Below are positions 1 to 64,000 of a stretch of DNA of 64,000 nucleotides, piece by piece. The stretch's first letter is position 1, and the number at the start of each line of letters is the position of its first letter. The notes under the pieces are model-generated. The model worked only from the letters and a program-made list of their open reading frames with translations, ran no database searches and was not told the origin of the DNA. The DNA lies in NCBI GenBank assembly GCA_951812625.1, contig CATOSP010000002.1, positions 248,001 to 312,000 of the forward strand, written 5' to 3'. The stretch comes from an uncultured Dehalococcoidia bacterium. Its GTDB lineage: Bacteria; Chloroflexota; Dehalococcoidia; Lucifugimonadales; UBA3495. The position numbers and the translations under genes were made by a program.

Positions 1-329
1 CTGCGCCTCCTTGCCGGGAACATAGCCCCACGACTGGTGTGGGGACGGTTCGCGGGGATTGGACCCGTCCCTCGATGCGTTAGTCTGGAGCCAATTCCGA
101 ATCCACGTGATTATATCAGCGGCAGGTGGCTAATGGGGACGCACAAGTGTCTTTAGGCAACGTAGCGTTTTACTTGGGCAAGTCTACCGGTACACTGCCA
201 AAGGCCTGTCCGCAATGAGATATTCTGACCTCAAGGAAAGAATCCCAAGCCCGCATCGCAGCCAAAGCCCGAGACAAGGAGTTGGAAGCATGACCGGTAC
301 AATACTGCTGGGTCTGAATTGCCCCAGAG
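1..329. other. Left-edge intergenic region
   Basis: No open reading frame here looks like a real gene. On the minus strand a purine-rich AAGGAGG sequence (positions 6-12) lies right at the window edge, where a ribosome binding site for a minus-strand gene starting just outside the window would be. A 7-bp inverted repeat (42-48 with 65-71) lies upstream of it. Both are weak signals. Nothing else is recognised. Confidence 0.3.
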
Positions 330-863
330 TCAGGAGTAAAACCGTCCGATAAACGTTGGATAGAAAAAACCTAGAACTCCGAACGAGTAAAGAGCGGCCC
401 CGAGATAAACGATTGCTACAATGCCCTCAACGGATCTAATCGAGACCTTATGTTTGAGTAGCCACTTAAGTATCCTCTTGTGCTTCTCCGACGACTGCTC
501 TTGACAACGGTCTAATGTGAGAATTGCATACTCAGGTGGGTTTTTGCCTACCAATATGAGGTGATCTCTTTCCACTCTCCTGAGTGCTTCTTCGCCAAGA
601 CGCACCAGTTGGTTATTCCTGACGTCCAAACCGATCGCTACGAGGCTCACAAAGAATCCGATTGCAGCAACCACCCCAGCTTGCCAGTCCAATTGCTCTC
701 GAAGCAGTAGCACGCACGCATTTCCCAAAACTCCAGAACCCAAAAGGAAAAAATTGAACATCGTGACTCGTTGCCTGGCATGTAGCGAGAAGTAGCGCCA
801 GGCATAATCGAATTTCATTTGTGTCAGGAAATCGTCATGAAGTTGGCCAGGTTGCTGAGACAT
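330..863 (-). CDS. Hypothetical small membrane protein (177 aa)
   Basis: Not a recognised family. The protein has a short soluble N-terminus and two closely spaced hydrophobic segments at about residues 35-55 and 60-78. A charged, probably helical cytoplasmic stretch follows (about 80-140, with many R, E and K), then a third hydrophobic segment at about 147-170. This layout (paired helices, helical linker, last helix) resembles SLATT-like or RipA-like small membrane proteins, but I see no diagnostic motif and do not assign a function. The start is supported only by a weak purine run (AAGAAAG) upstream. It is a single gene, transcribed towards the left edge. Confidence 0.6.
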   Translation of the reverse strand: MSQQPGQLHDDFLTQMKFDYAWRYFSLHARQRVTMFNFFLLGSGVLGNACVLLLREQLDWQAGVVAAIGFFVSLVAIGLDVRNNQLVRLGEEALRRVERDHLILVGKNPPEYAILTLDRCQEQSSEKHKRILKWLLKHKVSIRSVEGIVAIVYLGAALYSFGVLGFFYPTFIGRFYS

Positions 864-1180
864 TCTTTCTTGACTCCGATGGGCCTTGATTCATCGTAGA
901 AAGCTCACGACTGTAACAGTTGGTGTAAGTTCCATTCTGCAACGCCACACTTCTCCCCCGCAAGCAATAGAACTGTGTCCAGTGGCGTTACCGATGCTAG
1001 CCATGGCCAAAACCATTTTCAACACATAGGGCCAACCTTGAAAGGGCTACCCCCCACTTTACTGACATTTCCCCTCTTTCCAACCCCGAACATCCTTTCG
1101 TATCATGGTCCCTGTACAAATTGGCTCTCGCTATGTACGAGGCCAAAATCTGGAACGCCACTGAGGCACCGTGATGTACC
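864..1180. other. Intergenic region, no gene seen
   Basis: This stretch separates two divergent genes. Open frames crossing it are out-of-frame shadows of the downstream HTH gene and have no recognisable protein content. It presumably holds promoters for both flanking genes, but I see no convincing -35/-10 pair. Confidence 0.4.
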
Positions 1181-1708
1181 ATGTCGAAAAAACGCGCCAG
1201 ACTCTCCCGCCGGAGCCGCACCAAGGCCCACACCCCTGAACGCGCCAAATCCACCGGAACCCCTCTCCCTGTCTCAACCGGGGACGGGAGTGACCCCGAA
1301 CAGTCTACCCCCGACCGCGACCGGGGCGATTCCCTCACCTTTCGCCAGCAGTCCGCTATCTCCACCATCGCCGCCGCTCCCTCCGTAACCCAGGCCGCCC
1401 GCACCTCCGGCATCGGCGAGAGCACCATCCGTCGCTGGCTTGAAGACGAAGACTTCCGCGACGAACTGACCCGCCTCCGCCAGGAGCAGGCCGACTTGGC
1501 CAGCAAGGAACTCCAGGGACTCCTGACGCGTGGTGTCGATGTCCTTTCTGAGGCGATGAACGATCCCGACATCGGCGTCCGCCTCCGCGCTACCCGCTAC
1601 GCCTTTTCCTTCGCCCCTCAGATCGTTGATCTCGAAAAGCTCAAGACCGATGTCCAGGCCCTCGAATCGGCGTCTACCCTGGACCCACCCGGACTTCCTC
1701 GGAAGTAG
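1181..1708 (+). CDS. Helix-turn-helix protein, phage small-terminase-like
   Basis: A 175-residue protein. It has a basic, low-complexity N-terminus (residues 1-50, rich in R, K, T and P), then a helix-turn-helix unit at about 52-80 (LTFRQQSAISTIAAAPSVTQ followed by AARTSGIGESTIRRWLEDE). A helical C-terminal part (about 85-165) follows. The HTH plus helical tail resembles the DNA-recognition domain of phage small terminase subunits and related phBC6A51-type HTH proteins. No large terminase, portal or capsid gene is nearby, so a packaging role is doubtful; a domesticated or mobile-element DNA-binding protein is equally possible. Codons are unusually C-rich. The ATG has no strong ribosome binding site. 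A hairpin repeat lies just downstream. Confidence 0.6.
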   Translation: MSKKRARLSRRSRTKAHTPERAKSTGTPLPVSTGDGSDPEQSTPDRDRGDSLTFRQQSAISTIAAAPSVTQAARTSGIGESTIRRWLEDEDFRDELTRLRQEQADLASKELQGLLTRGVDVLSEAMNDPDIGVRLRATRYAFSFAPQIVDLEKLKTDVQALESASTLDPPGLPRK

Positions 1709-1740
1709 CCACTCCTGCTCGGTCGGGCTACGGGCCCCGA

Positions 1741-1804
1741 CGGAATTCGTAAAAGTGAGCGGAAATGAGCGGAAATGGAGGGGAAACTGAAATTTTTCCC
1801 CTCC
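1741..1804 (+). repeat. Dispersed intergenic hairpin repeat, copy A
   Basis: This segment aligns without gaps to 46848-46907: about 51 of 60 positions match, including an unbroken 22-base block at the start. It contains direct GAGCGGAAA-type units and ends in a perfect 10-bp inverted repeat (1777-1786 with 1795-1804, 8-base loop). The hairpin could act as a terminator for the HTH gene, but the shared sequence elsewhere in the window shows it belongs to a repeat family. Compare copies at 46848-46980 and 53796-53891. Confidence 0.75.
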
Positions 1805-1853
1805 AGTCACTCTCCCCCACGGGAATAAATCTCAAAGGAGCTGACACCGGAAA

Positions 1854-2246
1854 ATGAGAAGCGAAATCAGGTCCCTCCAGGCCCGCGTCCGTGCCCTCCA
1901 GCGCAAGTACGCTCCCCAACTCGCCTTCATCAAGCTGCGCCAACTGGCCGAGGATTACACCCTCGAACGCGAGAAAGCCCGCGACGAGCAAAAACCCCAG
2001 CCCGAGACCCATTCATTCATCAAAAAGATAGTCAAGGCCGGCTTCCGCCTCCGCACCTTCATCGCCCTCCACAAATGCGTGGACAGGTTCCGGGACAAGG
2101 ACGCCATCCCCGAGCCCAGGGACATCCTGCTTGCCCTACTTCCCTATGACTGGGAGCGGATCAACCGGCACATGCCCCGGAAGTCGGAGCTTGACCAGGA
2201 GGTTGAAGAGCGTCCCTGGAAGGAATGGGCCACCGCCGAAGCTTAG
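1854..2246 (+). CDS. Hypothetical protein, coiled-coil N-terminus (130 aa)
   Basis: Not a recognised family. Residues 1-45 are highly charged and likely helical or coiled coil (RSEIRSLQARVRALQRKYAP and onward). The rest is mixed, with a tryptophan-containing acidic tail (EERPWKEW). An AAGGAG motif lies 13 bases before the ATG, a little far but the only candidate. It lies 145 bases after the terminase-like HTH gene, with the hairpin repeat between them, so the two may form one unit. The last 51 bases of the gene occur again at 2351-2401. Its function is unknown; a mobile-element accessory protein is one guess. Confidence 0.55.
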   Translation: MRSEIRSLQARVRALQRKYAPQLAFIKLRQLAEDYTLEREKARDEQKPQPETHSFIKKIVKAGFRLRTFIALHKCVDRFRDKDAIPEPRDILLALLPYDWERINRHMPRKSELDQEVEERPWKEWATAEA

Positions 2247-2401
2247 GTTCCGACCCCAGGGAACAACAGGATGGGGAAGTAGGAGAGGGGAAGGGGGATC
2301 CCGGCAACCGGGCTGGGAATACGGGAAGTGGATCCTGGTCCCTTGATAATCAGGAGGTTGAAGAGCGTCCCTGGAAGGAATGGGCTACCGCCGAAGCCTA
2401 G
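2196..2401 (+). repeat. Direct repeat of a gene 3' end (51 bp, two copies)
   Basis: Bases 2196-2246 (the last 16 codons plus stop of the 130-residue gene) recur at 2351-2401, with 104 bases between the copies. Both copies encode the same peptide ending in AEA and stop. They differ at only two positions, both silent third-codon positions. The second copy has no intact gene in front of it, so it looks like the surviving 3' end of a paralogous gene. The spacer (2247-2350) holds no gene; it contains a short CCCGG/CCGGG inverted repeat. Confidence 0.85.
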
Positions 2402-2422
2402 ACCCTGCCTCCAGGCCCGCCG

Positions 2423-2469
2423 GTGGGCGAGAATGAGCGGGAAGACAAGAGAGTTCTCAGCCCGCTGCC
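2423..2469 (+). repeat. Possible degenerate copy of the hairpin repeat
   Basis: The segment reads GAGAATGAGCGGGAAG and continues into a partial inverted repeat. It resembles the first unit of copy C (53796-53891, minus strand), where GAAAATGAGCGGAAA is found in the same spacing. It follows directly after the duplicated gene end at 2351-2401. The match is short, so this is tentative. The rest of 2402-2620, up to the next gene, shows nothing else recognisable. Confidence 0.4.
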
Positions 2470-2620
2470 GGTCGTCGAAGTAGTCCCTCTCCATGTGGCC
2501 CGCCGCCTTGGGGGCGTGTTAGGATACCCGCAACTCAGGCCCTGACCGGCGTAGTCGGTCCCGGTCCGAATACGTTGGCCGGGTTGGTCTGACCCAATCC
2601 TGTCCCTCAGGAGAGAGTTT

Positions 2621-3724
2621 ATGGCATCGGAGAAGATCCGCATCGGCGTAATTGGCGCTAATATTTCCAAGGGGTGGGCGCACCGCTCCCACCTTCCGGC
2701 CCTGCTGGCCAGCCCCGAGTTCGAGTTGACTGGCGTCTGTACCACCCGGCAGGAAAGCGCCGAGGAGTCGAAGGCCCGCTTCGGCGCAAGGCTGGCCTTC
2801 CACGACCACCGGGACATGCTGGCCAGCCCCGAGATCGACGCCGTCGCTGTGGTGGTCCGCGTCCCGTCCCACTACACCCCCACCATGGACGCCCTCAACG
2901 CCGGGAAGCACGTCTTCACCGAGTGGCCTCTCGGCGCAACCCTGGCCGAAGCCCAGGAAATGGCAGACCTCGGGCGTGCCAAGGGTGTCCAGACCATGGT
3001 GGGCCTCCAGGCCCGTGCCGCCCCGGCAGTCATGTACATGAAGGAACTCGTGGACAGCGGTTACGTGGGCGAGGTCATGGCCTGCAACCTGCGGCTGATC
3101 CGTGGTGGCGTCCTGTCCCGCACCTCCGACCGCACCTGGCAGCGGGACGATTCCCTCGGAGCGACCACCCTGACCATTGCCTGCGGCCACGCCATCGATG
3201 CCCTCCGCTACGTGGTCGGCGACTTCAGTGACGTTTCCTCGGTGGTGTCCACCCAGGCTGGCCAGTGGTACGAGTCTGACACCGACCAGATGGTGGACGT
3301 TACCGCCCCCGACAACATCCTCGTCAGCGGTAGGCTGGCTTGTGGCGGAGTCGGCTCGGTCCACGTGGCCAGTGTTCCCTGGTCGGAGAGCGGCTACCGG
3401 TTGGAGGTCTGCGGGCGCGAGGGCACTTTGGTAGCCGAATCTGAGGACTCCCCACAGCTCGGTGACGTGCGCCTCATGGGAGCCAAGACCGGCGACACCG
3501 GCTTACATGAACTGGAAGTGCCGTCCCGGTTGGTATGGGTCTTGGAAGGGATGCCCAGGGGCGCGCCCTACAACGTGGGGCAGATGTACTACCAGTTCGG
3601 CCAGGCCATCCGCTCCGGCGTCCCCTGCGAGCCCAGCTTCGATACCGCGGTTGGCCTCCACAAGTTCATCGACGCCATCCGCGCCTCGTCAGACCAGAGC
3701 AGGTCGGTTGCGGTACCGGTCTAG
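2621..3724 (+). CDS. Gfo/Idh/MocA family oxidoreductase
   Basis: A 367-residue NAD(P)-dependent sugar or polyol dehydrogenase-like protein. The N-terminus carries a Rossmann beta strand (IRIGVIGANISKGWAHRSH) with a modified glycine motif. EWPLGATLAEAQEM matches the family EKP region, with W in place of the usual K-P part. The C-terminal half is the GFO_IDH_MocA C domain. Because the EKP lysine, which is catalytic in many members, is replaced by W (E-W-P), activity may differ from the classical dehydrogenases. AGGAGAG lies just before the ATG. It stands alone; its substrate cannot be read from sequence. Confidence 0.85.
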   Translation: MASEKIRIGVIGANISKGWAHRSHLPALLASPEFELTGVCTTRQESAEESKARFGARLAFHDHRDMLASPEIDAVAVVVRVPSHYTPTMDALNAGKHVFTEWPLGATLAEAQEMADLGRAKGVQTMVGLQARAAPAVMYMKELVDSGYVGEVMACNLRLIRGGVLSRTSDRTWQRDDSLGATTLTIACGHAIDALRYVVGDFSDVSSVVSTQAGQWYESDTDQMVDVTAPDNILVSGRLACGGVGSVHVASVPWSESGYRLEVCGREGTLVAESEDSPQLGDVRLMGAKTGDTGLHELEVPSRLVWVLEGMPRGAPYNVGQMYYQFGQAIRSGVPCEPSFDTAVGLHKFIDAIRASSDQSRSVAVPV

Positions 3725-3776
3725 ATGAGTTCTGGAACAACCGGCCAAGCGGAGATTAGCGGCCCATGCCTTTCAT

Positions 3777-4397
3777 TTAGTCGGGCCGCCTCCGCCGCCG
3801 GACGCGGCTCCGGGGTCGGCGCGGCCTTTCAGGACTCTCGGGCGGGTCTTGGCCTTCCGGCTCGGCGGTCGGCTCATCGGGTTCTGCATTTGCAGTGAGA
3901 GGCGGCGTCTCAGCCGGGGCTTCCACCGTTGTCTCAACGACGGTATCGATAGTCGCGGGGGGAGCATCGGTTGCCGGAGTCGGGGCAAAATGTCTCAGCA
4001 CTGGCGCAACTATCTGGTCATAGGTCTGCCGCTTCCCGGTCTTCTGGAAGATCAGCCACTGGATCAGTGAGCGGATGCCCCTGGTCTTGGTCTCCCAGGC
4101 CACCGTCCAGATGGTGCCGTCTCCCGACGGTTCAAACCAGTCCAGCCTGTCGGCCCATGTGGACTCCAGCGACCGCATCGCGCAGTGGCGGGGCGGGTCG
4201 AAGGTGCACCGCCACCGCACGTCCTCGTCCGAGGCGTCCAGGAACGTATATTCCTGCCCGTCCTGTCCCACCAGCGTGCCGTACTTGCTCTCCAGCGTCC
4301 TCCTGCTGGGCGCGCCGGATGCCGGGAACCCGGTCACGTGCTCGAATACCCGCTCTGGGCTGGCAGGCACCTGCACCCGGAATCTGATTGCTGGCAT
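3777..4397 (-). CDS. SRPBCC (START-like) family protein with low-complexity tail
   Basis: The N-terminal domain of about 140 residues begins PAIRFRVQVPASPERVFEHVTGF, a typical SRPBCC/polyketide-cyclase-like beginning (hydrophobic ligand-binding fold). The last 60 residues are low complexity: a Pro/Glu/Thr-rich acidic stretch followed by an Arg-rich basic end (RVRRRRRPD). I placed the start at the ATG 8 bases after the stop of the upstream cyclase gene, because earlier codons run inside that gene. Gene spacing suggests cotranscription with the cyclase. Ligand and role are unknown. Confidence 0.7.
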   Translation of the reverse strand: MPAIRFRVQVPASPERVFEHVTGFPASGAPSRRTLESKYGTLVGQDGQEYTFLDASDEDVRWRCTFDPPRHCAMRSLESTWADRLDWFEPSGDGTIWTVAWETKTRGIRSLIQWLIFQKTGKRQTYDQIVAPVLRHFAPTPATDAPPATIDTVVETTVEAPAETPPLTANAEPDEPTAEPEGQDPPESPERPRRPRSRVRRRRRPD

Positions 4398-4405
4398 CAC
4401 CGTGC

Positions 4406-5335
4406 CTAGAACACCGCGAGCGGGTTGATTGGCGACCCGGTGGCGTTGTAGAACCGCAGCGGCGCGGCGACGAACATGAACTCCCAGCGGTTCAGCCGGT
4501 TGCACACCGCGGCCAGCTCCTCGCAGTTGGCCGCGTCAATCAACCACAGGCCCATCGCCACGATGCCCACCCGGTGTACCGGCAGCCCCAGGGTCGGGTA
4601 CCCGGCTGGGTCCATGTCCTGCGAGGCGTCCCCGCCCAGGATGGACACTCCGCGCTCGTGCAGCCATGGGATCGTCTCGGCGTGGAGTCCCGGCCTGCCG
4701 GACTCGGGCGGCCCGACCTCCAGACGGCGCTTGTACCAGCCCAGCCGGAGCATCAAGGCGTCGCCTTCCTCGACTCGTACACCCTGTGCGGCCTCGGCGG
4801 CTTCCAGGTCTTCGGTGAAGACCGGTTCGCCGGCTTCGAGCCAGTCCTTGCCCTTCAGCTTGGCGATGTCCAGCATCACGCCCCGGGTGATCACGCCGTT
4901 CTGGGCGCGGTCGATGTGCCCGGCGGTGGCCTTCTGGTCGGCCGTGACCAGGGCGGCATCCTTGCCGTTGTACATCTTGCCGTTCCAGAACTGGTGGCAG
5001 AGCGCGTCGAGGTGGGTGATGGTCAGTCCGTGGAAAGAGAACCCGAAGAAGTCCGACGCGCCACCGCCGCCGTTGCTGGGAGCAGACTCGCCGGTGCGCA
5101 CCATGTAGTGCAGGGGCGGGATGGAAGTAACATCCGGCGCACCCTCGGGAACGATGAGCCTGGAACAGGTGACGCTGATGCCCTCCCGGACCAGGCTGCC
5201 TGCCTGGGCAATCTTCTGAGGGGTGATCAGGTTCAGAGTCCCTAGCTCATCGTCGGGACCCCATCGGCCCCAGTTGCTCAGGGAGGTCATCCACCCCATC
5301 ACTTCCTCTTCCGTGGGTATCTTGGTGGTGGTCAT
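4406..5335 (-). CDS. Cyclase family protein (kynurenine formamidase-like)
   Basis: A metal-dependent hydrolase of the cyclase/kynurenine formamidase superfamily. The metal-binding region appears as THLDALCHQFW at about residues 103-113, matching the family HxGTHxDxxxH signature in modified form, and GVMLDI and GDALMLRLGW follow as in the family. The start was set at 5335 because AGGAGG lies 7 bases upstream; the open frame extends further but has no ribosome site. It is a 309-residue protein, a usual length for larger members. It is cotranscribed with the SRPBCC gene. The substrate is not evident; amide or lactone hydrolysis is the general chemistry. Confidence 0.85.
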   Translation of the reverse strand: MTTTKIPTEEEVMGWMTSLSNWGRWGPDDELGTLNLITPQKIAQAGSLVREGISVTCSRLIVPEGAPDVTSIPPLHYMVRTGESAPSNGGGGASDFFGFSFHGLTITHLDALCHQFWNGKMYNGKDAALVTADQKATAGHIDRAQNGVITRGVMLDIAKLKGKDWLEAGEPVFTEDLEAAEAAQGVRVEEGDALMLRLGWYKRRLEVGPPESGRPGLHAETIPWLHERGVSILGGDASQDMDPAGYPTLGLPVHRVGIVAMGLWLIDAANCEELAAVCNRLNRWEFMFVAAPLRFYNATGSPINPLAVF

Positions 5336-5437
5336 TAGCCGCCTCCTTCTACCGTGGCTATGGAAAGGTCTCGGAGCAATAGCGAAGCCCAAGATCTGGG
5401 GGGTTACCGTGAAGACCACCCGGCGTGAGCAGTCTTC

Positions 5438-5770
5438 CTAATGCTCATCCTCGTCATCCATGTCATCGTCAGTGAACACGCCGGTCTCACGGCCCTGGAA
5501 TACGTGGATGACGAACCCCTCGCGTGGGATGCCCACCGCGTCTATTATGTCCTCGTCGACGTAGGTGATGATGTCCTGGATTTCATCTTGGGTCAAACTC
5601 TCGTCTACTGCGATGGCGGCATGAATCAGGTCGAAGGCAAAGTGTATGTCTATTCTGCCTACCTGACGCCGGCCCTCCTGGATCGTGTAAGCCTCGGAAT
5701 ACGGGGTCCGCACCTCGCGTTCGTAGAAGAAGTCCGCCACAGCCGCCCCTCCGGGTCTATTCTCTGACAT
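5438..5770 (-). CDS. Conserved-looking hypothetical acidic protein (110 aa)
   Basis: Not recognised. A compact protein with an EFYER-like start, alternating beta/helix pattern and a very acidic C-terminus (DDDMDDEDEH). It contains no membrane segment or signal peptide. Its start overlaps the end of proA by 14 bases, so it is translated from the same message as proB-proA. This suggests a role linked to that operon, but nothing in the sequence proves it. Confidence 0.6.
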   Translation of the reverse strand: MSENRPGGAAVADFFYEREVRTPYSEAYTIQEGRRQVGRIDIHFAFDLIHAAIAVDESLTQDEIQDIITYVDEDIIDAVGIPREGFVIHVFQGRETGVFTDDDMDDEDEH

Positions 5771-7067
5771 GCCCGTCCCCGATAACCACCCATTTGTATG
5801 ACGTCAACTCCCGCAAACCCATCGGGCCGCGGGCGTGAAGCTTCTGGGTGCTGATACCTACCTCGGCCCCCAACCCAAACTGACCGCCGTCGTTGAAGCG
5901 TGTGCTGGCGTTGACAAACACAGCAGAGGCGTCTACTTCGTCCAGGAATCGTTGGGCCGCAGCCTGGTCCTCGGTGATGATGGCCTCAGAATGGCCGGAG
6001 CCGTAAGTCTCGATATGCTCCAGTGCATCATCCAGTGAATCCACCACCTTGACTGAGGCCAGCAGGGACAGGAACTCGGTCCCCCAGTCTTCTTCGTTGG
6101 CCGGAAGGATGCTGCCGACTCTTGAGTCCCCATTCCCGACTCGGGGCGTTGCTGCGCTAGGCCCGAGGATGCTAAGGGCTCGGCGGTCGCAGTGCAACTC
6201 TACTCCGGCCTCGGTGAGGTCCTGGGTGATGCGGGGCAGACACTGGGGTGCGATCTCGGAATGTACTATTATGGTGTCCAGAGCGTTGCAGACCGAGGGG
6301 CGTTGCACCTTGGCGTTGTAGACGATGTTGGCAGCCTTTTCTATGTGGGCACCACTGTCGATGTAAGTGTGGCAGACGCCTATGCCGCCGGTCACCGCAG
6401 CCATCGTGGCGTTCTCTGCGACATAGCGGACCAAATCGTCGCCGCCGCGTGGGATCAGCAGGTCGATATACTGTTTCATCCCCAGGATGGCCTCGACCAG
6501 CGACCGGTCCGGGTTGTCAATAAACTGCACCGCATCAGTCGGCCCTCCAGCACGCCCGATGGCGTCCCGTATCAAGCTTGCCAGGGCTGCGTTGGAGTGG
6601 ATACTTTCTTTCCCACCTCGGAGTATGCAGGCGTTGCCGGACTTTAGGCACAGAACAGATATGTCTATGGTGACGTTGGGACGGCTCTCGTAAATTGTGC
6701 CGATTACGCCTAAGGGAATCCCCCGCCGCTCTATCACCAGCCCGTTGGGCATGATGCGAGACTCCAGGCATTCTCCTACCGGGTCTGGGAGTTCCGCGAC
6801 CCTGCGAACATCGGAGGCCAATGAGTTGAGCCGTTCCTTGGTCAGGAGTAGCCTGTCCAACAGGGCATCATTGAGGCCCGCGGACTCGCCCGCCTCGCAG
6901 TCCAGTGCATTGGCTTCCAGGATGATCTCCTGCTTACCCTCCAGCGCGTCGGCGATATTGAACAGGACATGGTTCTTGTCTTCGGTGGGGAGATGGGCCA
7001 AAGTCCGGGATGCGGCGCGGGCGGCCCGAGCCTGGTCCATCAGGTCTTCAATTGTTGCTGTAAACAT
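5757..7067 (-). CDS. proA: Gamma-glutamyl phosphate reductase
   Basis: Catalyses NADPH-dependent reduction of glutamyl-5-phosphate to the semialdehyde, the second step of proline synthesis in the cytosol. It belongs to the aldehyde dehydrogenase superfamily. Visible family blocks are PLGVIGTIYESRPNVTIDIS, LKSGNACILRGGKES, the catalytic cysteine region RPSVCNALDT and the terminal GLGAEVGISTQKLHARGPMG. I chose the ATG at 7067 because AAAGG lies just before it; an in-frame GTG at 7082 is the alternative. It overlaps the preceding protease-like gene by about 20 bases and the following acidic gene by 14, so the operon is tightly coupled. Confidence 0.96.
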   Translation of the reverse strand: MFTATIEDLMDQARAARAASRTLAHLPTEDKNHVLFNIADALEGKQEIILEANALDCEAGESAGLNDALLDRLLLTKERLNSLASDVRRVAELPDPVGECLESRIMPNGLVIERRGIPLGVIGTIYESRPNVTIDISVLCLKSGNACILRGGKESIHSNAALASLIRDAIGRAGGPTDAVQFIDNPDRSLVEAILGMKQYIDLLIPRGGDDLVRYVAENATMAAVTGGIGVCHTYIDSGAHIEKAANIVYNAKVQRPSVCNALDTIIVHSEIAPQCLPRITQDLTEAGVELHCDRRALSILGPSAATPRVGNGDSRVGSILPANEEDWGTEFLSLLASVKVVDSLDDALEHIETYGSGHSEAIITEDQAAAQRFLDEVDASAVFVNASTRFNDGGQFGLGAEVGISTQKLHARGPMGLRELTSYKWVVIGDGHVRE

Positions 7068-7452
7068 ATCTACCTTTATCACCGATTAACCGGAAACTTG
7101 GCAGTCGCAGCTTCATGGGAACGAGGGTTTCATCCACCGCGTCGACTTCCAGGTTGAACTTCTGAAGCGTGTTTGCACCCAGGCGGGCCTCGCTATGACT
7201 ATCTCCAAACACGCAGGGTACCACTCTGATCTGACCACCGATTCGCGCCGCTATCCTGGATGTGCTCACCAGAGCTTCGCCGCCATCAGGCAACATAAAG
7301 CGTCGTCGGTGGCCAGCGGCGTATCCGAGCTGTTCCAATACGGGTGCAGGCACCGTCAAATGACCGGGGCCGTCGTCTACCCGGGCATCTAGCTGCTCGA
7401 AGCTTTCGAGTTCCAAATCCATGATTTCGACCTGGATCTGAAATCTACCCAT
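7048..7452 (-). CDS. Retropepsin-like (clan AA) aspartic protease-like protein
   Basis: About 134 residues. The layout matches single-domain clan AA aspartic proteases: a short beta start (GRFQIQVEIMDLE), then the active-site loop, then VPAPVLEQLGY, and later ARLGANTLQKFNLEVD, which matches the family LLGxxxLxxxxLxVD region. The usual D-T-G-A motif reads D-D-G-P here, so the first Asp and the Gly are kept but the Thr and Ala are not; activity is uncertain. AGGTGG lies before the chosen ATG. It sits 21 bases after proB and overlaps proA, an unusual position. It may be a protease, a fold-only relative, or have a regulatory role. Confidence 0.65.
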   Translation of the reverse strand: MGRFQIQVEIMDLELESFEQLDARVDDGPGHLTVPAPVLEQLGYAAGHRRRFMLPDGGEALVSTSRIAARIGGQIRVVPCVFGDSHSEARLGANTLQKFNLEVDAVDETLVPMKLRLPSFRLIGDKGRYVYSNN

Positions 7453-7473
7453 CTCACACCACCTCACGTATGA

Positions 7474-8619
7474 CTACAATAGCACGAGGTTGTTGCGGTG
7501 AACGACCTCCTGTCCGTAATGATACCCCAGAGCGCCCTGAATCTGGTGGGAATGCAGCCCACTTATCCGCGACAGGTCCTCGGCTGCGTAGTTGGCGATT
7601 CCACAGGCTATTCGGCGTCCCTCCATGCCCACGATGTAGATGATATCCCCCCTCTGGAACTGACCCTTTACCTCATGCACTCCTGCGGGAAGCAGGCTGC
7701 GATGGTCTGTCTCAAGCGCCGACGCCGCGCCGGCATCGACGAACACCTCGCCGCGCAAGGACATGGCGCTGAGCATCCAGCGTTTACGCGCTTCCAGCTT
7801 GTCGGCAGAGGGTTGGAACAAGGTGCCGAAGCCCTGACCTCCGTTCCGATGGGAGACCGCCTGCAACACCGCGTCTTCTGCCAGCCCATTGCACATAATC
7901 ATTGCAATGCCCGACTTGGTGACCAGCCGGGCGGCGTCAATCTTGGTGGGCATCCCGCCTCTTGCCCAGGGATTGAGTCCTCCACCGGCCAGGGATTCGA
8001 TGCCGGAGTCAACCTCTTCCACCCATGGGATGAGCCTGGCATCAGGGTCCAGATTTGGGTCTGCGGTGTAGAGACCTTCAATATCGGTCAATATCAGGAG
8101 CAGATCTGCATCGACCAGGGTTGCTAGCAGAGCGGAGAGGCGGTCGTTGTCGCCGAACACCTCACCGATTTCATCCACCGCGACGACATCGTTTTCGTTC
8201 AGGACTGGCACTACCGCCAAGTCCAGCAGTCGTCTCAGGGTGTTGCGCACGTTCAGGTAAGATGGACGGTGGGACAAGTCGGCGGCTGTGAGAAGGGCTT
8301 GTGCGGTTTCGATGCCGTGCGAGGCGAATAGTTCCTGGTACACCCCCATCAACCGGCTCTGCCCCACGGCGGCCAGGACCTGCCGGGATACGATGTCGTA
8401 GCCGTCGTCGTAACGCCCCAATGCCTCCCGACCCGCGGCGACTGCCCCAGATGTAACCAACAGCACCTCAATGGACTGGTCGCGGAGGTGTGCTATCTGG
8501 TCTACCAGTCCGCATATTACCGGGCGGTGCAGCGTCCTGTGGTCGGGTGGGTGGGTCAGTACGCTGGTGCCGGCCTTGATGACTATTCTCTTGTAGGGCG
8601 ATTCCTGATGGTCGATCAT
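7474..8619 (-). CDS. proB: Glutamate 5-kinase
   Basis: Phosphorylates glutamate to glutamyl-5-phosphate, the committed and feedback-controlled step of proline synthesis. An amino-acid-kinase domain spans about residues 8-260: VIKAGTSVLT near the start, VTSGAVAAGREALG, NENDVVAVDEIGEVFGDND, then LTDIEGLYTADP and GGMPTKIDAARL. A PUA domain follows (about 285-370). At 381 residues it is a normal length for the PUA-bearing form. It is first in the operon proB, protease-like gene, proA, acidic protein. A 10-bp inverted repeat lies directly upstream and may affect translation. Confidence 0.97.
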   Translation of the reverse strand: MIDHQESPYKRIVIKAGTSVLTHPPDHRTLHRPVICGLVDQIAHLRDQSIEVLLVTSGAVAAGREALGRYDDGYDIVSRQVLAAVGQSRLMGVYQELFASHGIETAQALLTAADLSHRPSYLNVRNTLRRLLDLAVVPVLNENDVVAVDEIGEVFGDNDRLSALLATLVDADLLLILTDIEGLYTADPNLDPDARLIPWVEEVDSGIESLAGGGLNPWARGGMPTKIDAARLVTKSGIAMIMCNGLAEDAVLQAVSHRNGGQGFGTLFQPSADKLEARKRWMLSAMSLRGEVFVDAGAASALETDHRSLLPAGVHEVKGQFQRGDIIYIVGMEGRRIACGIANYAAEDLSRISGLHSHQIQGALGYHYGQEVVHRNNLVLL

Positions 8620-8623
8620 GCTC

Positions 8624-8658
8624 AGTGGTCAGTTGGCCGTGTGCCGCGACTGACCACT
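8624..8658. promoter_or_regulatory. Inverted repeat in the proB leader
   Basis: Bases 8624-8633 (AGTGGTCAGT) and 8649-8658 (ACTGACCACT) form a perfect 10-bp inverted repeat with a 15-base loop. It ends only five bases before the proB start codon. On the minus strand a TATAAT hexamer at 8686-8691 could be the -10 of the proB promoter (a TTGGCA lies only 14 bases upstream of it, too close for a good -35). The hairpin would then be in the mRNA leader and could control translation start, or the repeat could be an operator. Confidence 0.45.
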
Positions 8659-8888
8659 TTAAGAGAGGTCATTTCGGCGCACGCAATTATATCACGATGG
8701 GCCTGTGCCAAGGCTGTGATTGCATTCGCAGGTGGGCGGGTTTCCCTTGTTCCGGGATACTCTCCGGGCATAGAATAACGTTAACGAGGCTGGCATTGCA
8801 CGTCAGCCCGTTCAGGCGTGTTTTAATGATATTGGCTGGCCCGAACCGTCCGGGCTACGGCCAACATTCCAACTGGAAACGTGAGTCT

Positions 8889-11800
8889 ATGTCGTTGATG
8901 GGTGTTCTTGATCTGGTAAACCGGCACCCGATGTTTCTCAGGCCGGGAAAGGTGGATGGGTCACCCGAGAAGCCTTTTGAGGTTACGGTTCGTCAGGGGG
9001 CTAGGTCGGCCTATATCGCGGCGGTGTGGGAGTCTCACCGCGTTCCAGTTCTGGTCATTACCCAACGGCCCGAGGATGCTCGCAGGCTTCACGACCAGAT
9101 TCTTACCTATCTTGGTGAAGATGCAGCGGTCCACCTGCTGCCGGAGCCGGAAGTGCTTCCCTTCGAGCGGTTGGCCGTGGACGCCAACACCAGTAATCAG
9201 CGCCTGGCGTCCTTGGCGTCTCTGGCCTGTGCCTACAGACCGGAGGACCGTAAGGAATACCCTGCACCCTTGGTAGTCGCGTCGGTGAGCGCAGCCCTGC
9301 GCGGCACCTTGCCTATGAAGGTTATGGCGGGACGGGATGCGGGGAACGTGGAAGGTAACACCTGGAGCGTAGGCCAGAGGATCAGGCTGGACCAGATCCT
9401 GCCGCGCTGGGTCGAGTTGGGATACCACAGCGAGCCAGTCGTCGAGGTGCCCGGGACGTTCAGCCTACGCGGCGGCATCCTGGATATTTTCCCCGCCAAC
9501 GCGGAGCTCCCTTTCCGAATCGAACTTTGGGACGACGAGGTGGAGACCATCCGTCGGTTCGATCCCCACACCCAACGCTCTGTTGGACGCGTGGGCCACG
9601 TGAGTATCATCCCGGCACGAGAACAACTATCGGCTTTCGTAGATCGGGAACGGTTTGATGACCTCGTTGGAAGGATGGACTTCCGCCACTGTGGGACGGA
9701 CCTGCGAGACCGTATCAAACAGGAACTTGCCGGTCTACTTTCGGCCCCCAACCAGGAAACCTTGACCTTCTACAGCGGGCTGCTAACCCATGCCAGTTTG
9801 CTGGATTATCTACCCGAAGATGCCCGCATCGTCTTGGACCTGCCCAACCAGGTCGACACGGAAGCAAGGGACCTGGAAGAACGTTTCGACCGCATGAGAG
9901 CTGGGAGGGAACAACGGGGCGAGCTCCCCCGTGGTTTCCCATCCCCTTTCCTGCCGTGGGATGCCTTCTCAGCAGCCTTGGAGCGTCGGCCACGGCTTTT
10001 GATCCAGGGCTGGTTGGGTGAGGGTGAGGACCAACTTTTCCAACCCGCGCCGCCCTATTACGGTCGGCTGGAACAGTTGGGCAGCGACGCCCGGCAGTTC
10101 GGTCAACAGGGCAAGGCTATCGTCGCCGTCACACAACATGCCAGGCGTCTCTCCGAAATCCTTGAGGAACAGGGCGTAAACGCCACCGTGTCTTCTAGGG
10201 CCGACCATTCGCCTGGCCCTGGTGAAGTGCTGATCGTACCCGGCTCCTTGCGTGAAGGCTGGTATATGGACGCTGTACCCCCCGCCAATGGGGAGGGCGG
10301 CAACGCGGACAACCCGGGCAAGATTACGCCGTTGATGCTCCTGAGTGACGCGGAGCTTTTCGGTACGGTCAAGGAACGGCGCTACCGACGTGCCCTCCGG
10401 GCCGAACCAGGTGCGGAGATAGCCAGCCTTTCCGATCTTGTAGAAGGCAGCTTCGTGGTTCACATCGACCACGGTGTGGCACAGTTCGCTGGGACAACCC
10501 GGATGGGTGATGATGGAGAGGAGAAAGAATACCTTGTCCTCGAATACGCCGAGAGCGATAAGTTGTACGTTCCCACTGAGCATCTCGACCGGGTGACGGC
10601 TTACGTTGGCGCGCAGGACCATCCACCGAACCTGACAAGGTTGGGCTCGGCGGAGTGGGCGCGTGTGAAACAACGGGTCAAGGGTGCGGCACGGGAGATG
10701 GCATCGGAACTGCTGCGGGTTCAGGCTGCCCGGGAGTTGGCTGATGGGCACGAGTTTTCTTCCGATTCTGTGTGGCAGCAGGAACTCGAGGACTCTTTCC
10801 CCTACGAGGAGACGCCGGACCAGGCAGCGGCAATCAGCGACGTAAAGACCGACATGGAGCAGACCAAACCCATGGACCGGCTGATTTGCGGGGATGTTGG
10901 CTACGGTAAGACCGAGATTGCGCTGAGGGCGTCTTTCAAGACGGTCAATGACGGGATGCAGGTTGGGCTGTTGGTGCCGACGACAGTCCTGGCCCAGCAG
11001 CATTATGCTACCTTCAGCGAACGTCTCAGCCCCTACCCAATCAAGGTGGATGTGCTGAGCCGCTTTCGCACCAGGAAGGAACAGCAACAGGTGATCCAGG
11101 ATTTGAAAAACGGGACGCTCGATATCGTCATAGGCACCCACCGTCTGTTGCAGAAGGACGTCCAGTTCAAGAACCTCGGGCTCGCCGTGGTCGACGAGGA
11201 GCAGCGGTTTGGCGTAGCCCACAAGGAACAACTGAAGAAACTGTGCCGGGAGGTGGACATGTTGACCCTGAGCGCAACCCCAATCCCGCGCACGCTGAAC
11301 CTGGCACTGTCAGGCATCCGAGACCTGAGCACGATGGACACTGCGCCCGAAGCCAGGCTGCCGGTCAAGACCTTCGTCAGCGAGTACAGTGAGGAGGTCA
11401 TCAAGGAAGCAATCTTGCGGGAGATGGAGCGGGGAGGACAGGTGTTCTTCCTGCACAACCGCGTCAGGTCCATTGAGCAGAAGGCGGCGGAATTGGCTGA
11501 GCTAGTTCCTCAGGCCCGCCTGCTCATCGGCCACGGACAGATGGCTGAGGCAGATCTAGAGGAGGTGATGTATTCCTTTGCCAATGGCGAGGCGGATGTC
11601 CTGCTATGTACCACTATCATCGAGTCGGGCCTAGACATGCCCAACGTCAACACCCTTATCGTGGACCGAGCCGACCGCTTTGGCCTTGCCCAGCTTTACC
11701 AGTTGCGGGGGCGCGTCGGCAGGGGAGACCACCGGGCCTATGCTTATATGCTGGTCCCCGGTGGCAGGCGTATCACCGACGCTGCCCATCGTCGTCTCGA

Positions 11801-12467
11801 GGCCATATTGGAAGCCTCAGAATTGGGGGCCGGGTTCCGGATCGCTATGCGGGATCTTGAGATACGCGGAGCCGGTAACCTTCTGGGTTCGGCCCAGAGC
11901 GGCCACATACGGGAAGTAGGCCTCGACCTATACGGCCAACTGCTGAAGGAAGCCGTGGACGAATTGAAGCTCGGCGGTGGAGGGGATGACTCCACGGGCG
12001 GTGCCCTGATATCGGACCTGCCCCGCGTTGAAGTTCAGATGCCCGCACGTATACCGGAGAATTATATTTCCCACATGGCGTCTAGGCTTTCGGTATACCA
12101 GAGGGCGGCCAGAATACGGGAACGCCACGAAGTGCCAGAGCTGTCGGAAGAGCTGAGGGACCGTTTCGGCCCTGTGCCGGAGGAAGTGGAGAACCTGCTC
12201 CGGGTGGCGGAACTCAGGGCGCTGGCCAGCCGCCTTGGGGTCGAGTCCATACTGCAGAGCGACGATGGAATTGTGGTCAATCTCAAGGTCGCGGTTGGTG
12301 GGGCGAGGCAGCCGCTGCAAAGGGCGCTAGGGCCCTCTGTCAACGTGGGGAACCAGAGGCTGCACATGCCCGGCCGCCGCTTGGGTGAACAGTGGTTCCT
12401 CCGTCTGACCAGGGTTCTGGAGCGACTGCAGTCGTTCCAGAACAGAGTACGCACCCTGGCGGGCTAG
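8889..12467 (+). CDS. mfd: Transcription-repair coupling factor
   Basis: ATP-dependent translocase that removes RNA polymerase stalled at DNA damage and recruits UvrA. The chosen start gives 1192 residues, normal for Mfd. The N-terminal UvrB-like domain is followed by the CarD-like RNA-polymerase-interacting domain around residues 515-570 (GSFVVHIDHGVAQFAG). The helicase motor follows: Walker A GDVGYGKTE at about 666, DEEQ box at about 767, and motif VI QLRGRVGRG at about 935. The TRCF C-terminal domain ends the protein. The open frame runs 88 codons further upstream without homology, so I set the start at MSLMGVLDL; its ribosome site is weak. It is convergent with the DUF3179 gene. Confidence 0.96.
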   Translation: MSLMGVLDLVNRHPMFLRPGKVDGSPEKPFEVTVRQGARSAYIAAVWESHRVPVLVITQRPEDARRLHDQILTYLGEDAAVHLLPEPEVLPFERLAVDANTSNQRLASLASLACAYRPEDRKEYPAPLVVASVSAALRGTLPMKVMAGRDAGNVEGNTWSVGQRIRLDQILPRWVELGYHSEPVVEVPGTFSLRGGILDIFPANAELPFRIELWDDEVETIRRFDPHTQRSVGRVGHVSIIPAREQLSAFVDRERFDDLVGRMDFRHCGTDLRDRIKQELAGLLSAPNQETLTFYSGLLTHASLLDYLPEDARIVLDLPNQVDTEARDLEERFDRMRAGREQRGELPRGFPSPFLPWDAFSAALERRPRLLIQGWLGEGEDQLFQPAPPYYGRLEQLGSDARQFGQQGKAIVAVTQHARRLSEILEEQGVNATVSSRADHSPGPGEVLIVPGSLREGWYMDAVPPANGEGGNADNPGKITPLMLLSDAELFGTVKERRYRRALRAEPGAEIASLSDLVEGSFVVHIDHGVAQFAGTTRMGDDGEEKEYLVLEYAESDKLYVPTEHLDRVTAYVGAQDHPPNLTRLGSAEWARVKQRVKGAAREMASELLRVQAARELADGHEFSSDSVWQQELEDSFPYEETPDQAAAISDVKTDMEQTKPMDRLICGDVGYGKTEIALRASFKTVNDGMQVGLLVPTTVLAQQHYATFSERLSPYPIKVDVLSRFRTRKEQQQVIQDLKNGTLDIVIGTHRLLQKDVQFKNLGLAVVDEEQRFGVAHKEQLKKLCREVDMLTLSATPIPRTLNLALSGIRDLSTMDTAPEARLPVKTFVSEYSEEVIKEAILREMERGGQVFFLHNRVRSIEQKAAELAELVPQARLLIGHGQMAEADLEEVMYSFANGEADVLLCTTIIESGLDMPNVNTLIVDRADRFGLAQLYQLRGRVGRGDHRAYAYMLVPGGRRITDAAHRRLEAILEASELGAGFRIAMRDLEIRGAGNLLGSAQSGHIREVGLDLYGQLLKEAVDELKLGGGGDDSTGGALISDLPRVEVQMPARIPENYISHMASRLSVYQRAARIRERHEVPELSEELRDRFGPVPEEVENLLRVAELRALASRLGVESILQSDDGIVVNLKVAVGGARQPLQRALGPSVNVGNQRLHMPGRRLGEQWFLRLTRVLERLQSFQNRVRTLAG

Positions 12468-12488
12468 ACGTGCCGGAGTCTCTGGGAC

Positions 12489-13886
12489 TCAGTCTCCGTA
12501 GACCCGAGTGTCCGGCTGGAAAACAGCCCACGAAAACCAGAGTTGGCTGCCGCTATGGGGAATAGCCGTAAGCTGTTTGCCTTTGAGGAATCCTGACGTG
12601 GCTCTGCCCAAGAGGTTCCAGTTGCTACTGGTCTGGTCGTCGGTTATCTGCGAGCCGTCCCCGGAAAATGTAAGGCTCTGCCCGTCCAGTTTGGGATCGA
12701 AGACTCCGGTCGCCCCAACGTCCCGGCTGTTCGGAATGTAGCTGGCGTCGATGGCTGACGTAGTGCCTTCCTTGAAGAACACCACTAGGTCTTGCCCGTT
12801 TAGGGTATAGGAGATCACCTTCTCCTCTTGCAGTGCTTCAAATGGTACCGCGAGCGATTCGTCATCGATGGTTACACCCACTACACGGTCCATCAGTCCT
12901 AGGCGACGGTCGGCGGGACCGTCAAACAGGAACGGGTCCCGCAGGTCGTAACCGGCGTAGGGATTGCTCCCATAGGGCCGGGAGTAGCCGGTATCACGGG
13001 ACAGCACCTTGCCTTCAGGGAAGGACTCTTTGAATTCACCCCACGAAACGATGCCAAGGTAGACCTGTTCCAGCTTTTGGCCGGTCAGGTCCCCCACGAT
13101 TGCCTGACCGCCCATCTCCTGCCACCATGAGTGGGTCTGGCGATCGTACATGATGAGGTTGCTGTGGCGGAGATTGCCGGATGTCCCGAAGTCGAGGACT
13201 TGACCGTCCACCGTGCGCCTGTACACGAAGGCGCTATTGCAGAGGGGTCAATAGGTGATGACGACTGGTTCCCCTCCTACCGTGTCGTTAACAATCTCAT
13301 GCCACATCATGATCTGCATCGGGTAGGCGCGGGCGTGTCCATTGAGATTGATCACTTGTACCGGCTCGCGGTCATCCAGCCATTCGTCTGCCTCGGCCAC
13401 CGTCCCGAACTTGGGGGCATCTATGGCAGGGATACCATCCTTGCCCGGCCCGCCGCTAAAAATGTCGCCATAGTCGATGGATCGCAGTGTGAAGTTGGTC
13501 TTCCAGCCAGTTGTCAAGACTCCGGCCTTCCGTAGCTCTTGTCTGGCTTGGTCCTCACCGATGGGGACGATACCGTCCCCTCTGCCGGATGGCGCCGGGG
13601 TTCGAGCTTCGGTTGCGACCGTGGCCGGGGCAGGAGACCCTTCCCCTGTAGGCCGGTACGTAGCTTTCGGTACAGGAGTGGGAGAGGGCACATTGGTCTT
13701 GATATCCGCTGCGCTGGCAGCGGATATCGTGGCGTCCGACGTAGGTGTCCCGGTAGGACCTGACTGCGTTGGCCCGGCGTTTGGATCGGTCTCAACTACC
13801 GCAGTCTCCGAGGAAGTAGTCCCGCCGCAGGCCGAGATGAGGAGCAAGGCGCAAAAAAGTGTAACGACACGTCCAATGTGCGTCAT
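12489..13886 (-). CDS. DUF3179 lipoprotein with in-frame TGA (candidate selenoprotein)
   Basis: Read through one TGA (13250-13248, codon 213), this frame gives a 465-residue DUF3179 protein. It begins with a lipoprotein signal (MTHIGRVV, hydrophobic core, lipobox LISAC with Cys20), then a Thr/Pro-rich linker and the domain. Just before the TGA is WHEIVNDTVGGEPVVITY; just after, in the same frame, PLCNSAFVYRRTVDGQVLDF and YDRQTHSWWQE. In DUF3179 proteins this position is normally the first cysteine of a CPLC motif, so the codon would give U-P-L-C, a selenocysteine version of CxxC. A hairpin follows the codon (see 13215-13234). Alternatives are a nonsense mutation or a base error. The domain's function is unknown. 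Confidence 0.75.
13215..13234 (-). promoter_or_regulatory. Possible bacterial SECIS hairpin
   Basis: On the minus strand, 13 bases after the in-frame TGA, GCGCC and GGCGC form a perfect 5-bp stem, extendable by one U-A pair, around a short loop (UCGUGUAC). The loop lies about 20-27 bases after the TGA, within the distance used by bacterial SECIS elements. The loop contains GU, but not at the first two positions as in the E. coli consensus, and no bulged U is obvious. It is therefore a plausible, unproven selenocysteine insertion signal. Confidence 0.4.
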
Positions 13887-13954
13887 GGTCTGTCTAGCAT
13901 AGACTTCATTGCCGAATTTACGTTTAGGGTGGACCATATGGACTCGTGGTGCGC

Positions 13955-13960
13955 TATAAT
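13955..13960 (+). promoter_or_regulatory. Possible -10 box for tRNA-Pro
   Basis: A perfect TATAAT lies 72 bases before the tRNA. The best -35-like match (TGGACC at 13930-13935) is 19 bases upstream, a poor spacing. It is the only promoter-like element in this gap. Confidence 0.35.
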
Positions 13961-14031
13961 GAGAGATGCTGGCTTCGGGGACACAGCCCGAGGCTTGGTC
14001 GAGGGAATTACCCGGTCGTTCTCTCTGCAAT

Positions 14032-14106
14032 CGGGGTGTGGCCCAGCGGAAGGGCGCCACGTTCGGGACGTGGAGGTCGGTGGTTCGAATCCACTCACCC
14101 CGACCA
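14032..14106 (+). tRNA. tRNA-Pro (anticodon CGG)
   Basis: The 75-base sequence folds as a complete cloverleaf. The acceptor stem is CGGGGTG with CACCCCG (7 pairs), and the anticodon stem CCACG/CGTGG encloses loop TTCGGGA, giving anticodon CGG (reads CCG, proline). The T arm is GGTGG, TTCGAAT, CCACT with one G-U pair. The C1-G72 pair and A73 are the usual identity elements of bacterial tRNA-Pro. The CCA end is encoded. It lies between the divergently oriented DUF3179 gene and the convergent CoA-transferase-like gene, transcribed alone. Confidence 0.96.
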
Positions 14107-14178
14107 ATTCCTCCCCAATCTCAGCCACTCTTGGACTTCCTCCTCGTCGGTGCCAACTCCCACAGGAGGCCGCATCTG

Positions 14179-15516
14179 CTAGAGGATGACGCCCGCTTCC
14201 TGCAAGCGTCCTATATCGTTCCAGGTGTAGCCTAGGGTATCAATCAAGACCTCTTCCGTGTGTTCACCGTGGGCTGGGGCCATCTTCCTTGTGGAGATTG
14301 GGGTTTTGTTATAGGCCACCGGGGTCTGTACCCATTTGGATGGACCGATAAGCGGGTGGTCGAAGTCGACTATGTAGTCATTGGCGATTACCTGCGGGTC
14401 GCTGGGCAGGTCGAAAACGTCCTGGACGCGTTCCCAAATGGTGCTCCCCGAGTCCTGCAGCACTTCCGCCCATTCGTCAAGCGTCTTCGTGATGAATATC
14501 GAGTCGAGAATCGAGACCAACTCCTCTCGGTTCTCTGTTCTGGAGTCAATGGTATTGAATCGCGGGTCATCCACTAAGTCCGTCCGATCTATGGCACTGC
14601 ACACGAACGGCCAAAAACGGTCACTCTGGTTCATCGAGAAGGCGATCCACCGCCCGTCTTGGCATTTGTAGTAGTTCCAAAGGGGATTCCGCGCCATATT
14701 GCGGTCCGGACGTGGCGTCACGGCGTTGTTGAGCAGGGCCATACCGTACCTGAGACCGCCGAGCCACATCATGCTGCCCAAGTGGGATGCGTCGACTTTT
14801 TGTCCGATGCCCAACCTCTCCCTGGCGACAAGCGCGCCCAGTATGCCGTAGGAGAGCATGATGCCCCCCATCTGATCCGCCACGCCTCCGGCACTGTATG
14901 GGTTTCCATCGTCGGGGCCGGCCCAGAACAGGGCACCGGAACGCGCTTCGCCGGTCAACGCGAACGCGGGCTTGGCGGCATCTGGCCCCATAGCGCCATA
15001 TCCTGTAGCGGAACCATATACGATCATTGGGTTTCGGTTGGACACTTCCTCGTATCCCAAGCCCATTCGCTCCGCAACGCCATCGCGGAAGTTCTCCACG
15101 AGGACGTCGGACTTGGCCACGAGGTCGTACATCACCTCTACGCCCTGAGGCTTCTTCAGGTCTATGGCGATGCTCTTCTTCTGACGGTTGTTACACTCGA
15201 AATAAGCGGTAGTGCCCTCCGGGAACAGGGACGGAATGCCGGAGACGCGGGTGAATTGCCTGCCGTGGTCTCCATCCAGCGACTCGACCTTGATGACCTC
15301 TGCGCCGAGGTCTGCCAGCATGAGGGTGGATACGGGTCCAAACTGCCACATCGTCCAGTCAATGACGCGGATGCCATCTAGTGGTCCTGACTTGCCGAGG
15401 CCGTTGGTGGTTTCAGGCAAGGTGGTTGGAGCGTCGGTTGAGGCCAATCGGACGCCGCACTGGTCGCAAAAATTGGCGTCGGGGCGGCTTTCTCGATAGC
15501 AATAGTTACAGTGCAT
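14179..15516 (-). CDS. Zinc-ribbon/family III CoA-transferase-like fusion protein
   Basis: Residues 1-25 form a zinc ribbon (HCNYCYRESRPDANFCDQCG, two CxxC pairs). Residues 45-430 are a CaiB/BaiF family III CoA-transferase domain: LDGIRVIDWTMWQFGP, LADLGAEVIKVES, DVLVENFRDGVAERMGLGYE, and GGIMLSYGILGALVARERLG. In this family a catalytic Asp carries the acyl group; the aligned position in PAFALTGEARSG is Ala186, so classical transferase chemistry is doubtful. It ends the minus-strand operon after the TPP lyase and the formyl-THF-hydrolase-like gene. An AAAGG site precedes the ATG. It could be a CoA transferase with altered catalysis, or a CoA-binding non-enzyme. Confidence 0.8.
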   Translation of the reverse strand: MHCNYCYRESRPDANFCDQCGVRLASTDAPTTLPETTNGLGKSGPLDGIRVIDWTMWQFGPVSTLMLADLGAEVIKVESLDGDHGRQFTRVSGIPSLFPEGTTAYFECNNRQKKSIAIDLKKPQGVEVMYDLVAKSDVLVENFRDGVAERMGLGYEEVSNRNPMIVYGSATGYGAMGPDAAKPAFALTGEARSGALFWAGPDDGNPYSAGGVADQMGGIMLSYGILGALVARERLGIGQKVDASHLGSMMWLGGLRYGMALLNNAVTPRPDRNMARNPLWNYYKCQDGRWIAFSMNQSDRFWPFVCSAIDRTDLVDDPRFNTIDSRTENREELVSILDSIFITKTLDEWAEVLQDSGSTIWERVQDVFDLPSDPQVIANDYIVDFDHPLIGPSKWVQTPVAYNKTPISTRKMAPAHGEHTEEVLIDTLGYTWNDIGRLQEAGVIL

Positions 15517-15622
15517 AAGGTATTACCTTTCTGGGAGAATCTGGAGAGTGCAGCGGAAGTGGAAATGACAGGGCCAGTTGGGTGGGTCCAGTCAACTGGC
15601 GTGTTCGGACGCTGGCAAGGCG

Positions 15623-16555
15623 TTATCGGCCGAACATGTCCCCGGGCCGCAGACCTACGGCGGCGGACCACTCGGGAGCCATGACCTTGCCTGACTGCGG
15701 GGGCTGGACACGGCCCACCTTCAACACGCCGTCTGACGCGGCAACGGTGAACCCGTTATCCGAGATCTCGGTAACCTCACCGGGCACATTGCCGCCGGGA
15801 CCCGTGGTCATGGAACCCCGAAAGAGCAGGATGCGTTTCCCGTTGTAAGTGGAGGCAGCGCCCGGGCTGGGGTCGCTACCCCTCACCTGGTTGTAAATGC
15901 TGGTGATTGGACTATTCCAGTCGATTATCATGTCGTCAGACCGGCACCAACCTTCATAAGTGGCCTGAGACTCGTCCTGCACCAACCGGGGGGCTGTGCC
16001 GTTGGCCACCATGCGGACTGCCTCGGCCATCGCGTCGACGCCCATAGGGAACAGCTTGTTAAAATAGAGAGACCCCAGGGTGTCGTCTAGTGTAATCTCG
16101 ACGGATTTTTGCAGCAGCACCGGCCCGGTGTCCAGTCCCTTGTCGGGCCAAAAAATCGTCAGCCCAGTCTCGGTCTCTCCTTGGATTATAGGCCAGTTCA
16201 TCGAGCTTGGCCCGCGGTGCCGGGGCAGCAGGGACGGGTGGTACTGAATAGTCCCCATGGTTGGGGCCTCCAGGATATCCTCTGGAACGATGTCCGTGAC
16301 GAATGCCATCACGCCAAGGTCTGCGTCCAGGCCCTTAAATCCGTCGATAGCCTCTTGAGAGCGCATTCTCCGGAACTGGAACACAGGGATTTCCCGTTCC
16401 TCAGCAGCGGCCTTTAGCGGGTCGGGGCGGCCGCCCTCCCGACCTGGAGGAACGAAGGCCCCAACGATGTTCTCGCCCTGTTCGGCGAGAACCTCCAACA
16501 CCTTGCCACCGAAGGCTTCCTGACCTATCACTACGATGCGCATCTCACCGGCCAT
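15623..16555 (-). CDS. Formyltetrahydrofolate hydrolase/formyltransferase-like protein
   Basis: About 310 residues in the formyltransferase fold. Key block: YHPSLLPRHRGPSSMNWPII, holding the SLLP and HxRG motifs. FWPDKGLDTGPVLLQK and DDTLGSLYFNKLFPMG follow. These match the N-terminal hydrolase domain of 10-formyl-THF dehydrogenase better than ordinary Met-tRNA formyltransferase. The C-terminal part (from about 200) resembles the Fmt C domain. The start at 16555 has GAGG upstream and is 10 bases after the lyase stop; it is cotranscribed with it. A likely role is transfer or release of a formyl group, perhaps from a product of the neighbouring lyase. A true fmt is not excluded, though no def is adjacent. 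Confidence 0.75.
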   Translation of the reverse strand: MAGEMRIVVIGQEAFGGKVLEVLAEQGENIVGAFVPPGREGGRPDPLKAAAEEREIPVFQFRRMRSQEAIDGFKGLDADLGVMAFVTDIVPEDILEAPTMGTIQYHPSLLPRHRGPSSMNWPIIQGETETGLTIFWPDKGLDTGPVLLQKSVEITLDDTLGSLYFNKLFPMGVDAMAEAVRMVANGTAPRLVQDESQATYEGWCRSDDMIIDWNSPITSIYNQVRGSDPSPGAASTYNGKRILLFRGSMTTGPGGNVPGEVTEISDNGFTVAASDGVLKVGRVQPPQSGKVMAPEWSAAVGLRPGDMFGR

Positions 16556-16565
16556 AACGTCAACC

Positions 16566-18230
16566 TCAGTACTGGCGTTGCTGCCTCGACCGGCCTCCCA
16601 TATTGCCATAGGAGACGTCGGGATCAGTAACAACGTCGATCAGGGCCGCCTTGCCCGAGGCGAAGGCGCGTTCCATAGCGGGCCGTAGTTGCTCCGGGTC
16701 GGTCACGCGTTCGGAGTGTCCGCCCATGCCTTCCATGATCTTTGCGTAGTCAGTTTCCTGGGACAGGTAAGTGCCCAAGGCGCGTCCACCGCGCCGAAGG
16801 ACTCCCTGGGTGGTCTGGTTCCACGCCCCGTTGTTGCCGACGATGGAGACGATTGGCAGGTTGAAGCGGACGTAGGTCTCGATGTCGAACCCGGTAAGGC
16901 CAAACGCCCCGTCGCCGTAAATGATGCAGACCTGCTTGCCGGGCCGGGCTAACTGGGCCGCGGCAGCGAAACCGCTACCAGCCCCCAGGCAGCCGAAGCT
17001 TCCGGGGTCAAGCCAGTGACCGGGACGGTTTATGCCCAGCACCCGGGCCGCGAAGGTCACGAAGTCGCCACCGTCACCGATGACCGTGGCGTCATAGTCC
17101 AGAATATCCCTCAGTTCCTTCATAACGCGCATGGGATGTATCGGGGTATCGGTGCTGTTCAGCATGGGCTCGTCTGCGGCCTTCAGAGCAGCATCCTCGG
17201 TCATTACCTCTTCCACCCACGCTTTTCCGGGGGAACGGTAGCCGGTGTCATGTAGATGGTCCATAAGCTGGCGCAGGATGGGCTTGGTGTCGCCGACCAG
17301 CCCGACCTCCACGTCCCGGTTCTTACCGATTTCCGCCGGGTCCATCATTATCTCGATGAGCTTGGGGTTCTGGGGGAACATGTTCTCCGTGCCATAGCCG
17401 AGCCGAAAGTCGATGGGAGTACCGATGAGCAGCACCGTGTCGGACTTGACTAGCCCGTAGCGGCGACCCAGGCTACCCAGATTGGGATGGTCGGAGGGGA
17501 TGCTGCCTCGCCCCATGGCGTTCAGAAACACAGGGGAATCAATCATCTCGACGAACTCCCGTAGTTCCTCTGCGGCGTCGCACCACCAGATATCCGATCC
17601 GGCTAGAATCATGGGCCGCTCGGTATTTCGGAGAACGTCCGCTGCCCTGGCTATGTACTCCGGGTCGCCGTATGCCTTGGCCTCCGTCCGATACCGCTGT
17701 GGATAGCGGACCTGCTCTTCCTCAGCCTTGCCGTTCACCACGTCGATGGGGATTTCCAGGTAGGCCGGTCCGGGTATTCCGGTGGTCGACTCCCGGAAGG
17801 CTTCGGCCACGTACTCTGGGATGCGCTCAACGCGCTTGACCTGCTCGGCGAACTTTGTGATGGGTTTCATAAACGTGACGCTGTCGAAGTCCTGGAGGCC
17901 GCCCTTCAGGTGTTCCCCGATTGCTGCGTTGCCGCCGATGAGAATCATGGGGCTGGGGGCTTGGTAGGCGTTGGCCACGCCGGTAATGGCGTCGGTAACG
18001 CCGGGGCCGGCGGTCACAATGGCCACCCCGGGCTTTCCCGTGACCTTGGCCCACCCTTCAGCGGCGTGGGCCGCCGCCTGTTCGTGGCGGAAGTCTATGA
18101 CCTCAATACCTTCGTCGGCGCATCCCTCGTAAAGGTTGTAGATGTGGCCTCCGTTGAGGGTGAAGACGTACTGGACGCCCTCCTGTCTAAGGGCCTTTGC
18201 GAACAAACGGCCACCGTCAATCTCTGCCAT
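16566..18230 (-). CDS. Thiamine-diphosphate-dependent lyase (acetolactate synthase/HACL-like)
   Basis: A 554-residue enzyme with three TPP-family domains. The N-terminal pyrimidine-binding domain has the activating Glu in DFRHEQAAAHAAEG, then VTAGPGVTDAITGVANA. The central domain spans about 190-330. The C-terminal diphosphate-binding domain has GDGAFG followed by the distant N-x-x-x-N region (VGNNGAWN) typical of GDG(X)nNN motifs. GGAGG lies 6 bases before the ATG. Members of this group include acetolactate synthase, 2-hydroxyacyl-CoA lyase and oxalyl-CoA decarboxylase. Being beside formyl-handling and CoA-transferase-like genes favours a CoA-lyase role, but the sequence alone does not settle this. 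It is divergent from a second TPP lyase. Confidence 0.85.
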   Translation of the reverse strand: MAEIDGGRLFAKALRQEGVQYVFTLNGGHIYNLYEGCADEGIEVIDFRHEQAAAHAAEGWAKVTGKPGVAIVTAGPGVTDAITGVANAYQAPSPMILIGGNAAIGEHLKGGLQDFDSVTFMKPITKFAEQVKRVERIPEYVAEAFRESTTGIPGPAYLEIPIDVVNGKAEEEQVRYPQRYRTEAKAYGDPEYIARAADVLRNTERPMILAGSDIWWCDAAEELREFVEMIDSPVFLNAMGRGSIPSDHPNLGSLGRRYGLVKSDTVLLIGTPIDFRLGYGTENMFPQNPKLIEIMMDPAEIGKNRDVEVGLVGDTKPILRQLMDHLHDTGYRSPGKAWVEEVMTEDAALKAADEPMLNSTDTPIHPMRVMKELRDILDYDATVIGDGGDFVTFAARVLGINRPGHWLDPGSFGCLGAGSGFAAAAQLARPGKQVCIIYGDGAFGLTGFDIETYVRFNLPIVSIVGNNGAWNQTTQGVLRRGGRALGTYLSQETDYAKIMEGMGGHSERVTDPEQLRPAMERAFASGKAALIDVVTDPDVSYGNMGGRSRQQRQY

Positions 18231-18518
18231 TAAGCCTCCCAGAGCCTGATGAATGGACAAGTGGTTGGTGGTCACTCAGGGCCACCAGTCTCGTTTCCAT
18301 TATACATGATGAGCGAGGTAGCCAGTGGTTGGTACCTCAGCAGCAACCAAGTCCCGCCCCTGTTGACCTCGTTTGACACCAGTGTTGAAACTGCACACAG
18401 AAGGGCGGAGAACGTGCGGCAACGCCATATTGTATAATCGGGGACAGTCAACAGCAGCCGGGGTTCGCAGGCCTTCGGCAGGCCATAAGTTACCGAACAC
18501 CGGCATAGGAGGTCCGTT
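18231..18518. promoter_or_regulatory. Divergent promoter region between two TPP lyase operons
   Basis: No gene is present. TATAAT hexamers occur on the plus strand at 18433-18438 (towards the 18519 gene) and on the minus strand at 18299-18304 (towards the 18230 gene). Neither has a good -35 at the usual distance; a TTGACA at 18373-18378 is 54 bases before the plus-strand hexamer, too far. Shared control of both operons from this region is likely. Confidence 0.35.
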
Positions 18519-20213
18519 TTGGCAGAGGTAGAAGGGAGCGCCCTGATAGCCCAGTCAATCCAGAGAGAGGGTATCGAGACCCTCTTTGGGCTGGCGGGAG
18601 GCCCCATACAGGACATAATGGGGTTCGCCCCCCACTTCGGAGTCCGCCCCATCGGGGTGCGCCACGAGCAGGCTGCGACCTTCGCTGCCGCTGCGTATGG
18701 CTACGTTCGCAATCAGGTCGGCGTGGCGGTCCTGGCAGCAGGCCCGGCGGTTAGCAACGGCGTCACCGGCGCCCATGTCGCATATGACAACTGCTTCCCC
18801 CTGGTTATTCTGGGAGGGTCCGGTCCCCAGCGGGGGCGCTACACCGGCACTTTCCAGGAGACGGAAAACGTCCCCATGTTCAAGGGCATTACCAAGATGG
18901 CCGTTCAGGTGGAGAGCACGGCCCGCATTCCCGAATACATGGCTATGGCCTTCCGTAAGGCGCGGACGGGGAGACCCGGTCCCGTGTACCTCGACCTGCC
19001 CTCAGATGTCATTCAGAACGGAGTTGACGAGGAAAGCGTTCGCTGGCCCTCGAATTACTATACCGATGCCCCGCCTGGGGGAAATCCCGACCAGGTAAGG
19101 CGAGCCGCAGAACTGCTCCTGAACGCCGAGCGTCCCATGATGATTGTAGGCAAGGGAGTCCGCTGGTCGGAACCTACGGCCGAGTTGCGGGAGCTGATCG
19201 AGTCCCTGGGGATGCCATACATCGCATCGCCGATGGGACGCGGGTTCATCCCTGACGACCACCTTCTGAACCTGGGGGCTGCCCGTAGCGCAATTATGGG
19301 CAACGCCGACGTTGTGCTGGTCGCCGGCTCCCGGCTGAACTGGATGTTCGAGTTCGGACGCCGTTTTCCGCCCGATGCCAAGATCATTCACATCGACATT
19401 GAGGCCGAGGAAATCGGCTTCAACCGGGCCGTCGACGTGGGTATAGTGGGCGACGCCAGGGCCGTTTTGGGACAGATACTGGCTGAGTTAGAGGGCAAGA
19501 CTGCCGGGATGCGGGAAAGGGCCGAAGAAGGGCCCTGGCTGACTTCCCTGCGCAACCAGGTCGAGGGCAACGCTGGCAGGATTGCCGACCGTCTCAACTC
19601 CGACGCGAAGCCGATTCTGACCCACCGGCTGTTGCACGAGGTGAGCCAGGTATTCCCCAGGGAGACGATTTACTCGGTAGACGGCCAGACGACCCTGGCC
19701 ACGGGCAGGCAGGTGTTGCAGAGCTACACCCCGGCCAGCCGGTTGAACTCCGGCTCCAACGGCTGCATGGGCGTTGGCGTCCCCTTCGCCATTGGCGCAA
19801 AGCTGGCCCGCCCCGATGTTCCGGTGGTCAGCGTCAACGGCGATTGTGCCTTCGGGTTCAATGCTATGGAGATGGAGACCGCGGTGCGCTGCCAGTTGCC
19901 GATCGTCTTCATCATCAACAACAACTCGGGCATCGTCGGTGGCAGCCTGGAAGCCCACATGGGGCTTCCCGAAGGTTATGAGGAAAGGGTCGCCACCTAC
20001 ACCCCCGACATCCGATACGACCGTATCCTGGAGGCTTTCGGCGGGTATACCGAAAATGTCACCGAACCATCGGAAATCAACGCCGCTCTCCAGAGGGCTT
20101 TCCAGGCGACCCAAGAGGGCCGGGTGGCTTGCGTTAACGTAATCTCGGACCACATGGAAGTTATGCCCCGTAGCGGCAGCAGGGGAGGCTCCCTGATGGG
20201 CTACGACCGGTAG
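18519..20213 (+). CDS. Thiamine-diphosphate-dependent lyase (oxalyl-CoA decarboxylase/HACL-like)
   Basis: A 564-residue paralogue of the divergent 16566-18230 enzyme, translated from TTG with AGGAGG six bases upstream. It has VRHEQAATFAAAAYG (catalytic Glu), a LAAGPAVSNGVTGAHVAYDN block, and the C-terminal NGDCAFGFNAMEMETAVR with INNNSG (GDG...NN motif). The pattern is close to oxalyl-CoA decarboxylase/2-hydroxyacyl-CoA lyase, which cleave to formyl-CoA plus CO2 or an aldehyde. It is the first gene of a four-gene plus-strand operon. The substrate is not proven; an acetolactate-synthase-like enzyme of other specificity remains possible. Confidence 0.82.
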   Translation: MAEVEGSALIAQSIQREGIETLFGLAGGPIQDIMGFAPHFGVRPIGVRHEQAATFAAAAYGYVRNQVGVAVLAAGPAVSNGVTGAHVAYDNCFPLVILGGSGPQRGRYTGTFQETENVPMFKGITKMAVQVESTARIPEYMAMAFRKARTGRPGPVYLDLPSDVIQNGVDEESVRWPSNYYTDAPPGGNPDQVRRAAELLLNAERPMMIVGKGVRWSEPTAELRELIESLGMPYIASPMGRGFIPDDHLLNLGAARSAIMGNADVVLVAGSRLNWMFEFGRRFPPDAKIIHIDIEAEEIGFNRAVDVGIVGDARAVLGQILAELEGKTAGMRERAEEGPWLTSLRNQVEGNAGRIADRLNSDAKPILTHRLLHEVSQVFPRETIYSVDGQTTLATGRQVLQSYTPASRLNSGSNGCMGVGVPFAIGAKLARPDVPVVSVNGDCAFGFNAMEMETAVRCQLPIVFIINNNSGIVGGSLEAHMGLPEGYEERVATYTPDIRYDRILEAFGGYTENVTEPSEINAALQRAFQATQEGRVACVNVISDHMEVMPRSGSRGGSLMGYDR

Positions 20214-20225
20214 GAGATAATAGAC

Positions 20226-21161
20226 ATGTCAGACCTAGTGTTGCATACAGCAATAGGGACCTACGGGCATACCACGCCGTTGAAGGATGGCAGCGTCACA
20301 TCGAAGATGTTCGACATGGAACATATTGAAGTGTCGCCGGTGACCAGCATCTTCCGCCGCATGGTGCGAGGGCTGGAGTTCGACGTTGCGGAGATGGCGC
20401 TGTCCACTTACATGTGCGCCCGTGCCCACGGCAAGGCTTTCACCGGCATTCCTATATTCCTGACACGGGCCTTTTATCACGGGGGTATAGTCTGCCACGC
20501 CCGCAGCGGCATTAAGTCACCCAAAGACCTAGAAGGTAAGCGGGTTGGAGTGAGGAGCTACACCTTGACCCCCGGTGTCTGGACTCGCGGCATATTGCAG
20601 ACCGAGTACGGCGTTGACTTGAACGCCGTGATCTGGGTACTGTCCGGAGACGAGCATGTGGCGGAGTTCGTGTCACCGGACAATGTCGTATCGTCCCCAA
20701 ACAGCGACCTGGGTGAGATGCTCCTTTCCGGCGAAATAGACGCCGCCATAGGTGCGGGGTCCGTCAACTCCCCGGACGTGCATCCTCTGTTCTCCGAGCC
20801 AGACGAGGCTGACGCCGCTTGGCACCGGAAGACCGGAGTCTACCCCATAAGCCACATGCTGGTGGTCAAGGATGCCGCTCTGGAAGCCAACGGCGGTCTG
20901 GCTGAGGAACTGTTCGACGTTTTCAAGACCGCCAAGGGGCCCTACATGGAGCAACTGAAATCCGGGAATGCTTCCAGTCCTGCAGACCGTGTGTTGCTGA
21001 AGATGGGCAAGGTGGTCGACGGCGACCCTGTCCCCTACGGGTTCGAGAGTTCCCGCAAGACGCTGGAGACCTTCATCGGTTTCAACTTGGAACAGGGTGT
21101 CATCCCCCGTAAGGTGGATGCCGAAGAACTATTCCCGGCATCAACCCTGGTCTTGGCCTGA
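20226..21161 (+). CDS. 4,5-dihydroxyphthalate decarboxylase-like / NMT1-type binding protein
   Basis: A 311-residue, leaderless protein with the fold of periplasmic binding proteins (NMT1/THI5 type). Key blocks: GLEFDVAEMALSTYMCARAHG, FTGIPIFLTRAFYHGGIV, KSPKDLEGKRVGVRSYTLTP and WTRGILQTEYGVDL. These match the dihydroxyphthalate decarboxylase (Pht5) group, where the binding fold was reused as an enzyme. The absence of a signal peptide favours a cytosolic enzyme over a transport protein. It lies 12 bases after the lyase in the same operon. An aromatic or related acid decarboxylase is the likely role; the exact substrate is unknown. Confidence 0.75.
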   Translation: MSDLVLHTAIGTYGHTTPLKDGSVTSKMFDMEHIEVSPVTSIFRRMVRGLEFDVAEMALSTYMCARAHGKAFTGIPIFLTRAFYHGGIVCHARSGIKSPKDLEGKRVGVRSYTLTPGVWTRGILQTEYGVDLNAVIWVLSGDEHVAEFVSPDNVVSSPNSDLGEMLLSGEIDAAIGAGSVNSPDVHPLFSEPDEADAAWHRKTGVYPISHMLVVKDAALEANGGLAEELFDVFKTAKGPYMEQLKSGNASSPADRVLLKMGKVVDGDPVPYGFESSRKTLETFIGFNLEQGVIPRKVDAEELFPASTLVLA

Positions 21162-21197
21162 CGGCGGCCCGTCCTCGCACCAATACTGGGAGGCGAC

Positions 21198-22115
21198 ATG
21201 GCGCAGTATTCATTCCGACTCCCAAATGCCGATTATCTGGGATTCCCAGCCACGACTGAAGCCATAGTTGATACGGCCTGCAAGGCCGAGGAGTTGGGTT
21301 TTGACGCCCTCTTTGTCAATGACCACGTAATCGTCGATGACTCGCCCCGTAGCGCGTCTTGGCGCAACGTTTACGATCCCCTGATGGTTCTGTCCTACGT
21401 GGCGGCGCGTACGACGCGAGTCCTGCTGGGAACGTCGGTCCTGATAATGCCCTACCGGAACCCCATCGTCACTGCCAAGATGGTCGCCACCTTGGACCAG
21501 ATGTCCGAGGGCCGGGCCATCGCCGGAGTGGGCGCGGGCTGGAACGAAGCCGAGTACCAGGCCCTGGGAGTACACCACAGTGAGCGTGGGGCACGCACCA
21601 CCGAGTATATCCGCTTGTGGCAGGCGTGCTGGCGTCCCGGCCCAACCACATTCGGCGGGGCCTTCTTTTCCTTCGAGAACATGCACGTCAACCCCAAGCC
21701 TGTGCAGCAACCTCACCCGCCTATATGGATTGGCGGCTCAGGGCGTCCGTCCCTTCGCAGGGCGGCTGAATTTGCCCAGGTGTGGCAGCCGACGCCCACA
21801 CCCCTGTCCGACTTGACCAAGAACCAGTCCTACCTGCGCGAAGCTTGCACCAGAATTGGCAGACCGGACGTGCCGCGCACTCGCATGAGCTTCCGGGTTA
21901 ACCTCAGCCATATCACCGGCAGCTCTCACTCCGGTGGCGACAGGCCTACAGGGCAGGGGACGCCGGAGCAAGTGGCGTCGGACATGGTTCGCTACCGTCA
22001 GGAGGCCGAACTGGAAGAGTTCCAGATTAACTTCAACGGCTGCGGCAGCCTCCAGCAACTTCTCGACTCTATGGATTTGTTCGTCCAAGAAGTCAAGCCG
22101 AGGGTGGACGCTTAG
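21198..22115 (+). CDS. LLM-class flavin-dependent oxidoreductase
   Basis: A 305-residue luciferase-like monooxygenase. It starts with the barrel strand SFRLPNADYLGF. The flavin/F420-fold blocks AEELGFDALFVNDHV, TTRVLLGTSVLIMPYRNP and AGVGAGWNEAEYQALGV follow, then PHPPIWIGGSGRPSLRRAAEFA, the usual family pattern for FMN or F420 binding. It probably transfers hydride or oxygenates an organic substrate. GGGAGG lies just before the ATG. It follows the Pht5-like gene and directly abuts the HpaB-like gene (stop next to start), so the proteins are probably made together and act in one pathway. Confidence 0.88.
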   Translation: MAQYSFRLPNADYLGFPATTEAIVDTACKAEELGFDALFVNDHVIVDDSPRSASWRNVYDPLMVLSYVAARTTRVLLGTSVLIMPYRNPIVTAKMVATLDQMSEGRAIAGVGAGWNEAEYQALGVHHSERGARTTEYIRLWQACWRPGPTTFGGAFFSFENMHVNPKPVQQPHPPIWIGGSGRPSLRRAAEFAQVWQPTPTPLSDLTKNQSYLREACTRIGRPDVPRTRMSFRVNLSHITGSSHSGGDRPTGQGTPEQVASDMVRYRQEAELEEFQINFNGCGSLQQLLDSMDLFVQEVKPRVDA

Positions 22116-23300
22116 ATGCTACAGATGACAGCTTTTCCCACCGACCGGGCCGAAAAGCGGCGTGTCCTGATGGACGCTGTGGAAAGCGTCCGGGACGTGC
22201 TGGAGGCGGGCGCGACGGAAGCCGAAGAGATCGGCACCCTTCCCCAGTCCTCAGTGGATGCCCTATACGACTCGGGCCTGTTCCGCCTCAAGATGCCCCA
22301 CGTCCTTAGTGGCGCGGAGGCCGATCTTGTAACCCAACTGGATGTGCTTGAGGAAGTGAGCCGAATCGAACCCTCGGCGGGTTGGTGCCTGATGATTGGC
22401 TCGGCGAGCCTCGGCGGCTTGGGAGCGTTTCTGCCCGATGATGCTCTTGAGGAAGTCTTCGCAGGAGGCAGGGCTCCCAGGACTGCAGGGGTCGCCGCTC
22501 CTCTCGGTGTTGCCGTGCCGGTAGATGGAGGCTACCATCTCAAGGGACGCTGGCCGTTTGGCAGCGGTGTGCGGCATTCTGAGTGGCTATCGGCGGGTGC
22601 TCGGGTCGTCACTGAAGGGCCTGGATACCCCCGCTTGTTGCGGGTCGTCATGCCCACGCACAAGGTGAAGATTCACGACAATTGGCAAGTCATGGGCCTG
22701 CGCGGCACCGGGAGTTGTGACTTCTCTGTCGAGGATCTGTTCGTGCCGGATAATTTCGCTTGGGACGCCACTTCAACGGAGCCGAAACGGGGAGGCCCGT
22801 TATACCGGTTGGGAAGACCGGCGTTCGTGACCAACGAGCATTCGGCATTTGCCCTGGGAGTGGGACGCAGGGCGTTGGATGCCGTGAAGGAACTGGCAGC
22901 TACCAGGGTCCGGGGATACAACTCCCCCAACTTGGTGGCCGACCGTCCCGCCTTCCAGCGCGCTCTGGGCGAGTCCGACCTTCGCCTCCGCGCGGCAAGG
23001 GCCTTGAACGTGGAGATTCTGGAGGAGGCCTGGGAAAGCGTTTGCAACGGCCAAACGCCCGAGCCGCAGCTACAGGCCCAGATGCGCAGTTGTGCAGCCT
23101 ATACGACCGAGGTGGCTGTCGACGTCGTCTCCCAGGCATTCCGCTACGGTGGCGGGTCGGCCATGTTCCTGTCCAACATCTTGCAGCAGTGCTTCCGGGA
23201 TATAAATGCCGGGGCCCAACACCAGATGGTCAGCGACAGGGCCTACGAAAACCACGGTCAGTTTCTGCTGGGCCTGCCCGATGCGCGGGTAATGGAGTAG
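22116..23300 (+). CDS. Acyl-CoA-dehydrogenase-fold flavin monooxygenase (HpaB/HsaA-like)
   Basis: A 394-residue protein with the acyl-CoA dehydrogenase fold. ALYDSGLFRLKMPHVLSGAEA and PSAGWCLMIGSASLG near the N-terminus, then YHLKGRWPFGSGVRHSEWL, VMGLRGTGSCDFSVEDLFVP and YRYGGGSAMF-like AFRYGGGSAMFLSN near the C-terminus, match the group D two-component monooxygenases (HsaA type). These use reduced flavin from a partner reductase to hydroxylate phenolic or related compounds. Translation starts directly after the upstream stop codon. No flavin reductase is seen in this operon, so it must come from elsewhere or the LLM protein may be the partner. Confidence 0.82.
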   Translation: MLQMTAFPTDRAEKRRVLMDAVESVRDVLEAGATEAEEIGTLPQSSVDALYDSGLFRLKMPHVLSGAEADLVTQLDVLEEVSRIEPSAGWCLMIGSASLGGLGAFLPDDALEEVFAGGRAPRTAGVAAPLGVAVPVDGGYHLKGRWPFGSGVRHSEWLSAGARVVTEGPGYPRLLRVVMPTHKVKIHDNWQVMGLRGTGSCDFSVEDLFVPDNFAWDATSTEPKRGGPLYRLGRPAFVTNEHSAFALGVGRRALDAVKELAATRVRGYNSPNLVADRPAFQRALGESDLRLRAARALNVEILEEAWESVCNGQTPEPQLQAQMRSCAAYTTEVAVDVVSQAFRYGGGSAMFLSNILQQCFRDINAGAQHQMVSDRAYENHGQFLLGLPDARVME

Positions 23301-23366
23301 TCACCGCTGCGAGGCTGGAGTGGCGGCTGTCAGACAGTGCTTGCACCCCTCTATTGGCTGGGGACC

Positions 23367-26003
23367 TCAGGCATTCGCGCCGCAGCAGCGCTTGTACTTC
23401 TTCCCGCTGCCGCAGGGGCAGCGGGAGTTGCGGCCTATCTTGTTTGAACCACCCGGAGCGGAGTTTCTCTGGGACCCGTTTACCGCCTGCATGGGGCTGG
23501 GTTGGTTGGCGGCTCCACCTCGCTGCCTGGCTCCTGCTGTTGGAGGACCGAGGCTGACGTGGAACAAGGTGTGGATCACATCGGACTGTAGCCGCTCCTG
23601 GAACTCCTGGAACAGCTTCTGTCCCTCGGCCCGATACATCACCAGCGGGTCGCGCTGCCCGTAGGCGTGCAGCCCGATACCTGTCCGCAGGTTCTCCATA
23701 GCCGTCAGGTGGGTGACCCAGTGGGTATCTATGGCGCGCAGCATCAACAACCCTGTGAGGGTCCGCATTTCCTCTTCGCCTATCTCTGCCTCACGGCGTT
23801 CGTAGGCTGGTTCGGCATAATCTGCTAGTATCTGCCGCACATCGTCAAGGCCGAGCCGGTTGATCTGTTCCTCGGCGGGCAATCCTTCGGGCAAGGGGCA
23901 TATCAAGGCTAGATCGTTGATCAGGCCGTGAGTGTCCCAGTCGTCGGTATGACGGCTCGGCAGGTTCTTGCGGACCAACTGCTCGAACTCGTTGCGCAGC
24001 ATGTCTACTGCCGTGGTCTTCAGATCGCTCTTCTCCAGGACCTGGGCCCGCTTGTCATAGATGGTCTGCCGTTGGTTGTTGAGCACATCGTCGTAGTTCA
24101 ACAGGTGCTTGCGTATATCGAAGTGGTGACTCTCCACCTTTACCTGGGAACTGGCGATGGACTTGGTCACCAGCTTGTTCTCGATTGGGACATCCTCTTC
24201 CAGGCCGCTCCAGCTCATAACTGACTTGATCTTCTCGCCGCCGAACCGCTGCATTAGTTCGTCCTCCAGCGAGACGAAGAACTGGGAACTGCCGGGGTCT
24301 CCCTGGCGGCCAGCGCGCCCCCTTAGCTGGTTGTCAATCCTTCGGGCGTCGTGGTGCTCCGTGCCGAGAACGTGCAGACCCCCCAGGGCGATGACGCGAT
24401 CGTGCTCCTCCTGCCAGTCATCCCGGTCTGTGTCCGCCCCTCCCAGCACAATGTCCGTGCCACGACCGGCCATGTTCGTGGAAACTGTGACAGCTCCCAG
24501 CCGGCCAGCCTGGGATATTATGCTGGCCTCAAGCTCGTGGTTCTTGGCGTTAAGCACTTGGTGGGGGATGCCGCGACGCTTTAGCTTCTCGCTCAGTTGC
24601 TCCGAGGCTTCGATGGAAGTGGTGCCTACTAGCACGGGTTGGCCCTGCTCGTGGAGGTCGGCAATCTCACTGGTGACGTTTCTCCACTTCGATTCCTCGG
24701 TCTGGAACACCAGGTCCGCACGGTCATCCCGCACCATTGGGACATTGGTCGGGATGGAAGTCACATCCAGGTTGTATATTTTCAGGAATTCGTCTGCTTC
24801 CGTGGCCGCCGTGCCGGTCATTCCCGCCAGTTTGTGGTACATGCGGAAGTAGTTCTGCAAGGTAATGGTCGCGTAGGTGATGCTCTCCCGCCGGATTGGC
24901 AGCCCTTCTTTGGCCTCCACTGCCTGGTGCAGGCCATCAGACCAGCGCCTACCGAACTGGAGGCGGCCGGTGAACTCGTCAACGATGACAATTTCTCCGT
25001 CGCGCAGCACATAGTCCTTGTCGCGGACTTTCATCACGTGGGCGTTCAGGGCGTTTTCTATGTAGTGAACCAAGTGGTAGTTTTCCGGATCGTACAGGTT
25101 GTCCACCTTGGTCCACCGCTCCATATTCGCGACTCCCTCCAGGGTCAGGGAGATGGCGCGGGTGCGGTCGTCGATGGTGTAGTCAATCTCGGGTTGGAGG
25201 CGCGGCACCAGCTTGGCGAAGGTGTAGTAGTGTTGCACCGGGTCTGCCGCGGGACCGCTGATGATCAGTGGGGTGCGCGCTTCATCGATGAGGATGTTGT
25301 CTACCTCGTCTACGATGGCGTAGTGGAGTTCCCGCTGCACCCTACCATCCGGGTCGAGGGCCATGTTGTCTCGCAGGTAGTCGAACCCGAACTCGTTGTT
25401 GGTGCCGTACGTAATGTCAGCGCGGTAGGCTTCCCCTCGGCTGACGGCGCGCAGGTGCGTGTGCGATTCCTGTTTTCCTCCGCGGGCCTTGCTTTCTTCC
25501 TGCTCCGGACCGTAGACGTAGGCGGCGTCGTGTTGCAGGCAACCGACGGAGAGGCCCAGGCTGTGATAGATGGGCCCCATCCATACCGGGTCGCGGCGGG
25601 CCAGGTAGTCGTTGACGGTTACCACGTGGACGCCCTTGCCTGACAGCGCATTTAGGTAGACCGCTAGGGTTGCCACGAGGGTCTTGCCCTCGCCGGTCTT
25701 CATCTCCGCAATCTGTCCCCGGTGAAGCACCGCGCCACCGATCAACTGTACGTCGTAGTGTCGCTGGCCCAGAGTGCGACGGGCTGCGTCGCGCACCACG
25801 GCAAAGGCCTCGGGCAACAGGTGATCCGGGGTTTCTCTTCCCGCCAAGCGGTCCTTGAATTCAACGGTCTTCGCCCGCAACTGGGTGTCCGACAAAGCCC
25901 GGACAGCCGGTTCCAGGTCGTTAATCTTGTCGCAGACTGGGCGGACCCTCTTGACCGCCTTATCATTTGTTTCGGTAACCAGTCTCAATAGCGCGGAAAC
26001 CAT
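23367..26003 (-). CDS. secA: Preprotein translocase ATPase SecA
   Basis: The 878-residue motor of Sec protein export at the cytoplasmic membrane. Walker A region MKTGEGKTLVA; Walker B/DEAD region AIVDEVDNILIDEARTP; second motor domain with TNMAGRGTDIVLGGAD; QLRGRAGRQGDPGSSQF. A SEC-C zinc motif (CPCGSGKKYKRCCG) ends the protein and binds SecB or ribosome. GAGGTGG precedes the ATG. It stands last in a minus-strand run (rpoB, rpoC, pyrD, doxX, secA) and is convergent with the flavin monooxygenase operon. Length and motifs are normal. Confidence 0.98.
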   Translation of the reverse strand: MVSALLRLVTETNDKAVKRVRPVCDKINDLEPAVRALSDTQLRAKTVEFKDRLAGRETPDHLLPEAFAVVRDAARRTLGQRHYDVQLIGGAVLHRGQIAEMKTGEGKTLVATLAVYLNALSGKGVHVVTVNDYLARRDPVWMGPIYHSLGLSVGCLQHDAAYVYGPEQEESKARGGKQESHTHLRAVSRGEAYRADITYGTNNEFGFDYLRDNMALDPDGRVQRELHYAIVDEVDNILIDEARTPLIISGPAADPVQHYYTFAKLVPRLQPEIDYTIDDRTRAISLTLEGVANMERWTKVDNLYDPENYHLVHYIENALNAHVMKVRDKDYVLRDGEIVIVDEFTGRLQFGRRWSDGLHQAVEAKEGLPIRRESITYATITLQNYFRMYHKLAGMTGTAATEADEFLKIYNLDVTSIPTNVPMVRDDRADLVFQTEESKWRNVTSEIADLHEQGQPVLVGTTSIEASEQLSEKLKRRGIPHQVLNAKNHELEASIISQAGRLGAVTVSTNMAGRGTDIVLGGADTDRDDWQEEHDRVIALGGLHVLGTEHHDARRIDNQLRGRAGRQGDPGSSQFFVSLEDELMQRFGGEKIKSVMSWSGLEEDVPIENKLVTKSIASSQVKVESHHFDIRKHLLNYDDVLNNQRQTIYDKRAQVLEKSDLKTTAVDMLRNEFEQLVRKNLPSRHTDDWDTHGLINDLALICPLPEGLPAEEQINRLGLDDVRQILADYAEPAYERREAEIGEEEMRTLTGLLMLRAIDTHWVTHLTAMENLRTGIGLHAYGQRDPLVMYRAEGQKLFQEFQERLQSDVIHTLFHVSLGPPTAGARQRGGAANQPSPMQAVNGSQRNSAPGGSNKIGRNSRCPCGSGKKYKRCCGANA

Positions 26004-26045
26004 GCCACTACCACCTCAAGACCGTAGTTCCTGCCGTATCCTCGC

Positions 26046-26537
26046 CTACAGAAGCTCCTTCTTGAACATGAGCCGCTCGATTCCCCACCTGCGGCTGCCC
26101 ATGATACCGATGATACCGGCGCAGGCGAACCACAGGATTGTTACCTCGCCACCAGAGGCAACAAAAGCGGAACCGGTGTCTCCAGGCGGGTTTGGGAACA
26201 TGTGCGGCCAGATGCCGTTTGGCGCGTGCATCATGAAATAAGCGACTATCATGGTCACGACCAATGCGCCGGCCCCCAATCGGGTTAGGACACCGAACCC
26301 AATGAGCAGTGCGGATATAAACTCTACCCAACCGGCCACGTTTACGATGGGCACCGGCGCGGGCACCGGGAAGCCCCAAAGGCCAAACGCCTTTTGTGCC
26401 CCATGCAACGCAGCCAGAAACGCGAATATAAGCCGGAACAGCAGATAAAACTCGTCTACATAGTTAAGAAAGAAACGGCCGAAGACTCCTCCACCATCGG
26501 GTTGGTCTACGGATTCAGCACCCGTACTTGCGGACAT
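26046..26537 (-). CDS. DoxX family membrane protein
   Basis: About 163 residues with four hydrophobic segments, the DoxX layout. The first segment (FYLLFRLIFAFLAALHGAQK) includes the typical helix-1 pattern with HG...K. Others lie at VEFISALLIGFGVLTRLG, VVTMIVAYFMMHAP and EVTILWFACAGIIGIMG. DoxX proteins are poorly characterised inner-membrane proteins linked to redox or quinone chemistry. The start was placed at the ATG after the GGGGGG-rich purine run; an upstream GTG at 26573 is possible. Its place between pyrD and secA is probably just operon neighbourhood. Confidence 0.75.
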   Translation of the reverse strand: MSASTGAESVDQPDGGGVFGRFFLNYVDEFYLLFRLIFAFLAALHGAQKAFGLWGFPVPAPVPIVNVAGWVEFISALLIGFGVLTRLGAGALVVTMIVAYFMMHAPNGIWPHMFPNPPGDTGSAFVASGGEVTILWFACAGIIGIMGSRRWGIERLMFKKELL

Positions 26538-26702
26538 CTCGCCCCCCAACAAGCTTATATTGGTCTTTCCCACCCTAGCCTGCCAGACATTGTACCCAAA
26601 GAGACTGGGCGTTGCACGTTTGCAGCGTTAACTATACATAAGGTTATGGGTTGAGTCCCAAGGTGGGTGTAGGGATAGCTGCTGGCCAACACGGGGGGCG
26701 AG

Positions 26703-27728
26703 TTAAAGTCTGGCGCCGGTATCTACCGCACCTGTCAGGTCAGCGACGCGGGATATACCCCTCTCGACCATGTAGGAGGTCAACTGGTCCAGTATGCGGA
26801 ATGGTGCCCGAAGGTCGGCTAGATTCGCGCTGCCGATCTGCACTGCCGTGGCCCCTGCAAGCAGAAACTCCACTGCGTGGTCCCCGTGGAAGATTCCCCC
26901 CACCCCAATGACCGGCACGTCTACAGCCTGGGCAGCCCGGTATACCATTGCTACGGCCACGGGCCGCAGCCCCGGGCCGGACAGGCCGCCGGTAACCGCG
27001 CCAAGGACCGGCCGCCGTGTTTGGACATCAATCTGTAAGGCAGGGATGGTGTTGGAGATGGTCAGGGCATCGGCTCCGGCATTAGCTGCAGCTTGGGCGA
27101 TTGGGACAACGTCCGGAACGTTTGGGGCCAGCTTGGCCAGTACCGGAAGCTCCGTTTGTTCCCTGACCGCCGAGACGGCATTGGCGACTAGGGCAGGATT
27201 GTGGGCAAATAGTGAGCCATACTCGATGTTGGGGCAACTCAGGTTTAACTCGATGCCATGGAAGCCCGAGATTCCGCGGGTCATGGCCGCCATCTCACCG
27301 AATTGGGCCACAGTCTCCCCGGAGAGGCTCAACAGCACGGTGGTGTTCAGGGCGGACCAGCCGGGAGCCTCCCGCTCCAACGCGCCCTCTATGCCGGGAT
27401 TAGCTAGGCCGATGGAGTTCAGGAAGATACACTCTCCATCTTCAATAGCTTGGCGGTATGATATAGGACTCCAGCGCGGTTCTGGGTTTCCTGCCCGTGG
27501 AAGCCTGGTAACGGTCTTGGGTATCACCGCCCCCAGTCGGCCCAGGTCCATATCCGGGGTGATCCCGCGGCCGTAGCCGTCGTAACCGAAGGTCCCGGAG
27601 GCAACCATTACAGGGTTAGTGAGCCAAAGATGATAGAGATTACGCGGTGCCAGATCTACGGACAGGTCTAATGTCCCATTGTTAGCTTGGAGGGATGGTT
27701 GGTCGGAAGCGGTAGGCGAAGTTGCCAT
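26703..27728 (-). CDS. pyrD: Dihydroorotate dehydrogenase, class 1B type
   Basis: Oxidises dihydroorotate to orotate in pyrimidine synthesis, using FMN. Blocks: NPVMVASGTFGYDGYGRG at the start of the barrel, LNSIGLANPGIEG, ELNLSCPNIEYG with the catalytic Cys of class 1 enzymes, and GADALTISNT, then VIGVGGIFHGDHAVEFL and GATAVQIGSAN. About 341 residues. The start at 27728 was chosen because the frame continues upstream into rpoC antisense context without homology; its ribosome site is weak. Class 1B enzymes normally need the PyrK electron-transfer subunit, which is not adjacent here. It follows rpoC by about 70 bases. Confidence 0.93.
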   Translation of the reverse strand: MATSPTASDQPSLQANNGTLDLSVDLAPRNLYHLWLTNPVMVASGTFGYDGYGRGITPDMDLGRLGAVIPKTVTRLPRAGNPEPRWSPISYRQAIEDGECIFLNSIGLANPGIEGALEREAPGWSALNTTVLLSLSGETVAQFGEMAAMTRGISGFHGIELNLSCPNIEYGSLFAHNPALVANAVSAVREQTELPVLAKLAPNVPDVVPIAQAAANAGADALTISNTIPALQIDVQTRRPVLGAVTGGLSGPGLRPVAVAMVYRAAQAVDVPVIGVGGIFHGDHAVEFLLAGATAVQIGSANLADLRAPFRILDQLTSYMVERGISRVADLTGAVDTGARL

Positions 27729-27798
27729 CTGAAACTCGGCGCGTAGCGTGGGTGAGTTGTCGGCGGCCAGAACAACCCGGCCGCCGTGGTATGCGTGC

Positions 27799-30700
27799 TT
27801 ATCCGGCGGATTCATCCTCGGGGGTGGCAAACGGGTTGAAAATGATGGTTTCCTGGCCAAGGTTGTTGCCATCATCACTCGGGAACTGGCCACCATTGCT
27901 TGATGTGGTGTCTTGGGGCTGTGCACTAAGGAACCCGGCATCAATGGGGCCGTCGCCATCGTCAAAGTCGTCGTCCGACCCGAAGAAATCATCGTCAGGG
28001 GTTTGATGGACGCCGTCATCCGAGTCGAGCGGGTTGATGCCTGAGGTGTCACCGCCAATTCCCAGCCAGCCTCCCGTGGCGATCCCCGCTAACTCGGGCA
28101 CAGGCTCCGGCGCTAGGAGTGCGTCCATGCCCGGTATCTGCACACGAGCAGGGATCAGCCTTCCGATAATCACGTTTTCCTTGAGCCCCTGCAAAGTATC
28201 GTGCGCGCCGCTCACTGCCGCTTCGGTGAGCACTCTGGTAGTTTCCTGGAAGGAAGCGGCTGACAGGAAGCTGTCGGTGCGCAACGAAGCCCTGGTGATG
28301 CCCAGCAGCACCGGGGTCGCCGTAGCGGGTTCGCCGCCCTCGGCTAGCACCCTGGCGTTCTTTTCCTGGAACTCGAACCTGTCCACCGTGTCCCCCGGTA
28401 TGAGATCGCAGTCTCCGGCCAATTCTACCCTTACGCGCCGGAGCATCTGGCGCAGTATGACCTCGATGTGCTTGTCGTGAATGCTGACGCCCTGGGACTG
28501 GTAGACCTTCTGCACCTCATCAATTAAGTGGGATTGGAGCGCTTCAGTCCCCAGGATCTCTAGAATGCCATTCTTCCCGCCGAGGTTCTGTGGGTTGTGG
28601 GGGGGGAGCGCTCCCCTGGTCAGTGGGTCACCCGCGTTGACCCCGTCCCCGTCGACTACCAGCAACTGGTCCGATGGGGCTACAAGGTATTCCCGGGATT
28701 CTGTGTCCTCCCAGACCACAGTGATCTGGTCTTCGGTGATTTCCGAGACGCGCCCGTATGGGAAGCCCTCTACCTCGGCGATGATTTGCGCTTGAAGGTC
28801 GTCTAGTTCCCCCTGTTCTTGGGGGGGGTTGCCCGTATCATCAGCTGAGTCTCCCTGTGTCGGTTGCGGGCCGACGGCGAGGACCATTCCAGGCCCTACC
28901 GGCTCATCCACTTCCACGAAGACTTCCGCGTCCTCCGGGAGGACGTAGCGGGTCGGGAATTCTTCGCGACTGAGCACACGCAGCCTTCGGTCCTCCCCGT
29001 CATTCTCAATGGCTACCACGCCGTCGATATCCGCGAGAATAGCGGCATTCTTTGGTACTCGGGCCTCAAATAACTCTTCCACCCGGGGCAAGCCGCTGGT
29101 AATATCCTGGCCGGCGATTCCGCCTGTATGGAACGTACGCATCGTAAGCTGCGTGCCCGGCTCACCAATGCTCTGGGCAGCGATAATGCCCACAGCTTGT
29201 CCTTCCTGGACGGTTACGCCGGTAGCCGGAAGACGCCCGTAGCACATACGGCATACACCCCTCTGGCACTCGCATGTCAGGGGAGACCGCACTCCGACCT
29301 CGGTGACGCCGGCGGCTACGATGGCCTCGGCGACGTGTTCATTGATATCCTCATTCCTATCTACCAGGATTTCTCCTGTTGCCGGATCAACCACGGAGAT
29401 AGCTGCCATCCGGCCCAGGATCCGGTCCCTAAGGGACTCATGGGAAGGGTCATCGGGCCTTTCGGAGACGAAGTGGGAATCGTAGGTACCGCAGTCATCC
29501 TCGAGAATGATCACCTCCTGGGCAATGTCAATCAGCCGACGGGTCAGGTAGCCGCTGTCGGCGGTCCGGAGCGCGGTGTCGGCAAGGCCCTTCCTCGCTC
29601 CGTGGGTGGAGATGAAATACTCAAGCGCCGTCAGCCCTTCCCGGAAGCTGGATACGATGGGAAGGTCAATGATGCGGCCTCGGGGATTGCTCATCAGGCC
29701 CCGCATCCCGGCCATCTGCTTGATCTGGGATATGTTTCCCTTCGTTCCGGAGCGGGCCATAAGAGCAATGCCGCCGTAATTGGGGAGTTCATACTCCACC
29801 AGATCCTCGGTCTGGTCTGAGGCCCAGGTCCAGGCGTCTACGGTCTTGGCGTACCGTTCATCCTCGGAGATAAGGCCGTTCAGGTAGTCCTCATCGTACT
29901 GGCTGACCATCTCCGAAGCTTGGTTTAGGATTTCAGGCTTCTTGCTTGGAACCTGGATGTCATTGATGGCGATGGTGATGCCGGAATTTGTTGCGTAGCG
30001 GAAGCCCAGGTCCTTTATCTTGTCCAGTACGTCGGAGGTCTCATCGTTGCTCAGAAAACGGTGGAGGTCGGATGTGAGATCTTTCAGTCCCCCTCGGTCC
30101 ATCAACTGGTTCCGGTACGACAGGGCCGGGGGTAGGATGTCATTGAATATCATCCGGCCCAGCGTTGTGTCCAGCGAGCCATCGGAGTTAGGGTTTTCTA
30201 TCTGGCGGTCTACGTTACGCACCCGGATGAGGGCTTGTAAGTCGACTAGACCAGAGGAGTGGGCGATGCTTGCCTCGTCAAAATCGTAGAACTCGCGTCC
30301 CATACCATTGGCATCGTGCCGTTCTTCGGTGAGATAGTAGCACCCCATGACCATGTCTAGTGTTGGGGCCACCAGCGGGTCACCGGATGCTGGTGAGAGC
30401 ATGTTTCGGGTGCTCAACATCCCTTCCTTGGCCTCCAATACGGCCATGCGGGAAAGGGGCACGTGCACCGCCATCTGGTCGCCGTCGAAATCAGCGTTGA
30501 AAGCTGAGCATACCAGTGGGTGTATCTGGATGGCGTTGCCTTCTATGAGCACTGGCATGAACGCTTGGATTCCCAGACGGTGCAGCGTCGGTGCACGGTT
30601 GAGCAGTACTGGCCGGTCTTTGATGACGTCCTCCAGGATGTCCCATACCTCGGGTCGGGCCCTCTCAACCATGCGCTTGGCATTCTTGATATTGGGCGCG

Positions 30701-32112
30701 ATACCCAGCAAGACCAAGCGGTGCATGACGAATGGCTTGAAAAGTTCTAAGGCCATGCGCTTGGGCAGACCGCACTCGTGCATCTTCAACTCAGGTCCGA
30801 CGACAATCACCGAGCGACCACTGTAGTCCACCCGCTTGCCCAGCAGGTTCTGGCGGAACCGGCCCTGTTTGCCACGCAGTAGGTCCGACAATGACTTGAG
30901 CTTGTGGTTGTGGCTGCCCTGGATAGGGCGGCCGCGCCGGCCGTTGTCAATTAGGGCATCCACCGCCTCTTGAAGCATCCGCTTCTCGTTGCGGATGATG
31001 ATGTCCGGCGCTCCCAGGTCCATGAGTCGCTTGAGCCGGTTGTTCCGGTTGATAACGCGACGGTATAGGTCGTTTAGATCGCTGGTGGCGAACCGGCCGC
31101 CGTCCAGTTGCACCATAGGACGGAGTTCCGGGGGAAGAACTGGCAGGATCGACAGGACCATATCTTCCACGCGGTTGCCGCTGTTTCTGAATGATTCCAC
31201 TACCCGCAGGCGCTTGATGGCCTTCTTGCGCCTCTGCCCGGAGGTGGAGTGCATCTCATTGACCAACTGGTTCCGTAGGGCCTCAAGGTCGATGTCCCTC
31301 AGAAGGTACTGAATGGCTTCTGCGCCCATCCCGTCCTCAAAGACGCCGGGGTACTTCTCCTTCAGTTCCCGGTGCTTCGACTCGGACAGGAGTTGGTATA
31401 CGTGCAGGCTCTCCAGATCGTCGACTATATTCTGGAAGGCAGTCTCGATCTCCCGTTGCTCTTTGTCCAGCTTGTCCTGGATAGCATCCAGTTCGGCCTG
31501 GATGGCCATCCTCTCCGCTTCAGCCTCAGGGCTGTCGGCTCCGGCGTTGACCGCATCAAGCCTTGGCTGAACGGGGGACTTGTCCTCTGCTGCGTCCTGC
31601 CTGGCTTGATCCAGGTCAAATTCGTACTTCACCTGGGCTTCCTCGATCAGTTCCTGGCGCTTTTCGTCGTCCACTGATATGACGATATGCTGGGCGAAAT
31701 AGAGAACCCGTTCCAGGTTCCGCGGGGAAAGGTCGAGCAGCAAGCCTAGGCGACTGGGTGTGGTCTTGCTGAACCAGATGTGGGCCACCGGGGCAGCAAG
31801 CTTGATATGCCCCATGCGTTCGCGGCGCACCTTGGAGCGGGTAACCTCGACGCCGCACCGGTCGCAAACGACGCCGCGATAGCGGATCCGCTTGTACTTT
31901 CCACAGAAGCACTCCCAGTCCTTGGTCGGGCCGAAGAGGCGCTCGCAAAACAGCCCATCCTTCTCTGGCCGGAGGGTCCGGTAGTTAATGGTCTCCGGCT
32001 TGGTGACTTCGCCGTGGGACCAGTTTAGTATCTGTTCTGGAGACGCGATGGATATGCGAATCGCGTTGAAGTTGGTCGCCTGGGTCTCAATTCTGTCCAT
32101 CAACCTGACCAT
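27799..32112 (-). CDS. rpoC: RNA polymerase beta' subunit
   Basis: The catalytic largest subunit of RNA polymerase; 1437 residues. N-terminal zinc finger [20 protein letters not shown] at about 68-87, a catalytic Mg motif [12 protein letters not shown] at about 538-548, trigger-loop region ([17 protein letters not shown]) and C-terminal zinc site [14 protein letters not shown]. The start codon overlaps the rpoB stop by one base (TAATG). A Glu/Asp-rich insert lies around residues 190-230. The last 90 or so residues are acidic, Gly/Asp/Ser-rich and unlike the usual RpoC end; see findings. Confidence 0.98.
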
Positions 32113-35100
32113 TAAATCGCCTCCAGAGGTTGGAATAGCTCGGTGTCGTCAGAGATTCTCTGCATTGGAGAGGCGCGGTCTTCCTCGTTCAGCAGCTCTA
32201 CGGCCAAACCTAGACTCTGTAGCTCCTTCAAAAGAACATTGAAGGACTCCGGGACCCCTGGTTGCCCAATGGGTTCTCCCTTCACTACTGCCTCATAGGT
32301 CTTGACGCGGCCGGCCACATCGTCCGACTTGACTGTCAACACCTCCTGCAGGTTATATGCCGCGCTGTATGCCTCCAGGGCCCAGACCTCCATTTCACCG
32401 AACCGCTGGCCGCCAAACTGAGCCTTACCGCCCAGTGGCTGCTGGGTGATCATGGAATATGGCCCGGTGGAGCGGGCGTGAATCTTGTCTTCCACAAGAT
32501 GTATGAGCTTCAGGATGTAGATGCTGCCCACAGTCACAAGTTGGTCGAAGGGTTCGCCGGAGCGCCCATCAAACAGTTCGAACTTTCCGAACGTTGGCGG
32601 AGCAATACGCCTCTCCCGGTGGACCTTGAGGGCCAGTTGGCGCAGATCGGCAATCTCAAGTCCGGTAGTGTCCTCGCCAGCCACATTGCGTAGCCACATC
32701 TCGAGACATGCCTGCTGGGCCTCGCCGTAAACGTCTTGGTCCATGAGCCTTTCGCCGTCATGGCCTTGGTCATCCAGCCACTTGACCAGTTTGCGATAGT
32801 CGATTTGAGGAGACCCATCGTTGGGCCCTCCGTCAATTGCCTGGGCCTGCTCGGCGAACCAGGTGCGCGCTAGGGCGTCCTCAATGGAGTCATCACGCGC
32901 GCCGTCGAACACCGGGGTGTTGGCCCGAAAGTTCATGGTTCTCGCGGCCCAGCCGAGGTGAGTTTCAAGTACCTGGCCCAAGTTCATTCGGGAAGGCACG
33001 CCGATAGGGTTCAGGATGACGTCCATCGGGGTTCCGTCGGCCAGGAACGGCATGTCTTCTTCTGGCAAGATTCGGGCGACCACACCCTTGTTTCCGTGGC
33101 GGCCTGCCATCTTGTCGCCGACTGATATCTTCCTGGTCTGGGCGATCCAGACGCGCACGGCCTCATTGACACCGGGCGGTAGGTCGTCCCGGTTGTTCCG
33201 GTTCAGAATCTTGACATCGATGACCTTGCCCCTCTCTCCGTGGGGCACGCGGAGGGATGTGTCTTTGACGTCCCTGGACTTCTCGCCGAATATGGCCCGC
33301 AGTAATTTTTCCTCTGCCGTTAACTCAGTCTCACCCTTGGGTGTGACCTTACCTACGAGAATGTCCCCGGGGCCGACGTCCGCCCCAACTCTGATTATAC
33401 CCCGTTCATCCAAGTCTCGAAGGCTGCCCTCACCTACGTTGGGAATGTCTCGTGTGATCTCCTCAGGACCCAGCTTGGTCTCTCGGGCCTCCATCTCGTG
33501 CTTTTCGATATGAGTGGATGTGAAGTAGTCATCCTTCACGAGGCGCTCGCTGATGATGATGGCATCCTCGTAGTTGTAGCCTTCCCAAGACATGAAGGCG
33601 ACAAGAACGTTCTGTCCCAGCGCTAAATCACCGTGGTCGGTTGAGGAGCTATCGGCAAGGACGTCGCCTCTCACGACGATGTCTCCGGCAGCCACAGTTG
33701 GACGCTGGTCGAAGCAGGTCCCCTGATTGGTGCGGGCAAATTTGATCAGCGGGTGCGCGTGCTTCACTCCTTCGTCGTCCAGGACCACTATGTTCCTGCC
33801 GGTCACCGAGATGACTACCCCGTCGGCCCGCGAGAGCACGACCTGGCCGCTGTCTCTGGCGACTCGACCTTCGATCCCAGTGCCGATGATCGGAGCCTGG
33901 GGCCGGAGCAGGGGGACCGCTTGCCGCTGCATGTTGGAACCCATCAGAGCGCGGTTGGCGTCGTCATGTTCTAGGAATGGTATGAGCGCGGCGGACACGC
34001 TCATAATCTGCATTGGGGAAACATCCATCAGATCGACGGTGTCCGGTGAGTCCTGAATATATGTCTCACCGACCCTAACTTCGACACGTTCCCCCACAAA
34101 CTGGTTCAAATTGTCAAGGATGGAATTCGCCTGCGCGATGCGGTACCTTTCCTCTTGGTCTGCTGAGAGGTAGGTAATGTTGTCCTCACCCGCGGCAACG
34201 AAAGGCTTCACATGGATCAGTGTGCCCTTGGGAAGGGCGTTCAGGCCCGCGATACGATTGGCCCGGATAACCGTGTCTTTGTTTACGATGGTCTTGCCCT
34301 CTGGGTCTTTGACGATCTCAGTTGCGGTGCGTCCGAGAAGGTCAGGAGAGTCGCAGGGCAAAGTCTTGAGCACTGGGCGGTAAGGTGACTCGATGAACCC
34401 GTATGGGTTAATTCTGGCATAGGATGCTAGGGAACTAAGCAGGCCGATGTTCGGACCCTCCGGGGTTTCTATGGGGCATATCCTGCCATAGTGGGAGAAA
34501 TGGACGTCCCGGACGTCGAACCCGGCACGTTCCCTGGACAGACCGCCCGGACCGAGGGCCGATAGTCGACGCTTATGGGTTAGTTCGGCCAGTGGGTTGG
34601 TCTGGTCCATAAACTGGGACAACTGGGACCCGCCAAAGAACTCCCGTACTGCCGCTACCACGGGGCGGATGTTGACCAACCCCTGCGGCGCGGCGGTCTC
34701 GGGGTCTACTAGGGTCATCTTCTCCTTGACCATGCGTTCCATGCGGAGCAGCCCGACGCGCACTTGGTTCTGGACCAACTCGCCCACCGACCGGACCCGG
34801 CGGTTGCCGAGGTGGTCGATATCATCCGGCTGACCGTCGCCCTGGTTGATGCGTATCATGGTCCGGATGACTGCTATGACATCGGACACGGTGAGGGTCA
34901 TCTTGTCTCCGTTTTCGGTCTGACCCAGACGTCTGTCCAGCTTGTACCGGCCTACCCGGCCTAGGTCGTAGCGTCGCGGTGCGAAGAACAGGTTCTCGAT
35001 GAGTGTCCGTGAGTTTTCGAGAGTCGGCGGCTCGCCGGGGCGGAGGCGCCGGTAAAACTCGATCTGGGCCCCGGCGATCCGCCGGGCTAGCACCGAGTTG

Positions 35101-35939
35101 TACTCTTCGCCAGCAGGACGTGCACCCCATTTGTTGCAGAGCGCATCCCATAAGGTCTGAAGGTCGTCCTCACGTATGGACACGCTCCGGAGGTCATCAT
35201 CTCTGGCAGACTCGGGCCTCTTGTCCGAGGTGGGGTCACGCTCGAGGGTCGCTTCTATGTACCCATGGTTGGGGTCATCGTCCGCTTCAGCAAAACGCGC
35301 CTTGATCTCGTCATCGGTGGCGAGGCCGAGGGCCCGCAGGAACGTGGTGGCCGAGACTTTGCGCTTGCGGTCTACCTTCACGGACAGCAAGTCCTTGGCG
35401 CTGGTCTCGAACTCAAGCCACGCCCCGCGAGAAGGAATCAGCTTGGCGAAGCAAAGACTTCGGTTGCTGGCCGGATTCCTCTCATAGACAAAGTAAATCC
35501 CCGGAGAACGAACGAGCTGAGACACTACGACCCGTTCTGCACCGTTGATTATGAAGGTGCCATTATCGGTCATCATGGGAATGTCTCCCATGAAGATCTC
35601 CTGCTCCTTGATCTCTCCGGTCTCCTTCATCTCGAGGCGTGTCCTGACGAACAAGGGCTGTGAAAAGGTGATCTCCCGTTCCTTGCATTCCTGGGGGGAG
35701 AATTTTGGTTCCTTGAAATTGTGCTCCCTGAAGTGCAGGTCGTATTTCTTGCCGGTGTAATCGGCTATGGGGGAAATCTCCTTGAAGACCTCCGTAAGAG
35801 CTTCGGTGGTGAACCATTCGTAAGACTTGAGCTGGCTCTGTATCAGATTGGGAACGTCCAGCACCTGTGGAATCTTGGCGTAGGTCTTAACCTCGGGAAG
35901 CGTCGACGGATGTCCGTTCTCCGTAGCGGAAAATACCAT
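32112..35939 (-). CDS. rpoB: RNA polymerase beta subunit
   Basis: The 1275-residue beta subunit. It begins [20 protein letters not shown] and contains the usual blocks: [20 protein letters not shown] with [10 protein letters not shown] (rifampicin region), [30 protein letters not shown] (lysine and histidine near the active site) and the terminal [14 protein letters not shown]. The ribosome site AAGGAGAGGGAG precedes the ATG. It is the first gene of the run rpoB-rpoC-pyrD-doxX-secA; ribosomal protein genes usually upstream of rpoB are not here. A strong promoter lies about 130 bases upstream. Confidence 0.98.
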
Positions 35940-36072
35940 TCTCCCTCTCCTTGGAGTGCGTGGGAATCTGGGGTCAAGGGGTCAGAATGAGCGCGCAAAG
36001 GGATACTGAGGCTCGCGTGTGTTTAGAAGAGTTGCCGAAGTCGTAGATAGAGGCATGGTACCGTAACGTGAT

Positions 36073-36100
36073 ATTATATACGACCGACAAGGAATGTCAA
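36073..36100 (-). promoter_or_regulatory. Consensus sigma-70-type promoter of rpoB
   Basis: On the minus strand, TTGACA (36095-36100) and TATAAT (36073-36078) are both perfect and separated by 16 bases. Transcription would start about 125 bases before the rpoB ATG. The long leader may hold regulatory structure, but I see no clear hairpin. The rest of the 36101-36327 gap has nothing else recognisable. Confidence 0.85.
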
Positions 36101-36327
36101 CTCTTTTGGCAACCCACAAGTGTCTCAGACCATGTGGAGAACACAGGTCTGATGGTATGGCACCGAGAGAATTATATTCAGAGAATTGAAAGTGGTAGGG
36201 ACCACTGCACTGATCCTGCCGAGACTGGTTCCAAAGATGCGGGAGCCCTTAGAGCCTTAATCAGGAGTTCCAGCACAGTCGGGATGTGTGGAAGTGCCAA
36301 GACTCCCACTGCTTCCTGGGGGGATAC

Positions 36328-36960
36328 GTGAAGAGACGCCAGTTCATCTTGGTATTGGCCGTGGGCGCCTTCGTAATTTTCGTGCCCGCCGCTGTTTTTG
36401 CCCAGTCTCCGCCGCCATTTCCGGCCGTTTACGGCGGTACTGCCAGGATAGATGGAGCCCTCGTTCCCGAGAATACCAGTGTCACAGCCCAGATTGAGGG
36501 TAGGGCGGTGGCCTCAGCGGTTGTGTTGCGTGGACATTGGGCGTTGATGATCGCCCAGCCTCCGGGAAGAGAATACCGCGGAAAGGTCGTTGAGTTCCTG
36601 ATAGATGGGAGGAAGGCCACTGAGACGAGGATTTGGAAGCCGAACGGTGGCATGGTCCGCCTTAATGTATGGTCGGATGTGAAAACTCCGCGAGATGCCT
36701 TCGCAACCTTGATCCGGAACAACAATCTATTGAGGGTTTGGCACTTCGACCGCTGGACCCAGAAAGCCTCGCCGCATTACGGCTGGCACCTTTATGATCC
36801 TCGCCCCACATTTAGGGAAGCCAATACCTTGGATTCGATCCGGCCTGGAGAGATCTACATCCTGCTGGTAAGCCAAGCTCAGGTGGGAGTGAACCTGGAC
36901 GGCACAACGGTAGACCTGTACCAGGGCTGGAACCCTATCAAATGGCCTAGGCCTCGGTGA
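36328..36960 (+). CDS. Hypothetical exported protein (about 210 aa)
   Basis: Not recognised by family. Translation from GTG at 36328 (GGGGGG upstream) gives a signal peptide: basic start VKRRQF, hydrophobic core, and cleavage after AVFAQS. The mature part begins with a Pro-rich stretch (PPPFPAVYGG) and a beta-rich domain with repeated TVTAQIEG-like strands, similar to small carbohydrate- or carboxypeptidase-regulatory beta sandwiches, but not diagnostic. A second region (RVWHFDRWTQKASPHYGWHLYDPRP) and a YLVSQAQ-type end follow, of unknown role. It lies alone, between the rpoB promoter and the MFS gene. Confidence 0.6.
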   Translation: MKRRQFILVLAVGAFVIFVPAAVFAQSPPPFPAVYGGTARIDGALVPENTSVTAQIEGRAVASAVVLRGHWALMIAQPPGREYRGKVVEFLIDGRKATETRIWKPNGGMVRLNVWSDVKTPRDAFATLIRNNNLLRVWHFDRWTQKASPHYGWHLYDPRPTFREANTLDSIRPGEIYILLVSQAQVGVNLDGTTVDLYQGWNPIKWPRPR

Positions 36961-37051
36961 ATGACTCCTGGAGGCGGGATAGCAGTCGCAATGAGACCCG
37001 ATGTAATTCTGTGTTTACAGGACCCCATTAGGTAGAGCGAATAGACCGGAT

Positions 37052-37084
37052 GGGTGTTACAACCGGTGGACGTTTGTAACACCC
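37052..37084. promoter_or_regulatory. Palindromic operator-like repeat upstream of MFS gene
   Basis: Two 11-base arms (GGGTGTTACAA and TTGTAACACCC) match perfectly across an 11-base spacer. Half-site centres are 22 bases apart, two turns of DNA. It lies about 100 bases before the MFS start and lacks a T-run, so an operator for a dimeric repressor or activator is more likely than a terminator, though as RNA it would also fold. Confidence 0.5.
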
Positions 37085-37182
37085 CGGTTAGTATGAGGTC
37101 GGGAAACTACTCTCCCGCTTCCTCAGCGGTCCTTTAACAGAGTGTGGGCCATTGGCGCCTCGTCTGTGGTAATCTTGGGGCC

Positions 37183-38574
37183 ATGTTTTACGTCAACTTT
37201 TCTCCCTCGGAATTGGCGGTGGGGCGGCATCGAATTCACTACGCCTGGGTCATGGTTGCTGTCGCCGCCGCCATGCGGCTGAGCAGCTCTGCCGTGAGGT
37301 CTTCCTTCAGCATCCTTGTACCTAGGTTGATCGAGACCTTTGGCTGGAGCTACGGCGCGGTGGGCTTTGCCTTGGCCCTGCAATGGGCGTTCTCCGGCCT
37401 GTTCGGACCGGCTGCTGGATGGATGGGTGACCGCTACGGCATCCGCCGCACTATGCTTCTCGGTGCCGCTTTGTTTGTGACTTTCATGGTTCTCACCAGC
37501 CGGATGACTACCCTGTGGGAATTTTACGTATTTTACGGTGTGTTGCTCAGCGCCTCATTGGCAGTTTTCCAAGTGCCGCTGACTGCGTCCCTCACGATGT
37601 GGTTCCAGCGGAATCTGGGTCTGGGCATGGGAGTCCTCCAGTCCTCACAGGGAATGGGGCCGTTGGTGTTCGTGCCGATGGTCATATTCATTATGGCGTG
37701 GTTTGGGCAGTTCGAGACCAGCCCCCTTATCTCCCGGTGGATAACCGGATCGGAGGTAGGTGGTATGGATGCCGGTCTGCGCGCCGCATTCTGGGTTACC
37801 GGTCTGGCCGGTGGACTGATACTCATTGCTCTGGTCAAGGTTTTTTACGATGAGCCGGGTCAAATCGGACTGCGCCCACTGGGTGCTACGGAAGATGAAC
37901 CAGTGCGGCGAGTTCATCAAGGAGACTCGGCCAAGGTGCGGGCCAACGTGTTCCTTCGCCGGGCGCAGCGCACCGGTGCGTTCTGGAACCTGATCGGCAT
38001 TCACTTCTGGGGATGCGCCGCGCACGCCATCATCCTGGGGCTTCTGGTGGCAATTGCTGAAGAACGAGGAGTATCGAAGGAGGGGGCCGCATTCCTGTTC
38101 GTCGTCCTCTCTGTGGTCAGCACCGTCACCAGGTTCGGCGTTCCCATCGTGGCGGAGCACACCGGAAGCAAGGGTGTAATGGGCATCTGCTTCTTCCTGC
38201 AAAGTGCTCCGATGGTCCTGTTGTTCTTCGCCGACCAGACTTGGATGTTCTATCTGTTCTCGGTGCTGTTCGGTATTGGGTTCGGAGGGGAAATGAGTGC
38301 CTTCCCGATAATCAACCGCCAGTACTACGGCAATGCCCCCATTGGCACGACCTATGGGTGGCAGATGATGGGTGCGGGGGTCGGAATGGCCGCCGGCGTC
38401 CTGGCCGGAGGGCTTCTGCGCGACTGGACCGGGAGCTTCGACGCTACCATCGGTCTGTCATTTATCTTGAGCCTGGTGGGCGTCGGGGCGATAGTGCTTC
38501 TCCCCAACACGGCCCACCACCAGCTGCCCGACTGGGAACAAGCCCTGCCACAAGAGGCTCGCACCGTCACCTGA
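37183..38574 (+). CDS. MFS transporter (oxalate/formate antiporter-like group)
   Basis: A 463-residue protein with about 12 membrane segments in the major facilitator pattern. GPAAGWMGDRYGIRRTML is the signature loop between helices 2 and 3, and a matching repeat is seen near the middle. It resembles the monocarboxylate/OFA type carriers. The start was placed at the ATG after the RNA-rich intergenic region; an earlier frame start has no support. It precedes the dihydropyrimidinase gene by 91 bases, so it may import the substrate of that enzyme. The substrate is not readable from sequence. The upstream palindrome may regulate it. Confidence 0.85.
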   Translation: MFYVNFSPSELAVGRHRIHYAWVMVAVAAAMRLSSSAVRSSFSILVPRLIETFGWSYGAVGFALALQWAFSGLFGPAAGWMGDRYGIRRTMLLGAALFVTFMVLTSRMTTLWEFYVFYGVLLSASLAVFQVPLTASLTMWFQRNLGLGMGVLQSSQGMGPLVFVPMVIFIMAWFGQFETSPLISRWITGSEVGGMDAGLRAAFWVTGLAGGLILIALVKVFYDEPGQIGLRPLGATEDEPVRRVHQGDSAKVRANVFLRRAQRTGAFWNLIGIHFWGCAAHAIILGLLVAIAEERGVSKEGAAFLFVVLSVVSTVTRFGVPIVAEHTGSKGVMGICFFLQSAPMVLLFFADQTWMFYLFSVLFGIGFGGEMSAFPIINRQYYGNAPIGTTYGWQMMGAGVGMAAGVLAGGLLRDWTGSFDATIGLSFILSLVGVGAIVLLPNTAHHQLPDWEQALPQEARTVT

Positions 38575-38665
38575 GGATGTTTCCGACCCGATCCTAATCC
38601 GATCTTCCTGAGACTTCCCCATAACTTCAGCGCATTTGACTAAATATACGTGAGGAGGAGCCGAA

Positions 38666-40089
38666 ATGTTGGACTTGATGATTAGAGGCGGCCAGGTTGT
38701 AACTCCGTGGGGCGTCGGCGACTGGGATGTGGCAGTTCAGGAGAAAAGATCGTCGCCGTGGCTGCTCCCGGCACGATGACCGATGAAGTGGGCCGCGTGA
38801 TCGACGCCTCGGGCAAGATAGTAGTCCCCGGTGGAATCGAACCCCACGCCCACATCTCTGCTCCCATCATGGGACAAGGCAATCTGACCACTGCTCCTCC
38901 TGAGCAGGTGAGCCGTGCCGCACTATTTGGTGGTACCACGACACTGCTGGACTTTGCTATTCAATACCCTGGAATTGACATCAGCCAGGCGGTCGAAGAA
39001 CGCACGTCGGTCTGGCGTGGAAATTCCTACGCCGACTATGCCCACCACCTCATGTTGCTAGGGGCTATTCCCGGCAATGTTCTTGGGCAGCTCAATGAGT
39101 TTGTGACCGACGGATTTGCATCGGTCAAGATTTTCACTACCAACATCAGACCACCGACTATGGCAGGTGAGCCACGTATGGTGGGTACGGGCCATATGCA
39201 CGACCTGATGGAACAGATCCAGCGCTCGGGCGCAATGCTGCTGGTGCACTCGGAAGACGATGATATGGTGCAGCATATGTACCGCAAGTTGACTGAGGAC
39301 GAGCGCACCGAGTGGTGGAATATGTCCTTGGTGCATAGCAATGAGTCTGAGGACGTATCATTCCGTCGGGTCCTCCGCGTGGCCGAGTGGACCGGCGCTC
39401 CGGTGTACTTTGTCCACGTAAGCGCTCGCCAAGGTATCGAAGCAATCGCCGAGTCCCGTGCCAAGGGTATGCCGGTTTATGGGGAGACCCTCCACAACTA
39501 CTGTTGCTTCAGCGAGGAGAACTACAAGGAAGAGAACGGGATGAAATACCACACTTACCCGTCCTTGAAGTCAGAACAGGACCGGCAGGCGCTTTGGAAT
39601 GGCATCGTCAGCGGTGGTCTGCACACTATGGCTACCGATGAATACTGCACGTCTTGGGAAGTGAAAATCGCGGGCCGCACCATCTCTGACGTTACTGGAG
39701 GACACAACGGCGCGGAGACCCGCATGGGCATCACATATAGCGAGGGAGTATCCAAGCGTGGAATGTCTCTGCAGCGGTTCGTGGATGTCACTTCGGCCAA
39801 CGCGGCGAAGATTATGGGACTGTATCCGCAGAAGGGAGTCATCGCCCCGGGCAGTGACGCCGATCTGGTGTTGATAGACCCGGAGATCAAGAAGCGGCTC
39901 ACCGACAGCGACTTCCACATCTCCGATTATAGCATCTGGAACGGGTTCGGCATCGAGGGATGGCCAATTTTGACCATCCTGCGGGGATCGGTCGTAGTGG
40001 AAAACGGAGAGTTCAGGGCGCGACAGGGGGGCGGCCAGTTCCTGCGGCGCAAGGTTGACCCGGCGGTGGCCAACCGTCCAGTAGTGTAG
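38666..40089 (+). CDS. Dihydropyrimidinase/hydantoinase-like amidohydrolase, frameshifted
   Basis: A cyclic-amide hydrolase of the dihydropyrimidinase family. The true start is the ATG at 38666 behind GAGGAGGAG; its frame reads LDLMIRGGQVVTPWGVGDWD and then breaks near 38738-38741, and the frame from 38740 on (GEKIVAVAAPGTMTDEVG) continues the protein. One base appears to be missing. After that the protein is complete: metal-site IEPHAHI, carboxylated-lysine region FASVKIFTT, HSEDD, HVSAR and the TDEYC block. It may be a sequencing error, a pseudogene or, less likely, programmed slippage. It follows the MFS transporter gene and the pair may process pyrimidines, hydantoins or related amides. 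Confidence 0.8.
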
Positions 40090-40133
40090 GGTCCGGTGCT
40101 CACAATTGAATTTTGAGAGGTTGTGATTGGTCC

Positions 40134-40949
40134 ATGACGAATCAGTCCAGGGAGGAGGTCGCAGTATTCGTCGACCTCGAGAATTTGCGGTACTCAATGC
40201 TGAACCTCCACGGAGTGGAACCTGACCTCAATGGCCTGATCGAGAAAATTCGCACCTATGGCAGACCGTCGGTAATGCGAGCTTATGCGGACTTCTCCGA
40301 GCACCCCGATTCAGTACGAAGACAGTTGCAGATCGTTGGCATAGAAGCCATCAATGTGCCGGTGAAGAGGATAAGCCGTCCCAGCGAGTTCAACCTGGTG
40401 GAACGGATCAAGAATGCTGCGGATATGTGGTTCGCCCTCGATGCTATCTCCGAAGCGTCCGACGCCGATGCTGCGGGGGTCAGTAAGACCTTCGTGCTGG
40501 TTACCGGTGACGCCGATTACATAAAGTTGGTCACTCAGCTTCGCAACCGGTATGGACAGAAGGTTGTTGTTTGCGGGGTGCCCGGCTCCACCAGCAACGA
40601 TCTCGTTTCCGCTGCAAATGCGATTGATCCGATAGACGTCCCATCGGTCAACGCTGCAGAGGACTCTGAAGTCAGGCAGGCCATAGTGCACATGGCCAAA
40701 CGGGGTCCGTCACCCATGCAATTCTGGACCATGAGGACCCTGGACTCTTGGAGCCAAGACGAGAGGAATGGAGTTCCTGGAACTCCCACTCAGCGTCGCA
40801 ACATGCTGAGGGTCCTCTCGGAGGAGGGTGTATTCGTGCACAGCGCCCGCGAGTACATCCATAGGTCCGGTGAACTCCGGCAGACCCTGGCGGCGGAGCT
40901 GGACGAGGACAGGGCAATCGAGTTGGGTTACTTGTCAGAGTGTGAGTGA
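40134..40949 (+). CDS. NYN-domain (PIN-like) nuclease protein
   Basis: About 271 residues. The N-terminal NYN domain shows the acidic site VFVDLENLRYS and later LVTGDADYIKLV, typical of PIN-like metal-dependent ribonucleases. The C-terminal part (about 195-260) is helical and resembles the winged helix-like OST-HTH/LOTUS modules that often follow NYN domains, but this is a weak reading. The ATG at 40134 was preferred over a TTG 21 bases upstream. Likely role is RNA cleavage or processing; its partner is unknown. It ends just before a hairpin terminator. Confidence 0.78.
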   Translation: MTNQSREEVAVFVDLENLRYSMLNLHGVEPDLNGLIEKIRTYGRPSVMRAYADFSEHPDSVRRQLQIVGIEAINVPVKRISRPSEFNLVERIKNAADMWFALDAISEASDADAAGVSKTFVLVTGDADYIKLVTQLRNRYGQKVVVCGVPGSTSNDLVSAANAIDPIDVPSVNAAEDSEVRQAIVHMAKRGPSPMQFWTMRTLDSWSQDERNGVPGTPTQRRNMLRVLSEEGVFVHSAREYIHRSGELRQTLAAELDEDRAIELGYLSECE

Positions 40950-40995
40950 AATTGGATATTTTCTTTATGAGGAACGGATCAAACGAATAACGTTA

Positions 40996-41037
40996 GGCCC
41001 GCGGTGCGCGAAATCTGCCGCCGCGGGCCCGTGTTTT
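40996..41037 (+). terminator. Intrinsic terminator between convergent genes
   Basis: Perfect 9-bp GC-rich stem (40996-41004 with 41021-41029), then CGTGTTTTA. It is suited to end the NYN gene, and the T-run supports plus-strand termination. Its symmetric stem may also help the convergent aminotransferase gene. Confidence 0.65.
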
Positions 41038-41079
41038 AGACTAGTCAGCGTCTCGGGAGATGTTAGCTGCCATGGTATT

Positions 41080-42279
41080 CTATCCTCCCAACACGCCATG
41101 CTTGGTCAAAATCTTGGCCAATTCAGCTACGCCGTCGGAAACCGTCTCAGTGGTTGGATGGCCGAAACAGAGGCGGGCCATGTTCTTGCCGTTCCCCTCA
41201 GGTGAGAACATCATCCCGTTGTAGTATCCGACACCTTCGTTGAACGCCTGCTCCTGTAGTGCGGCAAGGTCCACGCCCTCGGGCATAGTCATCCAGACGT
41301 ACAACCCGCCCTCGGGCCTGCTCCAGGTCGCCGCATCCCCGAAGTTTTCTCCCAACGATGCCAGCATGGCGTCTCGCTTTGCCCGCAGTGACTGGTTCTG
41401 GTCGTCGATATGCTGGTACATGTCGTTCTTGAGGTATTCTTCAATGGCCAGTGCCGCAAACTGGTTGACTCCGCTGGGCGTCTTGAAACTGAAGGCTCGA
41501 CCCATCACATCGGGAGGTGCCACCAGGTAACCCATGCGCATTCCGGGCGCAACTATCTTGGAGAATGACCCACAATAGAGTACGCGCCCCGAATCGTCGA
41601 GGGAATGAAAGGACGCCACGTCCTCCCCTTCGAACCGCAGATCGACGTAGCAATCGTCCTCGAAAATGGGCACACCGTATTGGCCGGTGATGTCCAGGAC
41701 CTTCCTGCGCCGCTCTAGGGTCATGGTCCAGCCTAGGGGGTTCTGGAAGGTCGGAATCGTGTAGAGGAACTTGACCGTCTTCCCCTGGTCTTTTAGGTCC
41801 TGCAGCGTCGAGTCCAAAGCTTCTGGAATAATCCCGTCATCGTCGCACTTGACCGACACAACTTCGGCCCCGTACCGGCGCATCTGCCGCAGAGTGCCTA
41901 GGTAGACATACTCCTCGGTAAGTAGCACATCTCCGGGGTTGGTCATGGCCTGGATCAGCATCCCGATGGCCTCGCCGGAACCGGAGGTCAAGACTACGTC
42001 GTCGATGGAAACGTGTATATCCCGGTCACGGGCCAGCTTGTCCACTACCAACTGGCGCAATGCCGGCATCCCGGATGGGTCAGGGTAATAGGCCAAGTCC
42101 TTGCCCTCCCTGTCCAGGGCCGCCTTAAGCGAGTCAACTAATTCGTCTAAGGGCAGCGTGTCTGGATCAGGGTATGCCACTGCGAAGTCGTACTTCGCCC
42201 TGCGATTAGGGGCCCTGGCGGTGAAGGGAGCGTTGTTGGCGAATAGTCCCTCGTAGTCGAATGGTTGTGCGGTTGCCAT
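41080..42279 (-). CDS. PLP-dependent aminotransferase (2-aminoadipate/valine-type)
   Basis: A 399-residue class I/II aminotransferase of the LysN/MocR-like group without an HTH domain. N-terminal FAVAYPDPDTLPLDELVDSL and LAYYPDPSGMPALRQLV. The PLP region is VVLTSGSGEAIGM; the substrate-binding and aspartate region is PIFEDDCYVDLRF; the catalytic lysine is in CGSFSKIVAPGMRMGY. The ATG with AGGAGG upstream was taken as start. It transfers amino groups in the cytosol, most likely between an amino acid and 2-oxoglutarate. It follows a small hypothetical gene and is convergent with the NYN gene. Confidence 0.9.
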   Translation of the reverse strand: MATAQPFDYEGLFANNAPFTARAPNRRAKYDFAVAYPDPDTLPLDELVDSLKAALDREGKDLAYYPDPSGMPALRQLVVDKLARDRDIHVSIDDVVLTSGSGEAIGMLIQAMTNPGDVLLTEEYVYLGTLRQMRRYGAEVVSVKCDDDGIIPEALDSTLQDLKDQGKTVKFLYTIPTFQNPLGWTMTLERRRKVLDITGQYGVPIFEDDCYVDLRFEGEDVASFHSLDDSGRVLYCGSFSKIVAPGMRMGYLVAPPDVMGRAFSFKTPSGVNQFAALAIEEYLKNDMYQHIDDQNQSLRAKRDAMLASLGENFGDAATWSRPEGGLYVWMTMPEGVDLAALQEQAFNEGVGYYNGMMFSPEGNGKNMARLCFGHPTTETVSDGVAELAKILTKHGVLGG

Positions 42280-42298
42280 TGTGTTACCTCCTGTGCCC

Positions 42299-42622
42299 CT
42301 AGTATAAGCCTTCGTCCGAGAAAAATGGCTGGTCATCGTACTCGTTGCTCTGCCCGAGCAGCCTGTTGGTGCTCAGTAGGCAGGCCCGGTACCAGAGAGC
42401 CAGGATGGCCCGGTCTACCTGCAATTGGGGAGGGCGCAGCCTGCGCCCATATTTCAACGCCAGCCAGCCGATGTAACCGGCGGTAAAGAATTCTTCAAAA
42501 AACTTTGTCGGCTCCGCCTCTGAAGCTGCTTCCGTCAGAAGCTCGCTTGGCACCTCTAAGCATAAAATCCCCGGTTGCTCCCGGGCCAACTCCATGTAGC
42601 GTTCTTCGTCGGAGGAGTCCAT
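42299..42622 (-). CDS. Hypothetical small helical protein (107 aa)
   Basis: Not recognised. It is predominantly helical, with an acidic start (DSSDEERYMELARE) and a hydrophobic middle (FFTAGYIGWLALKYG). No signal or clear transmembrane segment. It ends 20 bases before the aminotransferase start, so the pair is probably one transcription unit. No function is suggested by the sequence. Confidence 0.5.
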   Translation of the reverse strand: MDSSDEERYMELAREQPGILCLEVPSELLTEAASEAEPTKFFEEFFTAGYIGWLALKYGRRLRPPQLQVDRAILALWYRACLLSTNRLLGQSNEYDDQPFFSDEGLY

Positions 42623-42733
42623 GTCTCGGAAAATAGTGCTTGCCAGCCTATTGGCTGAAGATTTTAGCGATATCCCTTGAGTAGTGTAGTTCCCATTTTG
42701 ACCGTCGGGATCCGCCTCGGGCCAAACAAGGAT

Positions 42734-42754
42734 GTGAGGGGCTTAGCCCCTCAC
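42734..42754 (-). terminator. Hairpin downstream of NHL operon
   Basis: GTGAGGGGC and GCCCCTCAC form a perfect 9-bp stem with a 3-base loop. On the minus strand it lies about 70 bases after the NHL gene stop, where a terminator of the DUF1800-DUF1501-NHL unit would be. The T-run after it is weak, so it is a possible rather than certain terminator. Confidence 0.5.
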
Positions 42755-42821
42755 AAACCGTTACCGTACCGCCAGGATGGGGGCCGGTAGCTGCCAGCCC
42801 TTTCATTGACTATGTGCCCAA

Positions 42822-43886
42822 TCACAGGTTGAGCTGCGGCACCATATATTGGCTCTGCTTGCGGTACACCTGAAACCGGCTGCGTTGCGTGTCCATGACC
42901 AGCAATCTGCCGTTCGCCGCATCATACTCCACTGCAGTCGGCTGTGCGAAACGCCATTCCGGCTCCGTGGTGCGCACTTCTCTGCGCCGTTTGATGTAGT
43001 CGGCGTTGGCATCGACGGTCATCTGTGCCCACGTAGACAGCTGTTGTGCGTCGCCCACCAGGCTGGTGATGAACTTGCCATCCTCATCGAAGATGTGGAC
43101 GCGGCCCTGCTCCCAGCCGTTGCCGCTCCAGTCGCAGATGTATACGTCTCCTTCGGGATCCACGGCCACGTCGGTAGGGTAGTTGAGCTGCCCCCGCTTG
43201 GTGCCGTGGCTACCGAACTGGGCTACGAACTCTCCATCCTTGGTGAACTTCTGCACCCGGTGGTTGTTGAAGTCCGCCACATACACGAAGCCCTTGCTGT
43301 CCACCGTGATGCCCCAGGGGGAATCCAACTCACCATCTCCGCTGCCGTAGGTGCCCCACGAACCTAGGAACTCGCCATCGGTCGTAAACTTCCTGACCTT
43401 GTGGCTCCTCCCATCGGTGATGTACAGGACGTCGTCGGCGTCGATAGCGATCCCTGCTGAACCGTTGTATCCCGGTTCGTCCTCGCCAACTGTGGTCCAT
43501 TGGCTCAGGAATTGACCGTCTTTGTCGAACTGGGATACTCGGTTCAGCCACTCGTCGGTGACGTACAGGTCACCCTTGCTATCCGCTACTATGCCAGCCG
43601 GCCAAATGAGCTGCCCGTCTCCGTTACCATAGCGGCTGAATTCCCCGATGAACGACTCCTGACCCGCATCGTCGCCGATGGTGACCTGGCTTACACGGGC
43701 GCCAACGCCGGTCCGGTTCCACGAGACGTTGCTGATGCTCTCGCTGCCTCTGTTGACGATGTATAGGATGTCATCCTTTCCGAGGACCGCGGCAACGGGG
43801 TTCGAAAACCCCATGCCGGTTGCCGACCCTCGGCCCACACTATGACTGTAGTCGTAGGTCCTTCCTGCGACTGTTTCGGTTAGCAT
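42822..43886 (-). CDS. NHL-repeat beta-propeller protein
   Basis: A 354-residue propeller. At least five blades repeat a pattern of GxxxxPxGIxVDxxGxxYVxDxxNHRVQKF: for example LIWPAGIVADSKGDLYVTDE, LDSPWGITVDSKGFVYVADF and LNYPTDVAVDPEGDVYICD. No signal peptide is seen. NHL propellers serve as protein- or ligand-binding platforms; a fixed activity is not implied. A ribosome site (AAGGAGAGG) precedes the ATG, 10 bases after the DUF1501 stop. It is last in the DUF1800-DUF1501-NHL operon, suggesting that it works with these proteins. Confidence 0.85.
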   Translation of the reverse strand: MLTETVAGRTYDYSHSVGRGSATGMGFSNPVAAVLGKDDILYIVNRGSESISNVSWNRTGVGARVSQVTIGDDAGQESFIGEFSRYGNGDGQLIWPAGIVADSKGDLYVTDEWLNRVSQFDKDGQFLSQWTTVGEDEPGYNGSAGIAIDADDVLYITDGRSHKVRKFTTDGEFLGSWGTYGSGDGELDSPWGITVDSKGFVYVADFNNHRVQKFTKDGEFVAQFGSHGTKRGQLNYPTDVAVDPEGDVYICDWSGNGWEQGRVHIFDEDGKFITSLVGDAQQLSTWAQMTVDANADYIKRRREVRTTEPEWRFAQPTAVEYDAANGRLLVMDTQRSRFQVYRKQSQYMVPQLNL

Positions 43887-43896
43887 TGGCCTCTCC

Positions 43897-45027
43897 TTAA
43901 CCCAGGAAGGGGAGTTTTTCGAAGGAGCCGCCCACCAGCGGCTTGGCGTCCAGCCCCATCCAGTCCTCGAGCAGCACCGAGTAGATGCCCCGGAAATCGT
44001 GGTTCGGCACCACGTCCCCCTGCTCCAGGTCCTTCGCCTCCAACGACGGCATCTCGCTGTACTGCCCGCCCTTCACCGGGTCTCCGATCACGAATGCAGC
44101 TCCGCCTGCCCCATGGTCAGTTCCAGACCCGTTGTCGTGGGTCCGCCGCCCGAACTCCGTGAACAGCAGCATCACCACGTTGTCCGACATGTCGTGCTCC
44201 CTGAGGTCGTCGAAGAAGCACTCAACCGCCTCCGACACGTCCTTCCACAGCTTGTCGTGCATCCCTGTCTGGTTCGAGTGGCTGTCAAAGCTGCCGTGGT
44301 CGCAGTACAGGATCCGGGTCCCGAACCCTGCCTGGTGTATCTGCGATATCCCCTTCAGCTTCGCCGCTATCGTCGTGTCCGGGTACTCAACCGTCGACGA
44401 GTACTTCCTCGGCGCTTCCTTCAGGATGTCCGCTCCCTCAAGGGTGTCCAGGCCAGTCTGCCCCATGTAGTCCATCACCGCAGACGATCCCATCACCGGC
44501 GAGTACAGCCGGGCGAACCGGTCCAGTATCCGGGAGCGCTGCTGCGACTCCGTGATTCCCGGCAGCAGTCCGTAGTTGTCCAGGTCGTCCACGCAGGCCA
44601 CCGGCACCCCCGGCAGGGCCAGGGCCCGGAACAATGACGGCCCGAAGCTCACCGTGGTCAGCACGTTCTCCTTGTTCGGGTCTATCTCCCGGGTGGCCCG
44701 CCCCAGCCAGCCCTCGGTACCCAGCTTGTCCGGCTCGCAGGTGTGCCAGATGTCCATCGACCGGAAGTGGGACCGGGGAGAGTTGGCGTAGCCCACCCCG
44801 TGGATCACCGCCACATTGCCCTGGTCGTACAGGGACTTGATGGGACCCATCTCCGGGTGAAACGCGATCTTGTCGTCAATGGGCAGCACCCGGTCCTCGG
44901 GCACGCCCACCACCGGCCGGTTGTCCCGGTACAATGGATTGGAGTAGGGGATCACCGTGTTCAAGTAGTCGTTGCCTCCGGTCATCTGCAGGACGACCAC
45001 CACCGGGTCTTTGTTCGACTGGGTCAT
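43897..45027 (-). CDS. DUF1501 family protein
   Basis: A 376-residue DUF1501 protein (alkaline-phosphatase-like sulfatase-superfamily fold). VVVVLQMTGGNDYLNTVIPY, MGPIKSLYDQGNVAVIHGVGY and SHFRSMDIWHT are family blocks. DHGSFDSHSNQ and LLFTEFGRR with DHGAGGAAFVIG give the metal-site-like His/Asp residues. Most DUF1501 proteins have a Tat signal peptide with twin arginines; none is present here. It is the second gene of the operon with DUF1800, its common partner. The pair often appears together in bacteria, but activity is not established. The GC-rich codon use of this region differs from its neighbours. Confidence 0.88.
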   Translation of the reverse strand: MTQSNKDPVVVVLQMTGGNDYLNTVIPYSNPLYRDNRPVVGVPEDRVLPIDDKIAFHPEMGPIKSLYDQGNVAVIHGVGYANSPRSHFRSMDIWHTCEPDKLGTEGWLGRATREIDPNKENVLTTVSFGPSLFRALALPGVPVACVDDLDNYGLLPGITESQQRSRILDRFARLYSPVMGSSAVMDYMGQTGLDTLEGADILKEAPRKYSSTVEYPDTTIAAKLKGISQIHQAGFGTRILYCDHGSFDSHSNQTGMHDKLWKDVSEAVECFFDDLREHDMSDNVVMLLFTEFGRRTHDNGSGTDHGAGGAAFVIGDPVKGGQYSEMPSLEAKDLEQGDVVPNHDFRGIYSVLLEDWMGLDAKPLVGGSFEKLPFLG

Positions 45028-45116
45028 TGTCAGCTAACCTCCGGTAAACTCCTGATTGATGTCCAGAGGCGGGCAGGGAGGCCTCCCCTGCCCGCCTTCA
45101 CTTTCCCGGGTGATGC

Positions 45117-46520
45117 CTAGGCGTACTGGTACTCCCGCAGGGAGACGATGAGCTGGAGCAGCTCGCCCACCCGCCCGGTGGCGGCGGCGATGTTCTCCCA
45201 GGTGTCCCAGGCGACGTCGCCAGACTCGGAAACGAACCCTACCAGCTCCTTCCGGCTCTCATCGGCCACTTCCAGGGGTCCCAGCAGGTCCAGGCAACCG
45301 TCAACCAGTTGCTCCGGAGTGGTCGCTCCCCGCTCCTTAAGTCTCTGGATCATGTCCTGGATCCCGGGACGCTGCGTGTCTCCCACCAGGTCGGCGGTGA
45401 AGTTCACCCGGCGCATGAGCGAACCGCTGTTGATCCACTCAGCCCCGGTGTGCCAGCCTTCCACGCTGGGAGGGTTGAGCAGGTCCTGGCCCATGTAGCA
45501 GGGCTGCCTGGAGAGGTCGCCCAGGCCGGGGGCCGGGAACTCGGCTCCGCCCACCAGCCTCAGGGTGCCAACCACCACCTCGGTGGGGCTCTTCAGCCTG
45601 GCGAAGCGGGCGTTCTTGAAGAAATCGGAGTTGAACAGCACCCTGAGGGTGGCCCTGATGTCGTAGTCCAACTCCAGCAGGGTGTCGGCCAGCAGTTCGA
45701 TGGCGTCCTGGTCGTTGGGCGGGGTCACCGCCCAGGCCGGGACCTGGGGTTCGTCGGCGACGAAGAAGTTGTAGAGGTGGCGGGCGATGAACTCGGCGGT
45801 GGCTGGCTGCCGGCAGACGATGTCGATGATGTCCTCGCCGTCGAAGTTCCCCGTCTCCCCGAGGAAGGTCTTCTCCGTGTCGTCGTGGTCCTCGTCCCGG
45901 TACTCGAAGAACCAGTCGAACCGGCCTATCGGTCCGCGAGGGAGTTTCGGAGCAATGGTCCAGCCGGTGAAGGCGCGCGAAGCCTCGCGGACGTCCACTT
46001 CGGTGTAGTTGCCCACGCCCATGCTGAACAGTTCCAGCAGTTCGCGGCCCCAGTTCTCGTTGACCGCGTCGGCGTGGTTCTCGCAGTTGTCCAGCCAGTA
46101 GATCATCGCGGGGCTCTTGGCCAGTTCCAGGAGCAACTCCTTGTAGTTGCCCATTCCTTTCTCACGGAACAGCACCACCATGTCCTGGAGTTCATCGTAG
46201 TGGTCGACCTTGGAGACGCCGGTGGCGAAGATCTGGTGCCAGAACAGCGCCATCTTCTCTTCCAGCGGGCGTTTGGTGTTCAGCATGTCATGGAGCCATT
46301 CTGCGGCTCCCATGCCTGGCAGCGTCCCAGGCCGCCAGGTCCAGGGATGGTAGCGCATCATCTCGGCCCGGTTGAGGGCCTCCTGATTCTCGGGGTTGAG
46401 CAGTTCTTCGACGGTTGCCTCGTACCCCTTGGCCGCCCGCGCTTCCAGTTCCTCGCGGGTGGCGCCGAATCCGGCCCGGCGCACCAAGTGAGCCATCAAT
46501 GCGATGTCGTCTTGGCCCAT
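45117..46520 (-). CDS. DUF1800 family protein
   Basis: About 467 residues. Matching blocks: HLVRRAGFGATREELEARA at the start, KMALFWHQIFATGVSKVD, NENWGRELLELFSMGVGNYT, REASRAFTGWTI and RQPATAEFIARHLYNFFVADEP. These are standard for DUF1800, whose function is unknown. I set the start at the internal ATG because GGAGG lies 8 bases before it and its N-terminus fits the family. No signal peptide. It is first in an operon with DUF1501 and the NHL propeller; the fixed pairing with DUF1501 suggests a joint surface or secretion-linked role, but that is inference. Confidence 0.88.
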   Translation of the reverse strand: MGQDDIALMAHLVRRAGFGATREELEARAAKGYEATVEELLNPENQEALNRAEMMRYHPWTWRPGTLPGMGAAEWLHDMLNTKRPLEEKMALFWHQIFATGVSKVDHYDELQDMVVLFREKGMGNYKELLLELAKSPAMIYWLDNCENHADAVNENWGRELLELFSMGVGNYTEVDVREASRAFTGWTIAPKLPRGPIGRFDWFFEYRDEDHDDTEKTFLGETGNFDGEDIIDIVCRQPATAEFIARHLYNFFVADEPQVPAWAVTPPNDQDAIELLADTLLELDYDIRATLRVLFNSDFFKNARFARLKSPTEVVVGTLRLVGGAEFPAPGLGDLSRQPCYMGQDLLNPPSVEGWHTGAEWINSGSLMRRVNFTADLVGDTQRPGIQDMIQRLKERGATTPEQLVDGCLDLLGPLEVADESRKELVGFVSESGDVAWDTWENIAAATGRVGELLQLIVSLREYQYA

Positions 46521-46847
46521 ACGTTCTTCCTCCAGTCCTGAATCGCTCATGGATGATCCGCCCTCACGGGGCGAGGATCACTCGCCAATACTATCTAGCC
46601 CCACTTTCCATGTCAACTTACAGCAGCTCCGGACAGTAGCCTCTGGATAGCGTTGGAATATTGGTGGTTTCATTTCTGTACTCCTCATTCTGACTCCACG
46701 CCGCTGACAATTTCCCCTTGTATATTGAATGGAGTTGGGTAAACTCCGATCAAGGGTGTCAGGGTGCAGCAGACTGGTTGCCCCGGGTCATGGAAGGCCG
46801 TGGGAAAGCTTGGGTCGCCGCACCCTCATCCAATCCGGCCAACGCGC

Positions 46848-46980
46848 CGGAATTCGTAAAAGTGAGCGGTTTTGAGCGGAAATGAGCGGGAAAACAAAAT
46901 TTTTCCCGGTGGTCGCTCACTCAGCAGTGAGCGGGAGTGTCCGGAAATGACCGGAAAAGTGAAATTTCCCTCGCCGGTTT
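46848..46980 (+). repeat. Dispersed intergenic hairpin repeat, copy B
   Basis: The first 60 bases match copy A (1741-1800) at about 51 of 60 positions. A second unit follows with TGTCCGGAAA, as in copy C. Two hairpins are visible: GGGAAAA/TTTTCCC and CGCTCAC/GTGAGCG. It lies between the DUF1800 gene and the DUF2332 gene. The rest of the 46521-47156 gap shows no gene. Confidence 0.75.
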
Positions 46981-47104
46981 GCCTCCCATTATTCGTACCA
47001 CTGAATGGCACGCTACCTGGCTCCTGACGAGCGTACAGCGTCCGTAGAGTCTTTGAGCCTCACGCTCACGTCAGTGTGCTAATCTCTTATGTAGGACTAA
47101 ACCG

Positions 47105-47139
47105 CGCCCCGGTGGTTCGCCGATGTCAGGTCCGGGGCG
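47105..47139. promoter_or_regulatory. Inverted repeat in the DUF2332 leader
   Basis: CGCCCCGG (47105-47112) and CCGGGGCG (47132-47139) form an 8-bp inverted repeat around 19 bases, about 17 bases before the DUF2332 start codon. It could fold in the message or be an operator. There is no independent support. Confidence 0.35.
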
Positions 47140-47156
47140 AATTGGAAGACAATCAT

Positions 47157-48200
47157 ATGGAAGACCTGAGAGAAATTGCCGAAACATTCCGGCGTTTTGC
47201 GGAGTTCGAATGCCCTGAATTGTCACGGTTATATGAGACGCTTTCGCGAGGCATCGCAGACGACCCGGAGGTCTTGGCTATTGCAGCGAAGCGCCGCGCC
47301 GGGCAGCCTGCGCCCAACGTCTTTTTCGCTGCTGTTCACTCGCTCCTAATCAAGAGGCCTTCTCATCCTGTTGCGTCGTTTTACCCTGATCTGGCGGCGT
47401 GCGATATCCCCGCTGATGACCCATACGACGCCTTCCGTTCCTTCTGCCTGGATGAGCAAGACCGCATCATAGACATGATCTCCGTCCGCAGAGTCCAGAC
47501 CAACGTGGTCCGTCGCAGTTCCCTGATGCTCCCGGCCTTCTTGAGAGCGATGGACAGATTGGATGACGAACAGGTCGTACTGGTCGAGGTCGGGGCAAGT
47601 GCGGGACTGAACCTGTTCTGGGACCGGTACGGTTACGACTATGGCGACGGCTTGTGTTGGGGTGACAGGGCATCCCCGGTTCAGTTGAAAACTGCTGCAC
47701 TCGGAGAACGGCGGCCCCTCCTGCCTGAGCGGACGTTCAATTTGGCAGGTCGAATTGGGGTAGACCTAAATCCGGTGGATATCAGAGATGATGACGCGGT
47801 GTCATGGCTGCGGGCTTTGGTATGGCCAGAGAGGGGAGATGAGGCGGAACTACTGCAACGGGCCATAGAGTTGGCATGCTCCAACCCTCCGCGCCTTATC
47901 GCCGGAGATGCCATGGACGTGCTGCCTGGTGTGTTTGACAGTCTACCGCCGCACGTAGTGCCGTTTATCTTCCACTCCCACACTCTGAACCAGTTCCCCG
48001 CCGATGCGAGGGAACGGTTCGTTGAACTGGTAGACTGCTACGGGTCCAATAGGGATCTGGCCATGATTTCCCTGGAGAGCCGCCAGAGCCAGAACAATTC
48101 GGAGTTGGATCTTACCACTTACATCAACGGCGTCCGGACACGGGAGCATCTGGCCCAGTGCGACAGCCACGGATACCGCATAAAGTGGCTGGTTGGCTGA
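47157..48200 (+). CDS. DUF2332 family protein
   Basis: A 347-residue protein. Family blocks: ETFRRFAEFECPELSRLYET near the start, PAPNVFFAAVHSLLIKRPS and VEVGASAGLNLFWDRYGYDY, which resembles a methyltransferase glycine motif (GxSxGLN). Later, VVPFIFHSHTLNQFPADARERF and MISLESRQSQNN. DUF2332 is uncharacterised; the methyltransferase-like pattern suggests an S-adenosylmethionine-dependent role only by resemblance. The start was placed at the ATG inside the longer frame, with weak ribosome signal. It is convergent with the MmgE/PrpD gene. Confidence 0.8.
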   Translation: MEDLREIAETFRRFAEFECPELSRLYETLSRGIADDPEVLAIAAKRRAGQPAPNVFFAAVHSLLIKRPSHPVASFYPDLAACDIPADDPYDAFRSFCLDEQDRIIDMISVRRVQTNVVRRSSLMLPAFLRAMDRLDDEQVVLVEVGASAGLNLFWDRYGYDYGDGLCWGDRASPVQLKTAALGERRPLLPERTFNLAGRIGVDLNPVDIRDDDAVSWLRALVWPERGDEAELLQRAIELACSNPPRLIAGDAMDVLPGVFDSLPPHVVPFIFHSHTLNQFPADARERFVELVDCYGSNRDLAMISLESRQSQNNSELDLTTYINGVRTREHLAQCDSHGYRIKWLVG

Positions 48201-48224
48201 GGAAGTTGGTAATCGCCCGGTCCC

Positions 48225-49598
48225 CTAACCGTTTCCCCGGAGTAGGTCGGCTACTCGCTGGATGCTATCTAGGCCCTCAAGGTTGTCTAGCGATGCGACC
48301 AACTCGTCGGTTGCTCCGGCCTCCAGCGCCACTTCGGCACAGTCTCGGAACTTGGCGACGATCTCCTGCATGGTGACGCCTCTCAACGCCCCTTCGGTGA
48401 TCCTGTCCGACCTGCCGGTCAGCACCCGACCGTCGTTGAGATGGACATCCACCTGGTTGAACGCCTCCGTCCAACTTGGCTGGCCGACAAACTCCCCACT
48501 ACGCCTCATGGTGACTTTCGGGATCAGGGCCTGGGCTTCTTGACGGAGCACCTGCTGGTCCGTGAAGGTGCCAAGACCTATCTTGCCGTCGAGTAGCGCC
48601 GCCGACAGGCAGTATTGCATACTGAACTTGCCCTCCAGAGAATTGGTAGGCCGGTCGTGGATCAGGGACCTCGGCGGGTCGAAGTCTACGATCACATCAA
48701 TGCGGTCGACCTGCGCCGGGTCGATGGTATGTTGGCCCATGATCTCCGTGATGGCGTCCAGGGCAAGGTGGGCGCTGCCGCAACAAGGATACTTCTTGAC
48801 TTCCACACCGGAGTCGACCATGTAACAGGTGGTGCCCATGTTTCTGGACATCTGGTCCATGTCGTATCCCTCGCCCCCGGAGAAGGCGTGGATGAACCCG
48901 AATCTGCCCTCCAGCGCATCTGTGCCTGCGGTGAAACCGGCCTTCACCATCTTGGCTGCGGTAACCCCGGTGCGGCAGGCAGCCCCAGCGTGGAACGGCT
49001 TGGTCATTGTGCCGAAATTCTGCCGCAGGCCCGACGCTTGGGATGCGGCCAGCGAGATCGCCATCGAGGTCTGCTCTTGGTCCAGTCCGGCGACCCGGGA
49101 GGCCGCCACAGCAGCGCCCAACGCTCCCAGCGGCCCTGTAGGGTGCCAGCCTAGGTCATCCGAGTAGGCCGTGCTCATGCCTTCTCCGATGCAGCAGGCG
49201 ACCTCGAACCCCAATATGTACGCGAGAAGCAAGTCCCTGCCGGTTGCGCCTGATTCTTCCGCCAGGGCCAGGGTCCCTGGAAGAAACACAGCCGTTGGGT
49301 GTCCCTTGATGGCGCGGGTAATGTCGTCGTAGTCTAGGGCATGGGCCATCGAGCCGTTTATCAGTGCTGCGTCCGGAGCGGAGGTCTTGAATCCCCTTCC
49401 GACAACGCTGGCCACACCCGAGCCGTCCGGCAACCTCACGAACCCTTCCAGGATTCCTGCCAGCGGCTCGTCATGCCCTGCCAGCATACAACCGAGGCAG
49501 TCGATGATGGCTCCTTTGGCGGCGCGGACCCCTTCAGGCGGAAAATCCTCCAGGCCCGCGGTCGTGACGTACTCGGCTATCTGTTGTGTCAGACTCAT
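48225..49598 (-). CDS. MmgE/PrpD family protein
   Basis: A 457-residue protein of the MmgE/PrpD (2-methylcitrate dehydratase-like) family. Blocks: AKGAIIDCLGCMLAGHDEPLAG near the N-terminus, DAALINGSMAHALDYDD, SLAASQASGLRQNFGTMTKPFHAG, KKYPCCGSAHLALDAI and the C-terminal AQALIPKV segment. AAGGAG lies 7 bases before the ATG. The family dehydrates or isomerises hydroxy-tricarboxylates or related acids; the substrate here is open. The divergent MFS gene upstream suggests import of a carboxylic acid that it or the MaoC-like protein then processes. Confidence 0.85.
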   Translation of the reverse strand: MSLTQQIAEYVTTAGLEDFPPEGVRAAKGAIIDCLGCMLAGHDEPLAGILEGFVRLPDGSGVASVVGRGFKTSAPDAALINGSMAHALDYDDITRAIKGHPTAVFLPGTLALAEESGATGRDLLLAYILGFEVACCIGEGMSTAYSDDLGWHPTGPLGALGAAVAASRVAGLDQEQTSMAISLAASQASGLRQNFGTMTKPFHAGAACRTGVTAAKMVKAGFTAGTDALEGRFGFIHAFSGGEGYDMDQMSRNMGTTCYMVDSGVEVKKYPCCGSAHLALDAITEIMGQHTIDPAQVDRIDVIVDFDPPRSLIHDRPTNSLEGKFSMQYCLSAALLDGKIGLGTFTDQQVLRQEAQALIPKVTMRRSGEFVGQPSWTEAFNQVDVHLNDGRVLTGRSDRITEGALRGVTMQEIVAKFRDCAEVALEAGATDELVASLDNLEGLDSIQRVADLLRGNG

Positions 49599-49836
49599 AA
49601 GGACACTCCTTGACGTGAGTGGACTGTCTTGTCGATTCAATGGCTATGGAACCGGGTAACATTAGCTCACCTAAAGATAACACACCGTCCAGCACCTGCC
49701 GTAACCATCTCTCACGGGCATACGTCTCTGGTGCAATCTGGATCTTGGTCCCGTCTTGCCCGTCTCTTTTGTGTTACTCTGTCCCAACCTGTCATTGGGG
49801 CCAACCACTCGGTCCACTTTTGTGCTGTCGAGCGAC

Positions 49837-51213
49837 GTGATTAGCGTACTTGCCAGGGGATTGCTGCGACGACCCGCCGGGGTCTTCTATGGCTGGTGGA
49901 TCGTACTGGCCAGCATGATTGCGGACGCGCTGAAACACGGCACGTTCAACCGTGGCTTCAGCGTCTACGTGCTTCCGCTGCGTACCGAGCTCGGGATCGG
50001 GATTGCGGCCATCTCCGTGGCCGATATGCTGGGGCGTCTCGAAGGGGGGCTTCTCGGCCCTTTGTCCGGATACATGACCGACCGCTTCGGCCCGCGGATC
50101 ATGATGGCATTTGGTGGACTCTCCTCAGGTCTTGGGTTCATTCTCCTGGCGTTCACCCACAACTACCTGAGCTTCGTGCTGGTGTTTGTCGGCCTCATTT
50201 CCGTCGGGATGCGCAGCGGGTACAACAATGCGTCGGTCCCGGCATTGAACCAGTGGTTCCGAAGGCGAAGAGCCTTTGCCATGTCCTTGGCGTCCGTGGG
50301 CAACGGGTTGGGTGGGTTCCTCATAGTTCCTATTCTAGTACCTCTGATAGTGTGGGTCGGGTGGCGGGATGCTGCGATTATCTCCGGGATCGGGATCATC
50401 GTCGTCGTGGTCCCGCTGTCCTTGTTGGTTCGCCGCTCCCCGGAGACGATGGGACTCCAGCCCGACGGGGACAGCCTTGACGTACAGCAGGCCACCCCCA
50501 GTACCATCAGGACGGTATCGTCCGGGGCAAGTCCAAGGGGCGTGGTCTCTACAGGCAGGGACCGCCGGGGCAGACCGGAGCGCATCGACGCCGATTTCAC
50601 GGTCAGGGAAGCGATGCGCAGCGCTTCATACTGGCTTCTCGTCTGGGCTGTCGGGTTACGGAACATGGTCCACTCCGGCATGTCGTTCCTGATGGCCCCT
50701 GTGATGGTGTGGTTTCTGCAGGGGGGAGGTCGGACCGAGGAGGCAAGCCTGCTCATCGCGGGCTTGTTCATCAGTGCGTTATCCCTGGGATCTATGTGCT
50801 TTAACCCCCTCGTCGGGTGGTTGGGAGACACTTGGTCTAAGCTGAAACTCAGTTCGGTGGCGATGGCAGCCGGTGCGGCCTCCCTTATCCTGCTGCTGGG
50901 CCAGGAGGGCCATCTTTGGCAACTCGGTCTGTTCGTCACGTTGCTCTCCTTTGCCGAGAGTGCAAACCCTTTGGCTTGGGCGATCATGGGAGACTTCTTT
51001 GGGCGGAGAAACTACGCGACCTTGCGGGGATGGCAGCACCTGCCTGACCAATTGATGTCAATGAGTACCCCGGTGTGGATGGGTCTCATCTTCGACCGCA
51101 CAGACAGTTACTTCTGGGCGTTGGTGCCTTTGGCCGCGATTTACGGCTTGGCTGCGGTGTGTTACTGGACTATCCCCCGACCCCGACCGCCTACCAGGTT
51201 GCGCCCGCAATGA
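49837..51213 (+). CDS. MFS transporter
   Basis: About 458 residues with some 12 membrane segments. GPLSGYMTDRFGPRIMMAFGG is the helix 2-3 signature. Helices follow with a central loop rich in S, P and D (LQPDGDSLDVQQATPSTIR). It resembles OFA or monocarboxylate carriers, as does the other MFS gene in this window. The start is uncertain: I chose a GTG at 49837 before VISVLARGLLRRPAGVFYGWW, since earlier residues look like non-coding leader; TTG at 49756 is the alternative. It is cotranscribed with the MaoC-like gene 81 bases later, so it likely imports a substrate of that pathway. Confidence 0.8.
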   Translation: MISVLARGLLRRPAGVFYGWWIVLASMIADALKHGTFNRGFSVYVLPLRTELGIGIAAISVADMLGRLEGGLLGPLSGYMTDRFGPRIMMAFGGLSSGLGFILLAFTHNYLSFVLVFVGLISVGMRSGYNNASVPALNQWFRRRRAFAMSLASVGNGLGGFLIVPILVPLIVWVGWRDAAIISGIGIIVVVVPLSLLVRRSPETMGLQPDGDSLDVQQATPSTIRTVSSGASPRGVVSTGRDRRGRPERIDADFTVREAMRSASYWLLVWAVGLRNMVHSGMSFLMAPVMVWFLQGGGRTEEASLLIAGLFISALSLGSMCFNPLVGWLGDTWSKLKLSSVAMAAGAASLILLLGQEGHLWQLGLFVTLLSFAESANPLAWAIMGDFFGRRNYATLRGWQHLPDQLMSMSTPVWMGLIFDRTDSYFWALVPLAAIYGLAAVCYWTIPRPRPPTRLRPQ

Positions 51214-51293
51214 ACGAATCCCCTCATTTAGCAACTCGGACAACGTTTCTTGTAGACGTTGGGTTTAGATCACAAGTCGTGCAGGAGGATGCA

Positions 51294-52418
51294 ATGGTCC
51301 TGGAATCGGGAAGGATAACCGAAGAGGGCATTCAGCGATTGAGGGAGCGGCTCGGCACCTTTAACCGGCCGAGGCAGTACGGCGTCGGTCTGTTTAATGA
51401 GGAGGTCTCTCGCAGCGCCATCAGACACTTTTGCCAGGGCATCGGCGACGTCAATCCCCTGTATTGGGACATGAGTTATGCCCAGTCCACTAGGTACGGG
51501 ACAATCTTGGCCCCGCCATGCTTCCTGTACAGCGTCTACTGGTGTTCCGGACGCACCGGCGGGTTGCCGGGAGTCCACGGCTTTCATGCCGGCAACGATT
51601 GGGAGTGGTACCGACCCATATACCTCGATGACAAGATCTCGGTGCAGGAGCAGTTTACGGACCTGGAGGAAAAGGAAAGCCAGTTCGCTGGCCGTATCCT
51701 GATCCAGTCCAGCGTTGCCCGCTACTTCAACCAGCGCGGCGAGACGATTGCCAAGACCCGTGGGTGGCAGATCAGGGCGGAGCGCAGCGCCGCCAGGGAG
51801 CGGCAGAAGTACACTTTCGAGCCGTACCGCTACTCCGAAGAAGAGCTTCGAGCAATACAAGAAACGGTGCTGGCCGAGGAAGTCCGGGGCAACAACCCGC
51901 GGTGGTGGGAAGATGTCCAGGCCGGGGATGAACTCCAGCCAGTGGTCAAAGGTCCCATGAGCCACGGGGACATATCTGCCTTTGTCGCCGGGTGCATCGG
52001 CGGTATCTCCCACGGGATACAGTTGAGGGAGATGCTGCGCCACCCGGCATGGGGATTTACTGACCCTTCCACGGGCGCTCAGGAGGCCATCATCCGTGTC
52101 CATGACATACAGGAGGCGGCAGAGAGCGCCGGGCTGCCAGGCGCATATGACTACGGCTGCCAGCGGTGCTGCTGGATGGGTCACCTGCTTACGAACTGGA
52201 TGGGCGACGACGGTTTCGTAAAGAAGATGTATGTCGAGTTACGGCGGTTCAACGTATTGGGAGACACGACTTGGTGCCGTGGTAAGGTATCGGCCAAGCG
52301 TATGGAGGACGGCGAATCGGTGGTAGACTTGGAAATTTGGGGCGAGAACCAACGGCAGGAAACAACCACCAAAGGAACGGCCACTATCAGGTTACCGTCG
52401 AAGCAAGCCAACCAGTAA
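51294..52418 (+). CDS. MaoC-like hydratase/dehydratase family protein (double hotdog)
   Basis: A 374-residue protein with two hotdog-like halves. The N-terminal half (about 1-170) has the MaoC-N type pattern: FNEEVSRSAIRHFCQGIGDV, NPLYWDMSYAQSTRYG, and TILAPPCFLYSVYW. The C-terminal half carries WWEDVQAGDELQPVVKGPMSHGDISAFV, with the D-x-x-x-F pattern of MaoC hydratases. It probably hydrates or dehydrates a CoA- or ACP-bound acid. AGGAGG lies just before the chosen ATG. It forms a unit with the MFS gene. The substrate is unknown. Confidence 0.78.
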   Translation: MVLESGRITEEGIQRLRERLGTFNRPRQYGVGLFNEEVSRSAIRHFCQGIGDVNPLYWDMSYAQSTRYGTILAPPCFLYSVYWCSGRTGGLPGVHGFHAGNDWEWYRPIYLDDKISVQEQFTDLEEKESQFAGRILIQSSVARYFNQRGETIAKTRGWQIRAERSAARERQKYTFEPYRYSEEELRAIQETVLAEEVRGNNPRWWEDVQAGDELQPVVKGPMSHGDISAFVAGCIGGISHGIQLREMLRHPAWGFTDPSTGAQEAIIRVHDIQEAAESAGLPGAYDYGCQRCCWMGHLLTNWMGDDGFVKKMYVELRRFNVLGDTTWCRGKVSAKRMEDGESVVDLEIWGENQRQETTTKGTATIRLPSKQANQ

Positions 52419-52468
52419 GACCGTCTTCATCTCGTCAGGATTATTTTTGCCGCGCGGGCTGGATTGTC

Positions 52469-53650
52469 TCAGCCAAACTTTTCGATCGCCTGGGCCAGCC
52501 CTTCCAGAGCTCCTTCCAGGACCGAATCTTCAAGGCAGTAGGAGATTCGGAAGTAGCCAGGCGAGCCGAAACCGCGCCCCGGCACCGTGAGAACATTGCT
52601 CTCCTGCAACGCGCCTACAAAGGCGAGGTCGTCCCCTCCAGGAGCCTTGGGAAATAGATAGAAGGCCCCCTGCGGCTTCACAAGCTCGTACCCCATCTCG
52701 GTGAGCTGCGCATGGAGAAAGTCTCGCTTGCGCTGGTAATCGGCCACGTCCACCGTGACTCCTTGCAACGCCCGTACCACGTGCTGCATCAGGGCAGGGG
52801 CGTTTACGAAACCCAGCGTGCGGTTGCAGAAGGCCAGACCGTCTGCCAACTCTGCCTTATGCGGATACGCCGGGTTGATGGCAACGTACCCTATCCGTTC
52901 CCCGGGTAGGGCCAGGTCTTTGGCGTGGGAGTTCACGACGATAGTGTTCTCATAGTGAGGAAATACCTGGGGGTAGGTTTCTCCGTCGTAGATGATGCGG
53001 CGGTACGGCTCGTCGCTGATCAGGAAAATCTCCGTCCCCAGTTCGGACTGCTTGCGTCCCAGGATCTCGCCCAACTGCCGAAGAGTGTCCGGCGGATATA
53101 TTACTCCCGATGGGTTATTTGGAGAGTTGACGATCAGGCCCCGTGTCCGGGGAGTAATCGCCGCCTCCACGGCGGCGAGGTTCGGCTGAAATTCGTCGGT
53201 CGTATGAACGACTACGGTCTCCCCGGCGTGGTTGTCCACATAATAGCCGTACTCCACGAAGTAGGGCGCAAGAACGATGATGTGGTCTCCGGGGTTCAGG
53301 ATGGTCTTCAGCACCACATTCAGGGCCGCAGCCGCGCCGCAGGTCATCAGGATGTCGCTGGCGGTGAAGGGTAAGCCAGTTTCCTCCGCTAGAGCGTCGG
53401 CCACGGCTTGGCGTGTTTCGACGTACCCGTTGTTGGGCATGTACCGGTGCATCCCCTTGATGGGATTCTCGGCCAGCCGGCGCAGTTCCTGGTGAAACTC
53501 TTCGGGAGGTTCAATCACTGGGTTGCCCAAGGACAGGTCGAAGACGTTCTCCTCGCCATATTGGGCTCTCAGTGCAATTCCAGACTCGAACATCTGGCGG
53601 ATCCACCCTCCCTGCTCAATGAAGCCCCGCACTTTGTTGGAGACCGGCAT
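52469..53650 (-). CDS. PLP-dependent aminotransferase (class I/II)
   Basis: A 393-residue aminotransferase. Blocks: NVFDLSLGNPVIEPPEEFH near the start, MPNNGYVETRQAVADALAEE, the PLP phosphate region MTCGAAAALNVVLK, NSPNNPSGVIYP and the catalytic lysine in NSHAKDLALPGERIGYVAI. AAGGAG precedes the ATG. Aspartate/alanine-type aminotransferase chemistry is likely. It is a single minus-strand gene, convergent with the MaoC-like gene. The exact amino acid is not evident. Confidence 0.9.
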   Translation of the reverse strand: MPVSNKVRGFIEQGGWIRQMFESGIALRAQYGEENVFDLSLGNPVIEPPEEFHQELRRLAENPIKGMHRYMPNNGYVETRQAVADALAEETGLPFTASDILMTCGAAAALNVVLKTILNPGDHIIVLAPYFVEYGYYVDNHAGETVVVHTTDEFQPNLAAVEAAITPRTRGLIVNSPNNPSGVIYPPDTLRQLGEILGRKQSELGTEIFLISDEPYRRIIYDGETYPQVFPHYENTIVVNSHAKDLALPGERIGYVAINPAYPHKAELADGLAFCNRTLGFVNAPALMQHVVRALQGVTVDVADYQRKRDFLHAQLTEMGYELVKPQGAFYLFPKAPGGDDLAFVGALQESNVLTVPGRGFGSPGYFRISYCLEDSVLEGALEGLAQAIEKFG

Positions 53651-53795
53651 AGCACGCTCCTTCAGTGGTCAGGACGTCCCCGGATATCGACCGCTGCCCT
53701 GCCCATGATACTCGCCGCCATGCGAGTTGTCGAAGTGGATTCGGTGGGTCGGCGGCGTCCCAATTGAGGTGGTATGGCTGACCTGGGTGATCCAG

Positions 53796-53891
53796 GGGAG
53801 GAAAATCTGTTTCCGGACATTTTCACCCCCCTGTCGAGAGGTAAGAGCCGGAGAAATCTCTAATTTTCCGCTCATTTTCACCCATTTTGTT
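53796..53891 (-). repeat. Dispersed intergenic hairpin repeat, copy C
   Basis: On the minus strand it has the same two-unit layout as copy B: a unit with GAAAATGAGCGGAAA, then about 40 bases later one with AAATGTCCGGAAAC. It lies in a gap of about 430 bases between two minus-strand genes. Its match to copies A and B is looser than theirs to each other. The rest of the gap holds no gene. Confidence 0.55.
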
Positions 53892-54080
53892 CCATTGGCT
53901 GGTATCAGGACCCCGGTCAGGGAGGTGACGGAGACTCACGGGTAGAAGACATAACCCAGTATAGGACATGATAGGGAAAGTCAACCGGGGTTGGAACGTG
54001 ACAAGTGTCAACAGTTCGGGATCCGGCAAGCGGTCTTGAGATGAGACCGCTTAAACCGGAACTTTACCCTCAGGGCCGCC

Positions 54081-54410
54081 CTACTTGACGGGCAAGCTCG
54101 ACGCGAACCTGACACCGAGATGCACCCAGGTGTTGAGGTCGGTGTCGGCGGCCACACCCTTCGCATCCACCATCACCCAGCCTCTCATGGGGCGCCCGGT
54201 GATGTCCATGGGCCTGCAGTGGGGCTGTTCCAGCGCATCTTCGTAACCTTCCGGGCCGACGCGAACCATCAGGTGGTCCTGAACGATACCTACGGACATA
54301 TTGCCGTTGAGCATAAATGCCAGGCCGCCGAACATTTTTCTGGCGGTCACTCCGGCGTGGGTCAACAGCAGTTGGTTCACACGCTCCGCTAATGGTTCAT
54401 CGTATGGCAT
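54081..54410 (-). CDS. TfoX/Sxy family N-terminal domain protein
   Basis: A 110-residue protein. It starts MPYDEPLAERVNQLL and carries KMFGGLAFMLNGNMSVGIV with DHLMVRVGP, the pattern of the TfoX N-terminal domain. The C-terminal helical domain of full TfoX is absent, so it is a single-domain member. It ends the E1a-E1b-E2-lipB operon, 20 bases after lipB. Full TfoX proteins regulate competence; this short form has no assigned role, and its position near lipB is likely shared transcription only. The start was set at the ATG rather than the earlier TTG. Confidence 0.78.
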   Translation of the reverse strand: MPYDEPLAERVNQLLLTHAGVTARKMFGGLAFMLNGNMSVGIVQDHLMVRVGPEGYEDALEQPHCRPMDITGRPMRGWVMVDAKGVAADTDLNTWVHLGVRFASSLPVK

Positions 54411-54430
54411 AGGCAACCCGACTCAAATGA

Positions 54431-55156
54431 TTACGGTTGTGCGGGGATGTCAGAAAGTCTGGGGACAGCCTGATCGATGAACGAAGCCGATGCGGAGAGT
54501 TCGCCCTCCACCATGCGGAATCCCATTCGTTTGCCGAAATGGTAAGTCAGGCTGTATTTGACCATCTCGTTATCAACATCTTGACCGAGCAGACGGGCCA
54601 TCGAAGTCACCTCCAAGCCATGGAGGCCGCAGGGGATGATGTGGTTGAAGTAGCTCAGGTCGGTATTCACGTTCAGCGCCAGCCCATGGTACGAGACGCC
54701 CCGGCTTACCTTCACCCCGATGGAGGCAATCTTAGCTCCGCTTGCCCACACGCCGGTAACGCCGTCGACCGTGTTCCCGGTGATGCCGAAGTCGCCCAGA
54801 GAGTCGATTATTAGCCGTTCCAAAGTGCGCACATACTTGACCGGGCCGCCCCATTCCCGGAGCCGAAGAATCGCGTAGGCTACCAGTTGGCCCGGTCCGT
54901 GGTAAGTGATCAAGCCCCCCCGGTCGGTCTCGTAAATTCCGATTCCACGGGCTGACAACACTTGGGGATCAAGCAGGAAGTGGCATTGCTTGCTCAGCCG
55001 CCCATGTGTATATACATGTGGATGTTCCAATAGCAACAGTGTGTTGGAGCCGCGGTTTTCGCGTACTTCCGCAGCTAGTCGAACCTGAAAGTTCCAAGCA
55101 CTCCGGTAATCGACCGTGCCCAGGTTAATGGCCCGGCACTCCGGGGTCGTAGGCAT
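54431..55156 (-). CDS. lipB: Octanoyl-ACP:protein octanoyltransferase
   Basis: Moves octanoate from acyl-carrier protein to the lipoyl domains of 2-oxoacid dehydrogenases. It is a 241-residue protein with RGGLITYHGPGQLVAYAIL near residue 83, ASGAKIASIGVKVSRGVSYHG (catalytic Lys in the AKIASIG block) and IIPCGLHGLEV (active-site Cys). These are standard for LipB. It follows the E2 gene by 10 bases, so the enzyme that lipoylates the E2 subunit is made with it. The sulfur-inserting enzyme LipA is not in the window. Confidence 0.95.
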   Translation of the reverse strand: MPTTPECRAINLGTVDYRSAWNFQVRLAAEVRENRGSNTLLLLEHPHVYTHGRLSKQCHFLLDPQVLSARGIGIYETDRGGLITYHGPGQLVAYAILRLREWGGPVKYVRTLERLIIDSLGDFGITGNTVDGVTGVWASGAKIASIGVKVSRGVSYHGLALNVNTDLSYFNHIIPCGLHGLEVTSMARLLGQDVDNEMVKYSLTYHFGKRMGFRMVEGELSASASFIDQAVPRLSDIPAQP

Positions 55157-55165
55157 GGCCGCGCC

Positions 55166-56536
55166 TCAGTAAATGGGAGTGTCGAGGGATATAGCTTCCA
55201 TCCGGGACTTGACAGCTTGTAGGAAGGCACTGGACTCGGAACCATCGTTGATCCGGTGGTCGAAGGATAGGCAGAGATTCATCATGGACCGAATTGCTAT
55301 GGCGTCGTCGCGAACCACCGGGCGTTTCTGGATCGCTTCCGTGGTTAGGATCGCCGCTTGTGGATGGTTAATGATTGGGTAGGACACAGTGGATCCCAGC
55401 GCGCCGGTGTTGTTCAATGTGAAAGTTCCGCCCTGCACGTCTTCCAGGGTCAGCTTGTTCTGCCGCCCCCGGATCGTCAGGTCCCGCACAGCGTCGGCCA
55501 GACCGGCTATGCTCAGGCGGTCTGCGTCGTGGACCACCGGTACAATCAGCCCCGACGGTGCGGCAACTGCGATGCCAAGGTTGATCCGACGCTTCAGGAC
55601 TATCTTGTCGCCTCCCCAAGATGCGTTGAGAGTCCTATGCTCCTTCAGGGATTCCACCACCGCCTTGATGATGAACGGCAGGTAGGTCAGATTGGTTCTC
55701 TCCCGTTCCTCGAAGGAGGTTCTGACCTTGGCGCGCAGAGCCACTATTCCGGTAACGTCCACCTCTACCGTCGTCCATGCGTGGGGGATATGGGCCACGC
55801 TCGTGACCATGGCCTCGGCGATCATCCGCCTGACGGGGGTCAACTGGATGTATTCTTCATCCGGGGTTGTTGCGTCGGATGAAGGAGATGTCAGTAACTC
55901 ATGTCCTGTAGACGCTGGTATTGAAAGTGTAGGAGAGGGCACAGGCGCGGCGGTGGCCTTCGGCCCGGCCTCGATGTAACGCAGCAGGTTATCCCTGGTG
56001 ATGCGGCCTCCCATGCCAGTGCCTGTCACCAGCGACAGGTCAACCCCGTGCTCTCGGGCCAGGCGGCGCACAGCGGGTGAGTGACGCGCCACCTCCCTAG
56101 GAGGCGCTACCACGGTGGGCTGTTGTGCTTCCAAGGCTTCCGGGGCGCCTGCTCCGCCTCCGGTGGGTCCGACTGGCGCGATGTCACGAAGCAGGTAGCC
56201 AGTTGTTCCGGCAGCTACTGGAGGGGGTGGATGGGTGAGGTCAGGAGCAGAAGCGGGTTGCGACGGAGTTGGAGACGCAGTCGAGGTATCCACTTGCTCG
56301 GTGGTCTCGATTTCGGCTATTGGTGCGCCCATCGGCAGAGTCTCGCCTTCCTCAGCCAAGACCCGCACCAGCGAGCCGGACACAGGGGAAGGAACCTCCA
56401 TAGTCACCTTGTCGGTCACCACCTCGACCAGAGGCTCAAACCGGGAGATGGATTCCCCCGGCTGTTTCAGCCACTTCCCGATGGTTCCCTCGACCACCGA
56501 CTCGCCAACATGGGGAAGCTCGATGGTAATGGCCAA
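55166..56536 (-). CDS. 2-oxoacid dehydrogenase E2 (dihydrolipoamide acyltransferase)
   Basis: The 456-residue core acyltransferase. A lipoyl domain (residues 1-78) has Lys43 in VVTDKVTMEV. A Pro/Ala-rich linker, then a peripheral-subunit binding domain (about 150-190, RHSPAVRRLAREHGVDLSLV). A second linker leads to the catalytic domain (about 235-456) with LTPVRRMIAEAMVTSVAHIP and the active-site motif FDHRINDG. It starts with TTG behind AGGTGA. It is cotranscribed with E1a, E1b and lipB; the substrate could be branched-chain oxoacids (closest pattern), pyruvate or another oxoacid. No E3 gene is in the cluster. Confidence 0.93.
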   Translation of the reverse strand: MAITIELPHVGESVVEGTIGKWLKQPGESISRFEPLVEVVTDKVTMEVPSPVSGSLVRVLAEEGETLPMGAPIAEIETTEQVDTSTASPTPSQPASAPDLTHPPPPVAAGTTGYLLRDIAPVGPTGGGAGAPEALEAQQPTVVAPPREVARHSPAVRRLAREHGVDLSLVTGTGMGGRITRDNLLRYIEAGPKATAAPVPSPTLSIPASTGHELLTSPSSDATTPDEEYIQLTPVRRMIAEAMVTSVAHIPHAWTTVEVDVTGIVALRAKVRTSFEERERTNLTYLPFIIKAVVESLKEHRTLNASWGGDKIVLKRRINLGIAVAAPSGLIVPVVHDADRLSIAGLADAVRDLTIRGRQNKLTLEDVQGGTFTLNNTGALGSTVSYPIINHPQAAILTTEAIQKRPVVRDDAIAIRSMMNLCLSFDHRINDGSESSAFLQAVKSRMEAISLDTPIY

Positions 56537-56553
56537 TGCTAAATCACCTGCTT

Positions 56554-57537
56554 CTAGTATGCAGCTTGCTTGCGCAGCGCATCAGCTATCTTCTCGGTGT
56601 TGGGCATGTAAGCGTCTTCCAGGCTCTGGGCGAAGGGCATGGTCGGGACGTCGGGGCCGCAGACCCGGGCGATGGGGGCGTCCAGGTACTCGAAGACTTC
56701 ATCAGCAGCCAGCGCGGCTATCTCCGCGCCGACGCCTCCAGTGATGTTATCCTCATGCACGATTACTAGCTTGCCAGTCTTCCTTACTGATCCCAGGACC
56801 GTCTCCTTGTCCAGTGGACAAAGACTGCGCAGATCAACAACCTCTGCGTCTATCCCTTCACCTGCAACCAGTGCGGCGGCTTCCAGGCAATAGTGCAGCA
56901 TCAGTCCGTAAGTGACTACGGTGATACCGCCACCCTGCCTCTTGATGTCTGCCTGGCCCAAGGAGAGGATGTATGGGTCGTCGGGCACCTCGCCGCGTAC
57001 TAGGCGGTAGGTTTTCTTGTGTTCCAGGAACACCACGGGGCTGTTGTCGCGGATGGCGGACTTGAGCAAACCCTTGGCGTCGTAGGGTGTACCGGGCACG
57101 ATCACTTTGAGTCCCGGTGTGTGGAAGAACAGAGACTCGACGTTCTGGGAGTGAAACAGTCCTCCCCGTATGCCCCCTCCGTAGGGGACTCTCACCACCA
57201 TCGGGACCTGTAACGCGCCATTGCTGCCATAGCAGGCACGGGCGGCTTCGCCCACCAACTGGTTGATGGTAGGCCAGATAAAGTCGGAAAATTGCACTTC
57301 GGGGATGGGGCGCATTCCCCGGAAGGCAGATCCTAGGGCCATCCCCACGATGGACGCCTCTGCGAGGGGGGTGTCGATTACCCTATCCTCACCAAAGTCG
57401 TCGATTAGCCCCTGGGTGGCCAAGAAAACCCCGCCCCGGCGCCCCACGTCCTCGCCCATCACGAACACCGATGGGTCGCGGCTCATTTCCTCCCGTAAGG
57501 CGTCGCGGATGGCTTCGATGACGCTTCTCTCGGTCAT
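56554..57537 (-). CDS. 2-oxoacid dehydrogenase E1 beta subunit
   Basis: A 327-residue transketolase-like subunit. MGEDVGRRGGVFLATQGL, RVIDTPLAEASIVGMALGSA, EVQFSDFIWPTINQLVGEAA and YGGGIRGGLFHSQNVESLFF are family blocks (the last includes the catalytic His-rich loop); VIVHEDNITGGVGAEIAAL belongs to the C-terminal domain. It pairs with the alpha subunit to decarboxylate 2-oxoacids with thiamine diphosphate. The pattern is closer to branched-chain or acetoin-type E1 than to the large single-chain type. The gene lies 8 bases after E1a. Confidence 0.93.
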   Translation of the reverse strand: MTERSVIEAIRDALREEMSRDPSVFVMGEDVGRRGGVFLATQGLIDDFGEDRVIDTPLAEASIVGMALGSAFRGMRPIPEVQFSDFIWPTINQLVGEAARACYGSNGALQVPMVVRVPYGGGIRGGLFHSQNVESLFFHTPGLKVIVPGTPYDAKGLLKSAIRDNSPVVFLEHKKTYRLVRGEVPDDPYILSLGQADIKRQGGGITVVTYGLMLHYCLEAAALVAGEGIDAEVVDLRSLCPLDKETVLGSVRKTGKLVIVHEDNITGGVGAEIAALAADEVFEYLDAPIARVCGPDVPTMPFAQSLEDAYMPNTEKIADALRKQAAY

Positions 57538-57545
57538 GCCATCAC

Positions 57546-58589
57546 CTAAGACGGATAGACCGCGTCGAACAGTGTTCTGACGTCTGGCGGGTTGGCAGCC
57601 TCGGCAGCGTCGGTCGCGGCGTCAACTTCGTGGAGCGCATCGGCTTTGATTTGCTCCACTCGGTCAGGAGTCAGAAAACCTTGGTCGATCAAGTATTCTC
57701 CGAGCCTGGCAACCGGATCCCGGCCCCGGACTTCCGCGATTTCCTCGGGGGGGCGGTATCGCCGGTCGTCGTCATCGGTGGTGTGGGGCATCAACCGCTC
57801 ACACTTCATTTCTAGGAGCACCGGCCCCTGGGTCCGGGCATGGCCGATGGCTTCACGGGTTGTGGCGTAAACCTCCAGGAAGTCCAGCCCGTCAACCACG
57901 ATGCCGGGGAAGCCGTACCCGGCGGCGCGGGATGCAACGTCTTCGACAGCCATCTGGAGGCGTTGAGGTACCGAAATGGCATAATGGTTATTTTCGCAGA
58001 TAAACACAATGGGCAGTCGATGCACTCCGGCGAAGTTCATGGCCTCGTGGGCTTCGCCCTGGCTGGATGCGCCATCGCCGAAGTAGCACAAAACCACTGT
58101 GTCGTCGCCCAGCATCTTGCAGGCGAAAGCATAGCCAGTGGACTGAGTCAGGCCGGCACCCACGACATTGGAAATTTGGATGATGTTGCGCGGAAGATCG
58201 GCCCCTTGCAGGGGAAACTGTCTGCCGTTGCTGTAGGGGTCGCCATCCTTACCCATGAAGGACAACATGACCTGGGTTGCAGTTAGCCCTGCGGTCATCT
58301 TCAGGGCGAGGTCTCGGTAGTAGGGGAAAAGAAACGTGCGGCCATCCTTTTGTGCTGCCAGAAGGCTCCCGATCTCTGCGGCCTCGTGGCCTTGGGAGGA
58401 GGCGGCGATGGGCACTTTCCCCTGTCGATTCAATGCCCAGATGCGCTCGTCCATGGTACGGGCCAACACGGTCTTGGCGTATATCTCGACGAGGTCCTGT
58501 TCGGTAAGCCCCTCCGGCAGAGATGCCGCAACCTCCCCGACGCCAGCATCGCCGGAACTAATGGGGTTGGATTCCTTCCTGTAGGCCAT
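57546..58589 (-). CDS. 2-oxoacid dehydrogenase E1 alpha subunit
   Basis: A 347-residue alpha subunit binding thiamine diphosphate. ILNRQGKVPIAASSQGHEAAE-like region at about 48-68, FPYYRDLALKMTAGLT, QISNVVGAGLTQSTGYAFA, and the diphosphate-binding GDGASSQGEAHEAMNFAGV with CENNHYAISVP (GDG...N motif). The phosphorylation-loop-type serines are present but not interpretable here. It is first in the operon; GAGGTTAAGG precedes the ATG. A promoter-like TTGCGG-17-TATAAT is 33 bases upstream. With E1b and E2 it feeds acyl-CoA from oxoacids into metabolism. Confidence 0.93.
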   Translation of the reverse strand: MAYRKESNPISSGDAGVGEVAASLPEGLTEQDLVEIYAKTVLARTMDERIWALNRQGKVPIAASSQGHEAAEIGSLLAAQKDGRTFLFPYYRDLALKMTAGLTATQVMLSFMGKDGDPYSNGRQFPLQGADLPRNIIQISNVVGAGLTQSTGYAFACKMLGDDTVVLCYFGDGASSQGEAHEAMNFAGVHRLPIVFICENNHYAISVPQRLQMAVEDVASRAAGYGFPGIVVDGLDFLEVYATTREAIGHARTQGPVLLEMKCERLMPHTTDDDDRRYRPPEEIAEVRGRDPVARLGEYLIDQGFLTPDRVEQIKADALHEVDAATDAAEAANPPDVRTLFDAVYPS

Positions 58590-58621
58590 CCTTAACCTCT
58601 CGACTTGCCGACGGTAGAGGC

Positions 58622-58650
58622 ATTATATACGGCAGTTGGGGGTGCCGCAA
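58622..58650 (-). promoter_or_regulatory. Likely promoter of the 2-oxoacid dehydrogenase operon
   Basis: On the minus strand, TATAAT (58622-58627) is perfect and TTGCGG (58645-58650) keeps the TTG of the -35 box, with a 17-base spacer. It is about 30 bases before the E1a start codon, giving a short leader. Confidence 0.6.
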
Positions 58651-59168
58651 ACAGACTCGGACCCATCTCGCTGTCCACGGATGCCCTGATGTGGAGCGGG
58701 ATCGCTTCAATACCCGAGTTGGCAAATGACCTGGCCCGGAGCCATTCGCAGTGATGCCGTGCCATCTTCCCGTCCCCGTCGGGGTGTGCCAGATACTCTC
58801 TCCAGTTTCGGGGGGTAAAAGTCGCTAAAATCCCGTGGAGTTCCGCATTGACATCTCGTTGGAATCCTCGCTATTCTCTACGGCCATAGCGTTGCGGTGG
58901 AGGGCTGGTGGTGTTCGGGGGTGCTGCGCGGGACTCCGGCAAGGTCCCCTGTTAATTTGGACTCTGCTCCGGTCTCGCGGTCCCACTCAACGGTTGTTCG
59001 GGCGGACTGCTGGTCCGTGAATCATGGAGATATCCGGTTCCGACTCTACACCTGTTGGTGCCTCAATATCCTTCGTAGTCTCCGTGATCGGCATGTTCAA
59101 GCAGTTTGCCTTGTGCAGTCCGGCGCCGGGAAAAGGTACCCGGTTGCTCCATCGGGGGTTGCGTGGAC
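58651..59168. other. Intergenic region upstream of dnaA
   Basis: This stretch of about 500 bases holds no supported gene; overlapping open frames lack homology and run on both strands. It should carry the dnaA promoter, but I see no clear -35/-10 pair and no DnaA boxes of the TTATCCACA type. A GGGGG run at 59154-59158 is the ribosome site of dnaA. Confidence 0.4.
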
Positions 59169-60521
59169 ATGTTCGAAATGCAAACCAAGGAGGTCTGGAA
59201 GGCTGTACTTGGGGAACTGCAATTGCAGGTCCCCAAGCCCATGTTCGAGACCTGGCTCAAACGTACTGCAGGAGTGGGGTATGACGAGGAGGTTTTCGTT
59301 GTAGGAGCGCCCACACCGTTCGCGGTGGAATGGCTGGAACGACGCATGTACCATGCCATTCAGACGATAGTCCAGAAAGTGACCAAGATGCCCCTCGAGG
59401 TCCGGTTTCAGGTACTGGGTGGTGGCGTGAACGATGATGAACGTGAGGTGTGGCAAGATCAGGCACCGGAAGCTGCTGGTCCGAAACCAGAGGATTACGC
59501 TACTGGTTCCAACTTGAACCGCCGGTATACCTTCGACTCCTTCGTGATCGGGGCTTCCAACCAGTTTGCATTTAACGCAGCTAGGGCAGTCGCCGAATCC
59601 CCAGGCGAGGCCTACAATCCCTTGTTCCTCTACTCGGGTGTTGGTTTGGGTAAAACCCATTTGCTCCAGGCCATCGGTCACGTCTGTGCCAGCCGGGGTA
59701 GGTCAACTCGATACGTGACTTCTGAGCAGTTCACCAACGAGTTCATCACGTCAATCGGCACACGGACCACCGAGGATTTCCGTCGTAGATACCGTAGCCT
59801 GGAAGTCCTTCTGGTCGACGATGTTCAATTTCTCAGTGGCAAGGAGCAGACCCACGAGAGCTTCTTTCATACTTTCAACGACCTGCACACTTCCGGGAAC
59901 CAGGTGGTGATCAGTTCTGACAGGCCGCCCCACGGCCTGACCCGCTTGGAAGACAGACTCCGCTCCCGATTCCAATGGGGGCTTACTGCTGACATCCAGA
60001 TTCCCGATCTCGAGACCCGCATGGCTATATTGGCGTCCAAGTCGGAACACTTGGGCGTCCAGGTTGACGACAGCGTCATAGAGTTGATAGCCAAGCGAGT
60101 GCGCCAGAGCGTCCGCGACTTGGAGGGAAGCCTCAATCGGATGATCGCCGAATCCCAGTTGATGAATGTGCCGATTACCGTGCAGTCGGCCGCTCGGATC
60201 CTGGATGACTCGGCGCCTGAAGACGTGCGCCAGTCTATCGACCCCCGCGAAATCCTAGAGGCAGTAGCGGGCCATTACGGTCTGGAGGCGGAATCCCTGA
60301 TTGCTAGGGGCCGCACCAAGAAAGTCTCCCGTGCACGTCAGGTGGCGATGTACATGCTGATATACGAACTCAACATGACCCCTACTCAAGTGGGTCGTTT
60401 TCTTGGCGGCAGGGACCATTCAACCATCATCCACGGTGCGGGCAAGATTAATGGAGAGATCAACGAGGACATGCAGCTGCGCCAGGAAGTAATGGACATC
60501 AAGGAAGATATGTTCGCCTGA
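59169..60521 (+). CDS. dnaA: Chromosomal replication initiator DnaA
   Basis: The initiator ATPase that binds DnaA boxes and opens oriC. Domain I near the N-terminus (WKAVLGELQLQVPKPMFETW), AAA+ domain with Walker A GVGLGKTHLLQ at about 160, Walker B LLVDDVQFLSGK and sensor DRPPHGLTRLEDRLRSRFQWG. The C-terminal DNA-binding domain has the signature GGRDHSTIIHGAGKI. About 450 residues. The start is an ATG with GGGGG 10 bases upstream; a GTG two codons earlier is possible. It is not followed by dnaN; thiI lies downstream after a gap with DnaA-box-like sequences. Confidence 0.97.
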   Translation: MFEMQTKEVWKAVLGELQLQVPKPMFETWLKRTAGVGYDEEVFVVGAPTPFAVEWLERRMYHAIQTIVQKVTKMPLEVRFQVLGGGVNDDEREVWQDQAPEAAGPKPEDYATGSNLNRRYTFDSFVIGASNQFAFNAARAVAESPGEAYNPLFLYSGVGLGKTHLLQAIGHVCASRGRSTRYVTSEQFTNEFITSIGTRTTEDFRRRYRSLEVLLVDDVQFLSGKEQTHESFFHTFNDLHTSGNQVVISSDRPPHGLTRLEDRLRSRFQWGLTADIQIPDLETRMAILASKSEHLGVQVDDSVIELIAKRVRQSVRDLEGSLNRMIAESQLMNVPITVQSAARILDDSAPEDVRQSIDPREILEAVAGHYGLEAESLIARGRTKKVSRARQVAMYMLIYELNMTPTQVGRFLGGRDHSTIIHGAGKINGEINEDMQLRQEVMDIKEDMFA

Positions 60522-60876
60522 GTAGCGGGGTGTCCGAATGACCACATGTGGACAAGCCACGCATGGTTGGTCTGAAGGCCGATGTCTGTTTTATTCCGTG
60601 TGGAAAGTAGGTTGCCTGATGTGGGCGGATGTCCGGCAACCCCGGTCTCTCTTCATAGCTCCCCCATTGTCAGGGAAACTTCCCGAACACGCTCCCGAAT
60701 TAAGAGAAAAAATCGGGGCCCTGCGCGGTTGCCTGGATATCCCGTCCCGCTCTCTCGATTTGCTGTAGAATAAGGCCGCACCCTTGCCCTTTCCTGATTT
60801 GGCTTGACTATGTTTGTGCGGCGGACGCCGCGCAATACAATGGCATCGAAGCTACTGGAAACTGTACGTCGCCTCT
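60522..60876. other. Intergenic region with DnaA-box-like sites
   Basis: No supported gene. A TTGTCCACA (minus strand, 60547-60555), preceded by a CCACATGTGG palindrome, and a near-match CTTTCCACA (60599-60607) lie just after dnaA. An A-rich run around 60705-60712 is short. This could be part of oriC or a site of dnaA autoregulation, but two boxes are not enough to claim an origin. Confidence 0.35.
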
Positions 60877-62061
60877 ATGAAAACTTACGTGATCGTCAAA
60901 ACCCACGAGTTGGCCCTGAAGGGCAAGAACCGCCCGTGGTTTATGCGCCGTTTGGTGGAAAACCTCCGGACTGCTACCCGCGATGCCGGAGTGTCCAACG
61001 TGTGGCAGGGGCAAATGTTGATAGGGCTGACTCTTGAAAACGAGGAAGCTTGGCCTCTGGTCAAGCAACAGGTCAGCGACTGTTTCGGAGTGGCCAAGTT
61101 CTACAAGGCCTATTCTGCTCCTCAGGATCTCAACAGGGTCAAGGATATGCTGGCATCCTGGCTGGTGGGACGCGAGTTCAATTCCTTCCGCGTAACGGCC
61201 AACCGTGCCGACAAGCGGTTTCCGATCAAGTCCGAGTCCATAAACCGTGATGTGGGACAGTTTGTGAAGGATCTTACTGGCGCAAGGGTGGATTTGACCC
61301 GTCCCGAGGTCCAGATATTCTTGGAGGTGGTGCCCGGGGAGATTCTTGTGTACTTCGACGAGGTACGGGCCCACGGTGGCCTCCCCGTGGGCGTCAGCGG
61401 CCTAGTGTCGGCCATGCTTTCCGGGGGTATCGACTCTCCCGTGGCGGCTTGGCATATGATGAAGCGGGGCTGTCGGGTCCATTTCGTCCACTTCCACAGC
61501 TATCCCTTGGTTGACCGGAGTTCCATCGAGAAAGCGGAAGAACTGGTACAATTGCTCACCCGACACCAGTATGGCTCCCAGCTTTCCTTGGTTCCCATGG
61601 AAGGAGTACAGAAGCAGATCATATTGGAGACTCCTCCATCCTACCGTGTGATTCTGTACCGCCGCTTCATGATGAGAGTGACGGAAGCCCTGGCCCGCAG
61701 CCGTGGCGCGAAGGCCATCATCACGGGGGAGAGTTGCGGCCAGGTCAGCTCCCAAACGCTGGACAACATGGCTGCGATTGACGCAGTTGCAAACATGCCC
61801 GTCCTTCGCCCGCTCATTGGGGCCAACAAGGAAGAGATCATCACCCAGGCACGTAAAATGGATACCTACCCCGTCTCTATACTGCCTGACCAGGACTGTT
61901 GCTCCCTGTTTGTGCCGCGTCACCCGGAGACCCGCGCCAAGCTGGAAACGGTTGAGAGGCTCGAATCTGCGCTCCCTATGGGCGAACTGGTCCAGCAAGC
62001 CATCGAGAACACCCAGTCCAGACTACTCAGACTTGTGGCATCGGAGTCGCCCAACCGATAG
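60877..62061 (+). CDS. thiI: tRNA 4-thiouridine sulfurtransferase
   Basis: Makes 4-thiouridine at position 8 of tRNA and can supply sulfur for thiazole. A ferredoxin-like/THUMP N-terminal half (KTYVIVKTHELALKGKNRPW; the THUMP region at about 60-165) is followed by the PP-loop ATPase domain: MLSGGIDSPVAAWHMMKRG at about 190, with FVHFHSYPLV and AIITGESCGQVSSQT. The C-terminal block has the DQDCCSLFVPRHP cysteines. About 394 residues and no rhodanese domain, as in the shorter form, so sulfur must come from another protein. The start ATG is preferred over an earlier frame extension. Confidence 0.96.
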   Translation: MKTYVIVKTHELALKGKNRPWFMRRLVENLRTATRDAGVSNVWQGQMLIGLTLENEEAWPLVKQQVSDCFGVAKFYKAYSAPQDLNRVKDMLASWLVGREFNSFRVTANRADKRFPIKSESINRDVGQFVKDLTGARVDLTRPEVQIFLEVVPGEILVYFDEVRAHGGLPVGVSGLVSAMLSGGIDSPVAAWHMMKRGCRVHFVHFHSYPLVDRSSIEKAEELVQLLTRHQYGSQLSLVPMEGVQKQIILETPPSYRVILYRRFMMRVTEALARSRGAKAIITGESCGQVSSQTLDNMAAIDAVANMPVLRPLIGANKEEIITQARKMDTYPVSILPDQDCCSLFVPRHPETRAKLETVERLESALPMGELVQQAIENTQSRLLRLVASESPNR

Positions 62062-62065
62062 ACTT

Positions 62066-63184
62066 GTGTCGCAGAGTCATGCTAATTCGTCAACGGGTGC
62101 GGATGAACAGCGGCTGCTGGGAGGACTGCTTCGTGGAGTCTCCCGGAGCTTCTACCTTACTCTCCGGGTGCTCCCCGGTGGTGTACGCAGGCCGGTCGGA
62201 CTGGCATACCTTCTCGCTAGAGCCGCTGATACCATTGTGGATTCCACACTCGTGTCCCCGGATCTCCGTCTGGCTTGCCTCCTGAAATTCCGTGAACAGA
62301 TCAAGGGCCCCAGCGAGGTAGCGGTCCTTAGGTCCATAGAAGCTGGAATTGCCGGAGGCGTTGCGGGTAACGTTCAGGGAGGATATGACCGGGAACTCCT
62401 GGCCTCGTTGCCCCAGGCATTTGCGATGCTAGAGACTACCCCGGAACCCGACCGGGCTATGGTGCGTGACGTGGTAATAACCCTCACTCATGGTATGGAG
62501 TTCGACTTGGAGACCTTCCCGCCGGAAGATGCTAACCGCATCGCCGTCCTCCAGGACTTCGCCGCTCTCGACACCTATACCTACTATGTGGCCGGTTGCG
62601 TGGGCGAGTTCTGGACCAGCATATCAATGACCCACACTCCCGCCTTGGGCAAGTGGGACACCGCCGCCATGAAGGAAAATAGTGTCCGCTTCGGCAAGGC
62701 ATTGCAACTAACCAACATCCTACGCGATGTTCCGAAGGATCTGCGCATTGGCAGATGCTACCTTCCCGAAAGCTGGTTGTCTGCCACCGGTCTCGCTCCC
62801 ACTGATCTATTGCAGCTATCGGATGTCTCTGCGGCGAGACCGGTCTTGTACGCTGGGATAGGGAAAGCCCTGGAACACTTCACCGCTGCCGAGGAGTACG
62901 TGTTGGCAATCCCTGGGCGGTGCCTACGTCTGAGGCTGGCTGCGTTGTGGCCGGTCCTGATCGGGCTTGCAACACTGTCCAGGTTGGCGAGGAACGACGG
63001 CTGGCTCGACGTCGACAAGCCCTCTCGTGTTAACCGGAGTTGGGTCTACCGTATGATGGTTAGGTCGTGGCCCAGCGCGACTTCTGACACCCTGCTAAAA
63101 CGTTGGATTCGCGCGCTTCGCCGAGAAGTTGAAGCTTCTCTACCGGCGCGGGAAAACGCAGCGACGTTAGGAGACCTGATGTGA
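62066..63184 (+). CDS. Squalene/phytoene synthase family protein
   Basis: Head-to-head prenyl synthase fold, about 372 residues from GTG 62066, four bases after the thiI stop. The N-terminal GVSRSFYLTLRVLPGGVRRP and the first Asp-rich site AADTIVDS are family hallmarks. The second is LTNILRDVPKDLRIGRCYLP. The helical LDTYTYYVAGCVGEFW block matches the squalene-synthase pattern. It likely joins two farnesyl or geranylgeranyl diphosphates, giving a squalene-, dehydrosqualene- or phytoene-like C30/C40 product; no cyclase or desaturase is present to choose. The longer upstream frame overlaps thiI and is not real. Confidence 0.88.
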   Translation: MSQSHANSSTGADEQRLLGGLLRGVSRSFYLTLRVLPGGVRRPVGLAYLLARAADTIVDSTLVSPDLRLACLLKFREQIKGPSEVAVLRSIEAGIAGGVAGNVQGGYDRELLASLPQAFAMLETTPEPDRAMVRDVVITLTHGMEFDLETFPPEDANRIAVLQDFAALDTYTYYVAGCVGEFWTSISMTHTPALGKWDTAAMKENSVRFGKALQLTNILRDVPKDLRIGRCYLPESWLSATGLAPTDLLQLSDVSAARPVLYAGIGKALEHFTAAEEYVLAIPGRCLRLRLAALWPVLIGLATLSRLARNDGWLDVDKPSRVNRSWVYRMMVRSWPSATSDTLLKRWIRALRREVEASLPARENAATLGDLM

Positions 63185-63218
63185 CGGCATTCTGCAAGCT
63201 TTGGCAGGAGACTTACTG

Positions 63219-64000
63219 ATGGTGCAGCGGAAGAGGCTGGACGGGCGAGTCGCCCTAATTACTGGCGGAGGCCGTGGTATCGGAAGAGCAATCGCGCTGG
63301 CGTATGCTGCCGAGGGGGCAAAGCTGACCCTTGCGGCGCGCACCGCAGCAGAACTGGATGAGACGGCTCGCGACATTGTCGGAACCTACGGCAGCGACGT
63401 TATCACCGTGATAGTCGACGTAACATCCCGTGAGCAGGTGGACGAGGCTGTGGCGCGCACCTTGAACCGGTACGGGCGCATCGATGTAATGGTCAACAAC
63501 GCCGGGAACATTGGCCCAGTGGGTAAACTGTGGAACAACGAACCGGAAGATTGGGCCCGAACCATATCAGTGCATCTCCTGGGCGTGTTCTATGGTTGTC
63601 GTGCAGTGGTGCCTGCGATGCTGGAGCGGAGATCCGGACGAATAGTGAACATGTCGGGCGTGGGTGGGCCTAACACGTCCGCGTACGATGCCGCCAAGTC
63701 AGGCATCGTTAATTTGACCGAGAACCTGGCTTTGGAGCTCGCCGGCACACCCATAACGGTCAATGCCATTAGTCCCGGTTCCATCCACACCCGGATGTGG
63801 GAAGAAACGCGTGATCTGTCCCTGGCGATAGGAGATATGGCGACCTATGAGCGTGGCGTCCAAGTAACGTCGGGACGGGGCGCACCCATCGAGAGGGCGG
63901 CGGAGTTGGCCGTATTTCTGGGCAGCGACGAATGCGCTCCGCTTTCGGGGCGGCTGATTCGTGCTTTCGCTGACCCCTTCGAGGAATTCCCCGCCTGGGC
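63219..64000 (+). CDS. SDR family oxidoreductase (partial, cut by window end)
   Basis: A short-chain dehydrogenase running off the right edge. AGGAG precedes the ATG. N-terminal cofactor motif VALITGGGRGIGRAIALAYA (TGxxxGIG), NNAG at about 90, catalytic Ser in VNMSGVGG and YDAAK (Tyr/Lys of YxxxK), then SPGSIHTRMW. It reads 260 codons with no stop within the window. Likely NAD(P)-dependent alcohol or ketone chemistry. It lies about 35 bases after the squalene-synthase gene and is probably cotranscribed with it and thiI. The C-terminus is missing. Confidence 0.9.
   Translation, partial: MVQRKRLDGRVALITGGGRGIGRAIALAYAAEGAKLTLAARTAAELDETARDIVGTYGSDVITVIVDVTSREQVDEAVARTLNRYGRIDVMVNNAGNIGPVGKLWNNEPEDWARTISVHLLGVFYGCRAVVPAMLERRSGRIVNMSGVGGPNTSAYDAAKSGIVNLTENLALELAGTPITVNAISPGSIHTRMWEETRDLSLAIGDMATYERGVQVTSGRGAPIERAAELAVFLGSDECAPLSGRLIRAFADPFEEFPAW

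Follow-up and report, generated by a model that had tools for sequence, protein, structure and literature searches.

DUF3179 (pfam11376) is catalogued among the prokaryotic selenoprotein families, with the motif U-x-x-C/T (PMC9312934, PMC13188914). According to both sources, selenoproteins of this family were first reported in a study of the symbionts of the worm Olavius algarvensis (Zhang and Gladyshev 2007, as cited there), and DUF3179 has so far stood on selenoprotein lists without a function. Here we examined a DUF3179 gene in a 64,000-nt stretch of Chloroflexota DNA (hereafter the window; all positions are numbered within it unless a contig is named). A preliminary description had called the gene a candidate new selenoprotein and had proposed checks that included a genome search for selA, selB, selD and tRNA-Sec, an alignment of homologues, and SECIS folding. 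Several independent computations strongly supported this reading, and we estimate at roughly 96% the probability that the gene encodes a (predicted) exported DUF3179 lipoprotein in which an internal UGA is decoded as selenocysteine (Sec), giving U-P-L-C.

The internal UGA and the cysteine motif

The gene occupies 12489..13886 on the minus strand and forms one open frame of 465 residues plus a TGA stop once its internal TGA (13248..13250, minus strand; residue 213) is read through. The preliminary description of a frame interrupted by this lone TGA, with both flanks in register and both belonging to the domain, proved accurate. The read-through protein matched PF11376 over the full length of the profile (1-292 of 292; residues 149-460) at 349.7 bits (E 1.8e-104), far above the curated cut-off of 27 bits, and a search of NCBIfam with the protein matched no model. 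Translation of the N-terminus (MTHIGRVVTLFCALLLISAC) was read by eye as a predicted signal peptide (13827..13886, minus strand) with a lipobox-like I-S-A-C, within L-I-S-A-C at residues 16-20, in which Cys20 is the predicted lipidated residue. DUF3179 homologues have similar N-termini (e.g., LFVLVLIASCG and VLMAFLVAACG). The true stop of the gene is the TGA at 12491-12489, which is followed by no stem comparable to that described below.

Homologues of DUF3179 were found in 76 of the 99 related genomes searched, many of them with one TGA. When 45 homologous genes were compared at the Sec codon, 30 (window gene included) were found to carry TGA and 15 to carry TGC or TGT; no other codon occurred. 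In the protein alignment, residue 213 was Cys or Sec in 36/36 homologues, and the second Cys of the motif (13239..13241, minus strand; residue 216) was likewise invariant, such that neither cysteine column of C-P-L-C varied otherwise in this alignment. The in-frame UGA is thus placed where homologues have Cys, as is looked for in a bacterial selenoprotein, and the earlier claim that the TGA coincides with the first Cys of a CPLC-type motif, the second Cys being kept, was borne out. The accompanying argument, that a nonsense mutation would rarely strike a CxxC cysteine, could be given a value: a single nonsense change among 465 codons would hit either cysteine with a chance of ~0.4%. In one relative (G059; L065:3672-6382), two DUF3179 genes lie in tandem, with TGC in one and TGA in the other at the same codon.

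Two DUF3179 paralogues in the window genome (L023, G000:C1:342557-343465, and L024, G000:C1:26181-27110) also carry TGA at the Sec codon. They belong to two further subfamilies, with the motifs U-P-L-C and U-T-L-C, and both genes have a SECIS stem of their own. Elsewhere in the 64,000-nt window, no other convincing selenoprotein candidate was detected. The best of the others, an in-frame TGA between two long frames at 55168-55166 (minus strand), was rejected: it is simply the normal stop that parts a 2-oxoacid dehydrogenase E2 acyltransferase gene from one for a lipoyl ligase. The window also includes, at 16566-20213, two thiamine-pyrophosphate enzyme genes arranged head to head and divergently transcribed (16566-18275, minus strand; 18519-20213, plus strand), each of which matched all three Pfam TPP enzyme domains.

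Selenocysteine machinery and SECIS element

The window genome (4.03 Mb in 5 contigs, 95% complete) was found to encode all four components named in the preliminary description: selA (452 bits), selB (347 bits, above cut-off), a tRNA-Sec with anticodon TCA (UCA), and selD (L018, G000:C2:793402-794325). The selD gene also encodes a selenoprotein: its TGA lies in the context CAG-U-AAK, and it has a SECIS-like stem, GGACCUG-GUA-CAGGUCC. Among the 99 relatives, selA scored above cut-off in 84. Four fairly complete genomes in which selA was not found (G080, G091, G077 and G065; 89-97% complete) had no TGA form of DUF3179. In eight genomes the TGA form was present and selA was not found (G014, G017, G024, G029, G043, G075, G084 and G090), which can be explained by missing sequence, as these assemblies are 56-87% complete.

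Folding of the sequence after the UGA revealed a bacterial SECIS upper stem-loop, GCGCCU-UCGUGUAC-AGGCGC (13215..13234, minus strand), that starts 13 nt after the UGA and is defined by the predicted fold and by conservation of its pairs. The whole predicted element (13201..13250, minus strand) is the minimum free energy structure, with a z-score of only -1.7. The UGA lies in its lower helix, which not every relative retains. The upper stem was retained throughout the 18 Sec genes of subfamily 1, in which 108/108 pair cells were standard and all six pairs were kept, including a C-G to G-C double change. The 12 other Sec genes are quite different in sequence and have a stem at nearly the same place, with 70/72 standard cells in the first six pairs. 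The 15 Cys homologues had standard pairs in 32/90 and 45/90 cells, which is the level of chance. Covariation of the stem was exceeded in 0/500 shuffles for one group of Sec genes and in 3/500 for the other, and was above that of every slid register in both groups. Stem scores were higher for Sec than for Cys genes (p = 1.9e-7, an approximate value since the rows are related). The bSECIS model calls for a G among the first two nucleotides of the apical loop, and this was found in most of the other Sec genes; in subfamily 1 the G is at position 3 and conforms to the model only if U23 pairs with A29.

The window gene therefore has, shortly after the UGA, the SECIS stem-loop that is characteristic of a bacterial selenoprotein, and the stem covaries across Sec genes. 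In the proposed mechanism, SelB and tRNA-Sec(UCA) would decode the internal UGA as selenocysteine, the stem-loop 13 nt downstream would direct the insertion, and Sec would take the place of the first Cys in the C-x-x-C centre to generate U-P-L-C.

Domain duplication, fold and redox neighbours

Comparison of the two parts of the DUF3179 domain by hhalign (99.8%, E 4.2e-28) revealed that DUF3179 is a tandem duplication of one domain, with the Sec motif in the first copy only. Copy 1 (12972..13442, minus strand) includes U-P-L-C, and copy 2 (12492..12974, minus strand) has no CxxC. AlphaFold models were confident for the whole protein (pLDDT 95.6) and for copy 1 (95.3). Foldseek against the PDB returned no match at E < 1e-3; the eight best matches of copy 1 were all Rieske proteins, as was every match with probability > 0.2 among the best 50 listed. 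The four best, Rieske [2Fe-2S] ferredoxins, had probability 1.00, E values of 8e-3 to 3e-2 and TM scores of 0.52-0.61 by target. By eye, the spacing from hairpin to Cys would place Rieske box 2 (C-P-L-H) at U-P-L-C. Rieske proteins, however, have box 1 C-x-H and box 2 C-x-x-H, whereas in DUF3179 box 1 is absent and C-x-x-C/U stands at box 2. Sequence homology between the two families was rejected, with an hhalign probability of ~1.5% whether 7 or 36 Rieske sequences were used; the Rieske profile PF00355 did not match the window protein, and sequence searches found no relatives of solved structure. As profile comparison lends no support, the Rieske likeness of the predicted fold is a structural lead only.

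The genes next to DUF3179 in relatives point to thiol chemistry. TlpA/ResA-like thioredoxin genes adjoin DUF3179 in three lineages (L026, L028 and L031), and genes of CcdA-like membrane proteins adjoin it in three other lineages (L027, L043, L045, L052 and L054). The CcdA-like genes, with N-P-C and S-C-T motifs, are directly upstream of DUF3179 on the same strand; they were not matched by Pfam DsbD_TM, and the only support for their assignment comes from the cysteine motifs together with a weak match in hhalign (81%, E 1.2e-5). Beside the DUF3179 copy of the window itself, no redox gene was seen among the genes looked at. CcdA and TlpA are parts of thiol-electron pathways for proteins located outside the cytoplasm. 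The window protein is likely an exported selenol/thiol redox lipoprotein. This view is based on four points: Cys and Sec replace each other in the family, the motif has CxxC spacing, the start of the protein is lipobox-like, and homologous genes have the neighbours described. The U/C-x-x-C centre may have a selenol/thiol redox role outside the cytoplasm and may be recharged by a TlpA/CcdA-type thiol pathway. The preliminary description had likewise proposed a thiol/selenol-redox lipoprotein; the lipobox-like start and the TlpA/CcdA-like neighbours in relatives make this a sound proposal, with the function itself a prediction.

The main alternative accepts Sec and takes U-P-L-C as a metal site of a Rieske-like lineage rather than as a catalytic thiol/selenol centre. 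The Foldseek matches of copy 1 and an almost invariant His located 17 residues before Sec are consistent with such a site, which we nevertheless regard as unlikely, as the box-1 C-x-H of Rieske proteins is absent, profile comparison gives no support, and both the Cys/Sec exchange and the TlpA/CcdA-like neighbours favour thiol chemistry. A more speculative form of the redox reading, which we hold only tentatively, is that DUF3179 may be a lipoprotein with a duplicated Rieske fold, copy 1 of which has exchanged its iron-sulphur box for a selenol/thiol U/C-x-x-C centre that TlpA/CcdA serve. If true, the Rieske fold would here be put to redox use with no iron-sulphur cluster.

Selection, stop readings and comparison with known DUF3179 selenoproteins

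Downstream of the TGA, dN was 0.25-0.39 and dS was saturated; thus, the protein encoded beyond the TGA is under purifying selection. In the 12 codons after the UGA, dS was 0.44-0.67, by contrast to saturated or high values elsewhere, revealing that synonymous change is suppressed over the SECIS codons only. Absence of Sec machinery together with decay of the downstream frame, which the preliminary description had named as evidence against selenocysteine, was not what was found: the machinery is complete and the downstream frame is selected. In the tree, the window gene fell in a group (98/97) whose 16 rows are all Sec, and four changes between Sec and Cys were needed over the whole DUF3179 tree. 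Two of the Cys genes, L028 (G090) and L035 (G073), lie in or close to the Sec clade; selA was not found in either genome, but these are only 83% and 81% complete.

These data bear on the three readings in which the UGA does not specify Sec. One might suspect that the TGA arose in sequencing or assembly, or that a nonsense mutation has made the gene a pseudogene, since errors do occur in metagenome-type assemblies of this group, as G041 and G037 show with their frame breaks, runs of N and scattered TAG codons. This explanation is ruled out by the conservation of TGA and stem across genera: TGA is at the Sec codon in 30/45 genes from many genomes, the covarying stem is confined to Sec genes, and purifying selection downstream is accompanied by reduced synonymous change in the SECIS codons. 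The three homologues concerned (L055, L056 and L057) have N runs, frame breaks or in-frame TAG in assemblies that look error-rich; further recoding at these TAGs was considered and rejected, as the genes inspected have their TAGs at a distance from the Sec codon, which is TGC or TGT, and are located on error-rich contigs. Decoding of UGA as a standard amino acid, by a code change or a near-cognate tRNA, is hardly credible, even though read-through with Cys would also keep the motif: UGA is a working stop in this genome, as it terminates the window gene itself and parts the two unrelated genes at 55168-55166; the genome encodes the Sec machinery, and only the internal UGA is followed by a SECIS stem. 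Termination at the UGA with restart downstream, for which a 245-residue ORF starting with GTG at 13226 is available, can be dismissed, as the break into two half-proteins would fall within copy 1 of one continuous domain, the Cys homologues are single unbroken chains, and the SECIS stem would be left without purpose. With the covarying stem, the suppressed dS after the UGA and the low nonsynonymous change downstream, comparison could hardly make the selenocysteine reading more certain.

DUF3179 thus presents a repeated Sec/Cys exchange in which the SECIS stem is present or absent to match. The Cys homologues (C-P-L-C) of the same order and phylum have the domain in common with the window gene, close ones being 51-58% identical to the window domain; they differ in having TGC or TGT and no SECIS stem, compared to TGA with a stem in the window gene. 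Standard gene calling cuts the Sec genes short. A clean set of orthologues with Sec or Cys from a single bacterial order, together with a predicted fold and thiol-redox neighbours, makes the chemistry of DUF3179 testable.

Compared to the catalogued DUF3179 selenoproteins, the window protein has the same domain and the same U-x-x-C motif. Of the claim for a candidate new selenoprotein, the selenoprotein part is strongly supported by the machinery, the covarying SECIS and the TGA/TGC/TGT exchange; novelty applies to the gene only, as the family was already catalogued. By text search, Chloroflexota are named in neither PMC9312934 nor PMC13188914, and the window member is from this phylum, to which its organism is assigned on the basis of the named nearest hits. 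As a further difference from the catalogued description, the window genome has three DUF3179 Sec paralogues. What the present analysis adds is the occurrence of several Sec paralogues per genome in a Chloroflexota group, the tandem duplication with the Sec motif in copy 1 only, the predicted Rieske-like fold of that copy, and the TlpA/ResA- or CcdA-like neighbours in several lineages.
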